Assembly: GCF_037996825.1 (NCBI RefSeq) | Contig: NZ_JBBNAC010000001.1 | Coordinates: forward strand, 1,178,001 to 1,242,000 | Reading direction: 5' to 3' | Length of the DNA: 64,000 nucleotides | DNA from: Bdellovibrio sp. BCCA | GTDB taxonomy: Bacteria; Bdellovibrionota; Bdellovibrionia; Bdellovibrionales; Bdellovibrionaceae | In this document: positions 1-64,000 of the stretch, in pieces | Numbering within the stretch: the first letter of the stretch is position 1 | How the letters are laid out: each line of letters begins with the position of its first letter | Made by a program: the position numbers and the translations under genes | Notes under the pieces: model-generated | Databases searched by the model: none | What the model saw: only the letters and a program-made list of their open reading frames with translations | Told to the model about the DNA's origin: nothing

Positions 1-421
1 AGCGAAGAGTCGTTTTCCAAGCTGTCAAAACCTGGCCTGTTGAAGCGTTAGCAACTAGGAATTGAAGTGGAGTAGGATCCAAGTAAGTCGCACCACTTGT
101 ATTTGTCATCCACTTCCACATAGCGATGTAAGTTTGGTCAGATTTGAACGTCGCAGGCAATGCTGTTAAGCGAGCGTAAGCATAGTCCATGCGAACATTG
201 TTAGATGAATCAACATAAGCTCTGAGTTTTGCCGTGATATCAGAACCTGATGCTTGGTTGCAGTAAGCAAGAGGCTTTGTAGAAGAAGAAGTGTTTCCAG
301 TTGGAGTCACGCGGCTTGAAAGATCCGAAGATCCTACTTGGTTGCTAGAGCCGCAAGCTGTAAGGAAAGCGACTGCACTTAGAGTAAGGATTGTTGTGAA
401 GATTTGTTTCGTATTTTTCAT
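1..421 (-). CDS. Partial lipoprotein of unknown function (runs off left edge)
   Basis: The reading frame begins at an ATG (419-421) and stays open to base 1, so the C-terminus lies outside the window. The first 23 residues form a lipoprotein signal: a basic start, a hydrophobic stretch, then a lipobox LTAC with the cysteine at position 23, followed by GSSNQ and a Ser/Thr-rich linker. A GGGGG ribosome site lies 4-5 nt before the ATG. The visible remainder (about 117 residues) has no domain I recognise. Lipidation and outer-membrane placement are inferred from the signal; the absence of Asp at +2 argues against retention in the inner membrane if Lol rules apply here. Confidence 0.8.
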   Translation of the reverse strand, partial: MKNTKQIFTTILTLSAVAFLTACGSSNQVGSSDLSSRVTPTGNTSSSTKPLAYCNQASGSDITAKLRAYVDSSNNVRMDYAYARLTALPATFKSDQTYIAMWKWMTNTSGATYLDPTPLQFLVANASTGQVLTAWKTTLR

Positions 422-524
422 AAAGCCCCCTGATGCCATACTATAAAGCAATGGCGGTGCCATATTTCACTCTGAAACAAATTGATTTTCGCTGTGTTTT
501 TGATGACTTACAAGAGGGGCTGTT

Positions 525-551
525 CTCACTCTGAGGCGTTCTCAGAGTGAG
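525..551. other. Perfect 11-bp inverted repeat between two convergently read genes' control region
   Basis: CTCACTCTGAG (525-535), a 5-nt spacer and CTCAGAGTGAG (541-551) form a perfect hairpin. It lies downstream of the secreted-protein gene ending at 604 and upstream of the lipoprotein starting at 421. No T-run follows on either strand, so it is not a classic intrinsic terminator. A related half-site TTCACTCTGA occurs near 466, which makes an operator for the lipoprotein gene about as likely as a terminator. Confidence 0.5.
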
Positions 552-603
552 TCGTCAAACTTCTGTGACAGTGCCGCACAAGGAGCGTCACTTTTTGCGC
601 TTC

Positions 604-1044
604 TTAGTGCACGGTCACTGTGATCTGGCCTGTGACATTGAGGCCCTGAATCTCAAGAGCGCCCATTGAAGGGCCATTGCCTGCGCGAACCGAACCGATA
701 TAAACGTGTTCAATGTGAGACGGAAGTTGCGTTGTTCCAATCACCTGACCGTCTTTGATGAGCGAGACACTCAAGCCACCGTAAGTAGCACCTGAAACGC
801 GGATGTTTTCAAAGCTGACACCGAAAGCTTTTGAGATCAAAGCGAGGTCTGACATAAGTTCTTCGCCAGAGATGTTTTGTCCTGAGTTGATTTTTTGTTC
901 GAGGACTTTCACAAGATAAGCTGCGATATTAGAAGCGCCGTACACGGAAGCCAGTTCACTGTCGTTCATTTCCTGAAGCTTGGCTTGAGCCGTTGTGCCT
1001 GCGAAAACAAACAGAGCCGATAAAAGTAAAACCGCTTTTTTCAT
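604..1044 (-). CDS. Small secreted protein, unknown function
   Basis: 146 residues. A Sec signal peptide (MKKAVLLLSALFVF... ending AQA) predicts cleavage near residue 21. The mature protein starts with LQEMNDSELASVYG, a 'Leu-x-x-Met-x-Asp-x-Glu-Leu' pattern that I associate with short export or assembly motifs at the start of secreted beta-rich proteins (DUF6160-like); this is family memory only. The C-terminal half is rich in Gly, Val and Thr and probably beta-structured. AAAGGAG six nt upstream supports the ATG. No cysteines, no membrane segment after the signal. No partner gene is obvious. Confidence 0.7.
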   Translation of the reverse strand: MKKAVLLLSALFVFAGTTAQAKLQEMNDSELASVYGASNIAAYLVKVLEQKINSGQNISGEELMSDLALISKAFGVSFENIRVSGATYGGLSVSLIKDGQVIGTTQLPSHIEHVYIGSVRAGNGPSMGALEIQGLNVTGQITVTVH

Positions 1045-1182
1045 AAGAACTCCTTTATGGGAGGACTTCTATCATGGGCGTAGAATTCTTTTCTAGAGCG
1101 TGTTTAAAGAACTGCTCGAATTTAGAAATCGAACAAGTATTTGCCGGTAATTGCTGTTCAGGCTTTAGACGCTCGTGAAAAA

Positions 1183-2088
1183 TTAGCTGGCAAGTTTGTC
1201 ATTTGCCGAGTGACGAAGAGATTGTTTGATCTCTTTCTTAAGCAAAAGAAATAGTTTCTCTTCGAGATTCTCGACAAGCGTCGTGAGCTTTTTGTTGTGA
1301 AGTCCGAGCTTCTTACGAACCGGATCACTCATGATCGCTGCGAAAATACTAAAGATGGTCAGCAAAGTCCCGACGGCAAAAGTCGCCATATAAATTTCCG
1401 TGCGAGTCGGAACGGGAGGAAAGATTCCGTAAAAAGTGGAACCTAATTTCTCACCTAAAAAGAAATGCGAGGCTGCTTTATCGCGCGCCATTTTTCTTGC
1501 GATCTTATTGCCTAATCCCAAAAGACTTAAACTTTTATCTCCGAAAAACCACCAGCCCGCAGCGAGGGTCATTAAAGATCCGGCAAGGTCTGCGATAAAG
1601 GCTTGGCTTGCGGTGTACTTTTCAATTTCTTTGATAAATTCTTTTTGAATTTTCGATTCATCAATTTGCAGTTCTTTAGAAAGCATCAGCTTTGCAAACG
1701 TGGGATGTTTGCGAAGGTCAGTGAGCAGGGCTTCGGAGTCTAAAAGTTCCGTGGCGATCAGGCGTTCAATTTCTCGTTGATAACCTGTTTTAATTCCCGA
1801 GGGAACTTTTTCCATTGCGGGGCTGAGCTTTGTCCAACCCATCTTATCTAAGGTTTCGACCGATTTTTTGGCGGAAAGATAGGGGATGGCCCAAAGAGTA
1901 TTTAAGGGGCTATAGAGCAAATCTAATGGAAAGGACTTCTTTTGAATGGCGAAAGTCTCTTGAAGAGAGAAATGACGCTCGATGAAATCGCCGATGCGAC
2001 TCTTACGGTCCTCGATGTATTTTTCAATGCACTCGTCCAGGGCTCCTAAAATGGGGGCCAAAGTCTGTTGATCCATGACGTTTTCCAT
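1183..2088 (-). CDS. Hypothetical membrane protein
   Basis: 301 residues. The N-terminal two thirds is charged and helical (PLDLLYSPLNTLWAIPYLSAKKS, then ERLIATELLDSEALL). Two hydrophobic segments lie near residues 165-185 (AFIADLAGSLMTLAAGWWFF) and 230-255 (MATFAVGTLLTIFSIFAAIM), followed by a basic helical tail. The layout resembles what I remember as the DUF6635 family, but this is uncertain and gives no function. Two in-frame ATGs (2086-2088 and 2074-2076) compete; neither has a strong ribosome site, and the downstream one may be real. Confidence 0.6.
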   Translation of the reverse strand: MENVMDQQTLAPILGALDECIEKYIEDRKSRIGDFIERHFSLQETFAIQKKSFPLDLLYSPLNTLWAIPYLSAKKSVETLDKMGWTKLSPAMEKVPSGIKTGYQREIERLIATELLDSEALLTDLRKHPTFAKLMLSKELQIDESKIQKEFIKEIEKYTASQAFIADLAGSLMTLAAGWWFFGDKSLSLLGLGNKIARKMARDKAASHFFLGEKLGSTFYGIFPPVPTRTEIYMATFAVGTLLTIFSIFAAIMSDPVRKKLGLHNKKLTTLVENLEEKLFLLLKKEIKQSLRHSANDKLAS

Positions 2089-2227
2089 CCGTGATAGGTC
2101 TATTTTTTCAAAGAACCATGGGAAATAAAGAGAAATTCCTCGCAGTGTCCTGTTGTAGGAATGTCCGTTTTTCTGTATAGCCTGTAGTCACGAACGCGAG
2201 CTTTTGTAGATATTAAATTGAGTCCAG

Positions 2228-2255
2228 TTGATCTATATTGATGGCGTTTTATAGA
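2228..2255 (+). promoter_or_regulatory. Candidate sigma-70 promoter for the FMN glutamate-synthase-like gene
   Basis: TTGATC (2228-2233), 16-nt spacer, TATAGA (2250-2255), 37 nt upstream of the ATG at 2292. An alternative -10, GATAAT, lies at 2254-2259. Sequence match only. Confidence 0.35.
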
Positions 2256-2291
2256 TAATAATTTGGTTTCAACAAAAGAGGTTTTTTAGAC

Positions 2292-3788
2292 ATGAGACGG
2301 GAATTCTATATCGCATTTGTAGCGGCGATTGTTTTGAATTTTATTTTTTACTTAGCTTGGCCGCCGGGATTGTATTCACTGATCTTCTTTATTCCGTTTT
2401 TTGCTTTAGGTTTCCGCGATATTCGCCAGCATCGTCATGCGATCAAATCTAATTTTCCTGTTTTTGGTCATTTCCGTTATCTTCTTGAATCCATCCGTCC
2501 CGAGATCAATCAATACTTTATTGAATCCAACACCGACGGAAAGCCGTTCAGCCGTGAACAGCGTTCGGTTGTTTATCAACGTGCTAAAAAAGTTCTCGAC
2601 ACGGTTCCTTTTGGAACTCAGCACGACGTTTACGAACAAGGTTATGAGTTCGTCACGCACTCTCTTTATCCAAAACATCTAAGTCGCAAAGATCTGCGTG
2701 TCACCATCGGCAGTGATCTTTGCAAACAGCCCTATTCGATGTCGCTATTAAATATTTCTGCGATGAGCTTTGGTTCACTTTCCACAGCCAGCATCTTGGC
2801 GTTAAATGGTGGCGCTAAAGACGGCCACTTTGCTCACAACACGGGGGAGGGTGGTATTTCTCCTTACCACTTAGAACCAGGTGGAGATTTAATTTGGCAA
2901 ATCGGCACAGGCTATTTTGGTTGCCGGACACATTCCGGTGATTTTGATCCGGAATTGTTTAAGAAAAACTCCAGTCATCCGCAAGTGAAGATGATTGAGC
3001 TAAAATTATCTCAAGGGGCCAAGCCAGGTCACGGCGGGATTTTATCCGGCAAAAAAGTGACTCCTGAAATCGCGGCGATTCGTAACGTGCCTTTGGGTAA
3101 AGACGTGATTTCACCTCCGGGCCACAAAGCTTTTTCCGACGCCAAAGGAATGCTTCAATTTATTTCTACTTTGCGTGAGCTTTCTGGTGGCAAGCCCGTC
3201 GGTTTTAAATTTTGCTTAGGCCATCGCCAGGAGTTCGAAGAGCTTGTGGCTTTGATGAAAGAGCTTAAGCTTTATCCTGACTTTATCGTTGTCGATGGCG
3301 CCGAAGGTGGGACGGGGGCGGCTCCGTTGGAGTTTACGAACTACATCGGAACTCCGGGAATGGATGCGCTCGTTGTCGTCGTTGATACTTTAAAAAAAGC
3401 AGGTCTTAAAGATCAAATCAAAGTCATCGCGACAGGAAAAATCACAACAGCATTTGATATAGTAAAACTACTTTGCATTGGTGCTGATGCGACTTATGCC
3501 GCTCGTTCCATGATGCTCGCGTTGGGATGTATTCAAGCGCTTCGTTGTAACAACAATAAATGTCCAACGGGTGTGGCGACTCAAGATCCAAACTTGGTTA
3601 AAGGTCTTCACGTGCCGACAAAAAGAGAGCGCGTAAAGAACTTCCATCAAGAGACATTAGAGTCTGTGGCTCATATGATCGGTGCAATGGGTGTTTCTCA
3701 TCACAGTGAACTGCGCCGTCATCATCTTCACAAACGTGTGGAAGAAAACGTTATCAAAACATATGCAGAGATTTATACAGAGGCGTAA
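2292..3788 (+). CDS. FMN-binding glutamate synthase family protein (GltB central-domain homologue)
   Basis: 498 residues. An N-terminal hydrophobic hairpin (about 5-40) precedes a complete GltB-type FMN TIM barrel: MSFGSLS (substrate/FMN loop), NTGEGG, HGGILSGKKVTPEIA, VDGAEGGTGAAP and a C5C4C cluster motif (CIQALRCNNNKC) that binds a 3Fe-4S centre in true glutamate synthases. The amidotransferase and GXGXG domains of GltB are absent, so it cannot make glutamate from glutamine alone; stand-alone members are redox enzymes of unknown substrate. AGAGG lies about 10 nt before the ATG. It converges on the LMF-like gene with a 3-nt gap. Confidence 0.85.
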   Translation: MRREFYIAFVAAIVLNFIFYLAWPPGLYSLIFFIPFFALGFRDIRQHRHAIKSNFPVFGHFRYLLESIRPEINQYFIESNTDGKPFSREQRSVVYQRAKKVLDTVPFGTQHDVYEQGYEFVTHSLYPKHLSRKDLRVTIGSDLCKQPYSMSLLNISAMSFGSLSTASILALNGGAKDGHFAHNTGEGGISPYHLEPGGDLIWQIGTGYFGCRTHSGDFDPELFKKNSSHPQVKMIELKLSQGAKPGHGGILSGKKVTPEIAAIRNVPLGKDVISPPGHKAFSDAKGMLQFISTLRELSGGKPVGFKFCLGHRQEFEELVALMKELKLYPDFIVVDGAEGGTGAAPLEFTNYIGTPGMDALVVVVDTLKKAGLKDQIKVIATGKITTAFDIVKLLCIGADATYAARSMMLALGCIQALRCNNNKCPTGVATQDPNLVKGLHVPTKRERVKNFHQETLESVAHMIGAMGVSHHSELRRHHLHKRVEENVIKTYAEIYTEA

Positions 3789-3791
3789 GTA

Positions 3792-5240
3792 TTACGCCTC
3801 TTCTGTGAATTCTTCTCTTTGAAAGACGGGACCATAAGATCCGACGAAGTCCCGTTTCCACCAAAGTCCCTCTTCACGAAGTTCTTTAAAACTCGCAAAC
3901 TTATATTCGTAGCGTTGAATGCGTAAGGCTTTCGGTGCTTTTCCTTTAAACGGGTCTTTTGCAAATAACATAAGAACGTCAGGCGACTCTTGAAAAATAC
4001 GAGTGATCAGGTTTTGCAGCCACAGATTTTCGTTAAAGCCTTCAAGAGCTGCGAACCACATCTGCCAATCTAAACGCGGTTGATGTGGAGCTACGATAGG
4101 CGGCATCTTTTTTAAAGAGACAGGCTTATAGTTAAATTCATACTCTTCCCAATGATGGCCGTCGTTGCTGCCTTCTAAAACAAGCTCCGGGCGATTTTTT
4201 GTCATCACGGCAAAGAGACCGTAGGGATTCGAAATGCGGAAAGGATAAAAAAAGCGCATGTAGGGGAGCATAAAATCCACTGCTTTGCTTTTTTCAAAAA
4301 GACTTTTGTAGATCCAAAACAAAGAAGAAGGAATTAACAAGATCGCCGGAATTGCCGCGATATATGTGGGAACTGTTGTCGTCTCAATCCAGTTAATCTT
4401 AAATCCCCAAGCTGAATCAGGCAAAACTCCTAAACAAAGACCTAAAGTTAGAAGATTGAAGAAGCCATAGTTACCCGTAAGAACAATTAAAACTTGAAGA
4501 AGAATTAGGAAGAACACGGCAAGCACTTGTTGCGGACCAGGAATAAAAATAAAAAACGGTGTTACGATTTCAATAAAAAACAACACAAGAGTGCTGAAGC
4601 GCTGAAAATGAAGAGGCAGTTTGTTAGCAAAAAAAGCTAGCGGTGTAGGCAGCGGTTGAGTCCAGTAGTGATATGTCATCGCAGTCAGATCTTTCCACGA
4701 TGTGTCTTTGTTTGTGAGTTTCACGACACCTGATAAAAACATCAGCTTAAATAATAAAAACAAAGTTAAGCCATAAAGAATCGGATGAAGAACGTGTGCT
4801 CCAAACGGAATCCACTCCCACTGGTAAGGTGCAAAGAACAGTCCTAAAAAACCAAACTCTAAAAGCAGACTGTCCCACTGATAACTTAAGAAAAGCTGCC
4901 CGCAACTTACAAAAGACAAGTAACAAACAAAGCAAATCAGCAGCATAAAGCTTTGGCTGAAACCCAAGAATGACAATGACGATGCCATCATCCCAATAAA
5001 GCAAACGGCTTTCAGAGCAAAATCCGAAGAGAACAACCAAAACACAGAAGGCACGTGATAAAATCGTTCGGCCTTCATTTCGTTGTCTAAAAGATTCAGA
5101 AGATGATCGATCGACAAAATACCTTGTCGACCAAAGAGCCCCAGAAGTTGCGGCATCAAAGATAGAAACGCCACAAAATAACAAAGGCTCAAGGTCTTTG
5201 AAAACATCCAGCTTGAGATATTATAGTCGACAAGCAACAT
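3792..5240 (-). CDS. Lipase maturation factor (LMF1) family membrane protein
   Basis: 482 residues. About eight hydrophobic segments occupy residues 10-310, followed by a soluble C-terminal domain with the family hallmark PHQPRLDWQMWFAALEG and the preceding GSNDGHHWEEYEFNYKP. Animal LMF1 is an ER protein needed to fold lipoprotein lipase; bacterial members are widespread but uncharacterised. By analogy it may help fold or export a secreted enzyme, but no lipase is next to it. The ATG has AGGAG five nt upstream. mutS2 ends 22 nt upstream on the same strand, so lnt-mutS2-LMF probably form one transcript. Confidence 0.85.
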   Translation of the reverse strand: MLLVDYNISSWMFSKTLSLCYFVAFLSLMPQLLGLFGRQGILSIDHLLNLLDNEMKAERFYHVPSVFWLFSSDFALKAVCFIGMMASSLSFLGFSQSFMLLICFVCYLSFVSCGQLFLSYQWDSLLLEFGFLGLFFAPYQWEWIPFGAHVLHPILYGLTLFLLFKLMFLSGVVKLTNKDTSWKDLTAMTYHYWTQPLPTPLAFFANKLPLHFQRFSTLVLFFIEIVTPFFIFIPGPQQVLAVFFLILLQVLIVLTGNYGFFNLLTLGLCLGVLPDSAWGFKINWIETTTVPTYIAAIPAILLIPSSLFWIYKSLFEKSKAVDFMLPYMRFFYPFRISNPYGLFAVMTKNRPELVLEGSNDGHHWEEYEFNYKPVSLKKMPPIVAPHQPRLDWQMWFAALEGFNENLWLQNLITRIFQESPDVLMLFAKDPFKGKAPKALRIQRYEYKFASFKELREEGLWWKRDFVGSYGPVFQREEFTEEA

Positions 5241-5261
5241 AGGACTCCTGTGAGGCCGCTT

Positions 5262-7592
5262 TTACGCTTCGCCGAGTTCTACCCAAGTAATACCGTCTCC
5301 GCCACCTTCGGGCGATCCTGCTTTCCATTTCTTCACGTAAATAGAACGTGACAGATAGGTACGCACGGCTTTTTTCAAAGCTTCCGTGCCGTGTCCATGA
5401 ATGATCTTCATGCGATCTTCACGGGACTGCGCGGCCTTGTCTAATGCAAGTTCCAATTCTGATAATGCATCTTCCACGGTTTTTCCACGCAAATCCAAAG
5501 TGCGATCATCGTCAGCGAGTGCGACAGAGAAAGAACTTCCTTGGCGCACAAGCTGTGATGTTGGATTTTGCGGTTTTCCCGGAAGACGTAATTCCTGCCA
5601 GTGCAGTTGCAGTCTTACGGAACCAGAAAGCACCAACACTTCACCTTTAGAGTTCGGCGTGCTTTGCACGATTCCATCTTGGTTTAGTGAAACGACAAAA
5701 ACTTTTGATCCTGGCGGGAATCTTTTTGCAAAGTCCTCTGCATTTTCAGGAGCGCCAGGTTGTGTGATCGGTTTTGCTTTCACGATTTCAGGAAGTTTGT
5801 ATTTGATCTCTTGCAAGGCCGTGTGACGCTTAAAGGTCTCTGTGACTTTGGCTTGAGCAATCGCTTCTTCCACTTTGCGCTCAGCTTTTTTAACTGTGCG
5901 CTGCAACCATTCGTCTTTGTCTTTATTAAATTGCTCTAAAAGACCTTCGTATTTCTTTTTCATCGCGAGAGCCGCATTGGTTTCTTTGCGTAAGTGCTCT
6001 TGCAAAATAGAAATATCGCTTTTGAGTTGTTCAATCTGTTCAAGGCCTTCAAGGCGCGCACGAGTCGCTGGAGCTAAGACGTCCAACGCTCTTTGCACGA
6101 TGGCTTGAGAAACGCCGACACGTTTGGCTGTTTGAATGGCCAATGAATCCCCAGGGATCCCAGCGATAAACTGGTAAGTCGGGCGGCCTGTTTTTGGATC
6201 GTACTCAAGGCTGCCGTTGAGGACGCGACTTTCTTCATCCCAACCGGATTTTAATGGTCCTAAGTGCGAAGTGATCACAGCGAAGACATCATTGTTTGAG
6301 AATGTTTCAATGAAACTTCTTCCCAAAGCACTTCCTTCTTCGGGGTCCGTTGATCCGCAGATCTCATCGATCAAAATTAAATTATCACGATGTTTTAGGC
6401 TCGCGGCCTTTGAAAGGATCTTTAAATGAGCAGCGAAGGTACTCAGTTCTTCATCCACACTTTGCGCATCACCAATGCCGATCAAAATATCTTTAAAGAA
6501 CGGAATCTTCGAAGTTTCGCTGGCACAAATCGGAAGTCCACAGCGCGCCATTTGTGCGGCAAGACCGATAGATTTAAGCAAAACAGTTTTACCACCGGCA
6601 TTTGGACCGCTCAGAAGCAAAATACTTTTACGACCTTCCAGCAAAACCGAATTTGAAACCACAGGTTTTCCTGAAAGTTGCAAAAGCGGGTGGCGCACTT
6701 CGATCAGTTCCATACTTTCTTTTGAAAACTGAATCGGGTGGGCATTTACTTGTGAAGCAAACTGCGCTTGGGAAAAACGCACGTCGCACTCTTCAAGAAG
6801 AACGCGGCTGCTTTCAATGTCAGAAGCTTTTGAAGAAAGATAACGAGAAAGCTCTGTGAGAAGTCTTTCGATCTCATCTTCGATTTCCACTTCAATTTGG
6901 CGCAGGCGATTGTTCGTCGGAATGACCTTTTCAGGCTCCATGAACACAGTTTGTTTTGTTTGCGAAGATCCGTGAATCACGCCAGGCAAATGATGTTGCA
7001 TTCCACTGCGCACAGGAAGAACCCAACGGCCATCACGAGTGGTAACGTATTTGTCCTGCAATACATTTTCCATTTGGTGGTCTTTGACCAAACGATCTAG
7101 TGTGCTTTGCACCTCACGCGCAAGACGTTCTTTTTCTTTATAAAGTCGGAACAATGTTTCACTGGCATCCGCGCGGATTTCTCCGTTAGGAGTCAGAATC
7201 TGATCAATCGCCGAAAGAGGCTCTTCTGCTTTCATGAGGCTTGCAGAAATATTTTGCGCCCATTCGTTTTCAATCGGAGAAAGCGCTTCTTTAAGCGCCA
7301 ACACTTCAAGACAGAAACTGCGCACGTCTTTGATTTCAAGATTTTTTAAAACCGCACTTTTACGAAGACGCGCAATCCATGTGGAATACAAATCCAAGCT
7401 TTGCATGAAAGGACGGACACCTTGATTCAAGACTTCCGTAGCTTGCGCGATTTCTTGGAAACTGGCGTAAGCCGCTTCCGGTGAAGACAAAGGTTTTGTT
7501 GTCATCACAGTTTCGCGAGCCGCTTCACTTGTAGCATGAGAGCGGATTTTTTCTAAAATTTCGACCCAATCAAGAACGACGAGATCTTGCAT
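5262..7592 (-). CDS. mutS2: Endonuclease MutS2
   Basis: 776 residues, normal length for MutS2. Order: MutS core/lever helices, ABC-type ATPase with Walker A GPNAGGKT (near residue 330) and Walker B LILIDEICGSTDP, a long coiled coil (about 510-610), a KOW-like linker (PPGSKVFVVSLNQDG), and a C-terminal Smr nuclease domain with LDLRGKTVEDAL and the HGHG motif. It lacks the mismatch-recognition domain of MutS. The family limits recombination, and in some bacteria splits collided ribosomes. AGGAG lies seven nt before the ATG. The first 23 bp overlap the end of lnt, suggesting coupling. Confidence 0.95.
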   Translation of the reverse strand: MQDLVVLDWVEILEKIRSHATSEAARETVMTTKPLSSPEAAYASFQEIAQATEVLNQGVRPFMQSLDLYSTWIARLRKSAVLKNLEIKDVRSFCLEVLALKEALSPIENEWAQNISASLMKAEEPLSAIDQILTPNGEIRADASETLFRLYKEKERLAREVQSTLDRLVKDHQMENVLQDKYVTTRDGRWVLPVRSGMQHHLPGVIHGSSQTKQTVFMEPEKVIPTNNRLRQIEVEIEDEIERLLTELSRYLSSKASDIESSRVLLEECDVRFSQAQFASQVNAHPIQFSKESMELIEVRHPLLQLSGKPVVSNSVLLEGRKSILLLSGPNAGGKTVLLKSIGLAAQMARCGLPICASETSKIPFFKDILIGIGDAQSVDEELSTFAAHLKILSKAASLKHRDNLILIDEICGSTDPEEGSALGRSFIETFSNNDVFAVITSHLGPLKSGWDEESRVLNGSLEYDPKTGRPTYQFIAGIPGDSLAIQTAKRVGVSQAIVQRALDVLAPATRARLEGLEQIEQLKSDISILQEHLRKETNAALAMKKKYEGLLEQFNKDKDEWLQRTVKKAERKVEEAIAQAKVTETFKRHTALQEIKYKLPEIVKAKPITQPGAPENAEDFAKRFPPGSKVFVVSLNQDGIVQSTPNSKGEVLVLSGSVRLQLHWQELRLPGKPQNPTSQLVRQGSSFSVALADDDRTLDLRGKTVEDALSELELALDKAAQSREDRMKIIHGHGTEALKKAVRTYLSRSIYVKKWKAGSPEGGGDGITWVELGEA

Positions 7593-9180
7593 GAAGAGCT
7601 CCTGTAGTTACCAGCGCGATTAAAACAATAAGGAGAAGAACCCAGTCCCAGTGTCCCCATTGCACATACAAAGTGGTTGGCGCTTTTTTAAGATACTTTA
7701 TCACAAACTGACCGCTCCACTCTTGGTGAAGAGGTGATTTTTGTAGAACGTCACCGTTTGCTAAAACGGCTGTGCTAATTCCGGTGTTAGTTGAGCGGAT
7801 CAAAGGGCGACGCACTTCAACCGCACGAGCCAGCGTCATATAAAGATGCTGCTGCGGTTCTGAAGGGCGACCAAACCAAGAATCATTCGTTACGTTGACA
7901 AGAACGTCTGCGCCTTTTTTCGCAAGCCCGCGTGTAAACTCAGGATAGAGTCCCTCGTAACAAATCTGCCCACCCCAGTGAATGGATTCTCCGTTGCGTT
8001 CCCATTTCATGACTGTCGGTCCTTGACCGCGACCAAAATTAGAAACAAACGGAAGAAGTTTTAATAACACCGGAAATTGTTCACTCAATGGCAGATATTC
8101 TCCGAAAGCGAGAAGCTCTGTCTTGCGATAAGGCTTATCAAGGTTATTGCCGTTGGCATCAACTAAGAAAAGACCATTGTAAGTGGAATGATCAATTTTC
8201 TCATCCGTATTGATGTCTTTAGAGTAAGCGCCCGTGATCAAAGGTTTTCCAAGAGGAGCCAAGCCATTGGAAAGAAGCTGCGTGTGTTTTCTTCCGAGAA
8301 GATGTTGATCCAAGTAGTCGGGGAAAGCGGTCTCTGGCCAAACGAAGATGTCTGTTTGCGGAAACTTCTGCGCAGCATCGCGAGTCATATCCAAAAACTT
8401 ATTCGTGATCGCTTCTTGGTAGCCTCGGCCTTTTTCGGCGTAAATCTTTTCTAGATTTCCGATATTGGCCTGAATGACAGTCGCGCGGAATTCTCCATCA
8501 AAGTGATTCCATTTCTGTCCGTGCCAGTAGCCGATGCCCACTAATGCAGCAAAGGTCAATGTAAGAAAACTTAAGTGAGTGAGGGCTTTTTTAACGTAAC
8601 TTTGTTTAAGCCAGATGTAGCCCATCCACGCATTGAACAGCAACACGATCGAAGAAAGCCCCAAGAACCCGACGATGTCAGCAAGGTTGTACGTCGGAAT
8701 TTTTGCCCAGAAAAGCGTATAACCTAAATTCCAGTCGAAAATGACTGGCCACACGCGCTCAAGCAAAGACTGTAGAATCGCAATAACGAAAAGACTTTTT
8801 CCCGCACTCAGTGAAAAACGCAGACGGAGCCACGTTCCCAGAGCGACAGCCACGGGAATGTAGAGATGCATGAACGCACAAAAAAGCAGCAAAGCCATGA
8901 CAGACGTGGACCACGGGATTTGACCGAACTCGTGCGCTGTGTAAGCGATCCAGTGAAAACCGATGATGCTCAAAACAAATTGCGTGACCCATGCTGCCCA
9001 GAAAGAATCTTTCACCGTGCGACTTTCTTCAGTCGCGTAAAGCCAAAGTGGTGTGTAGCAGAAGATCAGCGCCCAAGGCGGAAAAGGAATGTAGCTTGTT
9101 CCAACCAAAATGCCTGAGAGAATCGCCCAACGAAAATCGTAGGCTTTATGCTTGAAAAATTGAATCGATCTCTTCATCAT
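7570..9180 (-). CDS. lnt: Apolipoprotein N-acyltransferase
   Basis: 536 residues from the ATG at 9178-9180; a longer frame up to 9261 exists but its extra 27 residues are not Lnt-like and run through the promoter region. Six to seven membrane helices are followed by a periplasmic nitrilase domain with the Glu-Lys-Cys triad visible as VWPETAFP, YRKTELLAFGEYLP and GGQICYEGLYPE, and a final C-terminal helix. It adds the third acyl chain to lipoproteins at the inner membrane. Several lipoproteins in this window would be substrates. It overlaps mutS2 by 23 bp and is divergent from the zinc-ribbon gene. Confidence 0.95.
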   Translation of the reverse strand: MMKRSIQFFKHKAYDFRWAILSGILVGTSYIPFPPWALIFCYTPLWLYATEESRTVKDSFWAAWVTQFVLSIIGFHWIAYTAHEFGQIPWSTSVMALLLFCAFMHLYIPVAVALGTWLRLRFSLSAGKSLFVIAILQSLLERVWPVIFDWNLGYTLFWAKIPTYNLADIVGFLGLSSIVLLFNAWMGYIWLKQSYVKKALTHLSFLTLTFAALVGIGYWHGQKWNHFDGEFRATVIQANIGNLEKIYAEKGRGYQEAITNKFLDMTRDAAQKFPQTDIFVWPETAFPDYLDQHLLGRKHTQLLSNGLAPLGKPLITGAYSKDINTDEKIDHSTYNGLFLVDANGNNLDKPYRKTELLAFGEYLPLSEQFPVLLKLLPFVSNFGRGQGPTVMKWERNGESIHWGGQICYEGLYPEFTRGLAKKGADVLVNVTNDSWFGRPSEPQQHLYMTLARAVEVRRPLIRSTNTGISTAVLANGDVLQKSPLHQEWSGQFVIKYLKKAPTTLYVQWGHWDWVLLLIVLIALVTTGALHARSRRS

Positions 9181-9232
9181 GGTATTAGTAACACAAAGAG
9201 TGAGTGAGTCCACTGTGAATTTAACGACGAAA

Positions 9233-10012
9233 ATGAAAATTCGATGCCCCTCATGCGCCAAGCTGTACGAAGTTGCGAGTGATGATATTCATTCGGAAAC
9301 TCCGTTGTTTCAGTGCATCTCATGTGAGAGTCGATTCAGTTTCGAATTTCCTCCAACGGACCCGCAAAACGTCTTGTGTTTTCTAGTTCCTGTTGTGACG
9401 GAAACGTCGACTGTGACTGATGCTCAGCATCAAGAGGTCGCAACCGTCGAGCCGGGCGCGCACGAAATGAAATCTTGTCCTAAGTGCGGGGCTTTGAACG
9501 GCCGTCGCGCGAAGGAGTGTTACTCTTGCCACGTGCTTTTTGAGCGCTTGGAAGGCCTTCCAAAAGATCCAAGTTTGAAAGCGCAACCAAGTCTGGTGCG
9601 CAAATGGAAAAACTTGGTGGAGAATTTTGAAAACGAAAGTCTTCACGATGAATTCATCCGTGCCTGCCACGAGTTGGATGCTCTTCGTTTCGCGACATTG
9701 AAGTACGAAGAATTAAAAACCGCTCAAGGTGGGGATCCACAGTGTGATCAAATGATCGCACGTATCAACAGCTTGATGTTGGTAGGACTTTCGCAAAAGC
9801 CTTTAGCAAAGAACGAAGCACCAGTCCGTCCAAAATGGCAAAAGTATCTTTACTGGGGTCCGTTTGGTTTAAGTGCTTTGTTGATTCTTCTAGGCATGAT
9901 CAATCTAGGTCACCGCAATCTGATCGGCGTCGGCGTCGCTCTGGCATTCATGTCAGCAGGACTGATCATCATGATCCGCGGTAAGATCAGTCTTTCAGAT
10001 TTTATCGATTAA
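9233..10012 (+). CDS. Zinc-ribbon membrane protein
   Basis: 259 residues from ATG 9233. This start places an MJ0042-type ribbon at the N-terminus (MKIRCPSCAKLYEV...CISCESRFSF), as is usual for the family; a longer frame from 9179 would add 18 unrelated residues overlapping the lnt start. A second ribbon (CPKCGALNGRRAKECYSCHVLF) lies near residues 80-105, then a helical region and two C-terminal membrane segments (about 195-250). Such proteins are common in delta-proteobacteria and their role is unknown; a cytoplasmic metal- or protein-binding head on a membrane anchor is the most that can be said. Confidence 0.8.
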   Translation: MKIRCPSCAKLYEVASDDIHSETPLFQCISCESRFSFEFPPTDPQNVLCFLVPVVTETSTVTDAQHQEVATVEPGAHEMKSCPKCGALNGRRAKECYSCHVLFERLEGLPKDPSLKAQPSLVRKWKNLVENFENESLHDEFIRACHELDALRFATLKYEELKTAQGGDPQCDQMIARINSLMLVGLSQKPLAKNEAPVRPKWQKYLYWGPFGLSALLILLGMINLGHRNLIGVGVALAFMSAGLIIMIRGKISLSDFID

Positions 10013-10013
10013 G

Positions 10014-10040
10014 AAAAAAAAGGTACCAGGTACCTTTTTT
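10014..10040. terminator. Bidirectional intrinsic terminator
   Basis: An A-run, GGTACC (10022-10027), one base, GGTACC (10029-10034) and a T-run (10035-10040) make a self-complementary element of about 25 bp between convergent genes. The T-run on one strand and the A-run (T on the other strand) let it work in both directions. It overlaps the stop codon of the antitoxin-like gene. Confidence 0.75.
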
Positions 10041-10362
10041 ATGCAGCAATCGCCTTTAATAAAGAACTTAGCGTCTTCACTGTGGGATTAAACTCTCTTT
10101 TTCCCTCAATAAGGTCATAAAGAGTTTGTCTGCCTAGTTTCGATTTTCTTACTAGTTCAGCTTTGTTCTGTAGGCGAATTTGAGTAATGAGCACGTCTTT
10201 TAGCATATCAATGTCTCCATCAATCAGTGCTTCAGCTAAAATTGATTTTAGGGTTTCTTTATCTAACTTAGTTTCATCGAGAACTTTATGTGGACCTAAA
10301 ACCACGGGTTTTGATTTCTTTGAGGAGCTTTTTTGCTTTTTCAATGTCTTTGCTTTGGCCAT
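10039..10362 (-). CDS. HigA/addiction-module antidote-like HTH protein (orphan)
   Basis: 107 residues: a Lys/Ser-rich N-terminal tail, then a region typical of 'probable addiction module antidote' proteins: SILAEALIDGDIDMLKDVL followed by a helix-turn-helix, KAELVRKSKLGRQTLYDLIEG, and PTVKTLSSLLKAIAA. In the family a RelE/HigB-type toxin gene normally sits immediately upstream; here the 275 bp upstream has no open frame of that kind, so this appears to be an antitoxin without its toxin, or a derived stand-alone regulator. An inverted repeat upstream (10422-10435) could be its own operator. Confidence 0.65.
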   Translation of the reverse strand: MAKAKTLKKQKSSSKKSKPVVLGPHKVLDETKLDKETLKSILAEALIDGDIDMLKDVLITQIRLQNKAELVRKSKLGRQTLYDLIEGKREFNPTVKTLSSLLKAIAA

Positions 10363-10421
10363 GTTTTGTATTCCGATTCTGCCGCTTCAACCATTCTTCA
10401 AAAATGAAACCTCAATAAATA

Positions 10422-10435
10422 TACGCTATTGCGTA
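10422..10435. promoter_or_regulatory. Candidate operator of the orphan antitoxin-like gene
   Basis: TACGC-TATT-GCGTA inverted repeat, 60-70 bp upstream of the antitoxin-like start, within an AT-rich promoter-like stretch. Five-bp arms are short, so the assignment is tentative. The rest of the 10363-10637 spacer shows no gene. Confidence 0.35.
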
Positions 10436-10573
10436 CAATTAGTAAATTTCAATTTTTAAATGCAAATTGCAGGGGCGTTCCTTCCTATTTTCGGGCGACA
10501 TAAATTCTCAAGACGGCTTATTTTAAATTTAGCTTTGGCTTCAGATCTGCAATAGATCAATGAAATCAACAAA

Positions 10574-10624
10574 TTGCCTCCTTATTTTCATTTAATATAT
10601 TTCCTGATATACTTGGGAATATAT
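10574..10624 (+). promoter_or_regulatory. Promoter and overlapping operator of the RHH/PemK toxin-antitoxin pair
   Basis: TTGCCT (10574-10579), 16 nt, TATATT (10596-10601) is a good sigma-70 match. The -10 lies in the left arm of an inverted repeat, ATATATTTCC (10595-10604) and GGGAATATAT (10615-10624), 9 of 10 pairs. This is the usual arrangement for RHH-type autorepression. The antitoxin ATG follows 13 nt later. Confidence 0.5.
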
Positions 10625-10637
10625 ATGGAGCTTTTTT

Positions 10638-10877
10638 ATGGGTAAGCCACTTATGATCCAACTAGATGATGATAAGCGTATTGAGGATTTAAAAAAGAAG
10701 ACGGGCGCGAAGACAAAGATCGACGTGGTTCGAGCTGCATTGACTCTGCTAGAGCATGATGTAAAGCGAACAGAGAAAATTCAGCGCTGGCAAAGAGCGG
10801 CTAAGATTGTTGGTAGATCTAGTCTTGATGTCGCTAAAGATTTTCAAACTAAAGATAGATTTAAGAAACTACCATGA
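10638..10877 (+). CDS. Ribbon-helix-helix antitoxin of a PemK/MazF pair
   Basis: 79 residues. The N-terminus MIQLDDDKRIEDLKKKTGAKTKIDVVRAALTLLEHDV fits a short beta strand plus two helices, the DNA-binding fold of RHH antitoxins. The basic C-terminal part is the expected toxin-binding tail. Its stop overlaps the start of the downstream toxin (ATGA at 10874-10877), the standard arrangement giving coupled translation. A palindrome overlaps the promoter. The family identity is inferred from size, fold pattern and partner rather than a named motif. Confidence 0.7.
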   Translation: MGKPLMIQLDDDKRIEDLKKKTGAKTKIDVVRAALTLLEHDVKRTEKIQRWQRAAKIVGRSSLDVAKDFQTKDRFKKLP

Positions 10878-11224
10878 TCACTCCTGAACGTTGGCACATT
10901 TATGTTGTGGATTTAGAGCCACGAGTTGGAACTAAACCGGGAAAACAGCGCCCATGTCTGTGTATACAGCCGTCGGTGTTTTGCGAAGCGGGGCTTGGAT
11001 CTGCCCTCGTTATTCCTTTAACTGCAAATATTTTTGAGGAAGATACTTTTCCTATTCGTGTAAGAATTCCGAAAGGAACTTGCGGCTTGCAGAAAGAAAG
11101 TGAAGCCCTTGTGGATCAAATTTTAGCTTGGGATAGAACTCTTTTTAAAAAAGACCTTGGTGAAATTCCCGAAGGTCTTCAAGAATACATCAAGGCCGCT
11201 ATCAAAGATTTTTTAGATTTATAG
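10874..11224 (+). CDS. PemK/MazF family endoribonuclease toxin
   Basis: 116 residues. The start WHIYVVDLEPRVGTKPGKQRPCLCIQPS matches the family's opening (G-x-x-x-x-K-x-R-P-x-x-V), including the substrate-loop Arg-Pro; later come LVIPLTANI and CGLQKESEALVDQILAWD, corresponding to the conserved central and catalytic Thr/Ser-Asp/Glu region ('sG...L.K.S.a.vdQi...d'). These toxins cut mRNA at short sequences. All core motifs appear intact, so it is probably active. It converges on the subtilase gene with a 4-nt gap. Confidence 0.85.
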   Translation: MITPERWHIYVVDLEPRVGTKPGKQRPCLCIQPSVFCEAGLGSALVIPLTANIFEEDTFPIRVRIPKGTCGLQKESEALVDQILAWDRTLFKKDLGEIPEGLQEYIKAAIKDFLDL

Positions 11225-11228
11225 GGTT

Positions 11229-12614
11229 TTAAAATCCCTCTGTACCTTGTTTTGTACCAAGTTTTGTTGGGCGCATTTTTGAGCCTGTGCCGATCGCATC
11301 AATCAAAGATTTTCCGAAGTGGGTCATCTCTTTGGCCGTCGGATCGATACCGTCATCAATCGCGTCTTTTGTATTTGTGTCGTTTGGATCAACGGTGAAT
11401 TTCAAATTCTGCGGATTCAAAGCCACGCCGCCAGACGAAGAAACGCCTTGGTCTAAGATCGTCAAAGCTTTGTAGAGATTTAACTGACGAGACGTTCTTG
11501 TTTTAGACGCCAATTGAGTTTGCGCGTCTCCTGTTGCAAGAATATATTTTTTAACGTCTTCAGCTTTAAAAGATTGTTTGTGAGCCATCACCAAAGCCGC
11601 AGCACCCGTCACAAAGGCCGTCGCTTGAGACGTTCCCGTCATATATCCATAAGAACTTCCAGGAAGGCAGGAAAGAATATTCTGTCCTGGAGCTGCGATA
11701 TCCACGGTCTCAACACCATAGTTGGAAGACGCCAGAACTTGGATTGAAGGATCAATCGCGGTGACAGAGATAATATTGCTTAGCTTATAATCGGCAGGGT
11801 AGTAGTGATATTGGTCGGAATTCGATCTTTCATTACCTGCTGCTGCGACAAAAAGAATTCCTTTTTTCTGAGCTTCAGCAATAGCGTCGTGCTCTTCTTG
11901 AGAAAACTCAGTTCCGCCGCCGGAGTAATTGATAATATTCGCACCCATTTTCACAGCGTACTTAATTGCTGCGACCGTGTTTTTCAAATTGTCTGTGCCG
12001 GGAACTTTTGGATCGTAATACTTAAGAATCATCAAGCTCACTTCAGGGGCAATACCTGTAATACCTTTTCCGTTCCCAGCCTCAGAGCCAATGATACCGG
12101 CGATATGAGTTCCGTGACCGTGATTGTCGTCGAGTTTTGGATTGTTGCTTACAAAGTTCCAACCATAAACGTCGTCAACAAAACCATTGCCGTCGTCGTC
12201 AATACCGTTTGTCGCTTTGTCACGGCCTTGAGCATCTTTGCCTGTCTCTCCAGGGTTTCTCCAAAGATTGTGAGCTAAGTCTTCGTGTTTAACGTCAATA
12301 CCTGTATCGATCACGGCAACGACGATATCGCGGCTGCCTTTAGTCACAGACCATGCACGAGCGGCGTCGGACTTTTTAAGTCCCCAAGCTTGGCTGATGG
12401 CAGGGTCGTTGAAAAGGGCACTGGGTTCGTCTTCAACTTTGTCTGTTTTGGAAGTGATGAAAGAGTTTTCAAAAATACGATTGCTGTCTTTTTTGCTCGA
12501 ACTTTGTGTGCGTGATGGAGATGACGATTCTGTTGAATAGAGATAAATCCCTAAACCGCCAAAGAAAACCAAACCGACACATGCTGCTGCAATCCACACT
12601 TTGCGAGAAAACAT
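11229..12614 (-). CDS. S8 (subtilisin-like) serine protease, membrane-anchored or secreted
   Basis: 461 residues. A single N-terminal hydrophobic segment (about 7-26) acts as signal or anchor; then a short pro-region and a complete S8 domain with the triad Asp103 (VAVIDTGID), His167 (NHGHGTHIAG) and Ser329 (MTGTSQATAF), plus the oxyanion Asn261 (AAAGNE). The Ser motif reads GTSQA where GTSMA is usual. A 100-residue C-terminal tail of unknown fold follows. AGAAAGGGG precedes the ATG by 10 nt. A CCGATAAG box (12640-12647) lies upstream, the same octamer seen at the fibre-gene promoters. Likely role: extracytoplasmic proteolysis, which in a predator could target prey. Confidence 0.9.
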   Translation of the reverse strand: MFSRKVWIAAACVGLVFFGGLGIYLYSTESSSPSRTQSSSKKDSNRIFENSFITSKTDKVEDEPSALFNDPAISQAWGLKKSDAARAWSVTKGSRDIVVAVIDTGIDVKHEDLAHNLWRNPGETGKDAQGRDKATNGIDDDGNGFVDDVYGWNFVSNNPKLDDNHGHGTHIAGIIGSEAGNGKGITGIAPEVSLMILKYYDPKVPGTDNLKNTVAAIKYAVKMGANIINYSGGGTEFSQEEHDAIAEAQKKGILFVAAAGNERSNSDQYHYYPADYKLSNIISVTAIDPSIQVLASSNYGVETVDIAAPGQNILSCLPGSSYGYMTGTSQATAFVTGAAALVMAHKQSFKAEDVKKYILATGDAQTQLASKTRTSRQLNLYKALTILDQGVSSSGGVALNPQNLKFTVDPNDTNTKDAIDDGIDPTAKEMTHFGKSLIDAIGTGSKMRPTKLGTKQGTEGF

Positions 12615-12694
12615 GAATTTTCCCCTTTCTCCACCATCTCTTATCGGTGTTTAGGGGAGGGTTCATAATAGTGTTTGCGGATTTTGTTTCAGAG

Positions 12695-12753
12695 CGAGGT
12701 CTTCAGACGACTTTGGTCTTGTATCAAGTTGAGACGAAGTACAGAAGACCTCG
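12695..12753. repeat. Ten-bp inverted repeat between fic and the protease gene
   Basis: CGAGGTCTTC (12695-12704) and GAAGACCTCG (12744-12753) are perfectly complementary across a 39-nt spacer. The element sits just after the fic stop (12765) and about 80 bp upstream of the protease start, so it may end fic transcription or bind a regulator. No T-run is present. Confidence 0.45.
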
Positions 12754-12764
12754 TCTTATCAAAG

Positions 12765-14144
12765 CTACTGTTTTTCTTTCCAGTCCCTGAATTGGGAAGG
12801 ACGAATTTTGAACCTTGCGATATTTCCTTCATGGAGATGAATGATCTCTTTTTCTATTATTTCAGAAAGCTTTTGGGAGTCTTCCGTGTTCATTTGAAAT
12901 TGCCTCACGGCCTCCTGTATCGCCGCCAAAATTTTTTTCCCAGGGACTTGTCTTAATACGATATCACTGATGACTTCCTGAATTTTATCGCGATGTTTTA
13001 GCTTGAACAAATCAGGCTCACCTAAGGATTGTTGAATCGCGGAATACTTATGCGTAGATCTTTCATAGGCCCAGGCAAAGAGATCCTTAAACAAAGAAAT
13101 ATCATTGAGTTCATAAACGGCAACAAGCGCTGTGATATAGGTTTGCTTAGGGACGTCTGTGAATGATAGAGGTTTTAAATTTCTTTTTACCAGCGGAATA
13201 TTGGCAGCTAGGCGCGATGTGCGTTTATTAACATCTTCAAAAGCTTGCAGGTAAGAAATATGAATCAAAGCAAAAAAAGCCTGTTCAAATGGATCTTGAA
13301 TTTTTTGCGCTTTTTCTAAAAGAAGATTGAAAAGCTCCTCGATGATATGCGGATTTTCTAGAGGTAAATATGTTGTTCCGGAAATAGATACAAGATTCTC
13401 GCGAAGCTTTCCGGAAGCCGCAGGATCTCCTAAAAGGTTATCAGAGAGAAGTGCATGTAAGCTGCATATTGTATAAGAATTGAATTCAATCTCACTGGCA
13501 TTTTCGATTAAGAACTCAATGGCGGCTTTATGATTTAAAATCATTTGCGCCTCTGTGGCCTCTTTGCCTTCGGCGTACTCACCCAGTTCTAGAAGACGTT
13601 TTGTCTCTAACAAAGAATAATTATTTCCTTCCAGTCGACTGGAGTTCCAAGAAAGATCTATAAGCAGGCGGTTTAGAATATTGCGTGCATAAGTGCCAGC
13701 AGGCTTTTGTTTGCTGTCGACGGTACCAAGCTCCAGAAGTTTCTTTCGGATTGTTGTGTCGAGATAAAATGTTTTATTGGGAATGTAATCTCTTAGGAAG
13801 TCCTGGTTGTAGCCAACAGGTTTTCTTGTGACTATATCCGCAGTTACGTATTTAAAGGCTTTAAGAGCGGGGCCTTTGAGTGAGGAAATAGTCCATGCTG
13901 TAGAGGGGAGGTGGGGCGTAGAAATTTCTTCCTGTGCTTTTACTGGCGGTAAAGAATATTTTGTAGCGCGCGCCTTTCCAACGGAAAGAATTTGTCCGTC
14001 ACCGACCAGCAAGCCGAGAGTTCGTTGAAGAGTTCTTTCTGAAACTTTGCTTGGAAGTCTTTCAAGAAGGTCTGCTTTTCCGAGGGGAGAGTTTTCTTTT
14101 AAAATATTTAAAAGGGCCTCTTTTAGGTCGAACTCATTAGACAC
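12765..14144 (-). CDS. Fic-fold protein with N-terminal winged helix; catalytic His replaced
   Basis: 459 residues. Residues 1-65 form a winged-helix DNA-binding domain (ADLLERLPSKVSERTLQRTLGLL). A class-II inhibitory helix is present as S168-x-x-x-E172-G (SSRLEGN). The Fic core reads LQAFEDVNKRTSR: F302, D304, N306, R308 and R311 match the HxFx(D/E)GNGRxxR motif, but the catalytic His position is Gln300 and two glycines are Val305 and Lys307. AMPylation by the usual mechanism is therefore unlikely. I recall other Fic proteins with this 'LQPFxDVNKRTSR' form, so it is probably a subfamily rather than a decayed gene. AGGAG precedes the ATG. The promoter carries several palindromes, suggesting autoregulation. 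Confidence 0.9.
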   Translation of the reverse strand: MSNEFDLKEALLNILKENSPLGKADLLERLPSKVSERTLQRTLGLLVGDGQILSVGKARATKYSLPPVKAQEEISTPHLPSTAWTISSLKGPALKAFKYVTADIVTRKPVGYNQDFLRDYIPNKTFYLDTTIRKKLLELGTVDSKQKPAGTYARNILNRLLIDLSWNSSRLEGNNYSLLETKRLLELGEYAEGKEATEAQMILNHKAAIEFLIENASEIEFNSYTICSLHALLSDNLLGDPAASGKLRENLVSISGTTYLPLENPHIIEELFNLLLEKAQKIQDPFEQAFFALIHISYLQAFEDVNKRTSRLAANIPLVKRNLKPLSFTDVPKQTYITALVAVYELNDISLFKDLFAWAYERSTHKYSAIQQSLGEPDLFKLKHRDKIQEVISDIVLRQVPGKKILAAIQEAVRQFQMNTEDSQKLSEIIEKEIIHLHEGNIARFKIRPSQFRDWKEKQ

Positions 14145-14154
14145 AAACAGCTCC

Positions 14155-14177
14155 TGGCGCGATTTAAAATCGCGCCA
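14155..14177. promoter_or_regulatory. Operator-like perfect palindrome next to the fic ribosome site
   Basis: TGGCGCGATTT, one base, AAATCGCGCCA: 11-bp arms, perfect. It abuts the fic AGGAG (14149-14153) and would lie in the leader RNA about 40 nt after the predicted start point. A half-related copy (TTGGTGGCGTGATTTT) follows near 14179. Confidence 0.6.
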
Positions 14178-14216
14178 ATTGGTGGCGTGATTTTTGTTAT
14201 GCTCGTTATATTTTAG

Positions 14217-14258
14217 AATATAAGATAAGATTGGCGCGATTTCAAGTATCGCGCCAAT
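14217..14258 (-). promoter_or_regulatory. fic promoter with overlapping palindromic operator
   Basis: On the minus strand TTGAAA (14245-14240), exactly 17 nt, TATATT (14222-14217) is a near-consensus sigma-70 promoter for fic. A second palindrome, ATTGGCGCGAT (14230-14240) and ATCGCGCCAAT (14248-14258), covers its -35 and spacer, and a further half-site TTGGCGCGAT lies at 14261-14270. All copies share the GGCGCGAT core, so one protein probably binds them; the Fic protein's own winged helix is the obvious candidate. Confidence 0.6.
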
Positions 14259-14278
14259 TGTTGGCGCGATTTTAGCGT

Positions 14279-14297
14279 AAAAAGCCCTCTCTAGGGC
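14279..14297 (-). terminator. Intrinsic terminator of the lytic transglycosylase gene
   Basis: Read on the minus strand: GCCCT, AGAG loop, AGGGC, then TTTTT (14283-14279). It begins 9 nt after the stop codon of the gene ending at 14306. It also separates that gene from the fic operator region. Confidence 0.7.
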
Positions 14298-14305
14298 CAG
14301 GATAT

Positions 14306-16468
14306 CTATTTTCTCAAAGCGAGAAGCTCTTCAGGGAACTGAGTGCTCTTTTCCGGGCTGAGCAATCTTTGATAGAAAACGTAGTTTCGCATCACAAGTT
14401 TGATGTAAGCGCGTGTTTCTTCGTAAGGAACTTCTTCGATAAACTCCACAGAGTCGTCTCTGTAACGGGTCTTAAGCCATCCACGAATCGCGCCGTCATT
14501 GGCGTTGTATCCAGACACCGCCAAGATGAATTGGTTGTTATACTTTTTCATCAAGGTCTTAAGTTCAAACGCACCCAGTGGAATATTGATTTCAGGCTTA
14601 AACAAATCCAAAGCTTCGCTGTAAGGTAAAGAGTTTTGTTTTGCGAGTTGTTTCGCAACACTTGGCAAAAGCTGCATCAAGCCGAATGCATCTACAGGAC
14701 TGCGAGCTTCGGGATTAAACGCGGACTCTTGACGAATGATCGAGAAAATAAATTCTTGAGGAATGCCACTTTTTTGAGAAGCATCGGCAATGATGTCACC
14801 GAAAGCTTGTGGGAATAAAAGATCAGGATGGTCATTAAGCAAACGATCTTTTACTTCGGGTTGAAGAGCGCCAATTGTCGAGAATAAAGGCAAGTAAAGT
14901 CCTGTGCGAGCGTAACCGGAAGACATTGCAAGCCATGTGTCTTCAGCAGTGACATTGCGCTTTCGGAGGTCTTCAGCGGCGCCATTAAGAACTTTTTCCG
15001 CGAATGGTTTTTCGTTCACGGCGATAAGCCATTCAGTGTTCAAGCGAGTTTGCGGATCAAGTTCACCGACACCCAGCAGACTTAAACCTTCAAGTTCTTT
15101 ATGGTCGACTTTCAGCGGTGGAAAATATTGCTTTTGTTCACGAACAGCAATAACGCCGTAATATCCAAGAGGATCTTCTTTAACGAGGCTTTGCAGTTCT
15201 GCTGTGGCTTCGACATTTTGATTTAACTTAGCAAATGAACGTGCCAGCCAAAATCTCGCGCGGGCTTTGTCTGATGGATCTTTAACGAGTTCTTTCATCT
15301 GCTGGAAGCTGTTTCTAGCATCTTCCCATTTTTCCAACTTGTAGTAGTTCCAAGATTTAAGCCAAGAGATTTTATCGCGCAGACCAGGAAGGCTGATCGG
15401 TTGCTGATAGCTTGCTTCAAAGTACTCAAGAGCTTTTGTGAAGTTTCCTTTTTCTTCGTCGATACGACCTAAGATAAAGTAAACTTCGTCCATCGGATAA
15501 AGACCACGAAGCAGACGGTGAGTTTCATTTAAAACTTTCACGGCTTGCGATGTTTGATCTTCCGTCCAAAGAGTTTTAGCGAATAAAACTTGAGCATCGT
15601 GATAGCGCGCAATCACACGGCGATCTTTTTTGTTTTGTTGGAACTGTTTTTTAGCCCAATTCACAAGATCCGCTGTCGCATTGATGTATTCACTGCGGCG
15701 TTGTGCGACCTTATAAGTTTGACGGATATTTTTTAAAGCTTGAAAAGTGTCATCTGTTGTCGCTTGCTTTGAAGCCAAAATCTTTTTGTAAGTTTTTAAA
15801 GCCTCATCAAAATCACGATGAAAGCGATAGTCTGCGGCCACAGCACTCAAATCACGGAATGTCGGTAGAGGATTTAAGCGCGGAGAGTTTTTGTAGAGCT
15901 GTGTTTGAATTTGCGCAACATCTTCTTTCGCTTCCAGTTTTTGCGCAATCAAAAGAGCTTTCAAATAAAGGTCTTCTTTATTTTTTTTACTGCTCTCAAG
16001 TTTGGCCTTTTCAATGTAAGCGGAAAGATCATCGCGTAGATCTTCTGTCTCTAGCGCTTCTTTCAGTTTGATATCAACATAAAGATCGCGATACCAAGGG
16101 GCTACGTTGCCAGGAAGCTCGGTGAGTTTTTCTTTCGCAGAACAAACTTCATAAGCGCGAAGCAGGGCTAAATCGTGTAAAGGGAAATCATGCTCTGTTG
16201 AAAGACCTTTAAAGCTTTCACAAGATTGCTCGGGCGCCGTTTCTTTTTTTGCTAAAGCGACAGTGTAGGTTTTCCACCAGCGAATGTTGTCTTCTTTGGC
16301 TCCGACTTCTAATTTTTCCAAATCAGAAAGCGGTGCTGATTTCCATTTGCTTAAAAAATTAGGAATGGGTGGTGTGAGGCGTTTATCAATACGCGTATCA
16401 TAGCGCGAAGTCGTCGCGCAACCCATGATAACTGAAAAAAAAGAAAGGGCGATTATAATTCGAGGCAT
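14306..16468 (-). CDS. Soluble lytic murein transglycosylase (Slt-type lipoprotein)
   Basis: 720 residues. A lipoprotein signal (MPRIIIALSFFSVIMGC, Cys17) is followed by a long alpha-helical superhelix with TPR-like repeats (about 60-560) and a C-terminal SLT domain: IIRQESAFNP holds the catalytic Glu, then DAFGLMQLLPSVAKQLA and VSGYNANDGAIRGW. It cleaves peptidoglycan glycan strands to 1,6-anhydro ends. In a predator this could serve both wall turnover and prey-wall remodelling; the sequence cannot separate these. Terminator at 14279-14297. htpX ends 40 bp upstream on the same strand. Confidence 0.9.
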   Translation of the reverse strand: MPRIIIALSFFSVIMGCATTSRYDTRIDKRLTPPIPNFLSKWKSAPLSDLEKLEVGAKEDNIRWWKTYTVALAKKETAPEQSCESFKGLSTEHDFPLHDLALLRAYEVCSAKEKLTELPGNVAPWYRDLYVDIKLKEALETEDLRDDLSAYIEKAKLESSKKNKEDLYLKALLIAQKLEAKEDVAQIQTQLYKNSPRLNPLPTFRDLSAVAADYRFHRDFDEALKTYKKILASKQATTDDTFQALKNIRQTYKVAQRRSEYINATADLVNWAKKQFQQNKKDRRVIARYHDAQVLFAKTLWTEDQTSQAVKVLNETHRLLRGLYPMDEVYFILGRIDEEKGNFTKALEYFEASYQQPISLPGLRDKISWLKSWNYYKLEKWEDARNSFQQMKELVKDPSDKARARFWLARSFAKLNQNVEATAELQSLVKEDPLGYYGVIAVREQKQYFPPLKVDHKELEGLSLLGVGELDPQTRLNTEWLIAVNEKPFAEKVLNGAAEDLRKRNVTAEDTWLAMSSGYARTGLYLPLFSTIGALQPEVKDRLLNDHPDLLFPQAFGDIIADASQKSGIPQEFIFSIIRQESAFNPEARSPVDAFGLMQLLPSVAKQLAKQNSLPYSEALDLFKPEINIPLGAFELKTLMKKYNNQFILAVSGYNANDGAIRGWLKTRYRDDSVEFIEEVPYEETRAYIKLVMRNYVFYQRLLSPEKSTQFPEELLALRK

Positions 16469-16508
16469 AGCCCTGTTAGGCTACGCCCTTTCGAAGAAAA
16501 GAACAAGC

Positions 16509-17405
16509 TTACAGACGGCCTGTTTGCAAAGCTTTGATGCGAGTCTCAAGTGGTGGGTGAGTCATGAACAACTTAGCAAGACCACCTTTGTCGCGGTTTG
16601 AAATCATCAATGTTGCTGTTGCTCCCTCTTCCGGCGGAATCGGTAGCTCATAGACAGCTTTAAGCTTTTGAAGAGCCGCAATCATATTCTCACGAGAAGA
16701 ATATTTAGCTCCGCCCGCATCCGCGCGGAATTCGCGGCGGCGAGAGAAGTAGTTCACGACGATAGAGCCTAGCAATGTGAAGGCGATATCGCCCAAGATC
16801 GTGACGGCAAAGCGCACAATATCGCGGAATTTTTCGTCCACGTTGGAAGCCACGATGTTGGCAAGAATGCGCGAGAAGAACATCGCAAAAGCATTCACGA
16901 TACCTTGGATCAAAGTCATTGTGACCATGTCGCCGTTCGCAACGTGCGCGATTTCATGGGCAAGAACGCCTTCGACTTCTTTGTCATTCATTCTCTGCAA
17001 AAGTCCTGTGGACACGGCCACAAGAGAATTGTTTTTCGAAGGACCTGTTGCAAAAGCGTTGATGTCGATAGATTCGTAAATACCAACCTCTGGCATTTTA
17101 GAAATCTGTGCGCGGCGAGCAAGCTCATGAACTTTATTTACAAGAGCGCGAAGTTCTGGATTTGGATTGTTGGGTTCAATGACTTTCACGCCATGGAACA
17201 TTTTCGCCATCCACTTTGACATAAGCAAAGAGATGAAAGCGCCACCCATACCCCAAACCAAACAGAACGCCATGAGGAATGGAATGTAAGAGTTCAGACC
17301 TGCAAGGCCCAAGAAGCGGCTTACCAAAGACCAAACAATGCCGATGGTAGTGATCACAAGAATGTTTGTGAGGATAAATAAGCCAATACGTTTTAGAAAT
17401 GCCAT
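16509..17405 (-). CDS. htpX: Protease HtpX
   Basis: 298 residues from ATG 17403-17405, chosen because AAAGGAG lies 8-14 nt upstream and the product then starts MAFLKRIGLF as in the family; a frame opening at 17429 adds eight residues. Two N-terminal membrane helices, a cytosolic M48 metalloprotease domain with H150-E-x-x-H154 (LAHEIAHVANGD) and a downstream Glu, then two more hydrophobic segments. HtpX degrades misfolded membrane proteins. A perfect 11-bp inverted repeat overlaps its ribosome site (17416-17456), so it is probably controlled. Flanked by clpA-clpS, another quality-control unit. Confidence 0.93.
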   Translation of the reverse strand: MAFLKRIGLFILTNILVITTIGIVWSLVSRFLGLAGLNSYIPFLMAFCLVWGMGGAFISLLMSKWMAKMFHGVKVIEPNNPNPELRALVNKVHELARRAQISKMPEVGIYESIDINAFATGPSKNNSLVAVSTGLLQRMNDKEVEGVLAHEIAHVANGDMVTMTLIQGIVNAFAMFFSRILANIVASNVDEKFRDIVRFAVTILGDIAFTLLGSIVVNYFSRRREFRADAGGAKYSSRENMIAALQKLKAVYELPIPPEEGATATLMISNRDKGGLAKLFMTHPPLETRIKALQTGRL

Positions 17406-17415
17406 TAAGTTCACT

Positions 17416-17464
17416 CCTTTTAGAGTCACACTATTAATAATGATAACTCTAAAAGGAATGTCAA
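17416..17464 (-). promoter_or_regulatory. htpX leader: perfect 11-bp inverted repeat covering the Shine-Dalgarno, with TTGACA upstream
   Basis: On the minus strand CCTTTTAGAGT (17456-17446), 19 AT-rich nt, ACTCTAAAAGG (17426-17416). The right arm contains most of the htpX AAAGGAG. TTGACA lies at 17464-17459 with possible -10 CATTAT 16 nt later. If transcription starts after that -10, the palindrome is a DNA operator; if it starts further upstream, the RNA hairpin hides the ribosome site like an RNA thermometer. Confidence 0.55.
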
Positions 17465-17474
17465 TGCCATCACA

Positions 17475-19802
17475 TCACGTCGTAACAGGTTGCTTTTGAT
17501 TCTTTTGACCAGTGCCGTTAGGGGTGGTGCTAAAATGGAACTTCAAAATATCTTTTTCCAGTTCCACATTGACACGTCCGCCGTCGACAAGACGTCCAAA
17601 AAGAAGTTCGTCGACCAGAGCTTTTTTCAGATGTTCATCTACACAGCGAGCAAGAGGGCGCGCTCCGTAAACTTTGTCGTAGCCTTTTTTCATTAGCCAC
17701 TTAATTACTTCTTGAGAAACATTCAGTTCTACTTTTTTCTCTAGAAGAACCATCTTAAGTTCATCCACGAATTTCTGAGTGATCTTAAGAACCATATCTT
17801 CCGACAAATCGCGGAAGGAAACCACGGCATCCAAACGATTGATAAATTCTGGTGAGAACGCTTTTTTAATCGCGTCCATCGAAAGAGAACTGCGATTTTC
17901 TTCCACCATGCCAATTGTGCCGCGCGAAGTTTCTAAAGCTCCCGCATTGGAGGTCATGACGATGATGACGTTTTTGAAATCAGCCACGCGTCCGTTGCTG
18001 TCGGTGAGTCGTCCTGCATCCATCACTTGCAACAACACATTTGTCACATCAGGATGGGCTTTCTCAATCTCATCAAGCAGAAGAACACTGTAAGGATGTT
18101 TGGTCACGGCTTCGGTGAGCAAGCCACCTTCTTCGTAACCCACATATCCCGGAGGCGCTCCGACTAAGCGAGCCACCGCATGTTTTTCCATGTACTCACT
18201 CATATCAAAGCGTTCAAAGTGAACACCCATGATTTGTGCGAGTTGACGACAGACTTCGGTTTTACCGACACCCGTGGGTCCTGTGAAAAGGAAACTGCCA
18301 ATCGGTTTATTTGGTCGACCTAAACCACTGCGTGCAAACTTGATGTTTGCAACAAGGCGGTCAATCGCGTCGTCTTGACCAAATATAAGAGCTTTGAGTT
18401 TTTTATCAAGATCTTTAAGCTGCGTTTTTTCAGTCGAAGAAATACTTGCGATCGGAAGACCTGTCATCTTCGCAATCACTTCTTCGATTTCTGGTGCATC
18501 GATTTTAATATCTTCCGCATTTTCGTATTTCAAACGGAAGTGAGCTCCAGCCTCATCCAAAACGTCGATGGCTTTGTCGGGCAGAAGTTTTCCGTGAATA
18601 TGTTTTTGCGAAAGCTCAACAGCTGAACGTAAAGCTTCGTCCGTGAATTTGACTTCGTGATATTCTTCATAAGATTTGCGAAGTCCTTTGAGGATTTTTA
18701 CGCAATCTTCTTTTGAAGGTTCATTGACATCAATTTTTTGAAAGCGACGATTCAAAGCACGGTCTTTTTCAAAATACTGACGGTATTCGCTGTGAGTTGT
18801 TGAGCCAATGCAGCTAATGTCACCACTTGCAAGAGCGGGTTTTAACAAGTTCGAGGCATCCATAGAGCCGCCACTTGTTGCTCCAGCTCCAACAATCGTA
18901 TGAATTTCGTCGATAAATAAAATCGCGCCCGGGCGTTTTGCGATGTCTTTCACGACCGCTTTAAGACGTCCCTCGAAATCTCCGCGGAATTTAGTTCCGG
19001 CCAGCAAGCCTCCTAAATCCAAAGAGTAAATCACGGCGTTTTTTAATTTTTCAGGAACATTTCCTTGCACGATTTTTTGCGCAAGTCCCTCGGCGATGGC
19101 TGTTTTACCAACTCCTGGTTCGCCGATGAGCAACGGATTGTTTTTCGTGCGACGGCAAAGAACTTGAATCGTTCGATCCAAAATATCTTCGCGGCCAATC
19201 AAAGGATCTAATTTTCCCTGTTTGGCTTTGTCATTTAAATTCACGCAAAAACTTTCAAGCGGGGAGCCGCGGCCTTCCTCGTACGCTTCGCCTTGGTATT
19301 CTGAAGTGCGAGGAGACGCTGCCGGAGGAATGTCGTGTTCTTTTCCGTCTTTTGTGATTCCGTGAGAAATGTAATTAATGATATCGAACTGAGTAAGACC
19401 CTGTCGCGCCAACGCAAACGTTGCGTGCGAATCTTGTTCATAAAATAACGAAACCAAAAGACTTCCTTCACTGATTTGATTGCGTCCTGCGCTTTTCATT
19501 TGAATGGCAGCGCGCTGGATCAGTCGGTGACAGGCCAAAGTAAACTCTGGAGTCCACGACTCAAATCCTCCGTAAGAAGAAAGTTGGTCATCAGTTATTT
19601 GGGGAATACCGACTTTAAGATGATCGCGAAGATCTTGACGAAGTTTCTGGACGTTGACGGCACAGGCCTCTAAGATTTCCACCATCACCGGCGATTCGGT
19701 GAGGACTAAGAGTATGTGTTCCAACGTCACGAATTCATGATGGTGGCGTTTCGCGAGTTCTGTAGCTTCTGCGAGCTTGCGCTCAAGTTCCCGGCTCATC
19801 AT
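17475..19802 (-). CDS. clpA: ATP-dependent Clp protease ATP-binding subunit ClpA
   Basis: 775 residues. N-domain with two helical repeats (1-145, binds ClpS), D1 AAA+ module with Walker [11 protein letters not shown], and D2 with [10 protein letters not shown] and sensor/arginine motifs ([15 protein letters not shown]). It lacks the middle coiled coil of ClpB, and ClpS is encoded immediately upstream, which fixes the identity as ClpA. It unfolds substrates, including N-degron proteins delivered by ClpS, into ClpP (not in this window). Its first codon overlaps the clpS stop by 4 bp. The C-terminal tail is Thr/Gln-rich. Confidence 0.95.
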
Positions 19803-20143
19803 GCTTCCTCCTCCAGTGTACTTTTCAGGGGATACTGATTGAGTTGCGCGAACTGGTTGACTTGCATCACTTTCATCTCGGCAATCTCTAGACTGTAGAC
19901 CCCGGCGACACCTGCACCCTTCTTATGTACATCTAACATGACTTGCGTTGCTTGCTCTTCTGTTTTTGCAAAAAAACGACGCAATACAAGGACGACGAAA
20001 TCCATGGGGGTATAGTCATCATTGAGAAGAATCACCTTATACATCTTAGGTGTGTCTAATTTCGGGACGATCTGGACGCCCGCTTCCCCCTCAGGATTCG
20101 AGAATGGATAGTTGCTGTTATTATTATTGTTATTATCACCCAT
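19799..20143 (-). CDS. clpS: ATP-dependent Clp protease adaptor ClpS
   Basis: 114 residues. The core matches ClpS: YKVILLNDDYTPMDFVVLVLRRFF (with the conserved Asn-Asp-Asp and the N-degron pocket), EQATQVMLDVHKKGAGVAGVY and an EMKVMQVN strand. It presents N-end-rule substrates to ClpA. The N-terminal arm is unusual: MGDNNNNNNSNYPF, encoded by a run of AAT/AAC triplets (near 20115-20135) prone to length change. The arm is needed for substrate hand-over in E. coli ClpS. No strong ribosome site is visible. First gene of a clpS-clpA unit, divergent from pilA. Confidence 0.95.
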   Translation of the reverse strand: MGDNNNNNNSNYPFSNPEGEAGVQIVPKLDTPKMYKVILLNDDYTPMDFVVLVLRRFFAKTEEQATQVMLDVHKKGAGVAGVYSLEIAEMKVMQVNQFAQLNQYPLKSTLEEEA

Positions 20144-20374
20144 GCTTTTATTCTACCTTATGACTCAATTTGAGCACTCTTTCGTCTTTAGCAAGTCTAG
20201 TCCCTTGTGAAAAGCTGTAGAAAAGTCGAGAATAGATTATGAACCTAAGTGTGTTTGATGGACGTTAAAGGGAACGGTTTGTGGGTTCATATTTAGAGCA
20301 CTCTCTTGCATTCATCTTTTAATTTTGACACACTTATGTGGGTAAACAGAAAAAAAGAACCATGGAGGTCTTTA

Positions 20375-20986
20375 ATGTCTTTTTCATCTAGAAATTCTCA
20401 GCGCGGTTTCTCGCTCGTTGAGTTGATGGTCGTTGTGGCGATCATCGGTATCTTGGCGGCGATTGCGGTGCCTTCAGTTAATAAATACATGGCGAAAGCC
20501 CGTCAATCTGAAGCGAAGACTAACTTGTCGTCTTTGTATACTGCAGAAAAAGCATTTTATGCCGAATACAATGTTTATGATTCTCGCTTCGCGGCTATTG
20601 GATATTCGCCGGAAGGAACTATGAGATACAATATTGGTTTCAATGCGAACGGAATTCAGGCTGGACCTGCCAATGGGTACAATCCTACAACAGCCCCAGC
20701 TGGTAATATTGCTGCGAATACTTATTGTGGTGCTGCTGGCGTGATGAATGCGAATAAGTGTGCTTTGGCTAATGGTGCTACGAATGCGGCACCTCCGAAT
20801 ATTGTGGCCGCTATGTGTCCTGCTGTTGCGGGCGGCGCGCCAATCGTTGCTGGTTGTACACCAAACGGGGATACATTCCAAGCTGGTGCAGGTGCGCAGA
20901 TCCAGTCTGGTGGTGGTGCCGTTCCTGATTATTGGAAAATTGACAGTAACAAAACTCTTTTGAACTCTCAGCTTGGTATTCGCTAA
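20375..20986 (+). CDS. pilA: Type IV pilin PilA
   Basis: 203 residues from ATG 20375, chosen because GGAGG (20364-20368) sits correctly and gives a short leader; an upstream frame from 20306 adds 23 unlikely residues. The leader MSFSSRNSQRG is cut before FSLVELMVVVAIIGILAAIAVPS, with Glu5 of the mature protein, the classic class-III signal. The C-terminal part is Gly/Ala/Asn-rich with five or more cysteines, probably a disulfide-stabilised globular head. In Bdellovibrio, type IV pili are needed for prey entry (established knowledge); that this paralogue is the one used is inference. A terminator follows inside the next gene. Confidence 0.92.
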   Translation: MSFSSRNSQRGFSLVELMVVVAIIGILAAIAVPSVNKYMAKARQSEAKTNLSSLYTAEKAFYAEYNVYDSRFAAIGYSPEGTMRYNIGFNANGIQAGPANGYNPTTAPAGNIAANTYCGAAGVMNANKCALANGATNAAPPNIVAAMCPAVAGGAPIVAGCTPNGDTFQAGAGAQIQSGGGAVPDYWKIDSNKTLLNSQLGIR

Positions 20987-21002
20987 TACTAAAGGTTATC
21001 TG

Positions 21003-21683
21003 ATGCAACTGAGTTTAAGGCTCGCAAACAAAATCCCAAGCATAGTGCTTGGGATTTTTTCTTTGTTGTTAATATTCTTATCTAATTCTTTGAGAGAAAA
21101 CGAAGGCGCTAGAAGTCGGCATCTTATTGCTCCGCCGCCGCAACTCGAGAAATTCAGCTTTGGTTTCCAAGAGTCAATCGCGGATTTAATATGGATTCGA
21201 GCGATTCAGGATTTTGATTATTGTGAAGCCGAAATTACGGAGAGAACATGTCAAAACAACTCTTGGCTATACAAAATGTTAAATACTGTTACCAATCTAT
21301 CGCCTAATTTTAGAGCGCCGTATGCCTCAGGTGCATTAGCATTGACTGTTATTATTACGGATATTGATGGTGCCACAAAAATTTTTGATAAGGGTGTCCA
21401 AGCGTTTCCTCATGATTGGCCAATTCTTTACAGGGCTGCGTATCATTATTTGTATGAAGTAAAAGATAAAAAGAGAGCTGCAGAGTTATTAATTCAGGCT
21501 GGGGAACATGGTGCTCCTTCATGGGTATTTACATTGGCAGGAAGGCTTTATTCCGACGCTGGCCAGATGGAATTAGCGGAAAAACTTCTAAGAGAAATGA
21601 TTCGCAACGAACAAGACCCAACTCTCATCAAACGCCTCCAAGACAAAATCAATTCCATGAAAAACGCGGAATCTTCTAAATAG
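21003..21683 (+). CDS. Membrane-anchored TPR-like protein
   Basis: 226 residues from ATG 21003 (a frame from 20973 would overlap pilA). An N-terminal membrane segment (about 9-29) is followed by helical repeats resembling TPRs: PNFRAPYASGALAL, KIFDKGVQAFPHDWPILYRAAYHYLYE and SWVFTLAGRLYSDAGQMELAEKLL. Such proteins often act as scaffolds. It starts 17 bp after pilA and reads in the same direction, yet a strong terminator hairpin (21030-21060) is built into codons 10-19, so expression is likely much lower than pilA. GTG 21045, in the hairpin, is an alternative start but would shorten the membrane segment. Confidence 0.75.
   Translation: MQLSLRLANKIPSIVLGIFSLLLIFLSNSLRENEGARSRHLIAPPPQLEKFSFGFQESIADLIWIRAIQDFDYCEAEITERTCQNNSWLYKMLNTVTNLSPNFRAPYASGALALTVIITDIDGATKIFDKGVQAFPHDWPILYRAAYHYLYEVKDKKRAAELLIQAGEHGAPSWVFTLAGRLYSDAGQMELAEKLLREMIRNEQDPTLIKRLQDKINSMKNAESSK
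21030..21060 (+). terminator. Intrinsic terminator of pilA, embedded in the next coding sequence
   Basis: AAATCCCAAGCA (21031-21042), TAG loop, TGCTTGGGATTT (21046-21057), continuing to a run of six T. The 12-bp stem is perfect. It lies 45 nt after the pilA stop and within codons 10-19 of the TPR-like gene, where it encodes part of the membrane segment. Confidence 0.85.
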
Positions 21684-21729
21684 AAGCATTGCGTCCAATA
21701 CGAGAATCACTAAATTTTCCAAGGAAGCA

Positions 21730-21759
21730 TTGACGGAAGCTCTGTCGTCACCATATTTT
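21730..21759 (+). promoter_or_regulatory. Candidate sigma-70 promoter of dnaJ
   Basis: TTGACG (21730-21735), 18 nt, TATTTT (21754-21759), about 38 nt before the dnaJ ATG. It would let dnaJ be read independently of pilA. No CIRCE element (TTAGCACTC-N9-GAGTGCTAA) or sigma-32 match was seen here. Confidence 0.4.
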
Positions 21760-21796
21760 GAATTGCACTCGTACATTCAATGACTTACGGAAGATT

Positions 21797-22915
21797 ATGG
21801 CTCAAAGAGACTACTACGATATTTTAGGCGTACCCAAAGATGCAGAACAAGATGCGATCAAAAAAGCGTATCGCAAATTGGCCATGCAATTTCATCCGGA
21901 TAAAAATCCGGGGAATAAGGAAGCCGAAGAAAAATTCAAAGAAGCTGCTGGAGCTTACGAAGTTTTAAGTGATCCACAAAAACGCGCGCAGTACGATCGC
22001 TTCGGTCACGATGCATTCACCGGTCGCGGTGGTGGAGGCGCAGGCTTCCAAGATGTTGACGATATTTTCGCACACTTTGGCGATATCTTCGGGGATTTCT
22101 TTGGCGGAGGTATGGGTGGTCAACAAAGACAACGCCGCAATCGCAATGAGCCTCGTCGTGGTTCTGATCTTCGCTACGTCACTGAAGTGACATTGAAAGA
22201 AGTCATCACAGGTCTTGAAAAAGAAATTGAATTCGACACAGAGAAAAACTGCGATGATTGCAAAGGCACGGGCGCAGAAAAAGGTTCGCAAGTTGTGACC
22301 TGTACAATGTGCGGAGGCTCAGGCCAAGTCGTGCGCTCGCAAGGTTTTTTTGCGATGGCATCAACGTGCCCGCAGTGTCACGGCCAAGGCACACAGATTA
22401 AAAATCCATGTAAGTCATGCAAAGGCAAAGGCCGCGTGAACGAACATCGTAAGATCCGTCTTAACATTCCTGCTGGAGTCGACACAGGCACACGCCTTCG
22501 TGTTGCGACAGAAGGTGAGGGTGGATACATGGGAGGTCCTCCAGGGGATCTTTATGTTGAGATTCGTGTGAAACCTCATTCGCACTTTGAACGTCGTGGA
22601 GATGATCTCTTCGCAGAACTTTCTGTGCCATATGTACAAATGTTGTTAGGTGCAGAGATTGAAGTCCCAACTGTCACAGGCAAAGCGAATTTGGAAATTC
22701 CAAAGGGTGCGCATCCTGCGGACAATGTAAAACTTCAAGGTGAGGGTTTACCATCACTACGTGGAAATCGTCGCGGCGATATTTATTTCCATATCAACGT
22801 GCAGTTCCCAGATAAGCTCAATAAAGATGAAGAAAAACTTCTCCGCGACATCGCAAAATCTCGCGGTCTAAAAGTCGCGCCTGAGGGCGGTGGCTTTTTT
22901 GGACGGAAGAAGTAG
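21797..22915 (+). CDS. dnaJ: Chaperone protein DnaJ
   Basis: 372 residues from ATG 21797 (product [12 protein letters not shown], as in the family). J-domain with HPD ([16 protein letters not shown]), a Gly/Phe-rich linker, four zinc-binding repeats ([32 protein letters not shown]), then two beta-rich substrate domains. A type-I Hsp40 that stimulates DnaK. dnaK lies 7.6 kb downstream in the same direction with accessory genes between. A weak GGAAA/TTTCC hairpin (22928-22943) follows the stop, without a T-run. Confidence 0.97.
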
Positions 22916-23021
22916 AGTCATGCGATAGGAAAGTCCAGTTTCCACTAAGTAATGCAAAAGCAGATGACATAAATCTCCCATAAATTAACAATTAGTTGTT
23001 TATCATTATAGGAGTAACCAA

Positions 23022-26000
23022 ATGAAGTCTGTTTTACGTTGTACAGCCTTTTTCTTATTCTTTACCTATCCCTTAGCTCTTTTTGCGCAAATTACGTGTG
23101 AACAATACCGTGCTGAGTATATTAAGTGGGTACAGGATGGCAGCTGTTCTGCAGATGCGGGATGCCAGGAAGGGTCTTACTGGAGATCCTGCATAAGTTA
23201 CTCTGGCGTCAGTGTGACTTCCGCAGAAAATAATAGCGAAAAGATATCTTGCGTGGGAACTCAGGTTTATGACACTTGGGATGATGACCCAGCCCCTCCA
23301 GATGTTCCTCCTACTCATGATGTTTCTCATTGGGTTGTGGAATACTATATAGGCAGATGTAATACTCAACCTCCTCCACCAAGTAACCCGCCGTCTGGCC
23401 CAAGTTCGTCAAGTGGTCCTCCTGGTTCGTGTCCGATTAAAGGTTCTATCGTGCATTTGGAAGACCGCTCTTTATCTGAGAGTGTGCCTATTGTTGGAGC
23501 GCCTTTTTCATTATTTTACCACTCTTCATTTCAAGAGGGACGAACGGCAAATTTTAAAATCAAAATAGATATTTCGGGTGATGAGCCTCGAGACTATATT
23601 CAATCATTTGTGGTTGAGAACCGTAGGAATGGCGTCCTTGTTGATACCGTAACGTATCCAACTTCGTCGGCAAATCAAAATTATTCATACATTTGGAATG
23701 GTATGGATGCTTCAAATACCACTAAAGTGCCTTCCGCGAAATTTAGTGTAGCGATAAATGAAACTTCTCCTGTTGGAACATTTCCTGTGTTGCATGAGAT
23801 CACTCTAGCACATTTTAGCGCCAAAGGTATCGGTCTTGGAGGATGGTTGCCAAGTATTTTAAAAAGGTATGATCCGCTTGCAATGAGAATGTATTCTGCT
23901 GAGGGTGGGTTTACAGAAGTTGAGGCAAAACCTATTGATTTAACCTATCTGTATGTTCCAAGTAGTTCAGGAAATGAAGTTTATATATTTGATGCTACAG
24001 GAAGGCATATTCAAACGCGAACTGGATTGACAGGCGCTACAATCTTCTCATTTAACTATGACGTGAATGGATACTTGATTTCTATTTCTCAACCTTTTGG
24101 GAGAACTACATTTTTTAACCGCAACCTCAGCGGAAAAATAGTTTCTATTACGTCACCGAAAGGTCAAATAACGACCATCGGTCTGGATACTAACGACTAT
24201 ATTTCTTCAATAAAAAATCCAAATAATGAGACCTACAACTTTACTTACTATGGAATAGGTGGGCTCCTTTATACATTTCAAAAACCTCGCGGCGAACTCA
24301 GTAGTTTTTACTACGATACCGAGGGATATATAGTAAAAGATGAGCACTCTGGCGGGTATTTTTTTGATCTAGTAAAAGGTATAAATTTCGGGGTTGGCTC
24401 TGATGTAACGGTAACTTCTTCCATGGGCAGGACGGTTAACGTTCAAACTACAGTAGGGTCTGAATCAATAAACAGAAATATTTTCTCTTCTTCAGGACTA
24501 AACACTTCATCTTCCTATACGAAGCAAGGTTCGGAGTACAATCGTTACGATGTAATGCCAGGATACTCTAGAATGGCCTTATCCTCTGACGACAAGCGTT
24601 TTGGAAAAGGAGTTAGATTTGTACAGAACGAAACGCTCTCTATAAATGGAGCGGGCAGTAGGCAAAATACCAGCACCCAGGATATAACCTTAAACGATAC
24701 AAATGACCCTTTTTCTGTTTCATCTTGGTTATTTGAGTCACAACTTAGTGGTACAAATACAAAGGTGAGCACAAGTTATGATCCAATTACTAAAACCTTC
24801 ACTTCCACTACATATTTAAATCGAACGACGGAAGTGAAAATTGATTCTTATGAGCGAGTGACATCCTGGAAAAAAGGGAGTTTAAATGCTGTATTATTCA
24901 ACTATAGCAGTGAAAATTTAGCTTCTATTTCTCAAGGGTCCCGTACAACCACGCTTGATTATAACACTACATCTGGCTTTCTTGAAAGCATCACAAGTCC
25001 ATTGAATCAGGCAACAACCTTTGTATACAATAATGCGGGACGAGTTACTTCAAAGATACTTCCAGATTCAAGAGTCATAGGTTTCGGCTACGATGCCAAC
25101 GGAAATGTCACAAGCGTAACTCCTCCAGGAAAACCCGCACATGTATTCGGAATCAACGCTCACGAGGTTGTCGGTTCTTATGAACCGCCGACATTAAGTG
25201 GAGTTTCTGTAGTCAACACAACCTATCAATACAATCTCGATAAACAACTTACCCAGATCACGAGACCTGATGGGGCTACGATTGATTTTAATTACGGATT
25301 AACAACGGGTGTTTTAGAAAGCTTCGTAACTCCTGACGGAACTTACACTCAAACCATGGATACAACGAACGGATTGCCATCAACAATCTATCAACCAGAT
25401 AATTCGTGGACATCAATTTCCTATGCTGGAACAAGCATGATTGGTTCTACGAACTACGATTCATCTTCGTCAATGATCGGAAGTTATGCTCCGACATTCT
25501 CAAGTGTCGCATTGGTGGAGTCTGATACAGTGACAAACAGTATTGGAACAACATCAACGATTTCTTACCAATACAACGACGACGAAGACCTCAAAAAAGC
25601 AGGAGACGTCACTCTCACGTACAACACACCTAACGGCCAACTCACTGGCACAAGTATGGGCTCTGGGACTTCTGCGATCACAGACGCGTATACATACAAC
25701 AACTACGGCGAAGTCACTGATTACGTAGCTAAACGAGGCACAACGACGATCTACAGTTTAACACTTGCTCGTGATGCTTCAGGGCGCATCAACGGAAAAA
25801 CTCAAACGATGAACGGTACGACGGATGCCTATGATTATACGTTTGACGTTACGGGCAGACTGACAGAGACCAAGAAAAATACGGCGACAGTTGCGACTTA
25901 CAACTATGACTCCAACAGCAACCGCAATGGAGGAACGATTGGCGCTCAACCAACGTCTGCGACATATGACGACCAAGATCGTCTTCTAACTTACAACACG

Positions 26001-27005
26001 TTATCGTTCACATATAATGCTAACGGAGATCTCGCGAGTAAAACCAACAATACTCTTAGTCAGACCACTCAGTACACATACGACGTCTTCGGCAATTTGA
26101 AACAAGTGCAACTGCCAAGTGGAACCGTGATTACTTATGAAGTCGATGCTCTTAACAGACGCATCGGCAAAAGAGTAAATGGAGTCCTGCAAAGACGTTG
26201 GGTCTATATGGATCAGTACCGCATCGCTGCGGAACTTAATGCTTCCGGAGCCATCACGAAACGTTTCGTCTATGGTTCAAAATCTAATATTCCGGATTAC
26301 ATGATCATGGGAAGCACAAAATACAGAATCATTTCTGATCATTTGGGTTCTCCAAGACTTGTTGTGAAAATGTCTGACGGTTCCATTGCGCAAAGAATGG
26401 ACCACGATGAGTTCGGCCGAGTCACGGTGAACACAAGCGCGGATTTCACTCCGTTTGGTTTTGCGGGAGGTCTTTACGATCAGCAAACTGGATTGGTGAG
26501 ATTTGGCGCGAGGGATTATGATCCGGAGACTGGTCGGTGGACAAGCAAAGATCCGATCTTGTTCAAAGGGGGAGATGTCAACATCTTTGGGTATGTGCAA
26601 AATGATCCGGTTAACTTTGTAGATCCTATTGGTCTTTGGTCTATTCAAGCGTCTATTTTTACCGGCGCGGGAGGTTCTATTACAATTGGAGCAGACAATA
26701 GTTCTGGAAGACCGTTTATCACTCTTAGATTTGGTTATGGAATAGGTGTCGGTGCCTCATATGATGAAAAAGGGTCATCACCGGTACCCCAATGTCCTCA
26801 AAACGGTCCTAATGCTTCTATAGGTTTGTATGGTGATGCATCTGTGACTAACGGACCTCACGAGGTTGGAGTTTCTGGAGGAGGGGGGGTATCTTCCAAG
26901 AGAAGCGCACCGTACTATCTGTATTCCAGTCCAACTAATACACTAGGAACATCTATGGGTGTTGGAGGTGGTGCTTCCGTAGGAGTTGAGTTATCTTTTT
27001 TCTAA
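23022..27005 (+). CDS. Secreted RHS/YD-repeat protein
   Basis: 1327 residues. Signal peptide (MKSVLRCTAFFLFFTYPLALFAQ), a Cys-rich N-terminal region (about 25-115), a Pro/Ser-rich linker, then RHS shell and many YD repeats (YDANGNVTSV, YDVFGNLKQVQ). The core closes with FGARDYDPETGRWTSKDPI and a DPIGL motif near residue 1200. After DPIGL about 120 residues are Gly- and beta-rich (GYGIGVGASYDEKG, GVGGGASVGVELSFF) with no nuclease or protease motif; similar tails recur in other RHS proteins and do not look toxic. Codon use is AT-richer (many ATA) before about 25.0 kb and in the tail than in the 25.0-26.6 kb core, suggesting a mosaic. AGGAG precedes the ATG. Confidence 0.9.
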   Translation: MKSVLRCTAFFLFFTYPLALFAQITCEQYRAEYIKWVQDGSCSADAGCQEGSYWRSCISYSGVSVTSAENNSEKISCVGTQVYDTWDDDPAPPDVPPTHDVSHWVVEYYIGRCNTQPPPPSNPPSGPSSSSGPPGSCPIKGSIVHLEDRSLSESVPIVGAPFSLFYHSSFQEGRTANFKIKIDISGDEPRDYIQSFVVENRRNGVLVDTVTYPTSSANQNYSYIWNGMDASNTTKVPSAKFSVAINETSPVGTFPVLHEITLAHFSAKGIGLGGWLPSILKRYDPLAMRMYSAEGGFTEVEAKPIDLTYLYVPSSSGNEVYIFDATGRHIQTRTGLTGATIFSFNYDVNGYLISISQPFGRTTFFNRNLSGKIVSITSPKGQITTIGLDTNDYISSIKNPNNETYNFTYYGIGGLLYTFQKPRGELSSFYYDTEGYIVKDEHSGGYFFDLVKGINFGVGSDVTVTSSMGRTVNVQTTVGSESINRNIFSSSGLNTSSSYTKQGSEYNRYDVMPGYSRMALSSDDKRFGKGVRFVQNETLSINGAGSRQNTSTQDITLNDTNDPFSVSSWLFESQLSGTNTKVSTSYDPITKTFTSTTYLNRTTEVKIDSYERVTSWKKGSLNAVLFNYSSENLASISQGSRTTTLDYNTTSGFLESITSPLNQATTFVYNNAGRVTSKILPDSRVIGFGYDANGNVTSVTPPGKPAHVFGINAHEVVGSYEPPTLSGVSVVNTTYQYNLDKQLTQITRPDGATIDFNYGLTTGVLESFVTPDGTYTQTMDTTNGLPSTIYQPDNSWTSISYAGTSMIGSTNYDSSSSMIGSYAPTFSSVALVESDTVTNSIGTTSTISYQYNDDEDLKKAGDVTLTYNTPNGQLTGTSMGSGTSAITDAYTYNNYGEVTDYVAKRGTTTIYSLTLARDASGRINGKTQTMNGTTDAYDYTFDVTGRLTETKKNTATVATYNYDSNSNRNGGTIGAQPTSATYDDQDRLLTYNTLSFTYNANGDLASKTNNTLSQTTQYTYDVFGNLKQVQLPSGTVITYEVDALNRRIGKRVNGVLQRRWVYMDQYRIAAELNASGAITKRFVYGSKSNIPDYMIMGSTKYRIISDHLGSPRLVVKMSDGSIAQRMDHDEFGRVTVNTSADFTPFGFAGGLYDQQTGLVRFGARDYDPETGRWTSKDPILFKGGDVNIFGYVQNDPVNFVDPIGLWSIQASIFTGAGGSITIGADNSSGRPFITLRFGYGIGVGASYDEKGSSPVPQCPQNGPNASIGLYGDASVTNGPHEVGVSGGGGVSSKRSAPYYLYSSPTNTLGTSMGVGGGASVGVELSFF

Positions 27006-27015
27006 TGGATAAAAA

Positions 27016-27360
27016 ATGAAGAAATTGATCATTACGGTCGCTTTGTTGGTAGTCTTTTTTGCAGAATTTCATCTGTTGGTCGCGAATTCAGATGGAGTTG
27101 ATGTTGCATCGAAATATTTAAGAGATAATTCGGAAGTGAGAAAAGTGGTCGGAGCAGTTTCTAAAACTAGCTTAATACCTTTGGCTTCCGAATTAAAAGA
27201 TTATGGTAGAGAGGGAAGCGCTACGTATCATATTAAAATTATTGGTACTAATGGAGCTGCGGAGGGTATTGTTACGTCGATCAAGACCGATGGAATGTGG
27301 AAGGTAGATAAGGCACATCTTCTTCTGGAGGACAAGGATATCATTATCCTGAAACAATAG
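27016..27360 (+). CDS. Small membrane-anchored Coa1-like protein
   Basis: 114 residues: an N-terminal membrane segment (4-20) and a soluble alpha/beta domain whose end (SATYHIKIIGTNGAAEGIVTSIKTDG, then MWKVDKAHL) resembles the cytochrome oxidase assembly factor Coa1 fold (strand-turn-strand, 'G.W.v..a.l'). This fold often occurs in small anchored proteins of unknown role. Its start is 10 nt after the RHS stop, so both are probably co-transcribed; an immunity role is conceivable but the RHS tail does not look toxic. The ribosome site is weak. Confidence 0.65.
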   Translation: MKKLIITVALLVVFFAEFHLLVANSDGVDVASKYLRDNSEVRKVVGAVSKTSLIPLASELKDYGREGSATYHIKIIGTNGAAEGIVTSIKTDGMWKVDKAHLLLEDKDIIILKQ

Positions 27361-27413
27361 ACGATGGAGCTTGTGCGAACAAGGCTATAGTTACCCTTTA
27401 AACAGAGGATCTC

Positions 27414-27665
27414 ATGGATAAATGGCTTTATGGTTATTGGTTTAAGTCAAAAAAGAAGACCTTCGGTTGGGGGTGGACGATTGTGCCAAACACCCCTCAA
27501 GGATACGTCACTTGGGCAATTGCTGTTATCTGTTTCTTCTTAATCAATTTTCCTGAGATTATCTCGCTCGTTCCGCAGAATGAAGTGATGATTGTATCAG
27601 GGGCTTTGCTTGCAGTTACAACTCTGATAACATTTTTAAAAACAGATCTCAGGGAAGATCCCTGA
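27414..27665 (+). CDS. Small two-helix membrane protein
   Basis: 83 residues. A tryptophan-rich start (MDKWLYGYWFKSKKKTFGWGW), then two hydrophobic segments (about 33-48 and 59-76) and an acidic end. AGAGGA six nt before the ATG. I do not recognise a family. It follows the Coa1-like gene by 53 nt in the same direction and so belongs to the RHS patch by position. Confidence 0.6.
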   Translation: MDKWLYGYWFKSKKKTFGWGWTIVPNTPQGYVTWAIAVICFFLINFPEIISLVPQNEVMIVSGALLAVTTLITFLKTDLREDP

Positions 27666-27967
27666 TGAAATATGAATAGTGATATTTTTAAATCTTCCTC
27701 GTTAATTCAATTTGTAATGAAAATTTCTCTTGGCGGTGATTACTCAAGCTTTTGTTCCGCCTCCATTAAAAGATTTTTCTTCCCGAAAGACCCTTCTCGT
27801 TTCTGAAATAAAGTCCTCTTTAAAAGCTTACCCGAAACAATAAAACATCTTTTATCAAACAACTCCAGCCTCCGTTCCTCCGTCTAAAAACCGCAAATTT
27901 CACTCGAAAAAAACCGTGGTATGTTACTTCCACCGTGGCAGTGATTGTGTTTTGAACCGGAGGAAAA
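27666..27967. other. 302-bp spacer between the RHS patch and the HNH gene
   Basis: No convincing gene. A 29-codon frame at 27717-27806 lacks a ribosome site. The stretch is AT-rich with pyrimidine-rich tracts. Its right end holds one arm of a 23-nt inverted repeat (27924-27946) whose partner is inside the HNH gene, and the GGAGG ribosome site of that gene. Confidence 0.6.
27924..27946 (+). repeat. Left arm of a 23-nt inverted repeat around the HNH gene
   Basis: The arm TTACTTCCACCGTGGCAGTG plus ATT is the reverse complement of 28645-28667 with one central mismatch (22 of 23). It lies 21 bp upstream of the HNH start codon. Confidence 0.75.
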
Positions 27968-28900
27968 ATGAATCTTAAACTTTTAAATAAAATGGAATTG
28001 GATCAACGAATCAAATCCTTGGTTGGGAAAGAACGTGAGTTGCTTCACGAAATTCTTCTTACGATCAAAGAAATAGACCAGCGTAAACTTTATTTGGAAT
28101 TTGGGTTTGCCAACTTATTTTTATATTTGGTTGATGGTGTTGGATATTCTGCCGGGAGTGCACAACGTCGTATTGATGCTGCAAGGCTATTAAATGAAGT
28201 TCCCTCTTTAGGTGAAAAAATTCAGTCCGGGGAAGTAAAGCTTCATCAAGTCTCTTTAATCCAAAAAGCGGCGCGCGATATTTATAAAACCACACATAAA
28301 AAAGTGACTGCTGAAGAAAAGAAAGAAATCTTAGAGCAAATCACTTCGAAGAACTTTCAAGAATCCCAAAAGGAAATAGCTTCGTTCTTTGATTTACCTG
28401 TGGTTGAAGTAACAACTCAAACTGTTCAGGCGGATGAAAGCGTTCGTCTGTCTTTAACAATTTCCAAAGAATTGGCCGAGAAAATTCAACAAGCGCAAGC
28501 TCTTTTATCTCATGCTCTTTCTTCTAATGACATCGTGGATTACATTACCTATGTGACGGACCGGGTGATTAAGCAGAAGACTTCAGTAAAAAATCGAGCC
28601 GAAGAAGGTGATGCGAGCAGCACCAACAATGTATACGAACCAAAAATCACTGCCACCGTGGAAGTAAAACCGTTTTCCCCGAGAACTAAGAAAATACTTA
28701 TAAATAAAGATCAATGTTGCCAGTACAAAGATCCGATGACGGGAAGACAGTGTCGCAGCCGATGGTTTTTGCAAACCGATCACAAACAAAGTCGGTGGGC
28801 TCATGGAATCAGTACTATTGAAAATGCTCAGCTTCTTTGTGCTCAGCATAATCGCCTTAAATATCGGCAGGAAGCCGGACTTAAATATATTTCGCGGTAA
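27968..28900 (+). CDS. HNH endonuclease (DUF222-like N-terminus)
   Basis: 310 residues. The N-terminal 200 residues are helical (DQRIKSLVGKERELLHEILL, YLVDGVGYSAGSAQRRIDAA), like the helical domain found before many HNH nucleases. The C-terminal domain reads CQYKDPMTGRQCRSRWFLQTDH, then HGISTIENAQLLCAQHNRLK, giving the His-Asn-His order plus paired cysteines for zinc. A nicking or cutting enzyme of unknown target. GGAGG lies six nt before the ATG. The right arm of a 23-nt inverted repeat is inside the coding sequence just before the HNH domain. I recall multiple copies of such genes in Bdellovibrio genomes, but cannot verify it here. Confidence 0.85.
   Translation: MNLKLLNKMELDQRIKSLVGKERELLHEILLTIKEIDQRKLYLEFGFANLFLYLVDGVGYSAGSAQRRIDAARLLNEVPSLGEKIQSGEVKLHQVSLIQKAARDIYKTTHKKVTAEEKKEILEQITSKNFQESQKEIASFFDLPVVEVTTQTVQADESVRLSLTISKELAEKIQQAQALLSHALSSNDIVDYITYVTDRVIKQKTSVKNRAEEGDASSTNNVYEPKITATVEVKPFSPRTKKILINKDQCCQYKDPMTGRQCRSRWFLQTDHKQSRWAHGISTIENAQLLCAQHNRLKYRQEAGLKYISR
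28645..28667 (-). repeat. Right arm of the 23-nt inverted repeat, inside the HNH gene
   Basis: AATCACTGCCACCGTGGAAG plus TAA, reverse complement of 27924-27946 with one mismatch. It encodes residues about 226-234, in the linker just before the HNH domain. Confidence 0.75.
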
Positions 28901-29001
28901 ATGAAGTCGAATGGTCGAGACCCGGATACTAATATGCGGGAACTCGATTTCGGCATTGTGAAAAGCTGGCACGAAACAAGCTAGGCAATCCTCCAAAAGG
29001 A

Positions 29002-29035
29002 TTGACAAAATGATATACACTCAATTAAGGTATAT
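29002..29035 (+). promoter_or_regulatory. Promoter/operator region of the TumE/TumA-like pair
   Basis: TTGACA at 29002-29007 and an inverted repeat ATATAC (29013-29018) / GTATAT (29030-29035) lie directly before the first gene. No good -10 sits at standard spacing from this TTGACA. Autorepression by the HTH partner is expected of such modules. Confidence 0.4.
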
Positions 29036-29038
29036 GTG

Positions 29039-29353
29039 ATGCCGGCGGCTAGGATTCTTTACGATGAAAAAGTAAAGCTGCTAGACGGACGTTATGAGGC
29101 TCGAATAGTGGCTTACGAAGTTTCCAAGAGCAAAAAGTTTCCGGACGGTATTAAGCTCAGTTGTGTTCTTTTGGATACGGAGGAAAAAGTCCCTAGGCTG
29201 TTGTTGGATAATCACGAGCCTTATGGATACCATCTTCATACAAAGCTGCCTCATGACAAATCGTACAGGATTAGCGTTGATGTTAAAAATTATGAAGAAG
29301 CCATCGAATTCTTTATGCAAGCGGCTTCAGAGGTGATTGAAAATGAAAGCTAA
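29039..29353 (+). CDS. TumE/DUF6516-like toxin
   Basis: 104 residues from ATG 29039; a GTG one codon earlier is also possible. AAGG lies 8 nt before the ATG. The second half LLLDNHEPYGYHLHTK, then RISVDVKNYEEAIEFF, matches what I know of DUF6516 (TumE) proteins: 'yDN...gHH.H', then a strand and a helix ending the protein. These are the toxin half of a two-gene module with an HVO_A0114-type HTH protein, exactly what follows here with an 11-bp overlap. Activity is unverified. Confidence 0.6.
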   Translation: MPAARILYDEKVKLLDGRYEARIVAYEVSKSKKFPDGIKLSCVLLDTEEKVPRLLLDNHEPYGYHLHTKLPHDKSYRISVDVKNYEEAIEFFMQAASEVIENES

Positions 29354-29753
29354 AAATCAAATGGTGATTGTTTTTAAGTCTCTGGAAGATTTAGGACGTG
29401 ATGCTATCAAAGCTATCAAGACCAAAGCGGCTAAGGTGCAGCCTGCAAATGTGGTATATTTTGATAGCTGGACTTCATTTCGTAATTTTATGTCACTGCA
29501 AAAGCTTGAAATTTTAACTATGATTTCAAGCGTTGAGCCAAAGTCGATTTATGAATTGACTCGACTTCTTGAGCGCAGCCTTTCAGCGGTGCAAAAGGAT
29601 TGTGAGTCGTTGGAACAGGCGGGCTTTATAACTCTTGAGAAGCAAAAAACAGGTCGCGGCCAAGTCGTGCCGCGATTAAAGTTTAAATACGACAAAATAG
29701 TCGTCCGCCTTCCGCAACATCCATACGAGTTAATCTTTAAAGCGGCAGCCTAA
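29343..29753 (+). CDS. TumA/HVO_A0114-like winged-helix antitoxin
   Basis: 136 residues from ATG 29343 (AGAGGTG about 8 nt upstream; a TTG two codons earlier is less likely). The order matches HVO_A0114-family proteins: FDSWTSFRNFMSLQKLEILTMI, then PKSIYELTRLLERSLSAVQKDCESL (winged helix) and GFITLEK with a basic wing, ending in a strand (KIVVRLP). It overlaps the toxin-like gene by 11 bp, so both are made together. It probably binds the inverted repeat upstream of the pair. Here the toxin-like gene comes first. Confidence 0.65.
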   Translation: MKAKNQMVIVFKSLEDLGRDAIKAIKTKAAKVQPANVVYFDSWTSFRNFMSLQKLEILTMISSVEPKSIYELTRLLERSLSAVQKDCESLEQAGFITLEKQKTGRGQVVPRLKFKYDKIVVRLPQHPYELIFKAAA

Positions 29754-29765
29754 AGGGCAGAGATC

Positions 29766-30086
29766 CTACCCACCACGCTTCTTATTGTGTTTCGCGCGAT
29801 GAATATTATGACTTGCGCGATCCTGCATTTTCTCCAGATGTGCTTTCTCTTTCTTTGAGACATCTCCATCAGCGGCGGCTTTGTTTTCTGCTGCGTTGAT
29901 GCGTTCTTGCTGCTTCTCAAGGCGGGCCGCTTCTTTTTCTGTCAGCGAACCGGATTTTTCTCCTTGTTCGATGCGTTTTTCCTGGCGGGCGGCACGTTTT
30001 TCTTCGCGGGTTTCGGCTTGCGCGAGTGTGAAGATCACAAGGGAGGAGGCGATGATGGCGGCCATTTTCAAAGTCAAATGAGTCAT
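29766..30086 (-). CDS. Small secreted charged protein with two helical repeats
   Basis: 106 residues from ATG 30084-30086: AAGGA then has six nt of spacing, whereas the ATG two codons earlier would touch the ribosome site. Signal peptide ending LAQA. The mature part is almost all helix and highly charged, with two related units, RIEQGEKSGSLTEKEAARLE and RINAAENKAAADGDVSKKEK, and a basic His/Lys tail. I have seen this repeat in small periplasmic proteins of many Proteobacteria, without known function. It converges on the antitoxin-like gene. Confidence 0.7.
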   Translation of the reverse strand: MTHLTLKMAAIIASSLVIFTLAQAETREEKRAARQEKRIEQGEKSGSLTEKEAARLEKQQERINAAENKAAADGDVSKKEKAHLEKMQDRASHNIHRAKHNKKRGG

Positions 30087-30205
30087 ATTCATTCCTTTCT
30101 GAAAGGTTCTGCATGTTCACCCACAAATAGGATACGCCGGGCTCATGAAAACGACATTAGAATCAGATTTAAATTTTTTAATTTCACTGCCTCAAAACAA
30201 GGCAG

Positions 30206-30314
30206 TTAGGCTCTAGAAAAATTGAGGCCCCGGCGTTGAAGGGTTTGCGCCGAGGCCTAGAGGGGCTTAAATGTTTGGGTATTTAAGAGAGGAGCGAGGA
30301 CCCATAATGCCTAA
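30206..30314. ncRNA. Candidate structured RNA in the spacer upstream of dnaK
   Basis: The 382-bp spacer 30093-30475 is not empty. It contains ACTGCCT/AGGCAGT (30186-30192/30200-30206); a strong hairpin AGGCC-C-CGGCG (30225-30235) with CGCCG-A-GGCCT (30248-30258); TTAAAT/ATTTAA (30267-30272/30281-30286); and an enclosing TTAGGC/GCCTAA (30206-30211/30309-30314). Together they can fold as a junction closed by the outer pair. It does not match 6S, SRP, RNase P or any riboswitch I can recall. No terminator T-run was found, so strand and ends are unknown. Confidence 0.35.
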
Positions 30315-30398
30315 GGGTGCCTGATAACACGAGTTAAATAGCTGTAAGATGCTGAAATTATTCATTAAAATATTGTCATAAAAAAAGAACTGCGCTAG

Positions 30399-30426
30399 CT
30401 TGACGAAACTGAACAAGGCCCCACAT
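30399..30426 (+). promoter_or_regulatory. Sigma-32 (RpoH) type heat-shock promoter of dnaK
   Basis: CTTGAC (30399-30404), 14 nt, CCCCACAT (30419-30426), against the E. coli consensus CTTGAA-N13..15-CCCCATnT. It lies 50 nt before the dnaK ATG, which has AAGGAG. Confidence 0.65.
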
Positions 30427-30475
30427 TTAAAGTGCTAAATGCAGTTAAATTCATGGAAGTTAAGGAGATTTTGGT

Positions 30476-32398
30476 ATGGGTAAAATAATTGGTATCGACT
30501 TAGGAACGACGAACTCGTGCGTTGCGATTATGGAGGGCGGTGAGCCTAAAGTTCTCGTGAACGAAGAGGGCGCTCGTACCACTCCTTCAGTTGTCGCATA
30601 CACCAAAGATGGTGATCGTTTGGTCGGTCAAATTGCCAAACGTCAAGCTGTGACGAATCCGGAGAACACAATCTACTCTGCGAAACGTTTCATCGGTCGC
30701 AGATTTGAAGAAGTTCAAGAAGAAATCAAACTTGTTCCTTACACTGTTGTCGCTAAAGGCAATGACTGTGCATTCAAGGTACAAGGTAAAAACGTGTCTC
30801 CAGAAGAGATCGGTGCAGCGGTTCTAGCTAAACTTAAAAAAGTGGCTGAGGACTATTTGGGTGAGCCGGTAACTGAAGCAGTTGTGACAGTTCCAGCTTA
30901 CTTCAACGATGCGCAAAGACAGGCAACGAAAGATGCCGGTCGTATCGCGGGTCTTGATGTAAAACGTATTATCAACGAACCAACAGCAGCCGCGCTTGCT
31001 TACGGTCTTGATAAAAAGAAAGATGAAAAAATCGTGATCTACGACTTCGGGGGAGGAACGTTCGATGTATCTATCCTTGAAGTAGGCGACGGCGTTGTCG
31101 AAGTTCGCGCTACAAACGGTGATACTCACTTGGGTGGTGATAACTTCGATACAGTGATCTTGGAATGGTTGATTACAGAGTTCAAAAAAGATCAGGGTAT
31201 TGATCTTAAGAACGACAAAATGGCTTTGCAACGCTTGAAAGAGGCGGCAGAGAAGGCGAAAATCGAACTTTCTTCTGCGCAAGAAACTGAAATCAACTTG
31301 CCGTTCATCACGGCAGATCAATCAGGTCCGAAACATTTGCAAACGAGATTGTCTCGCGCAAAATTCGATCAAATGACAGAAGACCTAGTAAAACGCTCTA
31401 TGGAGCCTTGCCGTAAAGCTTTGGCTGATGCGGGTATCAAGTCTTCAGAAATCGATGAAGTGGTTCTAGTCGGTGGTTCGACTCGTATCCCTGCGATCCA
31501 AAAAGCAGTGAAAGACTTCTTCGGTAAAGAGCCAAACCGCACAGTGAACCCAGATGAAGTTGTGGCAGTGGGTGCCGCAGTTCAAGGTGGTGTCTTGGCC
31601 GGTGAAGTGAAAGATGTGTTGTTGCTAGACGTAACTCCACTCAGCCTTGGTATCGAGACTTTGGGTGGCGTGATGACGACATTGATCGAGAGAAATACAG
31701 CGATTCCTACTAAGAAATCACAAGTGTTCTCGACAGCGGCCGACAACCAACCCGCAGTGGACATCCACGTTCTTCAAGGTGAGCGTAAGATGGCTTCTGA
31801 TAACAAAACTTTGGGACGCTTTGAGCTTGTAGGTCTTCCTCCAGCTCCACGTGGTGTGCCTCAAGTTGAGGTGACATTCGATATCGATGCCAACGGTATC
31901 TTGCATGTAAATGCAAAAGACATGTCATCTGGTAAGTCTCAACAGATCAAGATCACGGCGCAATCAGGTCTTTCTGAAGAAGAGATCAAGCGCGCAGTGA
32001 ACGATGCTGAAGGACATGCTGAAGAAGATAAACGTAAAGCAGAAGCGGCAACACAAAGAAACAACCTCGACAACTTGGTTTACCAAACTGAGAAGTTGAT
32101 CAAAGATTCAGGCGCTCAACTTCCTGAAGCTGAGGTGAAATCTGCGAACGACGCGATTGCTGATGCGAAAAAAGTTCTTGAGAACAAAGCCGCTGAAGCG
32201 GATGAACTCAAGTCAAACTTTGAGAAGTTGCAAGCGATCACTCACAAATTGACGTCTGAGCTTTACAAAAAGCAAGGCGCTCAAGGTGAAGCAGGTGGCG
32301 GCGACGGCAGCGGTGGTGGTCAACAGTCAGGCGGCGAATCGTCTTCTGAAAACAAAGGCGACGATGTGATCGACGCTGACTACAAAGACGTAAACTAA
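30476..32398 (+). CDS. dnaK: Chaperone protein DnaK (Hsp70)
   Basis: 640 residues, normal length. Nucleotide-binding domain with [13 protein letters not shown], the [13 protein letters not shown] phosphate loop and [13 protein letters not shown]; substrate domain with [16 protein letters not shown]; helical lid; and a Gly/Ser-rich tail ending in an acidic [12 protein letters not shown], the conserved end that aids clients and partners. Acts with DnaJ (at 21.8 kb) and GrpE (not seen here). A sigma-32-like promoter precedes it and an intrinsic terminator follows, so it is a single-gene transcript. Confidence 0.98.
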
Positions 32399-32413
32399 GA
32401 ATGTTCCTTTTCG

Positions 32414-32444
32414 AAGCCGGGTTGAATAGACCCGGCTTTTTTTT
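32414..32444 (+). terminator. Intrinsic terminator of dnaK
   Basis: AAGCCGGGT (32414-32422), 7-nt loop, ACCCGGCTT (32430-32438) and eight T in a row (32437-32444). Perfect 9-bp GC-rich stem, 15 nt after the dnaK stop. Confidence 0.92.
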
Positions 32445-32465
32445 CGCGCTGAGTGCACAATTTCT

Positions 32466-33071
32466 ATGAATACAGTCGAATTTAAAGAACTCTTTGCAGA
32501 GGCTCCCTTAAAAACATTCAAGCGCGGTGACGTGATTTATCGTGCCGGTGAAGAGCCGCAGAATATTTATTTTGTGGAGTCAGGCCTCGTGGGGTTGGCG
32601 CTTTGGGGAGAATCCGGTAAAGATCATCTGGTTCGTCTGTTTAAACAAGGTCAAATTTTTGGTCATCGCAGCCTGTTTGCTCAGGAAAAATATCATGCAA
32701 CGGCCACAGTGATCGATGAATCGCAAATTCGTTTTCTAAATAAATCCCAAATGCGCGAGCGCATGAAGGGAAACTGTGACTTAGCGGAAAAACTTTTAGA
32801 AACTCTCGCTAAAGAGCTTCGTCAGGCTGAAGCCAAACAGTTGATCTTAAGTGAAAAAGACGCCACAGCTCGTATTGCTGAAGCGGTCGTCTATCTCAAG
32901 GAACTTCATCCTCAATACGATTGGACAAGACAAGAGATTGCTGATTTCTGCGGAAGTACAACGCCTACAGTGATTAGGACTTTGGCTAAATTTGTCGATG
33001 ACGGTTTGATTGAACAGCGCGGTCGAGAGATCGTGATTCTCAACCGCGACTTATTACTTTCTCAAGGGTAA
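32466..33071 (+). CDS. Crp/Fnr family transcription regulator
   Basis: 201 residues. An N-terminal cyclic-nucleotide-type beta barrel (GDVIYRAGEEPQNIYFVESG, FGHRSLFAQEKYHATATV), a dimer helix, and a C-terminal winged helix (TRQEIADFCGSTTPTVIRTLAKF). No Cys cluster typical of oxygen-sensing Fnr is present. Its position beside the sulfur genes suggests it controls them, perhaps sensing a reactive sulfur or redox signal; this is inference. Its last 18 bp overlap the convergent hydrolase gene. Confidence 0.85.
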   Translation: MNTVEFKELFAEAPLKTFKRGDVIYRAGEEPQNIYFVESGLVGLALWGESGKDHLVRLFKQGQIFGHRSLFAQEKYHATATVIDESQIRFLNKSQMRERMKGNCDLAEKLLETLAKELRQAEAKQLILSEKDATARIAEAVVYLKELHPQYDWTRQEIADFCGSTTPTVIRTLAKFVDDGLIEQRGREIVILNRDLLLSQG

Positions 33072-33914
33072 CTTCAAATAGCTAACGCCATTACTTTCTG
33101 GAGCAGGTAAATGACCTGCACGGATATTCACTTGTAAGCTTGGATACAAAAGTTTTGGGGCTGACAAAGTCGCGTCACGCTCCTGGCGGAAGCGTATAAA
33201 ATCTGCCTTTTTAACCTTGGCACTCAGTTGAATATTTTTTTCTTTTTGTTCTTGAACGCTTGTTTGAAAGCGAAGCTCGCGGTTTTCAGGCTGATAATCA
33301 TGACCGACAAAAATGCGTGTCTTTTCCGGAAGAGAATAAATTTTCTCAGTCACAGAGCTATATAAAGCCTCGGCACTTCCTTGGGGGAAATCGCAACGGC
33401 CTGTTCCTGAATCCGGCATAAAGATCGCATCACCCGTGAACAGTGCATCGTCAATCAAATACGAAGCACAGGCCGGTGTGTGGCCCGGAGTAAAAAGAGT
33501 TTTGATTTTAATAGAGCCCGCTTCTAAAACGTCATTCTCTTTTAAAAGAAGATCAAAATCCTTTCCGTTGGTGTTGACGTCGGAAAGATTGAAAACCGTT
33601 TTAAAAGTTTTTTGTACTTCTGTGATGCGCTCACCAATAGCAACTTTGATGTTCGGGAAGAAGTTTTTAAAAAGCTGTGAACTCGACAAATGATCCGCAT
33701 GGGCATGTGTCTCTAGAACGTAATGGGGGTTTAGCTTATTTTCTTTAAGGTAAGCGATCACTGAGTCGATAGACTTTGTGCTGAGCTTTCCAGAGGCGGC
33801 ATCATAATCCCAAACAGGATCAATCACAATGGCATCCAAAGTTTTTGGGTCATGTACAACGTAAGTCAAAGTGGATGTCGCAGGATCGAAGAAATGTTGA
33901 ATTTGTAAAGCCAT
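33054..33914 (-). CDS. MBL-fold hydrolase, persulfide-dioxygenase (ETHE1/Blh) like
   Basis: 286 residues from ATG 33912-33914; the ATG two codons upstream touches the AGGAG, while this one has proper spacing. Metal motif THAHADHLS, then GHTPACASYLI, DALFTGDAIF, SGTGRCDFPQGSAEALY and VGHDYQPENRE. The GRCDFPQGS segment is diagnostic of ETHE1-type glutathione persulfide dioxygenases rather than glyoxalase II. It would oxidise persulfides from sulfide detoxification; the divergent rhodanese and transporters support this. Confidence 0.85.
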   Translation of the reverse strand: MALQIQHFFDPATSTLTYVVHDPKTLDAIVIDPVWDYDAASGKLSTKSIDSVIAYLKENKLNPHYVLETHAHADHLSSSQLFKNFFPNIKVAIGERITEVQKTFKTVFNLSDVNTNGKDFDLLLKENDVLEAGSIKIKTLFTPGHTPACASYLIDDALFTGDAIFMPDSGTGRCDFPQGSAEALYSSVTEKIYSLPEKTRIFVGHDYQPENRELRFQTSVQEQKEKNIQLSAKVKKADFIRFRQERDATLSAPKLLYPSLQVNIRAGHLPAPESNGVSYLKLPLRK

Positions 33915-34012
33915 GGTCATTCTCCTCAATTTAAGGCTTAAAGCTGATCTCAGAGTAAGACTGCTTAAACCCCGACCGTTATGATGGCGGGCATAAAGAA
34001 AATGGAATTAAA

Positions 34013-34028
34013 TATGTCCGCGAACATA
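34013..34028. promoter_or_regulatory. Candidate operator between the persulfide and rhodanese genes
   Basis: TATGTCCGCGAACATA, 14 of 16 symmetrical positions, in the 176-bp divergent spacer. It could serve both directions; the Crp/Fnr protein or a persulfide sensor could bind it. It is not a Crp/Fnr TTGAT-N4-ATCAA site. Confidence 0.35.
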
Positions 34029-34090
34029 AAGGTTTTAAGAAGAATAGCTTTAGGATGGAGTCCAAGTGAAGCATTAAAAGCGAGGACTCT

Positions 34091-34408
34091 ATGCGTGAAT
34101 TTACTTGCGAAGAAGTCAAATTGAAACAGAATGAGTGGACTCTCATTGATGTACGAACTCCCGAAGAATTTGTCGGTGAGTTGGGACATATTGAAGGAGC
34201 AAGACTTTTGCCTTTGGGAAATGAAGTTTTGGAATTCCTCAAAAGTGCTAATCCGGCACAGAAGATTATTTTCGTCTGCCGCAGCGGTGCCCGTTCTGGA
34301 CAAGTGACGTTGCTCAGTGAGGAAATGGGTTTTACAAATACTGTAAATATGGTCGGCGGTATGCTCCGCTGGAATGAATTGAAACTGCCAATTCAAAAAG
34401 GGGTTTAA
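34091..34408 (+). CDS. Single-domain rhodanese (sulfurtransferase)
   Basis: 105 residues. LIDVRTPEEFVGELGHIEGA is the rhodanese opening and IIFVCRSGARSGQVT the active loop, with the catalytic Cys followed by RSGARS. It moves sulfane sulfur between carriers, probably linking the persulfide dioxygenase and the transporters. GAGGA lies five nt before the ATG, and the next gene starts 2 nt after its stop: first gene of a four-gene operon. Confidence 0.9.
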   Translation: MREFTCEEVKLKQNEWTLIDVRTPEEFVGELGHIEGARLLPLGNEVLEFLKSANPAQKIIFVCRSGARSGQVTLLSEEMGFTNTVNMVGGMLRWNELKLPIQKGV

Positions 34409-34410
34409 AA

Positions 34411-34827
34411 ATGGAAAGTATCGTGATGGCCCTCGTTGGAGGAATGGTGATAGGACTTGCTTCGTCTCTTATGCTGATTTTTAACGGACGGGTGACGGGA
34501 ATCAGTGGCATTGCCAACGGATTTTTAAGTTTCGTTTCTGGTGAAAGACTGTGGCGGGGGGCTTTTTTATTGGGACTCATCGGAGGCGGGGCGATCGTCG
34601 CCATAAATCAACCTCAACTTTTCCAACAAACGGAACGCTCCCTCTCTGTCACGATTTTGGCGGGACTCTTCGTCGGTTTCGGCACTGTGATGGGAAGTGG
34701 TTGTACCAGTGGCCACGGCGTTTGCGGAATATCACGTTTGTCGATTCGATCTTTGGCCGCGACGGCGGTTTTTATGGCGGTGGGAATTTTGATCGCAACT
34801 TTATTTAAAAATCTTGTGGGAGCCTAA
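34411..34827 (+). CDS. YeeE/YedE family transporter, half 1
   Basis: 138 residues with four hydrophobic segments. GVGSGCTSGHGVCG-type motif is visible as GSGCTSGHGVCGISRLS, whose cysteines mark the family that imports thiosulfate (TsuA) or other small sulfur compounds. A full transporter has two such repeats in one chain; here the second half is the next gene, starting 2 nt after this stop. The first half of a split transporter. Confidence 0.85.
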   Translation: MESIVMALVGGMVIGLASSLMLIFNGRVTGISGIANGFLSFVSGERLWRGAFLLGLIGGGAIVAINQPQLFQQTERSLSVTILAGLFVGFGTVMGSGCTSGHGVCGISRLSIRSLAATAVFMAVGILIATLFKNLVGA

Positions 34828-34828
34828 A

Positions 34829-35263
34829 ATGAAAAATCAAAAAGTTCTTCAAGCAATGATGGCTTTAATTGTGGGCTTGTTGTTCGCGATGGGGCTGGCC
34901 ATTTCGGGAATGACCCAACCCCAAAAAGTTTTAGGCTTTTTGACTCTGGGTTCCGGTTGGGACCCGTCACTGATGTTTGTGATGATGGGGGCTATTCCTG
35001 TTCACGCGATTTCATATCGTTGGATTCGCGGAAAGAAAAGTCCGCTCTTTGATACCAAATGGCATGTGCCCCAAAGTAAGGAAATCACGAAGCCCTTAAT
35101 CATAGGCAGCGCTTTGTTTGGTATCGGATGGGGCCTTGCTGGGTATTGTCCGGGTCCTGCGCTGACGTCACTTGGAACGGGCGGTGAAAAAGTTATTTAC
35201 TTTGTGATCGCGATGATTGCGGGAATGCTGCTACATCGTTTGTATTCGAAAATCACGACTTAA
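34829..35263 (+). CDS. YeeE/YedE family transporter, half 2
   Basis: 144 residues from ATG 34829 (a frame from 34814 overlaps the previous gene). Four hydrophobic segments; ISGMTQPQKVLGFL and WGLAGYCPGPALTSLGTG match the second half (DUF6691 type), with a conserved Cys in GYCPGPA. It should pair with half 1 in the inner membrane to pass thiosulfate or a related sulfur species. Third gene of the operon. Confidence 0.85.
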   Translation: MKNQKVLQAMMALIVGLLFAMGLAISGMTQPQKVLGFLTLGSGWDPSLMFVMMGAIPVHAISYRWIRGKKSPLFDTKWHVPQSKEITKPLIIGSALFGIGWGLAGYCPGPALTSLGTGGEKVIYFVIAMIAGMLLHRLYSKITT

Positions 35264-35273
35264 AGGAGATAAT

Positions 35274-36059
35274 ATGGAGCTTCTAGGATACATAGGTGCC
35301 GCTTTAATCGGAGTCTCCTTGGGGCTCTTAGGTGGGGGAGGTTCGATTTTGTCAGTGCCTCTTTTTGTGTACTTCTTTGCACTTCCACCAACGCAAGCGA
35401 CAAGTTATTCGCTTTTTGTGGTGGGTGTCGCTAGTGCTGTTGGATTTGCAAAAGCGTGGAAGGCGGGGAACATCCATTTATCTAGCGGGGTCCTTTTTGC
35501 GATCCCCTCTTTTTTGGGAGTTCTTTTTATTCGTCGGTTTTTAATGCCGTACATTCCGGAAAATATGAATCTGCTAAGTTGGAATGTCTCGAAAGAATTT
35601 TTAGTGATGACCAGTTTCGCTCTTGTGATGTTAACGGCCTCTCTATCGATGTTGCGTCCGCGCAAGAATACAGCCCTGGTTGAAAAAACGGCTCCTTTGA
35701 GTTTTGCACTACAAGCTTTCTTGGTGGGGTCCGTGACTGGTTTTGTTGGCGCCGGAGGAGGCTTTCTTATTGTCCCGGCTTTGGTCGTTTTAGGTGGACT
35801 CACAATGAAACACGCCGTGGGCACTTCATTGGGGGTTATTGCGGTGAACTCACTTTTGGGATTTGCAAGTGACGTGGCAGTCAACACCGCTGTAGATTTC
35901 AGTTTTCTTCTTTTGGTCACATCTATTGCTGTTGGCGGGATTTTTGTCGGTTCCTATTTAGGAAAAAGAACTTCAGAGGCCCAATTAAAACCGGCGTTTG
36001 GTGTCTTCGTTCTCATATTGGGGACAGGAATTTTTGCGCAGCAACTTACGAAATTATAA
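35274..36059 (+). CDS. TauE/SafE family sulfite/sulfonate exporter
   Basis: 261 residues from ATG 35274, which has AAAGGAGAT upstream; a frame starting 19 codons earlier lies inside the previous gene. About eight hydrophobic segments with the two family repeats LGLLGGGGSILSVPLFVYF and VTGFVGAGGGFLIVPALVVLGG. It would export sulfite formed when persulfides are oxidised. Last gene of the rhodanese-YeeE-YedE-TauE operon. Confidence 0.9.
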   Translation: MELLGYIGAALIGVSLGLLGGGGSILSVPLFVYFFALPPTQATSYSLFVVGVASAVGFAKAWKAGNIHLSSGVLFAIPSFLGVLFIRRFLMPYIPENMNLLSWNVSKEFLVMTSFALVMLTASLSMLRPRKNTALVEKTAPLSFALQAFLVGSVTGFVGAGGGFLIVPALVVLGGLTMKHAVGTSLGVIAVNSLLGFASDVAVNTAVDFSFLLLVTSIAVGGIFVGSYLGKRTSEAQLKPAFGVFVLILGTGIFAQQLTKL

Positions 36060-36063
36060 ATTT

Positions 36064-36103
36064 GACCTCAGCCTCTTAAGGATTACGATTTAAAGGTGAG
36101 GTC
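36064..36103 (+). promoter_or_regulatory. Leader hairpin overlapping the acsA ribosome site
   Basis: GACCTCA (36064-36070) and TGAGGTC (36097-36103) are perfectly complementary; the right arm includes the GGTGAGG ribosome site of acsA. Only 7 bp with a 26-nt loop, so it may be chance. Confidence 0.3.
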
Positions 36104-36106
36104 TAT

Positions 36107-38044
36107 ATGCACAAAGAAATTTATCCTGTTCCCTCTGAAGTCGCTAAAAATGCTTTTATCAATGAAGAGAAGTACAAAGAAATGTACGAACGTTCGGTCA
36201 AAGACCCTGAAGGATTTTGGGCCGAACAAGCGGAGCGATTAGAGTGGTTTAAAAAATGGGATAAGGTCAAAGAGACTTCTTTCAAAAAACCTGTCAGCAT
36301 TAAATGGTACCAAGGCGGAAAACTCAATGTCTCTTACAACTGCATTGACCGCCACTTGGCAAAGCGTGGTGATAAAGTCGCTATGCTGTGGGAGCCGGAC
36401 AATCCTTCTGTTCCAGTCAGAAAAATCACTTACAAAGAACTGCACAAAGAAGTCTGTCGTTTTGCAAACGTTCTAAAAAAAATGGGCGTAAAAAAAGGCG
36501 ATGTTGTCACGATTTACATGCCTATGATTCCAGAGACTGCTTTTGCGATGCTGGCTTGCACGCGTATTGGTGCTGTTCATTCGGTTGTTTTCGGCGGTTT
36601 TGCTCCGGACTCTATCGCTGACCGAGTCAATGACGGAGAATCTAAATTTGTTATCACGGCCGATGCTGGTTACCGTGGAAGCAAATTGATTGCTCTTAAA
36701 GAAAACATCGACAAGGCTTTGCAAAAAGCTCCGATCGCACAAAAGGTCGTTGTTGTTAAATACGCCAACAATCAAATCGATATGCAGAAGGATCGCGATT
36801 TCTGGTACCACGATCTTATTAACGAAGTCAGTGATCAATGTGAACCGGAACACATGGATGCAGAAGATCCATTGTTCCTTCTTTACACATCAGGTTCGAC
36901 GGGAAAACCCAAAGGAGTGTTGCACACAACAGGCGGCTATCTGGTTTACGCCAGCATGACTCATCAGTATGTTTTTGATTATCATGAAAACGATATTTAC
37001 TGGTGCTCTGCGGATGTTGGTTGGGTGACAGGGCATAGTTACATTGTCTATGGCCCTCTGGCAAATGGAGCGACGACGCTGTTCTTCGAAGGTATTCCGA
37101 ATTACCCAACGCCGTCTCGTTTTTGGGAGATTGTAGATAAACATCAAGTCACGATTTTTTATACTTCACCAACAGCCATTCGTTCATTAATGCGTGAAGG
37201 GGATGGTTTCGTCACGAAGACGTCTCGCCAGTCATTGCGTATTTTAGGTTCTGTCGGAGAGCCCATCAATCCAGAAGCTTGGATTTGGTATCACGATGTT
37301 GTCGGCAATAAACGTTGTCCTATTGTTGATACTTGGTGGCAGACCGAAACGGGAGGAATTTTAATCACTCCTCTGCCAGGAGCCACACCTACAAAACCGG
37401 GTTCGGCGACTCGTCCTTTTTTTGGTATTCAGCCAAAACTTCTTACGAATGAAGGACAAGAAATTTCCGGACCTGGCGAAGGTGTTTTGGTAATTGCAGA
37501 TTCTTGGCCGGGACAAATGCGCACGGTGTACCGCGATCACAAACGTTTTGAAGATACGTATTTTTCTAATTACGCCGGATTTTATTTTACAGGGGATGGT
37601 TGCCGTCGTGATGAAGATGGCTACTACTGGATCACAGGTCGCGTGGATGACGTGATCAATGTTTCGGGGCATCGTCTGGGAACGGCTGAGATTGAGTCGG
37701 CTTTGGTGTCGCACCACAAAGTCGCTGAAGCTGCGGTGGTTGGTTATCCTCACGATATCAAAGGTCAGGGGATCTACGCTTTTGTGACCTTAAAGACCGG
37801 AGAGACGCCAAGTGAGGAGCTTCGCAAGGACCTTATCCAGTGTGTGAGAAAAGAGATCGGCCCGATTGCGACTCCGGACTTGATTCAGTGGGCACCACGA
37901 CTTCCTAAAACGCGCTCAGGGAAAATCATGCGTCGAATCTTGCGTAAGATCGCTGAAAACCATCCAGATCAATTAGGTGACACGACAACTCTGTCAGAGC
38001 CGGGTGTAGTCCAAGAACTGGTGGACAATAGAATGAATAAATGA
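36107..38044 (+). CDS. acsA: Acetyl-CoA synthetase
   Basis: 645 residues, full length. Adenylate-forming motifs: [16 protein letters not shown] (P-loop), [30 protein letters not shown] (hinge) and [13 protein letters not shown] with the Lys that is usually acetylated to switch the enzyme off. It activates acetate with ATP and CoA for the TCA cycle or lipid synthesis, useful to a predator living on prey amino acids and fatty acids. Single gene, 47 nt after the TauE gene. Confidence 0.97.
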
Positions 38045-38054
38045 TAATTCGTGA

Positions 38055-38079
38055 GCGGTAGCCCGCAGAGCGTAAGGCC
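38055..38079 (+). repeat. GC-rich 25-mer related to 43942-43966
   Basis: GCGGtaGCCcGCAGAGCGtA, continuing aGGCC, matches 20 of 25 positions with a segment at the end of ychJ. Both are in GC-rich stretches unlike their surroundings. May be part of a small dispersed repeat. Confidence 0.4.
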
Positions 38080-38115
38080 AGGAGCCTGCAGCAGCAGCGA
38101 CTCAAGGAGAAGACT

Positions 38116-38634
38116 ATGACACAATTGATGACTTTGGTTTTGATGGTGCTTGCAGCAGCTTTCAGTCGTTTGATTCCACATCCCTGGAATTTTACAGCAA
38201 TCGGAGCGATGGCGCTTTTTGGTGGTGCTTACTTCCCATCTAAAAAATTGTCTTTGGTCATTCCTTTGGCAGCGTTGTTCGTAAGCGATCTTGTTTTAGG
38301 TCTGCACTCGACAATGGTTTTTGTCTACGTGGCTTTCGCAGCGATCGTTCTTTTGGGTTGGACTTTGCGTGAATCAAAGAGTGTTGTGCGTATCGGAACT
38401 TTGTCCCTTGTAACAAGTTCTTTGTTCTTCCTGATTTCAAACTTCGGTGTTTGGGCGATGGAAGGAATGTACGCTCCCACATGGCAAGGTCTTGTGAACT
38501 GCTATGTGGCGGCGATTCCATTCTTTGATAACCAAATTTATGGTGATCTTTTCTTCTCTGCTTTGTTGTTCGGTGGCTACGAAGCTGTGAAATACTTTGC
38601 TCCTGAAATGCTTGGGGCGTCGGCTCAAAAGTAA
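38116..38634 (+). CDS. DUF6580 family membrane protein
   Basis: 172 residues with five to six hydrophobic segments. It matches what I recall of DUF6580 ('putative transport protein'): AAFSRLIPHPWNFTAIGAMA, GGAYF, PLAALFVSDL and SNFGVWAM, then YGDLFFSALLFGGYE. These resemble small-substrate (vitamin-type) uptake components. No riboswitch was recognised in the 71-bp leader. AAGGAGA precedes the ATG. Confidence 0.75.
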   Translation: MTQLMTLVLMVLAAAFSRLIPHPWNFTAIGAMALFGGAYFPSKKLSLVIPLAALFVSDLVLGLHSTMVFVYVAFAAIVLLGWTLRESKSVVRIGTLSLVTSSLFFLISNFGVWAMEGMYAPTWQGLVNCYVAAIPFFDNQIYGDLFFSALLFGGYEAVKYFAPEMLGASAQK

Positions 38635-38667
38635 TTCCCAAGCAAAACGTGTAACACATTTTTATTT

Positions 38668-38702
38668 TTGACACTTTCTAGGAAGTCGCAATACGACTTC
38701 CT
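38668..38702 (+). promoter_or_regulatory. Promoter with palindrome before the TIGR02147 gene
   Basis: TTGACA (38668-38673) is followed by AGGAAGTCG (38680-38688), a 5-nt loop and CGACTTCCT (38694-38702), a perfect 9-bp inverted repeat ending 2 nt before the ATG. It covers the -10 region and the only possible ribosome site (AGGAAG), so it is a likely operator or RNA switch. Confidence 0.45.
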
Positions 38703-38704
38703 TC

Positions 38705-39448
38705 ATGTCCAGATCTTCAGAATTTCTGCTCGCACAATTTAATCAACGTAAGGCAAAGAATCCGCGCTATTCACAGCGGGCGTTCGCACGTCTTTTGGGT
38801 GTTAATCCAGGCCGAGTCACGCAGTATTTCGCAGGCGAGCGTCCCATCACCGCCACAGCGGCTCAGAAAATGTCAGAGAAACTGGGACTTGATAAAGAAC
38901 AACAAGCCTATTTTTGTTATCTTACAGAGATCGATAAAAAGTCTCGCAGCGTTGTCGATCCTCGCATCTTGCGTGATGATGAACTCGCTCTTGTGGTGGA
39001 GTGGTATCACTTTGCGGTTTTGTCTTTGATTTCCACCAAAGATTTCCGATTGGATTCGGAGTGGATTTCGCGACGATTGGGAATTCCTACTTCTATCGTT
39101 GAATCTTCTTTGCAACGCCTGGAGCGCTTGAAGTTTATAACCATTGAAGACGGAAAAGCTCTGGTAGAAAAAGGTCCCATAGCGACTTCTTCGGACGTGC
39201 CTAACGAATTTTTGCGCCTCTCTCACCAAGATGCTCTTCGCCATATCGTGGATAATATTTCAGCGGTTGCCGTAGAGAAAAGAGATCTGTCCTCCATCAC
39301 ATTGGCGGTGGACGAAAAAAAACTTCCCGAAGCCAAACAGATGATCCGCACTTTCCGTCGTAAGCTCGCTAATTTTCTTTCGCAAGGAAAGAAGAGCCAG
39401 GTTTACATGATCAATGTCCAACTCTTTCCTCTTTCGAAAGAGAATTAA
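38705..39448 (+). CDS. TIGR02147 family regulator (HTH + DUF4423)
   Basis: 247 residues. The N-terminal region (ARLLGVNPGRVTQYFAGER, then AQKMSEKLGLDKEQQAYF) is a lambda-repressor-like helix-turn-helix; the rest matches DUF4423: VVEWYHFAVLSLIST, WISRRLGIPTSIVESSLQRLERLKFI and the typical ending QVYMINVQLFPLSK. This family is strongly expanded in Bdellovibrio-type and Fibrobacter genomes and is thought to regulate neighbouring secreted-protein genes. The next gene starts one base after its stop, in line with that. Confidence 0.85.
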   Translation: MSRSSEFLLAQFNQRKAKNPRYSQRAFARLLGVNPGRVTQYFAGERPITATAAQKMSEKLGLDKEQQAYFCYLTEIDKKSRSVVDPRILRDDELALVVEWYHFAVLSLISTKDFRLDSEWISRRLGIPTSIVESSLQRLERLKFITIEDGKALVEKGPIATSSDVPNEFLRLSHQDALRHIVDNISAVAVEKRDLSSITLAVDEKKLPEAKQMIRTFRRKLANFLSQGKKSQVYMINVQLFPLSKEN

Positions 39449-39449
39449 A

Positions 39450-40715
39450 ATGAAAAAATTTTTCGTGTTTCTTTTTCTTTTACCAAGTCTGTCTTTCGCT
39501 TTAGGCGGTGGAGACTGGTATGAAAAAGGGAACGGTGGTTTCGTCGTCATGTGCGACGAAAAAGCGCTGATGGTTTTTGATCTCTATGAGGCGCAAGTTC
39601 GCTACAAAATGAGCTTTGATAGTCGGGCCCTCGGCAGCCTGGATGAGCGAATTGAATATCTTTTGGCTAAATTCGATAAACACAATAAATCGCGGGCTTC
39701 GTTGTATCGCCGTTGGTATAAAGAATTTTTTCAAGAAGCGGAGTTTATTCCTAATGCGAAGTTCAATCCGACAGGGGACATTGGCTTTGGCTATATTCCA
39801 AAAAATTGTTCTTTAGAGCAGGTGGTTTTTCAAAGAGCGCCTAATATTTTAAATCAATTTCGCTACGTGATTAATCTGGATTTGTGGCAAGCGCTCTCTA
39901 TAGAAAATCAGGCCGCTTTGGTGATGCATGAGTTGATCTATCGAGAACTCACCCTTCCTCCGAATATTCACGAAAGCTCGGAAGCCGCTCGCTATTTCAA
40001 TGCACTTTTAAACTCGGAGCAGTTTCAAAAACTCAGTTATCAACAGTACATCTTAACACTGCAAGAGCTGCGTTTTTCAAAAGCTGATTATGGTGATCTC
40101 ATCATCGTAGTTGGTGAGAAAAAATTAGAGGGCGGTTGGTACAAGATTCCTGTCGATTTTTTTGATCAGGATCATCTGAAGTCGGCGACTTTAGATAACG
40201 TGCAAAATTTTAAACGTGGAAAGTTTGTCTATGACAGCCGTTGTGCTGCAGAGGCGACCGACGTTGGAACCGTGGTCTCCTTTTTTCCGCAGGGACAAAT
40301 CCGCCTTCTTGCTATTCGCCAAACTTTCCCGGATCTTTGCGGGCTTCCTTACTTTGATTATGAAAATGCAGAGACTAAACTCCGCCTGCACGGCACTCGC
40401 TGGTCATTCAATGAAGCTGGACAACTGATCACCTTAGCTGGCGACTACAATGTGAACTCGGAAGTGCAGATTGCTTTTCATCTTAAAGGGATTAAATTTG
40501 AATTTGGGGCTCAACCGCAGATCATTATCCCCCTCCTGTTTAATTTCGACGATAACGAACGAATTTCTGAGTTTATGCTAGGAACTTCAGCGTGCTTTGA
40601 TCCGGCAGAAAAAACGGTCCGCATGAATGCAACGACCGTAGGGTCAAATATTTTCTTTAATTACGAGGGCTTAGAGCGGGAAGTAGAGGCTCTCGGAGCC
40701 TGTCTCATTCCTTAA
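39450..40715 (+). CDS. Secreted protein of unknown function, partner of the TIGR02147 gene
   Basis: 421 residues from ATG 39450 (a longer frame overlaps the regulator). Signal peptide MKKFFVFLFLLPSLSFALGG. The mature protein begins DWYEKGNGGFVVMC, a 'GNGG' opening common in Bdellovibrio exported proteins, then a helical region with VMHELIYRELTLPP near residue 165; that HE..x pattern is not a clean HExxH zinc motif. The second half is beta-rich. No recognised domain. Coupled to the regulator (1-nt gap). Confidence 0.75.
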   Translation: MKKFFVFLFLLPSLSFALGGGDWYEKGNGGFVVMCDEKALMVFDLYEAQVRYKMSFDSRALGSLDERIEYLLAKFDKHNKSRASLYRRWYKEFFQEAEFIPNAKFNPTGDIGFGYIPKNCSLEQVVFQRAPNILNQFRYVINLDLWQALSIENQAALVMHELIYRELTLPPNIHESSEAARYFNALLNSEQFQKLSYQQYILTLQELRFSKADYGDLIIVVGEKKLEGGWYKIPVDFFDQDHLKSATLDNVQNFKRGKFVYDSRCAAEATDVGTVVSFFPQGQIRLLAIRQTFPDLCGLPYFDYENAETKLRLHGTRWSFNEAGQLITLAGDYNVNSEVQIAFHLKGIKFEFGAQPQIIIPLLFNFDDNERISEFMLGTSACFDPAEKTVRMNATTVGSNIFFNYEGLEREVEALGACLIP

Positions 40716-40756
40716 ACCCATTGCCAGAAGAAGGCCTTCCGGGTACAACGACGCTC

Positions 40757-41845
40757 ATGGCTTTGGATATGGCAGGTTCTTCCACAAATAAACTAGGACT
40801 TCACAGACCCATCTTAAATGGGAAGGTGAACTTTCCTTTGTGTTTGGCACCCATGGTGGGACTGACACACGTAGCTTTGCGTGAAGTGATGCGCGGATAT
40901 CTGCCGCAAGACGCATTCACAATTTGGCCGACAGAAATGCTTAACTCCCGCCGTATTCCTGGCGAAAATCTAGAAAAGACACCCGAGACAATGCGTGCGT
41001 CCCACGAAACGGGCTTAGTTCCACAAATTCTAGGAAATGAAGAAGACGCCATCGCGGAAAGTGTAAAGCGTTTGATTGAGTGGGGAGCGGAAGCCATCGA
41101 CATCAACATGGGTTGTCCTGTGCAAAAGGCTCTTAAGCATAACTACGGCGTGGCTTTGATGGGTGATCCTCATTACGCCGCTGAAGTCGTGCGTATGACC
41201 GTCAAAAATTCGTCGATCCCTGTCAGTGTGAAGTTGCGGGCGGTGGGAAGTACCAAAGAATTTGACGAGCTTTTAAGCTTTGTTTCAGGTCTTCGAAATT
41301 CAGGCGCAAGCTGGGTGTGTTTGCATCCCAGAACGGCAGCACAGAAACGCCGCGGTTCGGCGGATTGGGAGCAAATCAAGCAGCTTCACAAGGCGGTTGA
41401 TTTTCCTGTGATTGGAAATGGCGATATTCAAACTTCTGAAGATGCGATCATGATGCTGCAAGAAACCGGTTGCGATATGGCGATGGCCGGTCGCGGATTG
41501 GCAGCTCGTCCGTGGATGTTGTGGCAGCTCGGTGAAGACTTAGGTTTTGCCGCTCCTTTAGGTAAAGAAGGTCTGAAAGCTCCTCGCACAGCTGAAGAAG
41601 AGGGTGCTGAGTACGGAAAGTGTTTATTAAAACTAATCGAGCGTTGCCGTCATTATTTTGGCGAAGACCTTGCGATGAGAAAAGTGCGTTTCTATGTGCG
41701 CACAACAAGTGTGTGGCTGCCGTTTGGAAATACTTTGGTGGGAATTTGTGCGAAAGCAAAAAACATCGAAGAGATGACGGCAGGAGTTGCGAAATTTTTT
41801 GAGGGCTCTATCGAAATGAGTCCTCGCACAGAATTAAGGCAGTAG
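40757..41845 (+). CDS. tRNA-dihydrouridine synthase family protein
   Basis: 362 residues from ATG 40757; a TTG at 40721 would add 12 residues. FMN TIM barrel: LAPMVGLTHVALREV, DINMGCPVQKALKHNYGVALM with the catalytic Cys, SVKLRAVG, VCLHPRTAAQKRRGSADW, GNGDI and MAGRGLAARPWML. Reduces uridines in tRNA using NADPH. Closer to the broad DusA/B group than to the DusC-like paralogue 1.7 kb away. Followed by a methyltransferase 8 nt downstream. Confidence 0.9.
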   Translation: MALDMAGSSTNKLGLHRPILNGKVNFPLCLAPMVGLTHVALREVMRGYLPQDAFTIWPTEMLNSRRIPGENLEKTPETMRASHETGLVPQILGNEEDAIAESVKRLIEWGAEAIDINMGCPVQKALKHNYGVALMGDPHYAAEVVRMTVKNSSIPVSVKLRAVGSTKEFDELLSFVSGLRNSGASWVCLHPRTAAQKRRGSADWEQIKQLHKAVDFPVIGNGDIQTSEDAIMMLQETGCDMAMAGRGLAARPWMLWQLGEDLGFAAPLGKEGLKAPRTAEEEGAEYGKCLLKLIERCRHYFGEDLAMRKVRFYVRTTSVWLPFGNTLVGICAKAKNIEEMTAGVAKFFEGSIEMSPRTELRQ

Positions 41846-41853
41846 ATTTTAAG

Positions 41854-42510
41854 ATGAATTGCCTGCTATGCCAATCCCCCCATTCAGCACCTTTTAAAGT
41901 AGAGAAAAAGCCGGAGAGAAGCTATTTCCATTGTGCCGAGTGTGATCTCATCTTTATGAATCCTGTAGAACGTTTGAGCCCGCAAGATGAAAAAGCGCGC
42001 TACGACAATCACGAAAATCAGGGAAGTGCGGGACACATCGCTTTTCTAGAGCCTTTAGTAAAAGACATCGATACTTATTTTAAATCCGCAGGCCTTGCGC
42101 GCACGCAACTTTCGATGTTGGATTTTGGATGTGGTCCGAAGCCTTCACTTTCAGTCCTTTTTGAGATGAAGGGTTATAAAACGTCGAACTACGATTTGTT
42201 CTATCACCCAGATCAAGACCAGCTTCGTCGCACTTATCATTTCGTCACAAGCACTGAGGTGTGGGAGCATTTTTATAATCCACGCCAAGAAATTGAAAAA
42301 CTGCTTCGTCTTGTAAAATCCGGCGGCCTTTTAGGTGTTATGACCTCCGCTCATCGCGGGGAGGCGGCCTTTCATGATTGGCATTATCGTCGTGATCTTA
42401 CGCACGTCGTGTTCTTTTCTGAAAAAAGCATGGAGTGGATTGCGCGCGAATTTAAATTGCACGTGATCAAAGCAAAAAGTCCGTATTGGATTTTTCAAAA
42501 AATGTTTTAA
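41854..42510 (+). CDS. Class I SAM-dependent methyltransferase with zinc ribbon
   Basis: 218 residues. An N-terminal zinc ribbon (CLLCQSP, then FHCAECDLIFMNP) and a Rossmann methyltransferase domain: MLDFGCGPKPSLSVLF (SAM loop) and STEVWEHFYNPRQEIEKLLRLVKSGGLLGVMT (motif IV-V of Methyltransf_23 type). The substrate is unknown; ribbon-methyltransferases of this kind modify small molecules, glycans or rRNA. It overlaps nothing and ends 3 nt from the convergent Dus gene. Confidence 0.85.
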   Translation: MNCLLCQSPHSAPFKVEKKPERSYFHCAECDLIFMNPVERLSPQDEKARYDNHENQGSAGHIAFLEPLVKDIDTYFKSAGLARTQLSMLDFGCGPKPSLSVLFEMKGYKTSNYDLFYHPDQDQLRRTYHFVTSTEVWEHFYNPRQEIEKLLRLVKSGGLLGVMTSAHRGEAAFHDWHYRRDLTHVVFFSEKSMEWIAREFKLHVIKAKSPYWIFQKMF

Positions 42511-42513
42511 TTT

Positions 42514-43464
42514 CTACTGACAGATACGCTCAAGATATTCTTTAAACTCAGCCGGTTTTTTTAGAATTTTGATTTCATCAAAAACTTGTTTCGCTTCGCC
42601 ATTTTTTAAAGACAAAGCCTTCAACCACTGTTTCGTGCGAGAAACCGCGAAGTAGTCGTTGATATAAAGCGTGCTCGCTTCAAAGAATTGCGGAAGCAGA
42701 GGTTTCGCTTTTTCCCAGGACATGTCTTCCACTGGTTCTTGGGAAAGACTTTGTTTGATCTGTTTAAAGATGAACGGATTGCTCATGACCCCGCGGCCGA
42801 TCATGTAGTCTTCACAGCCCGTGACTTCCACGCAGCGATGAAAATCGGCAACGTTCCAGATTTCTCCATTGGCGATAATCTTGGTTTTTGTTTTTTCTTT
42901 AATACGTGGAATCCATTCCCAATACGCAGGTGGTTTGTAACCATCGGTCTTTGTACGACAGTGAATTGTGAGCCAAGTGGCATTGGCAGCTTCCACCGCT
43001 TGGGCAATGTCAACACAGCGAGTAGGATCGTCAAATCCCAAACGGATTTTCGCCGTCACAGGAATCTCAGCGGGAATGGCTTTGCGAACTGTATCGACGA
43101 TGGTGAAAACGCGATCGCAGGATTTTAAAAGACTTGCTCCGCCGTCATGACGGTTCACCGTCTTAGCAGGGCAGCCGAAATTTAAATCAACACCCAAGGC
43201 GCCTAGCTTCACGGCTCTTTGTGCATTTAATGCCAAAGGCTCAGCATGGCCACCCAACAGTTGCACGAAGACGGGTGTTCCCCAACGAGTGCGCGAATTT
43301 GTTTTTAGCTCTGGACAGTTTTTATAAAAAACACTTTCAGGGTGCAGACGATCTGTGACTCGCAAAAACTCTGTCACGCATTGGTCAATACCACCAATAC
43401 GAGTCAGCGTATCACGCATCACCCAATCCACCACACCTTCCATCGGAGCCAAAAACAGTTTCAT
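42514..43464 (-). CDS. tRNA-dihydrouridine synthase, DusC-like
   Basis: 316 residues. It opens with MKLFLAPMEGVVDWVMRDTL, typical of DusC (tRNA-dihydrouridine 16 synthase); LNFGCPAKTVNRHDGGASLL holds the catalytic Cys; VTAKIRLGFDDPTR, LTIHCRTKTDGYKPPAYWE and IGRGVMSNPFIF complete the FMN barrel. The helical C-terminal domain is present. It ends a minus-strand run ychJ-EVE-dus. Confidence 0.9.
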   Translation of the reverse strand: MKLFLAPMEGVVDWVMRDTLTRIGGIDQCVTEFLRVTDRLHPESVFYKNCPELKTNSRTRWGTPVFVQLLGGHAEPLALNAQRAVKLGALGVDLNFGCPAKTVNRHDGGASLLKSCDRVFTIVDTVRKAIPAEIPVTAKIRLGFDDPTRCVDIAQAVEAANATWLTIHCRTKTDGYKPPAYWEWIPRIKEKTKTKIIANGEIWNVADFHRCVEVTGCEDYMIGRGVMSNPFIFKQIKQSLSQEPVEDMSWEKAKPLLPQFFEASTLYINDYFAVSRTKQWLKALSLKNGEAKQVFDEIKILKKPAEFKEYLERICQ

Positions 43465-43467
43465 GAA

Positions 43468-43926
43468 TTAAAGGCCACCCATTTTTTTAACGATGTCGAA
43501 GTGTTTCTTTTCCACAGGCTGAACAGAAAGACGGGAGCCCTTTTGTAAAACAACCATATCAGCAAGCTTCTCGTTATCGCGAAGGTCAGAAAGGCTCACA
43601 AGATTTTTAAATTTCGCAATGTATTCGACTTCCACACAAAACCAAATAGGTTTTTCTTTCGTGGCTTTGGCGTCAAAGTATTCCGATTTTTTCTCAAACT
43701 GAGTTTTATCAGGGAATGCTAGTTTCGAAACTTTCGCAATACCAGCTACCCCAGGTGGTTCCGCGTTTGAGTGATAGAACAAAACAAGATCACCGACTTG
43801 CATGTCTTTTTGCATGTAGTTGCGGGCTTGGTAATTGCGCACGCCCTCCCACGGAGTTGTTTTATCTTTGTGGAGTTGATCAATGGAATAAACATCCGGT
43901 TCGGATTTCATCAGCCAATATTTCAT
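43468..43926 (-). CDS. EVE domain protein
   Basis: 152 residues, all one EVE domain (PUA-like fold): YWLMKSEPDVYSIDQL, then TPWEGVRNYQARNYM and VGDLVLFYHSNAEPPGVAGIAKV, matching the THYN1-like family. These domains bind modified bases in RNA or DNA. It lies in a minus-strand group with ychJ and a tRNA-modifying enzyme, and its start overlaps the ychJ stop (TAATG). A role with modified RNA is plausible but not shown. Confidence 0.9.
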   Translation of the reverse strand: MKYWLMKSEPDVYSIDQLHKDKTTPWEGVRNYQARNYMQKDMQVGDLVLFYHSNAEPPGVAGIAKVSKLAFPDKTQFEKKSEYFDAKATKEKPIWFCVEVEYIAKFKNLVSLSDLRDNEKLADMVVLQKGSRLSVQPVEKKHFDIVKKMGGL

Positions 43927-44369
43927 TATTTTTTCTCCTCGGCGGACGCCGGCAGAGCGGAGGGCCGCTGGCCCGAAGCTGAAGCAGCGTCTTTGATTTT
44001 TCCAGATTTAAAAAACCATTCGCCCGCTTGTTTGCGGAAGGTGCTGACTTCGTGATGAACATACTCTTCATCATCCACGGAATAGAAAGCTTTAAACTCG
44101 ACCGTGCCTTTTGTGCCTTTTTCTTCGGCGTGCACGATTTCAAGTTTTAAAAACTTCGCTCGTTCAGCCCATTCCTTGTTGGCTTCATCGTCGATCTGAT
44201 CCAAGGTTTGTGGGTCTGTCGTGTCACGCAAGTACTGCATTTGATTTTTAGCAAACGCCGAATAGCGAGAGCGCATCAAAGCTTCCGCTGTCGGAGCCAA
44301 CGCTTTCCCTGAGTGATAAAAACCACAACATTCAACATAAGATTTTCCAGAACCACAGGGACATTTCAT
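43926..44369 (-). CDS. YchJ family protein (SEC-C motif)
   Basis: 147 residues. The N-terminal zinc motif CPCGSGKSYVECCGFYHSG is the SEC-C signature; ALMRSRYSAFAK and VEFKAFY, then EVSTFRKQAGEWFF are the YchJ core (NTF2-like). Function unknown. The last 18 residues (Ser/Ala/Pro/Glu-rich) are encoded by a very GC-rich stretch (43935-43985) related to a spacer at 38 kb, so the tail may be an acquired extension. Confidence 0.88.
   Translation of the reverse strand: MKCPCGSGKSYVECCGFYHSGKALAPTAEALMRSRYSAFAKNQMQYLRDTTDPQTLDQIDDEANKEWAERAKFLKLEIVHAEEKGTKGTVEFKAFYSVDDEEYVHHEVSTFRKQAGEWFFKSGKIKDAASASGQRPSALPASAEEKK
43942..43966 (+). repeat. GC-rich 25-mer related to 38055-38079
   Basis: GCGGacGCCgGCAGAGCGgA, continuing gGGCC; 20 of 25 positions match the spacer after acsA. 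It lies inside the 3' end of ychJ (opposite strand). Confidence 0.4.
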
Positions 44370-44419
44370 ATTTTCCCACTCTCCACAGACGTCCGTCGTC
44401 GACGCGAAGCTACCAGAAA

Positions 44420-44434
44420 AGGTACGCCGTACCT
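44420..44434. other. Short perfect palindrome in the ychJ/SDR divergent spacer
   Basis: AGGTAC-GCC-GTACCT. The 146-bp divergent spacer also holds a GACGTCCGTCGTCGACG stretch. Possible regulator site; no clear promoter boxes were found. Confidence 0.3.
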
Positions 44435-44515
44435 ATCTGTATTGCAGGGCATTATCGAGGTGCTTGATACCCTTTACGAGAGTGGGCTGTTATCGTTTTA
44501 GTTTGAGGTGAAACT

Positions 44516-45283
44516 ATGGCGAAATGGGCACTAATCACAGGAGCCACTTCAGGTATCGGCTGGGCCACGTCTTTGGCTCTGGCGGGACAAGGATTTTCAA
44601 TTTTAGCGACGGGCCGCCGTCAGGAAAAACTTCAAGAGCTTGAAAAAGAAATTAAAAGTAAATTTCCCGGCGTTTCGGTGAAGCTTGCGCAGTTTGATGT
44701 TTCAGATCGTTTTGAAGTGAGTGAGTTTTTAAACTCACATCAAACAGAAATTTCTCAAGTTGAGGTTTTAGTGAACAATGCCGGCCTCGCCAAAGGCACC
44801 GACAAGATGCAAGAGTCTTCATTAGATGATTGGGAGACAATGATCGACACGAACATCAAAGGTTTGCTCTTCATGACCCGCGGAGTGATCGAGCACATGG
44901 TCCGTAAAAATTCGGGCCACGTCGTCAATCTAGGCTCTGTTGCGGGACGTTGGACTTATCCAGGCGGTGGCGTTTACTGCGCAACAAAGTTTGCCGTGCG
45001 TGCGCTGTCTGAAGGACTGCGCATGGATCTTTTAGGAAGTAAAATTCGCGTGACGAATATTGAACCCGGCATGGTAAGCACAGAGTTTTCGATGGTGCGT
45101 TTTAACGATCAAGCCAAGGCCGATAAAGTTTATGAAGGCATGACGCCACTTCAAGCTTCTGACATTGCAGAAACCATTGCGTGGTGTGTGGCACGTCCAG
45201 CTCACGTGAATATTCAAGAACTAGTTATTTATCCAACAGATCAAGCTCACGTCGGGCAAGTCGCCCGTCACGGCAAAGTGTGA
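44516..45283 (+). CDS. SDR-family NAD(P)-dependent oxidoreductase (YdfG-like)
   Basis: 255 residues. GATSGIGWATSLAL (cofactor loop), ATGRRQEKL (Arg pair suggesting NADP), NNAGLAKGTDKMQ, LGSVAGRW and the catalytic YCATKFAV (Tyr-x-x-x-Lys). The end, WCVARPAHVNIQELVIYPTDQA, is typical of YdfG-type 3-hydroxy acid/serine dehydrogenases. GAGGTG lies eight nt before the ATG. fumC follows 28 nt later. Confidence 0.9.
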   Translation: MAKWALITGATSGIGWATSLALAGQGFSILATGRRQEKLQELEKEIKSKFPGVSVKLAQFDVSDRFEVSEFLNSHQTEISQVEVLVNNAGLAKGTDKMQESSLDDWETMIDTNIKGLLFMTRGVIEHMVRKNSGHVVNLGSVAGRWTYPGGGVYCATKFAVRALSEGLRMDLLGSKIRVTNIEPGMVSTEFSMVRFNDQAKADKVYEGMTPLQASDIAETIAWCVARPAHVNIQELVIYPTDQAHVGQVARHGKV

Positions 45284-45311
45284 AGGGCAGAGCCCGGAAC
45301 TGGAGTAGAAG

Positions 45312-46703
45312 ATGGGACAAAGTTTTCGCATAGAAAAAGACACTATGGGTGAAGTGCAAGTGCCAGCAGATAAATTCTGGGGAGCACAAACACAAAGATC
45401 CACGCAGAATTTTCGTATTGGTGGAGACCGTTTCCCTCGAGAAATGATTCGCGCCTTAGGAATTCTTAAAAAATGCGCCGCTTTGACGAATCACAAGCTG
45501 GGTCTTTTGGATCAAAAGAAAACCGATGCCATTGTAAAAGCCGCCGACGAAGTAATCCTTGGAAAACTCGATGCGCATTTTCCTTTGGTGGTGTGGCAAA
45601 CAGGTTCTGGCACTCAAACAAATATGAATGCCAATGAAGTGATTGCCAATCGTGCGATGGACATGATGGGTATTAAACTTCCAAGCAAAGATATTCATCC
45701 CAATGACGACGTGAATAGAGGTCAATCTTCTAACGACACATTCCCAACAGCGATGCACATCGCCGTCGGAGAGCAAATCCATCACCGTTTAATTCCAATG
45801 ATGGAAAAGTTGCACCGCGCTTTGGAGCACAAGCAACAAGACTTTAAAGACATCGTGAAGATCGGGCGCACGCATTTGATGGATGCAACACCATTAACAC
45901 TCGGCCAAGAGTTTTCTGGCTACGCAACTCAAATGAAACACTCCATTCAAAGAGTGAAAAACACGTTGCCGCATCTTTATGAATTGGCCTTGGGTGGAAC
46001 AGCGGTGGGCACCGGACTTAACACTCATCCGCAATTTGCAGAAGAAGCGGCAAAAGCTATTGCTCATGAAACGAAGCTTCCGTTTGTCTCTGCTGAAAAT
46101 AAATTTGAAGCTTTAGCGACTCACGATGCTTTGGTGGAAGTGAGTGGTGCACTGAACTCTGTTGCGGTGTCCTTGATGAAAATTGCCAACGACATCCGTA
46201 TGCTTGGATCTGGACCTCGCTGCGGTATTGGTGAGCTGAATTTGCCGGAAAATGAACCGGGCAGTTCAATCATGCCAGGAAAAGTGAACCCCACTCAGTG
46301 CGAAGCCATGACCATGGTCTGTGCGCAAGTGATGGGAAATAACGTGGCCGTGAGTGTAGGCGGAGCCACGGGGCACTTTGAACTCAATGTGTTTAAGCCT
46401 TTGATTGTTTATAACGTGCTCAACTCAATCCGTTTGCTTGCGGACGCCTGTGAGTCCTTCACGGATCATTGCGTGGTCGGCATTGAAGCAAACACAAAAC
46501 AGATTAAGAAGCACCTCGACAACTCCTTGATGCTTGTAACAGCGTTGAATCCTCACATTGGCTACGACAATGCGGCGAAAATAGCCAAAACTGCTCATAA
46601 AAATGGCACAACACTGCGCGAAGAAGCCATCAATCTTGGACTCCTTTCTGGCGAAGAATTTGATAAGATAGTAAAACCTGGGGAAATGATTGGAGTTAAG
46701 TAG
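45312..46703 (+). CDS. fumC: Class II fumarate hydratase
   Basis: 463 residues. Motifs: [75 protein letters not shown] and the signature [15 protein letters not shown]. Heat-stable iron-independent fumarase converting fumarate and malate in the TCA cycle. GGAG precedes the ATG by 6 nt. The next gene begins one base after its stop. Confidence 0.97.
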
Positions 46704-46704
46704 A

Positions 46705-47634
46705 ATGAATTCGTTGTTGGCAAAAGCGAGCTGGATGGAGCGCGATGATATTCGCCCTTATGTTTTTGTTCGTCCAGAAAATCAAATCGCACTGCCAGGC
46801 TCCGTTCATCGTTTGGATTGGTTTAAAAAAGAACCGGTCTTTAAAGATCCTCTCGATATCAGTGAGATCGCTTTCGCAGATCGCATTTACTCCATCGAAG
46901 AGCGTGCATTTGGTCCTTCGAATATGGCCATGCCTCGTTGGGTTTTTTACGATTGCGCTGTGATGCCAGGCTTTGTTGCGGGATTCGCCGCAAAACCTTC
47001 CGCGCTTACAAAAGAGATGCGTGAAGTTCTTGATCCCAAAAAATATCCAGCAACAGGTTCTCCCATCAAAACATCCGGTGTGATGAAAGAAATCACTTCG
47101 TTGGATGAGATGGACTGGGTGCCATTGTCTCTCTTCATTATCATTCCAACGATGCATCGCGGGGAGTGGGTGGCGCACAATCTGTGTTCGATCAACTCAT
47201 TGCTTCCAGACGGCGGACTTTACGGTCTGGGCTTTCTGTCAAAAGCGTTCGGTTTGTGGTATGCTAACGTCGAACAGTGTTCAGGAATGACTCAGTGGGG
47301 GAGCCCGGCTTTAAAACTACACTCTCACTACGGTCACTTGGAAGTGATCGGTGCTTATGCTCCGGTGCACTCGCATGCAAAGACGATCACGTATCGTGTG
47401 CAAGTAAATACGCACTGCTGGGAAAAGTTCTTCAATAAGGAACCTGACTTGGCGTTCTTGGAAAACTACGGACCAACGGGAACTTTCATTGATCCGAAAA
47501 ATGAAGAGAGCATGTTGAACTTCCAACAGCGCATTGAGCGCAGTGAAGGGCCTTTTTACCTCAGCGCAGGTGAGATCGCTCAAAAGAAGTTAGATGAAAA
47601 ATTGATGATTTATAATTTGAAACAACAATACTAG
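46705..47634 (+). CDS. Conserved hypothetical protein, unknown function
   Basis: 309 residues from ATG 46705 (the frame opening at 46690 is inside fumC). No signal peptide. Notable stretches: PRWVFYDCAVMPGFVAGFA, LSLFIIIPTMHRGEWVAHNL and GLYGLGFLSKAFGLWYANVEQCSG, then HSHYGHLEVIGAY. Several conserved-looking His and Trp residues suggest an enzyme or binding protein, but I do not recognise the family. One-base spacing implies co-translation with fumC. Confidence 0.7.
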   Translation: MNSLLAKASWMERDDIRPYVFVRPENQIALPGSVHRLDWFKKEPVFKDPLDISEIAFADRIYSIEERAFGPSNMAMPRWVFYDCAVMPGFVAGFAAKPSALTKEMREVLDPKKYPATGSPIKTSGVMKEITSLDEMDWVPLSLFIIIPTMHRGEWVAHNLCSINSLLPDGGLYGLGFLSKAFGLWYANVEQCSGMTQWGSPALKLHSHYGHLEVIGAYAPVHSHAKTITYRVQVNTHCWEKFFNKEPDLAFLENYGPTGTFIDPKNEESMLNFQQRIERSEGPFYLSAGEIAQKKLDEKLMIYNLKQQY

Positions 47635-47647
47635 ATAGGAAGAAAAA

Positions 47648-48088
47648 ATGTCGATGAATACCCTGCCCCCTGTCGCGAAGTCTTTTTTTGCGTTCTGTAA
47701 GAAATGTGATGCAGATAGATACCACGTAGTTCTAGCTCACACGTCTTCGACTTCGGCGAAAATCAAATGCGAAATCTGCGGTTCGCAAAAGACGTACTCT
47801 CTTCCGAAAGCGCAAACTCGCACGGGTAAACCATTGACGGGTGCGGCGGCGAAAAAACGTGAGCAAACATTGAACTCACGCAAATCCAGCCACCGCAACG
47901 AATACGAAATGTTGATGTCGAACGAAGGCGCTCCAACGGCGTCTTACAATATGAAGTCTAAGTTTGAGAAAAACACAAAACTTCAACATCCCAAATTCGG
48001 GATGGGTTTCATCAAAGACGCGATGTCTGACAAAATCGAAGTGGTTTTCGAAGACGAAGTTCGCACTCTTATTCACAACCGCACTTAG
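47648..48088 (+). CDS. Small zinc-ribbon protein with a PcrA/UvrD C-terminal-like domain
   Basis: 146 residues. N-terminal ribbon (FCKKCDADRYHVV, then KCEICGSQKTYSLP), a basic linker with PLTGAAAKKREQ, and a C-terminal 35 residues KLQHPKFGMGFIKDAMSDKI, then EVVFEDEVRTLIHN. The last part closely resembles the Tudor-like tail of PcrA/UvrD helicases ('HpkFGeGvV....dki.V.Fed...LIh'), which binds RNA polymerase. The uvrD gene 22 nt downstream seems to lack this tail. I infer a helicase partner that may bridge it to transcription. Confidence 0.7.
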   Translation: MSMNTLPPVAKSFFAFCKKCDADRYHVVLAHTSSTSAKIKCEICGSQKTYSLPKAQTRTGKPLTGAAAKKREQTLNSRKSSHRNEYEMLMSNEGAPTASYNMKSKFEKNTKLQHPKFGMGFIKDAMSDKIEVVFEDEVRTLIHNRT

Positions 48089-48110
48089 TAGTTTTTAGAT
48101 ACGAGATTTC

Positions 48111-50129
48111 ATGGATTGGCTTAAAGGGTTGAACCCCGAGCAGCAGAAGGCCGTAAAACACAATTACGGCCCTTTGCTTATTTTAGCAGGTGCGGGTTCA
48201 GGTAAAACGACGGTTCTTGTTTCAAGAACGGGACGAGTGATTTCTGAAAGAGTCGCACAGGCTCAAGAGATCTGCGTTCTTACGTTCACAAACAAAGCCG
48301 CGCGCGAATTAAAACACCGCGTGCAAGCAAAGTTGGGCAATACTGGGAAAGGTCTCTGGGCAGGGACTTTCCACTCTTTTGGATTGCAAATTTTGCGTCG
48401 TTTTCACAAACACGCCAATCTGTCTCCGTACTTTGGAATCGTCGATCAAAGCGATTGCAATTCCATTCTGAAAGACTTGATTAAAGATATTAAAAATTCC
48501 GGCAAAGATAAATTTGATGTCGATAAAATTCTTTCGATGATCAATGACCGTCGTACGGGCCTTGCCGTGCAAAACGAAGCTTTTGACGAATACCATGAAA
48601 TGGCAGAAGTCTTAGCGCCGAAGTTTGCAAAACGCCTAGAACACTTGGGCGTTGTGGATTTTGAAGGTCTTTTGATTAAACCCTTGCAGCTTTTTAAAGA
48701 GCATCCAGATATTTTAGAAAAAGTTCAAAATTCCTTTAGCCAAGTGATGGTGGATGAGTTCCAAGACACCAATCGCATGCAAATGGATTTGATCGCGCAG
48801 ATCGTAAAGTCTCATAACAACCTCACTGTTGTTGGCGACGACGATCAGTCGATTTACGGCTGGCGTGGCGCGGAAGTAAAAAATATTTTGAACTTTCCGC
48901 AGGAATTCGCGAACTGCGAAGTGATTAAGCTTGAAAGAAATTATCGTTCTTCAGCAGAAATTCTTGCCATCGCCAATGCGGCGATTTCTAAGAATAAAAA
49001 CCGCCATGGCAAGATCTTGCGCTCTCAAGCAGCGCAAGATACAGGCGAACTTCCTGAGTTGTTTGTGCTTGATCGTGAAGAAGACGAGTGTGAATTCGTC
49101 GTTTCTGAAATTTTAAATTTCCAACGCCAAGGTTATAAATACAAAGACTTTGCGATTCTTTATCGTTCGAACACACAAGGGGGCTTGATTGAGTCTTCTT
49201 TGCGTCGTGCGAATATGCCTTACAGTATTTCCGGTGGAACTTCGATTTTTGATCGACGTGAAATCAAAGATTTGATGGCGTATTTAAAACAAGCCTTGGC
49301 TCCGAATGAAGTGTCTCTTCGTCGTATTATCAACGTGCCTTCACGTGGCATTGGTGACACCACGATTGAAAAACTCAGTGAGTTCGCTTTGAAAAAAAGA
49401 ATCAACTTTGTCGACGCCTGCCGTTTCTGGAAGGAAGCCGAAGTGCAAGACAAAGCCGGGGAATCGATTGATAATTTAATGAAATTCATCGAAGACCTTC
49501 CTAAAAACATTTTAGACTTCCAGGTGGGTTCTTCGCCGGGTGCTAAGATGGTTGAGATCTTTCAAAACATCGGTTACCGCGAATACGTCTATGGCACAGC
49601 GGCTGATCCGACAAGTGCTGAAAAAAAATGGATGGTCGTTGAAATCTTTGGTCGTATTTTAGATTCTTACTTAGGTCGTCGCTCCTATGACATTGAAAAT
49701 ATCAAGTCCTTCGTAGACTCGATGCTTTTACGCGATGATATGTCTCAGGAAGAAGAAGAGCCGAATAAAATCCAGCTTATGACTTTGCATGCTTCAAAAG
49801 GTCTTGAGTTCCCTGTTGTTATTTTGGCGGGTCTTGAAGAAGATCTTTTACCGCACAAGAACTTGGGCTCTGATATTGATGAAGAACGTCGTTTGTTCTA
49901 TGTCGGTGTCACTCGTGCGAAAAAACGCTTGGTGATGTCACGCTGTCAGCAACGCAAGAAAAACGGGGCAGTTCGTCCTGTGACGCCTTCAAGATTCCTG
50001 TTGGAGCTTCCGAAGGAACTCTACAAAGAATATCCTCTAGGAGCACGTCCTGTTGTAGGACAAGAGCGTGAGGACCTGGTCGCAAACTTTCTTTCAAAAT
50101 TAGACAGTCAGCTTGGCAGTAAAAAATAA
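48111..50129 (+). CDS. UvrD/PcrA/Rep-type DNA helicase
   Basis: 672 residues. SF1A motifs: LNPEQQKAV (Q), GAGSGKTTVL (I), LTFTNKAA (Ia), VDEFQDTN (II), GDDDQSIYGWRGA (III), LERNYRSS (IV), HASKGLEFPVVILAG (V) and YVGVTRAKKRLVMS (VI). 3'-5' helicase for repair or replication-fork clearing. Domain order is normal, but the chain ends soon after motif VI with no FG-rich Tudor tail. The ribosome site is weak. The small upstream gene appears to encode such a tail. Confidence 0.93.
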   Translation: MDWLKGLNPEQQKAVKHNYGPLLILAGAGSGKTTVLVSRTGRVISERVAQAQEICVLTFTNKAARELKHRVQAKLGNTGKGLWAGTFHSFGLQILRRFHKHANLSPYFGIVDQSDCNSILKDLIKDIKNSGKDKFDVDKILSMINDRRTGLAVQNEAFDEYHEMAEVLAPKFAKRLEHLGVVDFEGLLIKPLQLFKEHPDILEKVQNSFSQVMVDEFQDTNRMQMDLIAQIVKSHNNLTVVGDDDQSIYGWRGAEVKNILNFPQEFANCEVIKLERNYRSSAEILAIANAAISKNKNRHGKILRSQAAQDTGELPELFVLDREEDECEFVVSEILNFQRQGYKYKDFAILYRSNTQGGLIESSLRRANMPYSISGGTSIFDRREIKDLMAYLKQALAPNEVSLRRIINVPSRGIGDTTIEKLSEFALKKRINFVDACRFWKEAEVQDKAGESIDNLMKFIEDLPKNILDFQVGSSPGAKMVEIFQNIGYREYVYGTAADPTSAEKKWMVVEIFGRILDSYLGRRSYDIENIKSFVDSMLLRDDMSQEEEEPNKIQLMTLHASKGLEFPVVILAGLEEDLLPHKNLGSDIDEERRLFYVGVTRAKKRLVMSRCQQRKKNGAVRPVTPSRFLLELPKELYKEYPLGARPVVGQEREDLVANFLSKLDSQLGSKK

Positions 50130-50130
50130 G

Positions 50131-50640
50131 TTAGTTCTCGCCTAAGCAGCCAAAAGCGTCGCAGGGACGGGGGCTTATGCGTTTGATTGTGCCTGTAATG
50201 CGGGTGGTTTTACTTTTCTCTTCTTGGATAATAGAAAGGGCAATGGCTCCGGCACTTTTAAGTTCAACGATGATCTTGCCGACGTGCTTGCGAGTCAGAT
50301 AAAAACCATCCTTATCAATGGCTCCGGTTTGTATCGAGGTTTCAGGGTCTATCAAGGCGTTTTTGGAGATGCGGCGAGGCTCGAAGACAGTGCTAAAAAA
50401 AGATTTTCCGATCGAATAGCCCACTTGAATGAAAAACTGGTTTTGCACCATGTTCACGCGCATTTCAGCTTTGCAGATGATTGATTCTTCGACGAGGCAA
50501 GGGCCTTCCCAGTTTCCTATAAAGTCCCCAGGGTCACCTACATACTCGCGAGGACCGACAAAGTCGGCGTTTGTCGCAGAGCCTGAGTTTTGGCAGCCAA
50601 TGATTGCCATGATAAATAAGAACGGCATCAAAGATTTCAT
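50131..50640 (-). CDS. Lipoprotein of unknown function
   Basis: 169 residues. Signal MKSLMPFLFIMAIIGC, Cys16, then QNSGSATNAD. The mature part looks like a beta-sandwich: FIGNWEGPCLVEESIICKAE, strands to residue 150, then CDAFGC near the end; the cysteines may pair. No recognised family. It converges on the helicase gene with a 1-nt gap. The ATG lacks a ribosome site and lies within a 10-bp inverted repeat (50637-50686), with a coupled 15-codon frame upstream. Confidence 0.75.
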   Translation of the reverse strand: MKSLMPFLFIMAIIGCQNSGSATNADFVGPREYVGDPGDFIGNWEGPCLVEESIICKAEMRVNMVQNQFFIQVGYSIGKSFFSTVFEPRRISKNALIDPETSIQTGAIDKDGFYLTRKHVGKIIVELKSAGAIALSIIQEEKSKTTRITGTIKRISPRPCDAFGCLGEN

Positions 50641-50686
50641 GATTCGATTGTGGCGCGCCCTCGCTCGCTCAAAAAGCGAATCATGA
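50637..50686 (-). promoter_or_regulatory. Inverted repeat and 15-codon upstream frame at the lipoprotein start
   Basis: TCATGATTCG (50637-50646) and CGAATCATGA (50677-50686) are perfectly complementary and contain the lipoprotein ATG in one arm. In the other arm an ATG (50684-50682) opens a 15-codon frame that ends TGA at 50639-50637, overlapping the lipoprotein start as ATGA. Hairpin masking of the start, or translational coupling, would both be possible. Confidence 0.4.
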
Positions 50687-50708
50687 CTTTTCTGCCGACT
50701 ATCAAAAT

Positions 50709-51383
50709 CTATTTCATGAGTTCGCGGAAATCAGTTGGCAGAGGCGTTTCAAATGTCTGCACGCGCCCTCCAATTGGCAAGCTTAAACGGAATGCATGCA
50801 GATACATGCGTTCGTTTTTGTAGATCTCTGCCATTTTGTCGTTGTACTTTGGATCGCCGTAGCGAGTGTCGCCGACGATAGCATGTTTTGCCAAAGCCGC
50901 GTGTTTACGAATCTGATGTTGACGGCCTGTGAGCAAACGCACTTCTACCAAAGAGAAAAATTTATTAGAGCTCATCACACGGTACAAAGTTTTTGCGTCC
51001 ATGCGATCTTTCAAAAGACCTTGTGGATTTTTACGGCCTTCGGATTTGTCAGAAATGGGAAACGACCACTCTTGCCATTCTTCAGATACGTCCATGCCTC
51101 CACGCAAAACGGCGTAGTACATTTTCTCCGCCTTGTGAGTTTGGAATTGCTCTGACAAATTGGCAGCGGTTTCTTGTTCGGTAGCGACAATCAAAAGGCC
51201 GCTGGTTTCTTTATCCAAACGGTGAACGGGGTAGATGTCATGGAAAGTTCCTGGGTGCAGTTGCTTTTTAAGAACACTGCGAACGTCACCTGCTTCGTTA
51301 TGAACAGAAATTCCTGGCGGTTTATTCACGATCAGCCAGTTTTTAGATTTTTCGACAACAGGAAGTTTAGTTACAGGTTTCAT
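50709..51383 (-). CDS. RluA-family pseudouridine synthase
   Basis: 224 residues, catalytic domain only, no S4 domain. WLIVNKPPGISVHNE, YPVHRLDKETSGLLIVA with the catalytic Asp, KMYYAVLRGG, EVRLLTGRQHQIRKH and GDTRYGDPK. Converts uridine to pseudouridine in rRNA or tRNA; the lack of an S4 domain fits RluA/TruC-type enzymes. AAGGAC lies six nt upstream of the ATG. Confidence 0.92.
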   Translation of the reverse strand: MKPVTKLPVVEKSKNWLIVNKPPGISVHNEAGDVRSVLKKQLHPGTFHDIYPVHRLDKETSGLLIVATEQETAANLSEQFQTHKAEKMYYAVLRGGMDVSEEWQEWSFPISDKSEGRKNPQGLLKDRMDAKTLYRVMSSNKFFSLVEVRLLTGRQHQIRKHAALAKHAIVGDTRYGDPKYNDKMAEIYKNERMYLHAFRLSLPIGGRVQTFETPLPTDFRELMK

Positions 51384-51598
51384 TCGCGGTCCTTCAAAAT
51401 GTGTCCTGGATTTCTACGGGAGACGGCCTAGGAATGCACGGAAATAAAAACGAAGGTCTCAGAAAGGCGCTTCGTGGGGCTTAAGAACGAGAAAAAAGTT
51501 CCCAGCCGGAGAGAAACAGGCCTGATTCTTGGCATAGGAGGCGGCCTCAGTATTTGTCCCGTTTAAGAGGCAAGGCACAATAGGGGAATGAGGTGGCT

Positions 51599-51859
51599 AT
51601 GAATCCCGCAGTCCAAGAATTCTTGCAGTTTCTTGATACGGAAGATGATACTGATTACGGCGATTTTAAAAGGGAGGTGGATCTGCATTTGCGTCGCCTT
51701 ATCGAATCCATGCGCCCTTTGACCCCCGAACAAGTCTGGCAGTTTCGCAAAATGCGCGAGCAATTACTCTGGTCCTATCAGTTTGACATTGAAGACATGA
51801 GGTCTCAGTTGAAGGAAGAGGTCCAGCATCTTGAAGATTTTAGTCCTCCTGGGTTGTGA
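51599..51859 (+). CDS. Small hypothetical protein upstream of the ParA gene
   Basis: 86 residues from ATG 51599 (a GTG two codons earlier is possible; AGGTGG precedes). Entirely helical and acidic: VQEFLQFLDTEDDTDYGDFKRE, then MRPLTPEQVWQFRKMREQLL. No signal or membrane segment, no family recognised. It lies 70 bp upstream of the ParA start, same strand, so may be co-transcribed. Confidence 0.6.
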   Translation: MNPAVQEFLQFLDTEDDTDYGDFKREVDLHLRRLIESMRPLTPEQVWQFRKMREQLLWSYQFDIEDMRSQLKEEVQHLEDFSPPGL

Positions 51860-51929
51860 TAATAACTCTGTGCGCTGTTCTTGCCCTTGCGAAAACCTCT
51901 ATGTACCCTTGAGGCAAGAGGAGGTCCCG

Positions 51930-52859
51930 ATGTCCACATTGGCGCAGCAGGAATTTTGCATCACTCTCAGTGATTTGGCCTCTTTCATGGAAATCTCTTC
52001 CAGCGAAGTCAAAAAGAAGGCCGAAACCGCACTGAAGAAAAAAATCAAATCCTTGTGGCTGATGCCTGAGGAAGTTCGCGCGGTTTTGCTTGCGGAAGGC
52101 TACAAATATCCTCACAAAGTCATTTCCATTCAAATGCTCAAGGGCGGAGTTGCGAAAACAACTTCCGTGTTGAACATGGGCTTGCGTGCGGCGATGTATG
52201 GCGCGCGTGTTCTATTTATCGATTTGGATCAGCAAGCAAATTTAAGTTTTGCCTTGGGTGTCGAGGACGAAAGTCTTCCGGTCTGGGTGGATATTGCAGA
52301 AAAACGCAAAAGTATTGAAGAGTGTGTGCGTTTTGTAGAACCGCATGTGGACCTCATTCCGTCTTCCTTAAACAATTCAGTTTTGGATCGTGTTTTGTTA
52401 AATTCCAATCGTAATTGGGCGCAAATCGTGAAAGGTCCGCTTGAAAAGATCAAGCATCGCTATGATCTTATTTTGATCGACACCGCTCCGGCATTGAGTG
52501 CAGTGAATACGGCCGTGACGGTGGCGTCGGATGAAGTGATCTTGCCGGTGAACCCCGATAAATTTGCGTTCTTAGGTTTGCAGAAGAATTTGACTGAGCT
52601 TGACGATATCAAGCGTGATTTCGATTTGGAATTCACCAAAAGGATTCTTTTCACGAAGTTCGACGGCCGTGAAAACACGAGTCATGAACTTTTACAGAAG
52701 TGCATCGAATCTTTTGAGGATTCCCTGATGAAGGGTTATATTCGAACTTCGTCAGAGGTGAAAAACACCGTTCGTTCGGGAAAAAGCCTTTTTGCCGGAA
52801 AATCTCCGGTGAAAGCGGATTACGATTTTGTGACACGTGAAATGTTAGGATTTGTCTAA
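51930..52859 (+). CDS. ParA-family ATPase with N-terminal HTH-like domain
   Basis: 309 residues from ATG 51930 (AAGAGGAGG upstream); the longer frame from 51831 overlaps the previous gene. Residues 1-65 look like a small helical DNA-binding domain (ITLSDLASFMEISSSEVKKKA). Then the deviant Walker A MLKGGVAKTTS, LFIDLDQQANLSFALG and LILIDTAPALSAVNTA. Orphan ParA proteins position chromosomes, chemoreceptors or other cargo. No ParB is next to it; the following acidic/His-rich gene 9 nt downstream is a candidate partner. Confidence 0.85.
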   Translation: MSTLAQQEFCITLSDLASFMEISSSEVKKKAETALKKKIKSLWLMPEEVRAVLLAEGYKYPHKVISIQMLKGGVAKTTSVLNMGLRAAMYGARVLFIDLDQQANLSFALGVEDESLPVWVDIAEKRKSIEECVRFVEPHVDLIPSSLNNSVLDRVLLNSNRNWAQIVKGPLEKIKHRYDLILIDTAPALSAVNTAVTVASDEVILPVNPDKFAFLGLQKNLTELDDIKRDFDLEFTKRILFTKFDGRENTSHELLQKCIESFEDSLMKGYIRTSSEVKNTVRSGKSLFAGKSPVKADYDFVTREMLGFV

Positions 52860-52868
52860 GAGGTTGTT

Positions 52869-53456
52869 ATGCCAGAAATCAAAAATTACGACGGTAAAAA
52901 GAAACATCACTCCAAAGCTCATCATGCGAAAGCGCATCCGGAGTCTAAAACGCATCAAAAGCGTCGCCCTCATCATGAGGCGGCTGAACATGCTCCGGAA
53001 GAAGAGTATGTAGCCACTGAACAAGCGGCTGATGAAGCAGAAGCGATTAACACCGAAGCGCAAAACGAAGGCGTTCAGCACGATGTCTACGTTGATGAAG
53101 TGCAAGCGGAAGCGGAAATGGTGGCTGAAGGCGGTCCGGCTTTTGGTGACGAACCTTCCGAACACACGCACGGTCACAACTCTGACAAAGTTCACTTGGA
53201 ATTTTACGGAAGCGAATTGATTCGTCAAAAAGCTCCGAAAGTGATGGAGCTTGCTGACACTGTGGCCGATGAATGGAAACACGATGGTCAGTTTGAAGGT
53301 CTTCCTGTCGGAAATCCAATTGCGCAGATGGCGGCGGCCAAAGCTTTGCGTACAGCGAAAGATGTCGAGAAAAAGTTAGAAGAAAAAGGTGTCATCGCTA
53401 TGGCGAAGATGGGCATCGATTTCGTGAAATCTAAAATTGAAAAGAAAAACTACTAA
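52869..53456 (+). CDS. Hypothetical protein with low-complexity His/Lys/Glu/Ala N-terminus
   Basis: 195 residues. Residues 1-105 are low-complexity and probably disordered: a basic His/Lys block (GKKKHHSKAHHAKAHPES) then an acidic Glu/Ala block (EYVATEQAADEAEAIN). The C-terminal 90 residues are helical (VMELADTVADEWKHDG, AQMAAAKALRTAKDVEKKLE). It sits between parA (9 nt) and bolA (3 nt), so is in one operon. A ParA-bound adaptor is possible because ParA partners often have basic disordered ends, but this is inference. Confidence 0.65.
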   Translation: MPEIKNYDGKKKHHSKAHHAKAHPESKTHQKRRPHHEAAEHAPEEEYVATEQAADEAEAINTEAQNEGVQHDVYVDEVQAEAEMVAEGGPAFGDEPSEHTHGHNSDKVHLEFYGSELIRQKAPKVMELADTVADEWKHDGQFEGLPVGNPIAQMAAAKALRTAKDVEKKLEEKGVIAMAKMGIDFVKSKIEKKNY

Positions 53457-53459
53457 ATC

Positions 53460-53789
53460 ATGTCCCGAGCTTCCCGTTTGAATGAAATTCTAGAAAAGGC
53501 TCTCGCTCCAATTCACATGGAGATCGAAAACGAGAGCCACATGCACTCTGTTCCTCCGGGAAGCGAAACTCATTTCAAAGTTCTGATTGTTTCTGCTGCA
53601 TTTGAAGGCAAATCACGCATCGATCGTCAAAGAATGGTCAATGATCTTCTTAAAGAAGAACTTCAAAGCGGTTTACACGCATTGACGCAAAAGACCTTAA
53701 CGCCTACAGAGTGGGAAAAGCAAAAATCCACAATGCAATTTGAATCACCTGAGTGCCTAGGCGGCAGCAAGCACGATAAAAACCGTTGA
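53460..53789 (+). CDS. BolA family protein
   Basis: 109 residues. RLNEILEKALAPIHMEIENESHMH opens as BolA does ('l...f.p..leV.neShmH'), followed by SETHFKVLIVSAAFEGKSRIDRQRMV and LHALTQKTLTPTEWE. The conserved His residues that bind Fe-S clusters with monothiol glutaredoxins are present in SHMH and GLHAL. Linked to iron-sulfur handling and envelope stress. Its stop lies in a nested palindrome (53781-53861). Confidence 0.88.
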   Translation: MSRASRLNEILEKALAPIHMEIENESHMHSVPPGSETHFKVLIVSAAFEGKSRIDRQRMVNDLLKEELQSGLHALTQKTLTPTEWEKQKSTMQFESPECLGGSKHDKNR

Positions 53790-53861
53790 AAAAGGCCCAT
53801 CCGACTTCGTTGTCGGACTCCTGTTCTCCTCCGCCTCGCGGCTGAACCTTTTTGAACGGTT
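53781..53861. terminator. Nested palindrome at the bolA / small-gene convergent junction
   Basis: Outer arms AACCGTTGAAAAAGG (53781-53795) and CCTTTTTGAACGGTT (53847-53861), 14 of 15 pairs, followed by a T-run to 53864. Inside are TCCGAC/GTCGGA (53800-53805/53812-53817) and CCGC/GCGG (53831-53834/53838-53841). Probably a bidirectional terminator with extra hairpins. Confidence 0.6.
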
Positions 53862-53873
53862 TTTGGTAAATGT

Positions 53874-54119
53874 TTATTCGCCGAATTCTTGGAGTTTGGA
53901 TTTGAGTTCGCCGAGAAGTTTTTTGACTTCCTGCAGCTGCTCTTCTTCAGGGGAAATCTTGTTGCTCATTTGTTCGGTGAGGACATCCCATGTGTCCAAG
54001 GCCTGCTTCAGGTCTTGATTCAGACTTCCGAACACGGATTTGCGTGCGGATTCCTTCTTTTCGGTGGAAGCCGAAGTGTCTGCTGGGTTTTGTTGTCGCT
54101 CTAAGATGCCGTCACTCAT
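53874..54119 (-). CDS. Small acidic coiled-coil protein
   Basis: 81 residues. A polar, disordered start (QQNPADTSASTEKKES), then a likely amphipathic helix from residue 30 to the end (EEEQLQEVKKLLGELKSKLQEFG). No signal peptide, no family recognised, no clear ribosome site. Length and amphipathic pattern support a real gene over a chance frame, but with modest confidence. Divergent from ettA. Confidence 0.5.
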   Translation of the reverse strand: MSDGILERQQNPADTSASTEKKESARKSVFGSLNQDLKQALDTWDVLTEQMSNKISPEEEQLQEVKKLLGELKSKLQEFGE

Positions 54120-54212
54120 TCGCTAATTTAGTTCTGCTTATTTTCCACCAAAAGTGCTTCATGCACAGGGGCAGATAGTGTTATAACACTTCCTTTTACA
54201 GGAGAGGACGTC

Positions 54213-55883
54213 ATGTCTCAAGAGATTATCTACACAATGAAGGGCGTAAGTAAAGTATATCCTCCACAAAGATACGTTTTGAAGGATATTTATCTTTCTT
54301 ACTTCTATGGAGCGAAAATCGGAGTTTTGGGTCTGAACGGCTCTGGAAAATCCACTTTGCTCAGAATTATGGCAGGCGTAGACAAAGATTTTCTTGGTGA
54401 AGCCTTCCCATCGAAGACAATGAAAGTCGGTTACTTCGAGCAAGAACCACAGCTCGATAATACAATGACGGTGAAAGAAAATATTTTTGCCGGCATGGGC
54501 GAACTTCCAAAGTTGATGAAAGAATACAACGCCATCAATGACAAATTCAGCGATCCTGATTTGGATCCGGATGAGATGAACAAACTCATCGAAAAACAAG
54601 GCGCTATTCAGGAAAAATTAGAAGCGTTGGGCGCTTGGGATGTGGATCAAAAAATTGAAATCGTGATGGACGCTCTTCGCTGTCCAGATGGTGATCTGCC
54701 GGTAACAAACTTATCGGGTGGTGAAAAACGTCGTGTCGCCTTGGCAAGATTGATTATGTCAGAGCCAGATATTTTGTTGCTTGATGAGCCGACGAATCAC
54801 TTGGACGCAGAATCTGTAGCATGGCTTGAACAATATCTTTCAAAATTCCCAGGAACCGTAATCGCTGTTACGCATGATCGTTATTTCTTGGATAATGTAG
54901 CTGGTTGGATTTTAGAATTGGATCGCGGTGAAGGTATTCCTTGGAAAGGGAACTACACATCTTGGCTTGAACAAAAAGACAAGCGCATGGCGAACGAAGC
55001 CAAAGACCAAGCTCGCAAAGCGAAAACTTTGGAGCGCGAGTTGGATTGGATTCGTCAAGGCGCGAAAGCTCGCCAAGCGAAATCGAAAGCCCGTATCTCT
55101 AACTATGAAAATCTAATTAAGGAAGCATCTCCTGAAAAAATCCAAGAGATGTCTATCTACATTCCACCGGGACCTCGTTTGGGTGATATCGTTGTTGAAG
55201 CTAAAGGCATCACGAAAGCTTATAACCACAAAGTTCTTTTGGACGATGTGAGTTTCACAATTCCTCGCGGCGCGATCGTCGGCGTAATTGGACCGAACGG
55301 TGTGGGTAAATCGACTTTGTTCCGCATGATCACTGGAAAAGAACAACCAGATTCTGGAACTTTCAAAGTCGGGGATACAGTGAAGATTGCTTACGTGGAT
55401 CAAACACGTGAGACGTTGGATCCAAACAAGACGATCTATGAGGAGCTTTCTGGCGGCGCTGATGTCGTTCAGTTAGGAACCCGCGAGATCAATGCTCGTC
55501 AATACGTTTCTTGGTTTAACTTCTCTGGCACAGACCAACAGAAAAAAGTCGGTCAGTTATCGGGTGGTGAAAGAAACCGTGTGAACATGGCGAAGATCCT
55601 TAAAGAAGGTGCGAACCTTTTGCTTCTGGATGAGCCGACGAATGATCTGGATGTAAATACAATGCGTGCTCTTGAGGAAGCTCTTCTTGAGTTCGGTGGA
55701 TCTGCCGTGGTGATTTCGCATGACCGTTGGTTCTTAGATCGTGTTTGCACGCATATCATGGCTTTCGAAGGGGAATCTAAAATTGAATTCTTCCCGGGGA
55801 ACTTCTCTGAGTACGAGGAAGATCGTAAGAAACGTTTGGGCGAGAATGCTGGTCCAAAACGAGTTCGTTTCAAGATGGTTTAA
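54213..55883 (+). CDS. ettA: Energy-dependent translational throttle protein EttA (ABC-F)
   Basis: 556 residues. Two ABC domains with Walker A GLNGSGKST and GPNGVGKST, signature LSGGEKRRVALARL and LSGGERNRVNMAKIL, and Walker B LLLDEPTNHLD and LLLDEPTNDLD, joined by the P-site-tRNA-interaction linker (KRMANEAKDQARKAKTLERE). The arm in domain 1 and the length are as in EttA. It gates the first peptide bond according to ATP/ADP. AGGAGAGG precedes the ATG. Confidence 0.95.
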   Translation: MSQEIIYTMKGVSKVYPPQRYVLKDIYLSYFYGAKIGVLGLNGSGKSTLLRIMAGVDKDFLGEAFPSKTMKVGYFEQEPQLDNTMTVKENIFAGMGELPKLMKEYNAINDKFSDPDLDPDEMNKLIEKQGAIQEKLEALGAWDVDQKIEIVMDALRCPDGDLPVTNLSGGEKRRVALARLIMSEPDILLLDEPTNHLDAESVAWLEQYLSKFPGTVIAVTHDRYFLDNVAGWILELDRGEGIPWKGNYTSWLEQKDKRMANEAKDQARKAKTLERELDWIRQGAKARQAKSKARISNYENLIKEASPEKIQEMSIYIPPGPRLGDIVVEAKGITKAYNHKVLLDDVSFTIPRGAIVGVIGPNGVGKSTLFRMITGKEQPDSGTFKVGDTVKIAYVDQTRETLDPNKTIYEELSGGADVVQLGTREINARQYVSWFNFSGTDQQKKVGQLSGGERNRVNMAKILKEGANLLLLDEPTNDLDVNTMRALEEALLEFGGSAVVISHDRWFLDRVCTHIMAFEGESKIEFFPGNFSEYEEDRKKRLGENAGPKRVRFKMV

Positions 55884-55902
55884 TACACGACGTCTGGTGG
55901 GC

Positions 55903-56044
55903 GGATTTGCTGGCTTTAAAGGCCTTTAGCAATTCCGCTCCGTCAGACACGGCATCCTGCCTCGCCGCGCTTTGGTACGACATCGTGTCGGCGCGGAGGT
56001 CTGACTGCGCAGAACTGCCAAAGGCCTTTAAAGCCAGCAAATCC
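55903..56044. repeat. 142-bp palindromic element between ettA and the fibre gene
   Basis: 46-nt arms (55903-55948 and 55999-56044) pair at 41 positions; the outer 25 bp (GGATTTGCTGGCTTTAAAGG, then CCTTT, and its complement at 56020-56044) are perfect. The 50-nt loop has its own stems CCGCGC/GCGCGG (55965-55970/55991-55996) and CGACA/TGTCG (55978-55982/55986-55990). It fills the 194-bp convergent spacer. It may end transcription from ettA (T-run near 56056) but is far larger than needed; a mobile palindromic repeat is possible. Confidence 0.75.
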
Positions 56045-56077
56045 CACGCAGATTCGTTTTTCCTACGATCTTTAAAT

Positions 56078-59000
56078 TTACTTTTTTTGATTCTGACTTG
56101 AGTGCAATGCTTTTTCTATTTGCTCTAGACGCATTTTCATTTCGGCGTTGTCGGCTTTGAGTTTTTCGGTTTCTTTTTTTAATTGTAGATTCTCTTCTTG
56201 GATTGAGGCTATGGAGCGGTCTACTTTTTCGTTTTGGTCTTGCCACTTATTGTAGAATTCTTTGAGGGCGGCGATGACTGGTGCGACTAGGTTTGAATAG
56301 CTTACTGATTTGTAGCCGTCTCTGTTGTTTTGGACTACTTCGGGATAGATTTTTTCTATCTCTTGGGCGATCAAACCTACTTGTTGTTTTTTGTCGTATT
56401 TTTCTTGGTCTTTCCAGTTGTAGGTTACGGGGCGGATTTGTAAGACTTTTTCTAATTGGTTGTCCATGGTGTGGATGTCTTTTTTCAGGCGTTCGTCTGA
56501 GGCTTGGCTGAGGGTGCCTTTGATCCACATATTTCCTACGTTGGATACGGACATCAATGTTACGCCGGCGCCGAATGTTCCGTTGAACAATGCGAAGGTT
56601 CCGTCTGTTTCGTGGGTCATGTGGATGTTGCTGGAACCTCCGTCGTTACCCAACATCAAAGAGGCGTAGCCGGTTCCCGATGTGATGTGCAGTTGCGCTG
56701 CTGGCGTCAGTGTTCCCATTCCTACTTTTCCATTCGGGGAAAGTGCTAATGGCGAAATGTAAGTCGCGAAGGAGCCTGTTCCTGATTGATCGGCGTCGAA
56801 GCGTAGCTGGGCTCCGTCAAGAGGGACGCGCCAATATTTTCCAGGGACTGCGCCTTGATCTGTTTCAGTGAATGCTAAAGGAACTGCGGCGTCATCAATG
56901 CGCACGGTGCTAGCTACATGTAGTTTGGCGGACGGGGTAGTTGTCCCTATACCCACGTTACCTGCATTCATTGCTGTGACTAACGCGTATCTGTTTGTGA
57001 TCGTACCGGCACCTGTCGGAGCAGAGATGTAAAGACCTTGCCATGTATCCAGTGTCATGCCGCTGGCCACAACAGGAGCTTCGATGTTAACACCCTTAAG
57101 AATGTACGGAGCATTGCCGTTGATATTGGCGTTGGCAGCTGTGATCTGCGCGTCGAATGATGTCGGTGCTCCGGTAGCTGTAGCAGAGCGAATATACTCT
57201 GCGCGCAGAACTTGGTTGGAGCCTGAATTAGCTGTGCTGTTGTCCGTGTATCTATAAAAACCTGACGTATTAATCGAGGCATTTGCTGAAGACGTCGTAT
57301 TTGTCGAAGTGACATAGTGAGTGGAAGTTTGTCCGGTTAGTAAATTCGAGACGATATGCACAGGATAAGTCGGCGCCGCCGTTCCAATACCGATGTAACC
57401 GCTCGACGTGATTCGCATGCGCTCTGTGCTTCCTCCGCCGACTTTATTTGTGGAGAAGGTCATTGGTTGTGCTTGGAAGGTGCTGATGTCAAACGTATTT
57501 GTCGCGTTTGATTGGAGGTAGGTGATGGTTCCCCCTGCGGATTGCCCCCAAACTCCCAAGTAAACTTTATTCGTTCCCGCATTCAAAGTCAGAGAAGACG
57601 CGCCTGTTGCATCTGTATTGGAGGCTTGAATCCCACTCGACATTGCACTGAAACTTATATCCAATGGTGTCGCGGGATTTGCAACCCCGATTCCCACATT
57701 TCCTCCGGATAAAATCGTCATGCGTGTTGATCCACCTGTTTTAAATGCTAGTGAATAAGCGTCGTTTGTTCCAAGTGTGGCGTTGCCCCCAAAACTATTT
57801 CCACCATTTGCGAAAATTCCTGAAGCCGAGTAGTTCGTGCATCCCATCACGCCAGCCGCATCAAAAGTCACGAGCTGCCCAACAGCGCAAGTGAATGCGG
57901 TGATTGTCGAGCCAGTAACATCACTAGCAAGAAGTCTATTTGCCGTCAGTGAAGTAACTCCCGTACCGCCTTTTGAAACCGGTACAGCAGAAGGGAAGTT
58001 TGCCGGATCAGCACTGATAGTTCCTGATGTGACAGCGATACCCGCACCGACTTGCACGGCACCTTTTGCTGAAGTGGTGGCGTCGTTAATTGAAATCGCT
58101 GGTGTTGTTGAGCCTGTTGCAACGACAATCGGTGCCGTACCTGTAACATTAGTCACAGTTCCATTTGTTGGAGTGATCCACTGAAGACCTGAAGCTTGCG
58201 CTGAGTTTGCTGATAACACTTGTCCATTTGTACCAACAGGCAAACGAATGTCATTCGTTCCGTCGTGAACAATCAAGTCACCTTTTGTTGTACTTGGAGA
58301 AAGACCGTTGAAGGCAGCGGTCGCCGTCGTTTGTCCCGTACCACCATTTGCAATTGGTAAGGTACCTGTCACTTCAGTTGCTAAATTTACAGCAGCACCA
58401 TTGCTTGCAGCTGTTAAACGACCTTGAGAATCGACTGTGATATTTGCACGAGTATAAGATCCTGCAGTCACAGCTGTATTTGCCAATGAAATAGTTCCAG
58501 TAGAAGTAATCGGGCCACCACTAAGCCCTGTACCTGTCGCAATATTTGTAACGGTACCGCCAGCATTGGTATCTGTATCGCTCGCGCACTCCCAACGAGA
58601 GTTAGCAGCAATCCATTTTAAAACTTGTCCATCAGTACAAGCGACATTGTTCGGTTTATATGTTAAGTATTTTGATGCAGCACTGTTGATATCACCGTAA
58701 TCAAGAGTCACAGCACCAGTTTTAGATGCAACAGAAGTCACAGGAAATGCAATGGCAGTATTTGAAGCCGCCGTTAAGCGTCCTTGAGCATCAACCGTAA
58801 AAGTTCCCACTTGTGTTGTTGAACCATAGGAACCCGCAGTCACGGCAGTATTCGCAAGTGAAATGGTTCCTGTCGTAGTAATAGGCCCGCCACTTAAACC
58901 AGTACCAGTTGCGATATTAGTAACAGTACCTCCTGCATTTGAATCCGCCGCAGGAGCCCATTTCGTTCCATCATATTTCAAAATTTGGCCAGAAGTTAAT

Positions 59001-60157
59001 CCAGTTGTATCAACGTCTACACCTTTAATCTTATTAACGGAAACAGCTCCAATAGTGCCACTCACATCACCCGCAACAGAAACATTGATCGCCTGACATT
59101 GAAAAGACCCAGAGACAGAATTCCAATACGGCGTCTGATGAGCAGCACAGTTCGCACTCCCAACAGCAGAATTAAACGCAGCCACGGTATGGTAATTATT
59201 CAAAGAGGAATTCAAATTAGTAACATCACTCATCCCAATGGCAGCCCCAATCCACTGAGTGCCATCAAACTTCAAAAAATTTCCATTTGTTGGTGCAGCA
59301 CTAGCAACTGCAACATTTTGAATCTTCGCCACAGAAGGATTCGGATAAGTTCCAGACAAATCTCCACCCGCAGCTCCCGTAGGAACGCGAGCATTCGTAA
59401 AACGAGAATCATCTCCAGCCGCGACGGTTCCCGCACCTGTGCCAACATTCAAAGTTACAAGGGGAGTCGAAGTGTTGTTCGTAATTGTTACATAAGAGTT
59501 CCCCGATGTAACATTAGTCACGGTCCCGCCACTCGCACCAGTTACAGGAGCACAGACGAAAGTGCTTCCATTCCAAGATAAAAACTCATTGGAATTACAC
59601 GTCGGCACACTCGTCTTTAAAAGAAAATCCGTAGCGATATTAGTTCCCAATTTCTTCGCAGAAAGTGCATAAGCCGAGTAGGGTACGGAACGAATCACAT
59701 TGTCCGGAGAAATCAAACGCCAAGCGCTGCCGTCGTGAAACTGCGCTCTTAAAAGGCGACCATCCGTTTGCACCGGAGAATAATTGCTCGTGCTATCAGA
59801 GCAAGTATATCCACTGCAAGCTCCGCAAGTGAAAGTCGAAGAGTTGTTGAAAGAATCAAGAACCGTAAATCCACCGCCTAAAGGGTAATTGACTCCACCT
59901 TTTCCGATGGGAACGTCAAAGACGCCTTTAGAGTTCGCCATATTTACACCAGTCACTTGCTCTTGATAGATCACGCATTGACCGGAAGGATCCATGATTT
60001 GAAAAATGAAACTGACATTGGAATATTCCAGCGGAGTTCCGTCAGATTTAATAATACGACCTTGATAAGTTAATGAAGACGGAGAAGCATTGCCTTGTAT
60101 TGGGAAAATAGAAAGCGAAGCGAGAAGTAAGATACCAAGTAAGTACAATGATCTCAT
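56078..60157 (-). CDS. MAT-like surface fibre with S74 (endosialidase-type) chaperone domain
   Basis: 1359 residues. Signal peptide (MRSLYLLGILLLASLSIFPI, cleaved near NAS). Residues about 25-190 are a beta domain (SSLTYQGRIIKSDGTPLEYS, KGVFDVPIGKGG, GRLLRAQFHDGSAWRLI) shared with the next gene. Then about 900 residues of phage-tail-fibre-like repeats (GGTVTNIATGTGLSGGPIT twice) and a C-terminal S74 domain starting SDERLKKDIHTMDNQLEKVL, followed by a coiled coil. S74 domains trimerise and self-cleave at the SD site in phage fibres. The layout fits the Bdellovibrio mosaic adhesive trimers that bind prey surfaces (my recollection). Promoter 60164-60194; no ribosome site. Confidence 0.85.
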   Translation of the reverse strand: MRSLYLLGILLLASLSIFPIQGNASPSSLTYQGRIIKSDGTPLEYSNVSFIFQIMDPSGQCVIYQEQVTGVNMANSKGVFDVPIGKGGVNYPLGGGFTVLDSFNNSSTFTCGACSGYTCSDSTSNYSPVQTDGRLLRAQFHDGSAWRLISPDNVIRSVPYSAYALSAKKLGTNIATDFLLKTSVPTCNSNEFLSWNGSTFVCAPVTGASGGTVTNVTSGNSYVTITNNTSTPLVTLNVGTGAGTVAAGDDSRFTNARVPTGAAGGDLSGTYPNPSVAKIQNVAVASAAPTNGNFLKFDGTQWIGAAIGMSDVTNLNSSLNNYHTVAAFNSAVGSANCAAHQTPYWNSVSGSFQCQAINVSVAGDVSGTIGAVSVNKIKGVDVDTTGLTSGQILKYDGTKWAPAADSNAGGTVTNIATGTGLSGGPITTTGTISLANTAVTAGSYGSTTQVGTFTVDAQGRLTAASNTAIAFPVTSVASKTGAVTLDYGDINSAASKYLTYKPNNVACTDGQVLKWIAANSRWECASDTDTNAGGTVTNIATGTGLSGGPITSTGTISLANTAVTAGSYTRANITVDSQGRLTAASNGAAVNLATEVTGTLPIANGGTGQTTATAAFNGLSPSTTKGDLIVHDGTNDIRLPVGTNGQVLSANSAQASGLQWITPTNGTVTNVTGTAPIVVATGSTTPAISINDATTSAKGAVQVGAGIAVTSGTISADPANFPSAVPVSKGGTGVTSLTANRLLASDVTGSTITAFTCAVGQLVTFDAAGVMGCTNYSASGIFANGGNSFGGNATLGTNDAYSLAFKTGGSTRMTILSGGNVGIGVANPATPLDISFSAMSSGIQASNTDATGASSLTLNAGTNKVYLGVWGQSAGGTITYLQSNATNTFDISTFQAQPMTFSTNKVGGGSTERMRITSSGYIGIGTAAPTYPVHIVSNLLTGQTSTHYVTSTNTTSSANASINTSGFYRYTDNSTANSGSNQVLRAEYIRSATATGAPTSFDAQITAANANINGNAPYILKGVNIEAPVVASGMTLDTWQGLYISAPTGAGTITNRYALVTAMNAGNVGIGTTTPSAKLHVASTVRIDDAAVPLAFTETDQGAVPGKYWRVPLDGAQLRFDADQSGTGSFATYISPLALSPNGKVGMGTLTPAAQLHITSGTGYASLMLGNDGGSSNIHMTHETDGTFALFNGTFGAGVTLMSVSNVGNMWIKGTLSQASDERLKKDIHTMDNQLEKVLQIRPVTYNWKDQEKYDKKQQVGLIAQEIEKIYPEVVQNNRDGYKSVSYSNLVAPVIAALKEFYNKWQDQNEKVDRSIASIQEENLQLKKETEKLKADNAEMKMRLEQIEKALHSSQNQKK
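58451..58562 (-). repeat. Fibre repeat unit 2
   Basis: Encodes GGTVTNIATGTGLSGGPITS and on to NTAVTAGSY, nearly identical in protein to the unit at 58827-58938 but with many synonymous differences in DNA. Confidence 0.7.
58827..58938 (-). repeat. Fibre repeat unit 1
   Basis: Encodes GGTVTNIATGTGLSGGPITT and on to NTAVTAGSY. Partner of 58451-58562. The DNA has diverged at third positions, so the duplication is old and kept by selection on the protein. Confidence 0.7.
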
Positions 60158-60163
60158 GGGGAA

Positions 60164-60194
60164 CTTATCGGAATTTTGTCAAAAAAACTTCACT
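60164..60194 (-). promoter_or_regulatory. Sigma-28-like promoter of the S74 fibre gene (predicted leaderless)
   Basis: On the minus strand AGTGAAG (60194-60188), 16 nt, CCGATAAG (60171-60164); the ATG starts 6 nt later. The -10 matches the FliA core GCCGATAA. The same boxes and distances occur before the neighbouring fibre gene. No ribosome site exists between them and the ATG. Confidence 0.6.
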
Positions 60195-60224
60195 GTTCCC
60201 GAGAGTTGCCTGTCTCAAAATGAG

Positions 60225-62921
60225 CTAGTCGCACTGATAAACGGCGCGCAACTTAAAAAGACTTCCTGGAGTTGTAAGGCTGAAATGAAATCCGCCATTT
60301 GTGGCGACACCGGCGACCCCATATCCAGGAGACTCTCCCGGATTTAAGACCTGCCAATCTGTATCGTTTCCTGAAGCCACTGCTTGAGCAAGGTAGCTCA
60401 AACAATTTCCCGAAGGAAGTCCGTTGTCACATTCACCTGTCGTCCAATAGTGCCATGCTGTGTTTGTGCCAGCATCCAGATTGATGGATGTACTATTATA
60501 AGAACACACCGTCATGCGGGCTATAGTTCTTCCGCCGTATTTCACAGAGCCATTGATTTCTAATTTGGCTGTTGGAGCCGAAACTCCGATTCCAGTGTTT
60601 CCATTTTTTAAAACAACCACGGCGTTGGAGCGTGCGCTTGTTGAAGTTCCGTTACCGATAACAAACAAAGGGTCGGTCGCGACAATCGCCGTAGGATTTT
60701 CGGTGCCCGTGGTTGCGCTGTACATTCCGACTGAAATCTGATTAATGGCGGGTGCCAAATTATTTCTTCCCAAGGCTGTTGAAGCAGTGCCCGAGGCCAC
60801 AGTGTCCGCTCCCATAGCAACTGAAAACATGCCACTTGCAGTGACGGTATTTCCGATAGCAACCGCACTTTGTGATGAAGTTGCAAGAGCCGCAGTTCCT
60901 AAGGCGACAGAGTAAGGTCCATTCGCAGTATTTCCGCTTCCTATAGCCACGGAATTGGCTCCGTTGGCAGTGGTGTTATAACCAACAGCCAGCGAGTGAG
61001 TTCCGATGGAAGCATCATCCCACTGAGTGCCAGTAACTGATCCGGCACGAAAAGCACCTTTGCGCGGATACCAGATCATGCGTGTGCCAGCGCCACTTGA
61101 TGCTAAAGTGCGACCTAAAGCGAAATCTCCTTTGGCAAGAATTCCGCCGTCGTTTTCTAAAGACAGTCTAAACTCAGGTGCGTTCGTTCCAACTCCTAAT
61201 TCACCACTGCTTGTAAGGCGCATGCGTTCAGCCACCGTCGTTGCACCCGAAGGCGTCGTTTCAAAAAGAATATTTCCCGCCGAAGATGTCGCCGTGAAGT
61301 TTTCAGCCGCCGCAAAAGTAATTTGCGCTGACTTTCCAACATTCCAGGCAGAATCCGTGGCTCCGTATCCTGTCAAATACAACATTTGATCCTGAGCTTG
61401 CAAAGAGGCGGGACTTGCTTCGCTTCCTCGGAAGGCCATTCCCATATAGGAACTTCCAATTCCCGAGTTCGTATAACTTTGCGCAATCACCCCGGCATTC
61501 CCAGCTCCCGAGCCGTTGGTTTTTACAACTTGCAGATAAACGCTGTCAGTGCCGCGCACGTCTAACTCTTCTGATGGAGAAGAAACACCAATACCGACAA
61601 GACCACTGGAAGAAATTTTCATGCGGGAAATATTATTTGTTTCAAAGGAAAGCGCTTGAGAATCATTTGTTCCCACGCTTAACGTTGCACCCGTGCTATT
61701 TCCGCCGTCTAAAAGGGCACCACTGGCTCCCGTTGGAAGAAGAGAAGCGGGAACCCGACCGGAGCCATCAAGTTCAATCACATTTCCTGCGGATGTTCCT
61801 ACATTTTTTGTTGCTGCAGTTCCGAGTCCCGTGACTTGAGAATTCGCAATTGAAATCGAAGTGCAAGACAGCGAATCGGTAATCGCACTCCAAGTCAAAG
61901 TTTTGTCAGCCGTCGCACAGGAACTTGGCATCTGTGTCGCACCCGTGACCGTCGAGCGAAGCTGACCCAAACCAAAATACTGAACATCCCATTGAGTGCC
62001 ACCATAGACGAACGCTTGGCCCGCTGAAGGTGTGCTATTTGATACCGCGACGCCTTGAATTTTTTCAACCTTCGTTCCGGCACTTCCTGAAGTTGAAGTG
62101 ACGTCTCCAGAAAGGTTGGCTGTTGCGCCAACATTATCGTCTGCCGGAGCCCAATTCGTTCCGTTGAATTTCAAAACTTTTCCCGAAGCATTTCCGGTCA
62201 TAGAAACAGCGACGCCTTTGATTTTATCCACACTCGTTGCTGATTGAGTGCCAGAGACATCTCCGCTTAAAGATCCCGTAAATCCCGCAGAGCTTCCAGA
62301 AATATTTCCACTCACATTGCTTCCGGAAACAGACGGTGTGGTGCACTCAAAGGTTCCAACGGGGGCGATATGTCTTAGGTATTGTCCAGCCGTACAAAGA
62401 GGAACTGAAGATTTTAACAAAAAGTCCGCGGCAGAGTTGTTCCCCAGTTTTTGCGCCGACTTTGCAACAGCCGCAAAGGGGACAGCGCGAATTTCACTGT
62501 CGGGAGTGATCAATCTCCAACCAACACCATCAAAGAACTGCACGCGCAACAAACGTTTGTCATCTAAAACGGGTGTGTAGGTGCCTCCGCTTTCGCAGTT
62601 ATATGTCGTGGAGTTATCAAAACTGTCGAGGAGTTTAAAGCTCGGTGTTCCGGGATAAGCTTTTGTTCCCGTTCCGATGGGGACATCAAACACGCCCTTG
62701 GAGTTTCTCATGTCGATGCCATTGGAAATTTCGCGGTAGATCGTGCAGGAACCCGTCGGATTGGTGATAGAAAATTCGAATTGCACGCCATTCACTTCAA
62801 GAGCGGTTCCCTGAGTGTTTTGAATGCGGCCTTGATAGGTGAGAGAACCCGGAACGCCCCATACTCTCTCGACCGCCAGTAAGACCAGCAATGAATGCAC
62901 CAAAAAGTTCCGAATATTCAT
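60225..62921 (-). CDS. MAT-like surface fibre with YadA-type head repeats and a distinct tip
   Basis: 898 residues. Signal peptide (MNIRNFLVHSLLVLLAVERV, cleaved near WGV). Residues about 23-190 repeat the N-terminal beta domain of the neighbouring fibre (GSLTYQGRIQNTQGTALEVN, KGVFDVPIGTGT, KRLLRVQFFDGVGWRLI). The shaft has LSGDVSGTQSATSVDKIKGV repeats, then 14-residue YadA-like head repeats (SVAIGSGNTANGPY, SVALGTAALATSS, SVAMGADTVASGT) at about 640-730. The last about 110 residues (MTVCSYNSTSINLDAG to YQCD) form a Cys- and Trp-containing tip I do not recognise; no S74 domain. Probably a trimeric prey-binding fibre. Promoter 62928-62958; no ribosome site. Confidence 0.82.
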   Translation of the reverse strand: MNIRNFLVHSLLVLLAVERVWGVPGSLTYQGRIQNTQGTALEVNGVQFEFSITNPTGSCTIYREISNGIDMRNSKGVFDVPIGTGTKAYPGTPSFKLLDSFDNSTTYNCESGGTYTPVLDDKRLLRVQFFDGVGWRLITPDSEIRAVPFAAVAKSAQKLGNNSAADFLLKSSVPLCTAGQYLRHIAPVGTFECTTPSVSGSNVSGNISGSSAGFTGSLSGDVSGTQSATSVDKIKGVAVSMTGNASGKVLKFNGTNWAPADDNVGATANLSGDVTSTSGSAGTKVEKIQGVAVSNSTPSAGQAFVYGGTQWDVQYFGLGQLRSTVTGATQMPSSCATADKTLTWSAITDSLSCTSISIANSQVTGLGTAATKNVGTSAGNVIELDGSGRVPASLLPTGASGALLDGGNSTGATLSVGTNDSQALSFETNNISRMKISSSGLVGIGVSSPSEELDVRGTDSVYLQVVKTNGSGAGNAGVIAQSYTNSGIGSSYMGMAFRGSEASPASLQAQDQMLYLTGYGATDSAWNVGKSAQITFAAAENFTATSSAGNILFETTPSGATTVAERMRLTSSGELGVGTNAPEFRLSLENDGGILAKGDFALGRTLASSGAGTRMIWYPRKGAFRAGSVTGTQWDDASIGTHSLAVGYNTTANGANSVAIGSGNTANGPYSVALGTAALATSSQSAVAIGNTVTASGMFSVAMGADTVASGTASTALGRNNLAPAINQISVGMYSATTGTENPTAIVATDPLFVIGNGTSTSARSNAVVVLKNGNTGIGVSAPTAKLEINGSVKYGGRTIARMTVCSYNSTSINLDAGTNTAWHYWTTGECDNGLPSGNCLSYLAQAVASGNDTDWQVLNPGESPGYGVAGVATNGGFHFSLTTPGSLFKLRAVYQCD

Positions 62922-62927
62922 AGAGAC

Positions 62928-62958
62928 CTTATCGGTCTATTCCGAGGAGGCCTTCACT
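62928..62958 (-). promoter_or_regulatory. Sigma-28-like promoter of the second fibre gene (predicted leaderless)
   Basis: AGTGAAG (62958-62952), 16 nt, CCGATAAG (62935-62928), ATG 6 nt later: the same boxes and both distances as at 60164-60194, while the spacer sequences differ. Confidence 0.6.
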
Positions 62959-62989
62959 TTGCAAAGTTATATTGGTTCGCTGCGAGACT

Positions 62990-64000
62990 CTATACTGTCG
63001 TTTTAGCCAGAGGGAGTTTCAAAGTGACACGAGTACCACGAGGTTGTGTCTGTGTGGCTTTTTCTTGAGAGTGGATTTCAATCGTTCCATCCATCATCTG
63101 TAAATATTCTTTTACAAGTGGCATGCCGTAGCCAGTGCCTTTTTCTCCTTGAGTTCCAGAGCGAGTCGTTTGCGCATTGAGATTGAAGATCTGATTGAGA
63201 ATATGCTCAGGAATCCCAATGCCATAATCTTGAATTTCGATGATAACCTGTTCATCGGTCGAATACGCTTTAAGATCAATGCGATCCCCCGGATGAGAGA
63301 ACTTAATGGCGTTGTTCAAAAGATTTAATAGAACGACGTTGCTCAAGATGGTTTTTTCACCGTTGATCAACATGCGATCGCGGGAAATATCCAAAGACAG
63401 CTTGATGCCTTTTTTCTGAGCCACACCCAAGGTGCTCTCGTAGACTTCGTGCAAAACCAGGGTGAGAGAGATCGGCTTCAAAGGCAGAGCAGCTTTTCCA
63501 TCTTTAACAGATTTTAAATGCCGCACCTGCGCAAGCAGATTGTTGATATCATCCACAGCCTTTTCAATTTTTTCAAACTCCAAAGAGCTGATGCTGTTCT
63601 CGCGATCTTCTTTGGCTTTGACCAAATTGTAAGTCATCGAAGAAAGAGTGTTAGCGATGTCATGAATCAAAACGCGTAAAAGGTTCTCGATATCGAGATT
63701 TTTCTCCATGAGGCGTTTCATAAAACGTTCTTCGCCCATTATATATTGATGCGTCGTAAAGCAGGAGAAGATCAGAAAGGTGACAAGGTTAAAGAGCTTT
63801 TCTTTTCCGTAGTCGCCATAGTCTGCAATAACATTCGGTCCTAGGTCGTTGGCCTTAAGATACCAGAAAAAGATGATGATCGAAGCAACGATGAAGTAAC
63901 CCACCACGGCGCCAGGAAGTCCGATCAAAATTCCCAAGACCAAAGGAACGGCGGCAAGCCAAAAGACCCCTGGGGCGTCTCCTCCTCCGGCCGTGTAAAG
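62990..64000 (-). CDS. Partial sensor histidine kinase (N-terminus beyond right edge)
   Basis: The frame stays open to base 64000 (upstream residues read LYTAGGGDAPGVFWLAAVPL before the LVLGILIGLPG helix), so the true start is outside the window. Visible: four hydrophobic segments, then a dimerisation box VLIHDIANTLSSMTYNLV (His-Asp-Ile-x-Asn rather than His-Glu), N box LLNLLNNAIKFSHPGD, G1 IQDYGIGIPEHIL, and G2 GTGYGMPLVKEYL. A membrane histidine kinase of the HisKA/HATPase type with a 7-TM-like input region. No response regulator is visible on this side. Confidence 0.88.
   Translation of the reverse strand, partial: LYTAGGGDAPGVFWLAAVPLVLGILIGLPGAVVGYFIVASIIIFFWYLKANDLGPNVIADYGDYGKEKLFNLVTFLIFSCFTTHQYIMGEERFMKRLMEKNLDIENLLRVLIHDIANTLSSMTYNLVKAKEDRENSISSLEFEKIEKAVDDINNLLAQVRHLKSVKDGKAALPLKPISLTLVLHEVYESTLGVAQKKGIKLSLDISRDRMLINGEKTILSNVVLLNLLNNAIKFSHPGDRIDLKAYSTDEQVIIEIQDYGIGIPEHILNQIFNLNAQTTRSGTQGEKGTGYGMPLVKEYLQMMDGTIEIHSQEKATQTQPRGTRVTLKLPLAKTTV

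Follow-up and report, generated by a model that had tools for sequence, protein, structure and literature searches.

Why should a gene for a putative nuclease carry the same short sequence twice, once in front of its start codon and once, turned around, within its own reading frame? This question is raised by a DUF222-HNH gene in the 64,000-nucleotide stretch of DNA analysed here (the window), from the predatory bacterium Bdellovibrio sp. BCCA. The first-pass annotation had noticed a 23-nt inverted repeat at this gene, considered it most unlikely to be there by chance, and read it either as a phase switch, in which inversion would cut off the nuclease domain, or as a pair of recognition sites of the nuclease itself, used for self-limitation or homing.

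A DUF222-HNH gene and its two dyads

The repeat proved to be as described. Its arms, TTACTTCCACCGTGGCAGTGATT at 27924-27946 and AATCACTGCCACCGTGGAAGTAA at 28645-28667, are complementary at 22 of 23 positions and stand 698 nt apart; on the gene map, the first ends 21 nt ahead of the ATG at 27968, and the second codes for ITATVEV in the linker that precedes the HNH domain. By simple arithmetic, about 4e-6 inverted pairs of 23-mers with at most one mismatch are expected in 2.8 kb and about 2e-3 in 64 kb. Each arm is itself a 17-bp odd dyad, ACTNCCACNGTGGNAGT (ACTtCCAC-C-GTGGcAGT), so that the arms match in direct orientation as well and the true unit is the dyad rather than the inverted pair. This motif is present exactly twice in the window, in the following setting:

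27926..27942, no strand assigned: upstream dyad ACTTCCACCGTGGCAGT, core of the arm 27924-27946, ending 25 bp ahead of the start codon
27968..28900, plus strand: DUF222-HNH gene, 310 amino acids
28025..28399, plus strand: predicted ParB/Noc/KorB-like helical DNA-binding domain, residues 20-144 (AlphaFold2, pLDDT about 90)
28649..28665, no strand assigned: linker dyad ACTGCCACCGTGGAAGT, core of the arm 28645-28667, coding for TATVEV at the end of the linker with pLDDT <50
28667..28885, plus strand: HNH nuclease domain, residues 234-306 (Pfam profile and structural matches)

The rest of the 4.0-Mb genome (G000) holds three further copies that differ at one position at most, making only five near copies in all. 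Two of them, one upstream and one in the linker, belong to a broken paralogue (L012; G000:C1:2956876-2957600, minus strand), where they take the same two positions as in the window gene. This paralogue, whose protein pieces are 78-89% identical, has kept both dyads and reads as two ORFs because about 50 codons are missing from its middle (roughly residues 108-159). The third copy is an exact dyad inside TTCACTGCCACCGTGGAAGTGAA (L011, 1786-1802; G000:C1:1411285) that overlaps the stop codon of a gene for a GNAT-like acetyltransferase and lies between convergent genes.

The window protein passes the Pfam cut-off for DUF222 (PF02720; 27 bits against 24.4). Its score for HNH (PF01844; 17 bits) is under the cut-off of 21.4, which the homologue L040 exceeds, and the HNH assignment is also backed by fold matches and by the conserved D-H...H-N residues; residues 232-306 match the HNH nucleases EcoKMcrA, Gme HNH and Cap5 in structural comparison. 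The AlphaFold2 model (mean pLDDT 77) consists of a confident helical N-terminal part, a linker and the HNH domain, with linker residues 206-232 disordered (pLDDT <50). For residues 20-144, the top 11 structural matches all belong to the ParB family (ParB, Noc, Spo0J; Foldseek matches, VIA-align), the best with a Z of up to 9.0 and 2.5 A over 101 residues, which is moderate for a helical domain; KorB on its operator is also among the matches, which include complexes with palindromic DNA. A sequence match to the ParB superfamily was not found and, given also the moderate Z, we hold the ParB-like fold to be a good lead, not proof. The findings as a whole suggest a function for DUF222, the recognition of palindromes of a given sequence by a domain with a ParB-like fold. 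NCBIfam contained no family for the window protein, Rfam had none at the dyads (only rRNA and tRNA in the vicinity), a promoter scan of the window gave no sigma-70-like match upstream of the gene, and searches for phage and plasmid relatives had no match.

The gene lies between dnaJ and dnaK (22915-30476), an interval that also holds a gene for an RHS/YD-repeat protein (23022-27005), small genes and an HVO_A0114 pair, and that looks like an insertion-prone spot. The pair, located just downstream of the HNH gene at 29036-29753, consists of two overlapping genes, one for a protein of 105 aa that has no counterpart in Pfam and the other for an HVO_A0114 (PF25212) DNA-binding protein, and is perhaps toxin-antitoxin-like.

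Paired dyads and selection on the linker copy

The genus and family samples comprised one genome per species, some of them fragmented MAGs. Genus relatives of the gene with at least 50% identity (clade A) came from G003, G006, G010, G014, G015, G016, G017, G021 and G023. At 12 of the 13 clade-A loci examined, there is an upstream dyad and a second one, which lies in the linker or, where the gene is DUF222-only, at its end; no upstream dyad was seen near L038, nor near the divergent type-A genes L188, L194 and L197. The first-pass annotation had named, as speaking against its reading, an arm that homologues contain only as ordinary coding sequence, never upstream; this is not what was observed. 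Their distance to the start codon ranges from 42 to 581 bp and is often large, being within about 100 bp in the window gene, its paralogue and G015. The linker dyad codes for TATVAV, TATVEV, TATVAA or near variants. One locus (L033) has a third, downstream copy, and another (L049) has diverged dyads upstream and downstream and none in the linker.

A second subfamily, B, which includes the own-genome genes L020 and L022, many G009 genes and G022, has at the same place in the linker a different palindrome with the core CCGATGCGG, coding for TTDAVV and variants; its arms are decayed in L020 and L022. Several B genes have this core upstream as well, turned the other way and embedded in a longer motif like TGACA-N4/5-GAGCTA-CCGATGCGG; these upstream copies, with their short arms, are incomplete palindromes. 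Paired sites whose sequence is specific to the subfamily are a plain observation. Across the family, 29 of 68 members have no linker dyad, and on the tree the dyad type is strongly clustered (6 changes, versus 26.7 when shuffled); type A appears at several separate points. Longer palindromes with conserved flanks (TTTCCCGCTC..GAGCGGGAAACAGC; TTTCCTGGCCACGACGGCCAGGAAACAGCC) adjoin four own-genome DUF222-HNH paralogues, at -491 of L022, -406 of L024, -500 of L025, and -314 of L026 as well as 18 bp past its stop; they are maybe another repeat family or terminators.

The symmetry of the linker dyad is under selection at the DNA level. In the 45 codons before the HNH domain, 31 of 68 distinct genes have an exact palindrome with arms of at least 7 bp; synonymous shuffles would lead one to expect 4.6 such genes, and control windows gave 1-3. 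When 24 type-A and 15 type-B linker dyads were aligned, 259 of 273 arm cells were paired, versus 19-37% in shifted windows, and T-A/C-G changes were compensated (Fisher p 0.0014), with two-sided replacements such as ACT..AGT by ACC..GGT and ACCACC..GGTGGT by ATTGCC..GGCAAT. Among 17 divergent type-A genes, the codon GCC is invariant and valine, where present, is always encoded by GTG, while outside the motif the top codon of a degenerate column reaches 0.71 at best. The dyad is placed 15-45 residues from the HNH domain, in or beside the region with pLDDT <50.

Dispersal, edges and breakpoints

In some relatives, the dyad has spread through the genome like a selfish repeat. The stricter pattern with one mismatch allowed matched 30 times in G003 and 44 times in G006 (reversed pattern, 1 and 2), and the looser pattern 32 and 43 times (reversed pattern, none). 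In the fetched loci of these two genomes, 63 of 74 copies are intergenic, often in arrays, and 29 copies carry on one side a tail, AAGC-N4-GCGTYA, that also accompanies the linker dyads of the genes in both genomes. Arrays at L090, L100 and L102 (G003/G006) are situated just past 5S rRNA genes and near contig ends. Dispersal is linked to the presence of the gene: the dyad was found in 10 of 10 genus genomes with a clade-A gene and, as a single match, in 4 of 14 others (about 5e-4, hypergeometric arithmetic). In the family, a perfect dyad was present in 14 of 66 genomes and its reversed control in none, and G065 had 24 dyad copies along with 13 DUF222-HNH matches.

Dyads also coincide with the left edge of gene copies that are dispersed and with the breakpoints of those that are rearranged. 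The Bdellovibrionaceae MAG ND5_Bin_38_1 contains 11 dispersed paralogues, 80-87% identical and with unrelated flanks. What they have in common is a block that begins at about -210 to -260 and runs to near the gene end; in most of them, its left end has ACTGCCA-n-TGGCRGT-like sequence with a variable centre. In G017, two DUF222-only genes have a dyad on each side, with unrelated sequence after the right dyad; an HNH-only fragment in this genome has a frame that runs through TATVAV and no DUF222 sequence ahead of it, just as a deletion between the arms of the repeat would leave it. At a place where two dyads stand 38 bp apart in G003, G006 has a single hybrid one, ACCGCC..GGAAGT, and the segments that differ between L091 and L106 and between L083 and L108 end at dyads. 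Such dyad-bounded deletions can also result from replication slippage between the 9-bp cores. No site cleanly lacking a single inserted dyad was found: in the one clear test, L092 was 96% identical throughout in the other species and aligned in both, L111 was a rearranged site with a decayed dyad, and at the window locus the left flank could not be aligned within the genus.

A nuclease gene and its probable target

We favour the reading, to which we give a probability of about 0.55, that this nuclease gene is mobile or selfish and brings along copies of the dyad that its product recognizes. The dyad is probably what the DUF222-HNH protein binds and cuts, because related genes across the family show such a pairing too, with palindromes of other sequence. 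The N-terminal ParB-like (DUF222) domain would bind the 17-bp dyad as a dimer and the HNH domain would cut at or near it. One dyad lies at the left edge of the element or close to it; the other is within the reading frame, where its position, the model and the codon use show it to occupy a disordered linker, at little cost to the protein. Cuts at dyads, followed by repair, could have dispersed dyads to intergenic sites in some genomes; the same cutting and repair could delete or join the segments between dyads and so leave the DUF222-only and HNH-only remnants that are seen. In the lineage of the window, where the upstream dyad is close to the start codon, it may double as an operator that limits expression. 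The reading of the arms as the nuclease's own sites, made in the first-pass annotation, thus agrees well with the comparative data (paired, subfamily-specific and dispersed dyads), while its binding and cutting part is an inference.

The main rival is autoregulation through two operators, in which a ParB-like protein would bind the upstream and intragenic dyads, by looping or as a roadblock, without any cutting, and dispersal and breakpoints would have other causes. The predicted ParB/KorB-like fold suits such a role, one upstream and one intragenic site make a classic looping arrangement, and in the window, the paralogue and G015 the upstream dyad is about 100 bp or less from the start. On the other hand, the 42 to 581 bp spread of that distance leaves many dyads far from a start, dozens of intergenic copies lie away from the gene, and dyads occur at the edges of remnants. 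We regard autoregulation alone as unlikely, although it may coexist with the nuclease reading. Slightly less probable still is that the dyad is a REP-like palindrome spread by another enzyme, such as a RAYT, or an RNA hairpin, and that the HNH gene does no more than tolerate its copies. Of 10 genomes tested, 9 encode Y1 transposases of the RAYT type, the copies are mainly intergenic, and REPs that lack a dedicated transposase are known (PMC3733652). But the four RAYT loci examined were all without a dyad, and dyad counts do not track RAYT number (1 RAYT and 43 dyads in G006; 12 RAYTs and 3 dyads in G016), so RAYTs, though present, were rejected as the mobilizer; nor would passive insertion account for two sites per HNH gene, for subfamily-specific dyads or for the symmetry that is kept.

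The phase switch by inversion between the arms, which the arm geometry in the window had suggested, now seems very improbable. All intact homologues examined keep the DUF222 part in the same orientation, with no inverted copy among them; the arms are self-symmetric, so their orientation carries little information; no recombinase was noticed among the neighbouring genes; and the rearrangements that were seen are deletions or joins. The nuclease domain has indeed been cut off in the course of evolution, as the DUF222-only and HNH-only remnants at dyads attest, but through deletion, not inversion. The least credible view, that the linker dyad is a by-product of the TATVAV peptide, conserved in clade A, and the upstream copy a coincidence, is rejected strongly by the synonymous shuffles and also by codon invariance, and it sits ill with the compensated changes, the disordered linker at a variable distance from HNH and the recurring upstream partners.

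Returning to the proposed mobile nuclease gene with its own dyad, several known systems offer partial parallels. As in REP/REPIN systems with RAYT (REPtrons), a nuclease gene stands beside short palindromes that are dispersed, mostly in intergenic regions and often clustered with alternating variants; this dispersal is found in the relatives, while the window genome has few copies. Unlike those systems, the palindrome-flanked gene encodes not a Y1 HUH transposase but a DUF222-HNH protein, the palindrome lies within the enzyme's coding sequence, and it is a 17-bp odd palindrome, with the AAGC-N4-GCGTYA tail on the 29 G003 and G006 copies and no GTAG tag. Free-standing HNH homing endonucleases are mobile HNH genes with a presumed long specific site, as the window gene would be, but they normally spare their own allele, whereas here the putative site is kept inside and beside the gene. 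In Rickettsia palindromic elements, palindromes are also found within protein-coding genes; the intragenic site described here differs in being confined to one place in one gene family, with a matching site upstream of the same gene. ParB, Noc and KorB bind 13-16 bp palindromes as dimers, and the N-terminal domain of the window protein resembles them in predicted fold; unlike them, it is fused to HNH, has no CTPase part that we could see and gave no sequence match. Similar in domain content are the REP13E12 repeats of mycobacteria, which combine Pfam DUF222 with a C-terminal HNH and occur in multiple copies per genome, and we know of no cognate dyad system in the DUF222/13E12 repeat family. 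Our literature search on DUF222, REP13E12 and Bdellovibrio palindromes found nothing that describes a dyad-nuclease pairing.

It is tempting, though at somewhat less than even odds, to see here a new nuclease-repeat partnership, in which a ParB-like-HNH gene holds its cognate dyad in its own code and at its edge, the dyad spreads in a REP-like manner, and protein and dyad co-diverge into subfamilies whose domains can be separated or swapped at the dyad. A family of nuclease genes is tied to a family of palindromes by where they lie, by the genomes in which they are present and by changes specific to the subfamily, and this linkage makes a direct test of binding and cleavage possible.

Follow-up and report, generated by a model that had tools for sequence, protein, structure and literature searches.

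The window that we analyzed is a stretch of 64,000 nucleotides from Bdellovibrio sp. BCCA (contig NZ_JBBNAC010000001.1, positions 1,178,001 to 1,242,000 of the forward strand). Within it, a fumarase gene (fumC), a gene for a protein of ~310 amino acids, a small gene, and a gene for a short helicase form a packed run on one strand (Table 1). Only 22 nt separate the small gene from the helicase gene. The ~310-amino-acid protein had no Pfam match above the cut-off and no NCBIfam match. It is 48 to 71% identical to 13 aligned related proteins from the order Bdellovibrionales, which are usually encoded near fumC. Scans for promoter-like sites (four versus 7.2 expected) and terminator-like sites (17 versus 7.7 expected) gave no useful signal, and the short gap before the helicase gene had no terminator-like site on the plus strand.

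Table 1. Genes and protein features at the locus (positions in the window)
Feature	Position	Strand	Basis
Class II fumarase (fumC)	45312..46703	+	PF00206 (1.8e-118), PF10415 (4.5e-26); synteny
~310-aa protein, start codon uncertain	46702..47634	+	Most frequent gene upstream of the small gene in Bdellovibrionales
Small protein, 146 aa: zinc ribbon, basic helical linker, and PcrA-type Tudor domain	47648..48088	+	ORF
Zinc ribbon, ~residues 12-54 (Cys C17/C20/C41/C44)	47681..47809	+	Alignments, AlphaFold2 model
Linker, ~residues 55-91, Lys/Arg-rich	47810..47920	+	Sequence, AlphaFold2 model
PcrA/UvrD-type Tudor domain, ~residues 92-146	47921..48085	+	Profiles, alignments, predicted fold
Short UvrD/Rep-type helicase, 672 aa, without Tudor tail	48111..50129	+	PF00580 (1.5e-78), PF13361 (5e-68)

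The AlphaFold2 model of the small protein has a mean pLDDT of 77.5. Its predicted zinc ribbon contains strands at residues 12 to 17, 22 to 31, 36 to 41, and 47 to 51, and the CxxC...CxxC cysteines are invariant among the aligned homologues (45/45 in alignment A4 and 29/29 in alignment A1). The ribbon is matched by several zinc-ribbon families, including Elf1, TFIIS, and L44e, none of which passes its curated cut-off for the window protein (for example, PF05129 scores 15.9 versus 29.8 and PF01096 scores 16.2 versus 21). An Elf1-type ribbon was matched by 35 of 45 members of the small-protein family at E ≤ 1, with a best value of 1.1e-4. A PHROGs search gave no convincing match. The linker is predicted to form a helix at residues 66 to 90, part of it at low confidence. 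Its length differs between homologues, and the C terminus is conserved.

Single-sequence searches were too weak to decide what the C terminus is, and we turned to profiles, folds, and gene order. Two matches of such a search in the organism's own genome, L003 and L004, lie in frames that contain stops and were taken as chance. With phmmer, the tail was matched at a weak E of 1.5. DUF3553 (PF12073) matched the window protein at an E of 0.088 and 12.9 bits, below a cut-off of 20.3 that orthologues in two relatives pass (20.6 in G013 and 20.8 in G038). The window protein was absent from PF21196 matches at E ≤ 10, and two of 45 family members matched at E ≤ 1 (best, 0.005). Profiles were more informative. 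We scanned the organism's own genome in six frames with a profile of 50 tails, no PcrA row among them. Three matches were found at E ≤ 1: the small protein (3.6e-27), a paralogue (3.9e-14), and the tail of the genuine PcrA (6.8e-4). When 177,635 PDB sequences were searched with the family profile, 13 matched, and the top three were UvrD tails (7egt, 0.0068; 7egs, 0.037; 6yi2, 0.046); 7egt is a UvrD tail in complex with UvrB. An hhalign comparison of 70 small-protein tails with 21 PcrA tails gave a probability of 96.3, and the maximum among 30 column-shuffled controls was 21.4.

Fold comparison was also used. A search with the whole model was dominated by the zinc-ribbon half, which matched eukaryotic Tudor/SH3 barrels, and so the tail was predicted alone. 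The tail model is a five-stranded barrel (strands at residues 6 to 8, 20 to 23, 27 to 34, 38 to 43, and 47 to 51 of the model) with a mean pLDDT of 80.2, and the Tudor barrel core has AlphaFold2 pLDDT values of ~80 to 88. The best two Foldseek matches of this model were UvrD tails (E of 0.05 to 0.06), and no match reached an E of 0.001. The best four VIA matches were M. smegmatis UvrD1, PcrA (5dma), E. coli UvrD bound to a lobe of RNA polymerase, and UvrD of T. thermophilus bound to UvrB, all PcrA/UvrD tails (Z of 5.7, 5.4, 5.3, and 5.1, respectively), although other Tudor domains, including nonbacterial ones, were within 1 Z unit. The match to 5dma covers 41 of 53 residues with an rmsd of 1.6. 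Fold scores by themselves do not single out PcrA, but sequence profiles do. A PcrA-type Tudor domain at the C terminus of the small protein is therefore well supported by both fold and homology. A first-pass annotation of the locus had noticed a resemblance to the PcrA tail in the gene 22 nt upstream of the helicase and had described it as fused to a zinc ribbon. Both observations were borne out, the first by profile, PDB, hhalign, genome-wide, and fold matches, and the second by the invariant cysteines.

A second stand-alone PcrA-type Tudor domain is encoded in the same genome (L002:1171-1692, corresponding to C1:877027-877548). It closes a 173-amino-acid Ala/Pro/Lys-rich protein encoded directly before infA (IF-1; TIGR00008 above its cut-off). 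Second, tail-only Tudor matches were found in most relatives.

For PcrA, the substitutions H681A, W684A, K712A, and L714A have each been reported to severely lower RNA polymerase binding (PMC5397179). These residues of G. stearothermophilus PcrA correspond to H114, F117, R139, and L141 of the small protein. The correspondence was taken from the end points of the 5dma alignment (model residues 105 to 145 to chain residues 672 to 718), and it holds if the six-residue loop difference falls between the conserved blocks, as sequence alignments show. At these four positions, three overlapping alignments show H, F, K/R, and L without exception (29/29 in A1, 45/45 in A4, and 50/50 in A5). The aromatic residue at the W684 position is F, as it is in the E. 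coli UvrD tail. In RpoB, the PcrA tail is reported to recognize the motif [VIL]DxxTGE[VIL][VILT] (PMC8318588), and the organism's own RpoB has one exact match, IDESTGEII at 332. Prediction, profiles, and conservation together show a predicted Tudor fold and its putative binding face, and the small protein may bind RNA polymerase. PcrA/UvrD tails are also reported to bind UvrB, and changing the Glu of that motif to Ala in B. subtilis UvrB weakened PcrA binding (PMC8318588). The organism's own UvrB (L177) reads IDPLTGQVL, with TGQ where the docking motif has its TGE core.

The first-pass annotation had taken the small protein to be the C-terminal domain of the neighboring helicase, split off or relocated. 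It was correct that the helicase stops soon after motif VI. The distance from this motif to the end is 61 to 114 residues (median, 67) across 60 distinct orthologues, and two further ones, which lack an exact motif VI, have no tail. None of these 62 distinct orthologues has a Tudor tail (60 by script and two by eye), so this helicase had none that could have been lost. The short helicase scored almost the same with TIGR01074 (568.9 bits) and TIGR01073 (568.1 bits), both below cut-off; the Rep equivalog cut-off is 951.45. In an eight-row tree it forms a separate clade, and E. coli UvrD is grouped there with the PcrA of the window's genome. That PcrA is encoded by a separate gene (764 amino acids, from C1:3246540 on) and has its own Tudor tail, as do all 20 PcrA proteins whose genes were taken from related genomes. 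Because PcrA keeps its tail and the neighboring helicase belongs to another clade, the idea of a split or relocated helicase domain was not sustained. The docking motif was sought on the neighboring helicase without a match, and a TGE at 311 is kept in only nine of 62 orthologues. A fourth UvrD-family helicase (L008, C2:142924-143697) is present on a second contig of 209 kb, with an open frame of 525 amino acids and a PF00580 score of 80 bits.

Gene order gave a further view of the helicase. Among 59 relatives, 56 had a match to the small gene at E ≤ 0.001 in a single-sequence search, with tail-only matches counted. In a survey of 59 genomes of the order, the positions of the small gene and helicase were compared by hand, and a full-length small gene was judged by single-sequence search. 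The helicase gene is less than 300 nt downstream of the small gene in 35 of 37 genomes of the window's family; in the remaining two, the gap is ~1.2 kb (G018) or the short helicase is missing (G026). In contrast, the two genes are adjacent in none of the 22 genomes from other families of the order. In seven of these 22, the small gene lies upstream in the same orientation and no more than 2 kb away; in six, the two genes are widely separated or on separate contigs. Of the other nine, two carry just the small gene, three just the helicase, and four neither of them. Over all families, three genomes (G026, G042, and G056) carry the small gene but no short helicase. Therefore, the helicase neighborhood of the small gene is lineage specific, and the survey did not favor the split-tail proposal.

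We also counted neighbors at named loci. This set overlaps the 59 genomes, and its counts are therefore not independent of those above. The counts used 59 loci (L110 to L168) of 65, two of which were short of upstream sequence and five of downstream sequence. The remaining six (L169 to L174) were left out because they had no fumC-type context or only a tail match; L170 is a tail-only Bdellovibrionales match, and the other five were counted separately as Bacteriovoracaceae loci. The ~310-amino-acid gene is directly upstream of the small gene at 56 of 57 loci with enough upstream sequence. The helicase is adjacent at 33 of 54 and farther away at four; it was not seen at the other 17, although some of these contigs are short. 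Genes for LOG, an EEP nuclease, and a sulfite exporter (TauE) are in the same run in some relatives. One locus (L167), from a metagenome-assembled genome labeled Streptomyces griseus, has the typical Bdellovibrionota run (SDR, fumC, ~310-amino-acid gene, small gene, and helicase), and its label is probably wrong.

Outside the order, the small gene has a different neighbor. At 1e-6, 314 of 368 genomes had a match to the family profile, tail-only matches included, and full-length homologues in other families of the phylum are 24 to 36% identical. At all 13 loci examined outside the order, no such helicase, fumarase, or ~310-amino-acid gene was nearby. Instead, uvrC is the divergent neighbor at nine of 10 examined loci. 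It is head to head with the small gene at all five named Bacteriovoracaceae loci and, among the matches listed, in 42 of 43 genomes (the exception is G119), with a match-to-match gap of 115 to 188 nt. Of these 43 listed genomes, family f12 accounts for 42 and f26 for one, and the profile behind the set contained two rows from that clade. Family f12 appears to be Bacteriovoracaceae-like, judging from named loci with the same arrangement (the uvrC-paired loci are L169, L171 to L174, L198, and L200 to L207). The pairing is the inheritance of one clade plus one f26 genome, not 42 independent events. The zinc ribbon has been lost at four of the five named Bacteriovoracaceae loci, where the proteins (L171 and L173 among them) are 85 to 92 amino acids long and consist of a Lys-rich N terminus and the Tudor domain. 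The Tudor domain and uvrC are retained there, and therefore the Tudor domain is the constant part. In the window's own genome, uvrC adjoins uvrB and not the small gene. A Bdellovibrio-type LexA-box pattern matched none of 14 uvrC-side intergenic regions, and of four other SOS-box patterns, one matched once.

Two excision-repair contexts and an intact RNA-polymerase-binding face suggest an independent repair/transcription adaptor. In this respect, the repair/transcription link suggested by the first-pass annotation is likely. We consider the chances about even that the small protein acts on its own as an accessory factor between RNA polymerase and nucleotide excision repair, instead of supplying a helicase with a tail in trans. 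In this model, its Tudor domain would use the same site as the PcrA/UvrD tail, the helicase interaction motif of the RNA polymerase beta subunit. Because of the zinc-ribbon type and the gene neighborhood, the ribbon and basic linker might bind to nucleic acid or to repair proteins (for example, those of the UvrABC machinery). The small protein could then bring repair proteins to a polymerase that has stalled, or it could be a competitor of PcrA at that site. Some observations do not fit this. The most constant neighbor in Bdellovibrionales is the ~310-amino-acid gene beside fumC, which does not suggest repair. Also, the organism's own uvrC is beside uvrB, the uvrC pairing traces to one clade plus one f26 genome, the uvrC-side regions have no Bdellovibrio-type LexA box, the VIA Z values are tied, and no Foldseek match reached an E of 0.001. 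A more specific proposal is that Bdellovibrionota have a dedicated transcription-repair coupling adaptor, in which the Tudor domain reads the RNA polymerase motif instead of, or in competition with, PcrA and the zinc ribbon recruits UvrABC, providing a transcription-coupled repair route besides Mfd and UvrD. We regard this version as speculative and somewhat unlikely.

The small protein might instead serve as a trans RNA-polymerase-binding tail for the neighboring short helicase. The 22-nt gap on one strand, the absence of a tail from the helicase, the close spacing in nearly all of the family, and the seven further genomes with the small gene upstream within 2 kb all fit such a role. However, the genuine PcrA retains its tail, the two genes are adjacent in none of the 22 genomes from other families of the order, three genomes have the small gene without the short helicase and three have the reverse, the partner elsewhere is uvrC, and the helicase has no match to the known Tudor-docking motif. 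Furthermore, Rep, which also has no tail, was reported not to bind RNA polymerase (PMC5397179). A trans tail is possible within one family but leaves the phylum-wide pattern unexplained, and we think this rather unlikely overall. Docking on another motif-bearing partner, UvrB or UvrC, and nothing to do with RNA polymerase, is also an unlikely explanation. It has in its favor the uvrC neighborhood and the binding of PcrA/UvrD tails to UvrB (7egt; PMC8318588). Against it, the exact motif is present in the organism's RpoB, whereas its UvrB has TGQ at the position where loss of the Glu weakened binding of B. subtilis UvrB (PMC8318588). The small protein could also be a generic SH3-like/zinc-ribbon protein associated with nucleic acid or the ribosome, with only a common barrel to liken it to PcrA. 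The tied Z values and the whole-model Foldseek matches, which were L44e-type ribosomal zinc proteins and eukaryotic Tudor domains, speak for this reading. Even so, we consider it improbable. The profile scan of the genome led to the PcrA tail and to nothing unrelated, UvrD tails came first among the PDB sequences by profile, and the invariant residues mark the binding face and not the core alone.

How a repair helicase meets RNA polymerase is decided by the PcrA/UvrD tail, and the importance of UvrD-based transcription-coupled repair in bacteria is a matter of debate. A widely conserved small protein that has only the docking domain and a zinc ribbon, with its binding face intact and with repair genes as neighbors in two classes, would lend itself to testing this. 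In such a protein, docking is uncoupled from helicase activity, and nature may be using it as an adaptor or a competitor at that RNA polymerase site.

Compared with the PcrA/UvrD C-terminal Tudor domain (PF21196; PDB 5dma, 7egs, 7egt, 6yi2, and 9dqs), the small protein has the barrel, HxxFGxG, and the four binding positions in common. It differs in that its Tudor domain is on a small zinc-ribbon protein, not a helicase, and has a loop ~6 residues shorter than that of 5dma. The neighboring helicase resembles E. coli Rep in length and in having no Tudor tail, but it is in its own clade, Rep and PcrA models score it equally, and Rep is a long branch in the eight-row tree. PG1037 of Porphyromonas gingivalis, which has a zinc motif and whose gene lies between uvrA and pcrA, is an analogy only. 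We rejected it as a relative because it is 67 kDa and has another Cys/His motif, and the available text of that report mentions no Tudor domain (PMC3747172). We found no earlier description in the open-licence literature of a zinc ribbon and PcrA-type Tudor domain with a uvrC neighborhood. The closest parallel is DUF3553 (PF12073), which includes the C terminus of mycobacterial DinX and which, as here, places a PcrA-type Tudor domain on a nonhelicase protein; for DinX, similar reasoning led to the proposal that this domain binds RNA polymerase (PMC6511836). DinX is a Y-family polymerase, whereas the small protein joins its Tudor domain to a zinc ribbon and basic linker. Therefore, PcrA-type Tudor domains on nonhelicase proteins are already known, and it is the zinc-ribbon combination and the uvrC context that were not found in the literature searched.

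Follow-up and report, generated by a model that had tools for sequence, protein, structure and literature searches.

FliA-type promoters at a fixed distance from the start codon predict leaderless mRNAs for two adhesive fibre genes of Bdellovibrio

Introduction

In Bdellovibrio bacteriovorus, 140 attack-phase promoters have been mapped, of which 92 carry the motif TTAAG-N16-CCGATA and were assigned to the flagellar sigma factor FliA (sigma-28), with 'cell-surface anchor' genes among the targets (Karunker 2013, PMC3627812). FliA is essential in this bacterium (PMC3627812), and Bdellovibrio FliA drives flagellin and TAD promoters in E. coli (PMC5430801). The sigma-28 part of the arrangement described below, and its link to surface proteins, are therefore not new. 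Unlike the present analysis, however, the main text of PMC3627812 mentions neither leaderless mRNAs nor a fixed distance between the -10 element and the start codon.

Leaderless genes have been described behind sigma-70-like promoters (Zheng et al., 2011, PMC3160421; for Deinococcus-Thermus, PMC12340547), where the -10 element lies about 10-12 bp before ATG and a Shine-Dalgarno sequence is missing, much as at the fibre genes studied here. The -10 element of those genes is TANNNT, whereas the Bdellovibrio fibre genes have a sigma-28 box and TATAAT shows no enrichment. Since leaderless genes are usually surveyed by their sigma-70 boxes, a sigma-28 leaderless class would be missed. The fibres themselves belong to the mosaic adhesive trimers (MATs), which are built of a signal peptide, a common N-terminal domain, a fibre and an S74 or other tip (Caulton et al., 2024, PMC10769870); the words 'promoter' and 'FliA' are absent from the main text of that paper. 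In the literature searched we found no report of leaderless mRNAs in Bdellovibrio. Here we analyse two MAT genes in a 64,000-nt stretch of the genome of Bdellovibrio sp. BCCA (contig NZ_JBBNAC010000001.1, positions 1,178,001 to 1,242,000), hereafter the window, in which positions are counted from its first letter.

Results

The two genes are adjacent on the minus strand. The gene at 60225..62921 encodes an 898-aa non-S74 protein with a signal peptide, the MAT N-terminal domain and YadA head repeats, and that at 56078..60157 a 1359-aa protein with a signal peptide, the MAT N-terminal domain and a C-terminal Peptidase_S74 domain. In both, the signal peptide is followed by the conserved N-terminal domain of about 130 aa, which is 50-60% identical to that of other MATs, and both have a trimeric tip of a known kind (Peptidase_S74 in the 1359-aa protein, the YadA head in the 898-aa protein); sequence comparison also matches both to solved Bdellovibrio fibre tips. 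The first 186 columns of the two proteins are 54% identical, and the gaps upstream of the genes are 67-68 nt long.

Ahead of the 898-aa gene, and on the same strand, the -35 element AGTGAAG (62952..62958) is followed by the -10 octamer CCGATAAG (62928..62935) and by the 6-nt discriminator GTCTCT (62922..62927), the last base of which, directly before ATG, is a pyrimidine. The promoter of the 1359-aa gene, also on the minus strand, has AGTGAAG at 60188..60194, CCGATAAG at 60164..60171 and the discriminator TTCCCC, likewise ending in a pyrimidine, at 60158..60163. The initial annotation had described this layout as AGTGAAG-N16-CCGATAAG-N6-ATG, with equal distances and unlike spacers, and the letters bear this out, the pattern being matched exactly at 62958-62919 and 60194-60155. 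Its reading of CCGATAA as a FliA -10 agrees with the published TTAAG-N16-CCGATA: CCGATAAG corresponds to CCGATA(A) in both promoters, the TGAAG part of the -35 element differs from TTAAG by one mismatch, the spacer is 16 nt as in the attack-phase promoters of B. bacteriovorus, and the genome encodes FliA (TIGR02479, 281.8 bits against a cut-off of 189.6). In the orthologues of the 898-aa gene in HD100 and in a further genome (G002), the boxes and their distance are kept, while the spacer and the 6 nt before ATG have changed.

The annotation had also proposed searching for the same motif before other fibre genes. The AGTGAAG form turned out to be confined to the two fibre promoters, whereas many MAT genes have CCGA at the same spacing from the start codon. 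Within the whole 4.01-Mb genome, AGTGAAG-N15..17-CCGATAAG occurs only as the two copies in the window (reversed control, 0), and AGTGAAG was therefore rejected as a general -35 element. Taken together, 48 MAT promoters give T-T-A-A-(A/G) as their -35 consensus, and the AGTGAAG 7-mer is not their common element.

The octamer by itself is found four times in the window, against 1.15 expected. One copy, at 54710, has no gene start after it, and another precedes a subtilase gene (12640..12647, minus strand), which the annotation had set beside the fibre genes. The octamer is indeed shared, but the architecture differs, as 25 nt with a good Shine-Dalgarno sequence (GGAGAAAGGGG) separate it from the ATG at 12614; we therefore regard this as a leadered FliA-like promoter, outside the leaderless class.

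If d is the length in bases of the gap from CCGATAAG to ATG, this genome has 18 sites at d=6 (leaving out one further d=6 site masked by an overlapping ATG) and 8 at d=7, whereas the other values from 0 to 30 average 2.2 sites, giving a Poisson probability of 3e-11 for the peak. Thirteen Bdellovibrio genomes together contain 213 matches to the d=6 pattern and 12 to its reverse. Exact -10-to-ATG matches number 6-23 per Bdellovibrio genome searched, and a scan of genome contigs returned only 13 loci, Bdellovibrio in every case. TATAAT followed by ATG within 20 nt has no comparable excess (257 vs 237 reversed), so a general closeness of promoters to ATG is not the cause of the peak. Counts of GTG and TTG at d=6 in the 13 genomes (45 vs 17 reversed; 185 vs 10 in the ATG comparison) were considered as a test of strict AUG use and dropped as non-discriminating, because ATG makes up 48 of the 54 starts in the window anyway. 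Apart from the MAT fibre genes, which form the largest group in the class TTAAG-N16-CCGATAAG-N5-Y-ATG, genes with this spacing encode lipoproteins, TPR, PilZ and HD-domain proteins. The 6-nt segment TGAGAC, which places an in-frame TGA directly before ATG, recurs in many genomes and here stands ahead of a YfiO/TPR gene and an HD-domain gene. A weaker d=6 peak is also seen in another family of the phylum, in two genomes (G110 and G099) of which one has 12 of 64 sites at this spacing and the other 10 of 63; this suggests that the putative leaderless sigma-28 arrangement extends beyond Bdellovibrio.

This genome contains 28 MAT genes, and CCGATAA lies at d=6 in 10 of them and at d=5 in another 2. 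Over four genomes, 49 of 88 MAT genes have CCGA at d=6, and no other single spacing accounts for more than five; about a quarter of MAT genes are without a recognisable FliA box near the start. A tetramer resembling a Shine-Dalgarno sequence was present in only 4 of 51 close-spaced MATs, but in 8 of the 15 with a more distant -10 box; Shine-Dalgarno sequences are thus more frequent where the leader of a FliA gene is longer.

RNA polymerase tends to start at a purine (+1) that follows a pyrimidine (-1). If the fibre mRNAs are leaderless, the A of ATG is +1 and the base before it is thus expected to be C or T. All 48 MAT genes conform to this, as do 149 of 167 N6 sites genus-wide and 38 of the 45 non-MAT genes; among the genes of the window, taken for comparison, the figure is 34 of 54. 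At positions -2 to -4 of the genus-wide d=6 sites there was no pyrimidine preference. Mapped ends are available for three FliA-type small RNAs of HD100, whose start coordinates are given in Table 2 of PMC3627812; we took one of our genomes (G006) to be evidently HD100, as its FliA boxes fall where those coordinates imply. The published starts of APsRNA6 and APsRNA7 both fall on the seventh base past the -10 octamer, corresponding exactly to d=6, unlike that of APsRNA3, which has a weak -10 and starts at d=10. A further small RNA, APsRNA5 (HD100 605341-605717), is not flagged as FliA-driven in PMC3627812, and CCGATAAG stands 22 nt ahead of the start given for it; that position may be a secondary 5' end or the product of processing.

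By the same geometry, +1 is predicted at the A at 62921 for the 898-aa gene and at the A at 60157 for the 1359-aa gene. In-frame stops 18 and 24 nt before the respective ATG, within the promoters, leave no earlier translation start for either gene, and more internal starts would truncate the signal peptide, which begins at the ATG in both. The annotation's statement that neither gene has a Shine-Dalgarno sequence holds for the 1359-aa gene, but at -9 to -6 of the 898-aa gene there is a weak AAGG, part of which is supplied by the -10 box. With the A of ATG as +1, this AAGG would lie upstream of the predicted start and so outside the RNA, and both predicted transcripts would then have no Shine-Dalgarno sequence and no upstream in-frame start.

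Most MAT genes share a further element, GNACGT, often in the form CGGAACGTAC and typically some 9-20 nt inside the predicted transcript. It begins 3-20 nt from the predicted +1 in 44 of 51 close-spaced MATs (background 0.1-0.2% per position) and leans to one strand in the start region (59 vs 21 for the reverse form). Because it is spread over the three reading frames (27, 9 and 8) and also lies within the 5' leaders of several leadered genes, it is probably conserved at the nucleic-acid level. GNACGT is present in 14 of 15 MATs vs 6 of 45 non-MAT genes. The latter compare with 1 of 41 window ORFs (Fisher p = 0.11); it was accordingly rejected as a general feature of FliA genes and is mainly a MAT feature. 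Both fibre genes have degenerate versions on the minus strand, GAACTT at 62905..62910 in the 898-aa gene, 11-16 nt after the predicted +1, and GTACTT at 60141..60146 in the 1359-aa gene, at an equal offset. We also considered the element as a target of attack-phase small RNAs, and none of eight HD100 small RNAs pairs with it clearly above shuffles.

Discussion

Our analysis suggests that both fibre genes would be transcribed in the attack phase by RNA polymerase with FliA, the -35 (TGAAG) and -10 (CCGATAAG) elements setting the start at the first base of the start codon or no more than 1-2 nt away, and that the resulting mRNAs, leaderless because of this placement, would be translated from a 5'-terminal AUG without a Shine-Dalgarno sequence. 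For the two genes, the sequence itself shows the boxes, their fixed spacing, the pyrimidine at -1, the lack of an earlier start and conservation; FliA dependence, the exact 5' end and leaderless translation we infer from it. Both would be members of a genus-wide class, and it is highly probable that FliA makes such mRNAs, with leaders of 0-2 nt, for the two fibres and for a wider attack-phase set. The initial annotation had predicted a start at or next to ATG and leaderless messages, and the d=6 peak, the genus-wide excess, the pyrimidine at -1 and the mapped HD100 starts all speak in its favour. Its tie between fibre expression and the flagellar sigma factor is likewise supported by the promoter consensus, the connection of FliA with surface genes having already been published.

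How short the leader is depends on the offset from the -10 element. Transcription of E. coli aer begins 6 bp downstream of the octamer GCCGACAT (PMC2859248), an offset 1-2 bases shorter than that assumed here, and the predicted fibre leader is therefore 0, at most 1-2 nt. A FliA-dependent start 1-5 nt upstream of ATG, leaving a very short leader rather than none, would fit the aer start, which corresponds to 1-2 nt here, as well as the variation by a few nucleotides seen at many promoters. Yet the pyrimidine preference is confined to -1 and absent at -2 or -3, and two mapped HD100 starts fall at d=6, so that we consider such a leader unlikely. It is very unlikely that transcription begins at a promoter further upstream, with CCGATAAG acting as an operator or occurring incidentally and translation being leadered: the 67-68 nt gaps would permit read-through from the upstream gene, and the weak AAGG near the start of the 898-aa gene could be taken in its favour, but the genus-wide enrichment and the pyrimidine at -1 argue against it, as does the 1359-aa gene, which is without a Shine-Dalgarno sequence.

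It might also be supposed that the two genes and other MATs simply inherited one promoter, the spacing having no functional meaning, given that the two are neighbours and similar over their N-terminal regions. The distance has nevertheless stayed unchanged where spacers and N6 segments diverged, and both this spacing and the pyrimidine at -1 recur in unrelated genes for lipoproteins and for TPR, PilZ and HD proteins. Shared descent of fibre genes thus fails to explain a class with such non-MAT members, and we regard this explanation as extremely improbable.

What appears to be new, as not found in the literature searched, is the fixed start-codon geometry across the genus together with the GNACGT element. 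If leaderless expression is confirmed, a model predator would produce a whole set of its prey-contact proteins from messages lacking a ribosome-binding site and controlled by the defining sigma factor of the attack phase, and start-codon calls and reporter design for genes of the fibre type would be corrected. The leaderless reading predicts exact 5' ends, which can be checked against start-site data already published. It is conceivable, if doubtful, that the attack-phase surface arsenal has a translation mode of its own, in which FliA makes a leaderless class and GNACGT adds a second layer of control in the fibre genes, so that the fibres are switched jointly at the initiation step as the cell departs from or encounters prey.

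The 898-aa gene has a recurrent neighbour: in three genomes, a 134-aa gene with a weak DnaJ match, which is also of the N6 class, lies about 1.9 kb upstream of it (G000:C1:1242781; HD100 1261887/1263770; G002 1386086/1387971). In the window (62921-64000), a histidine kinase gene is situated between the two.
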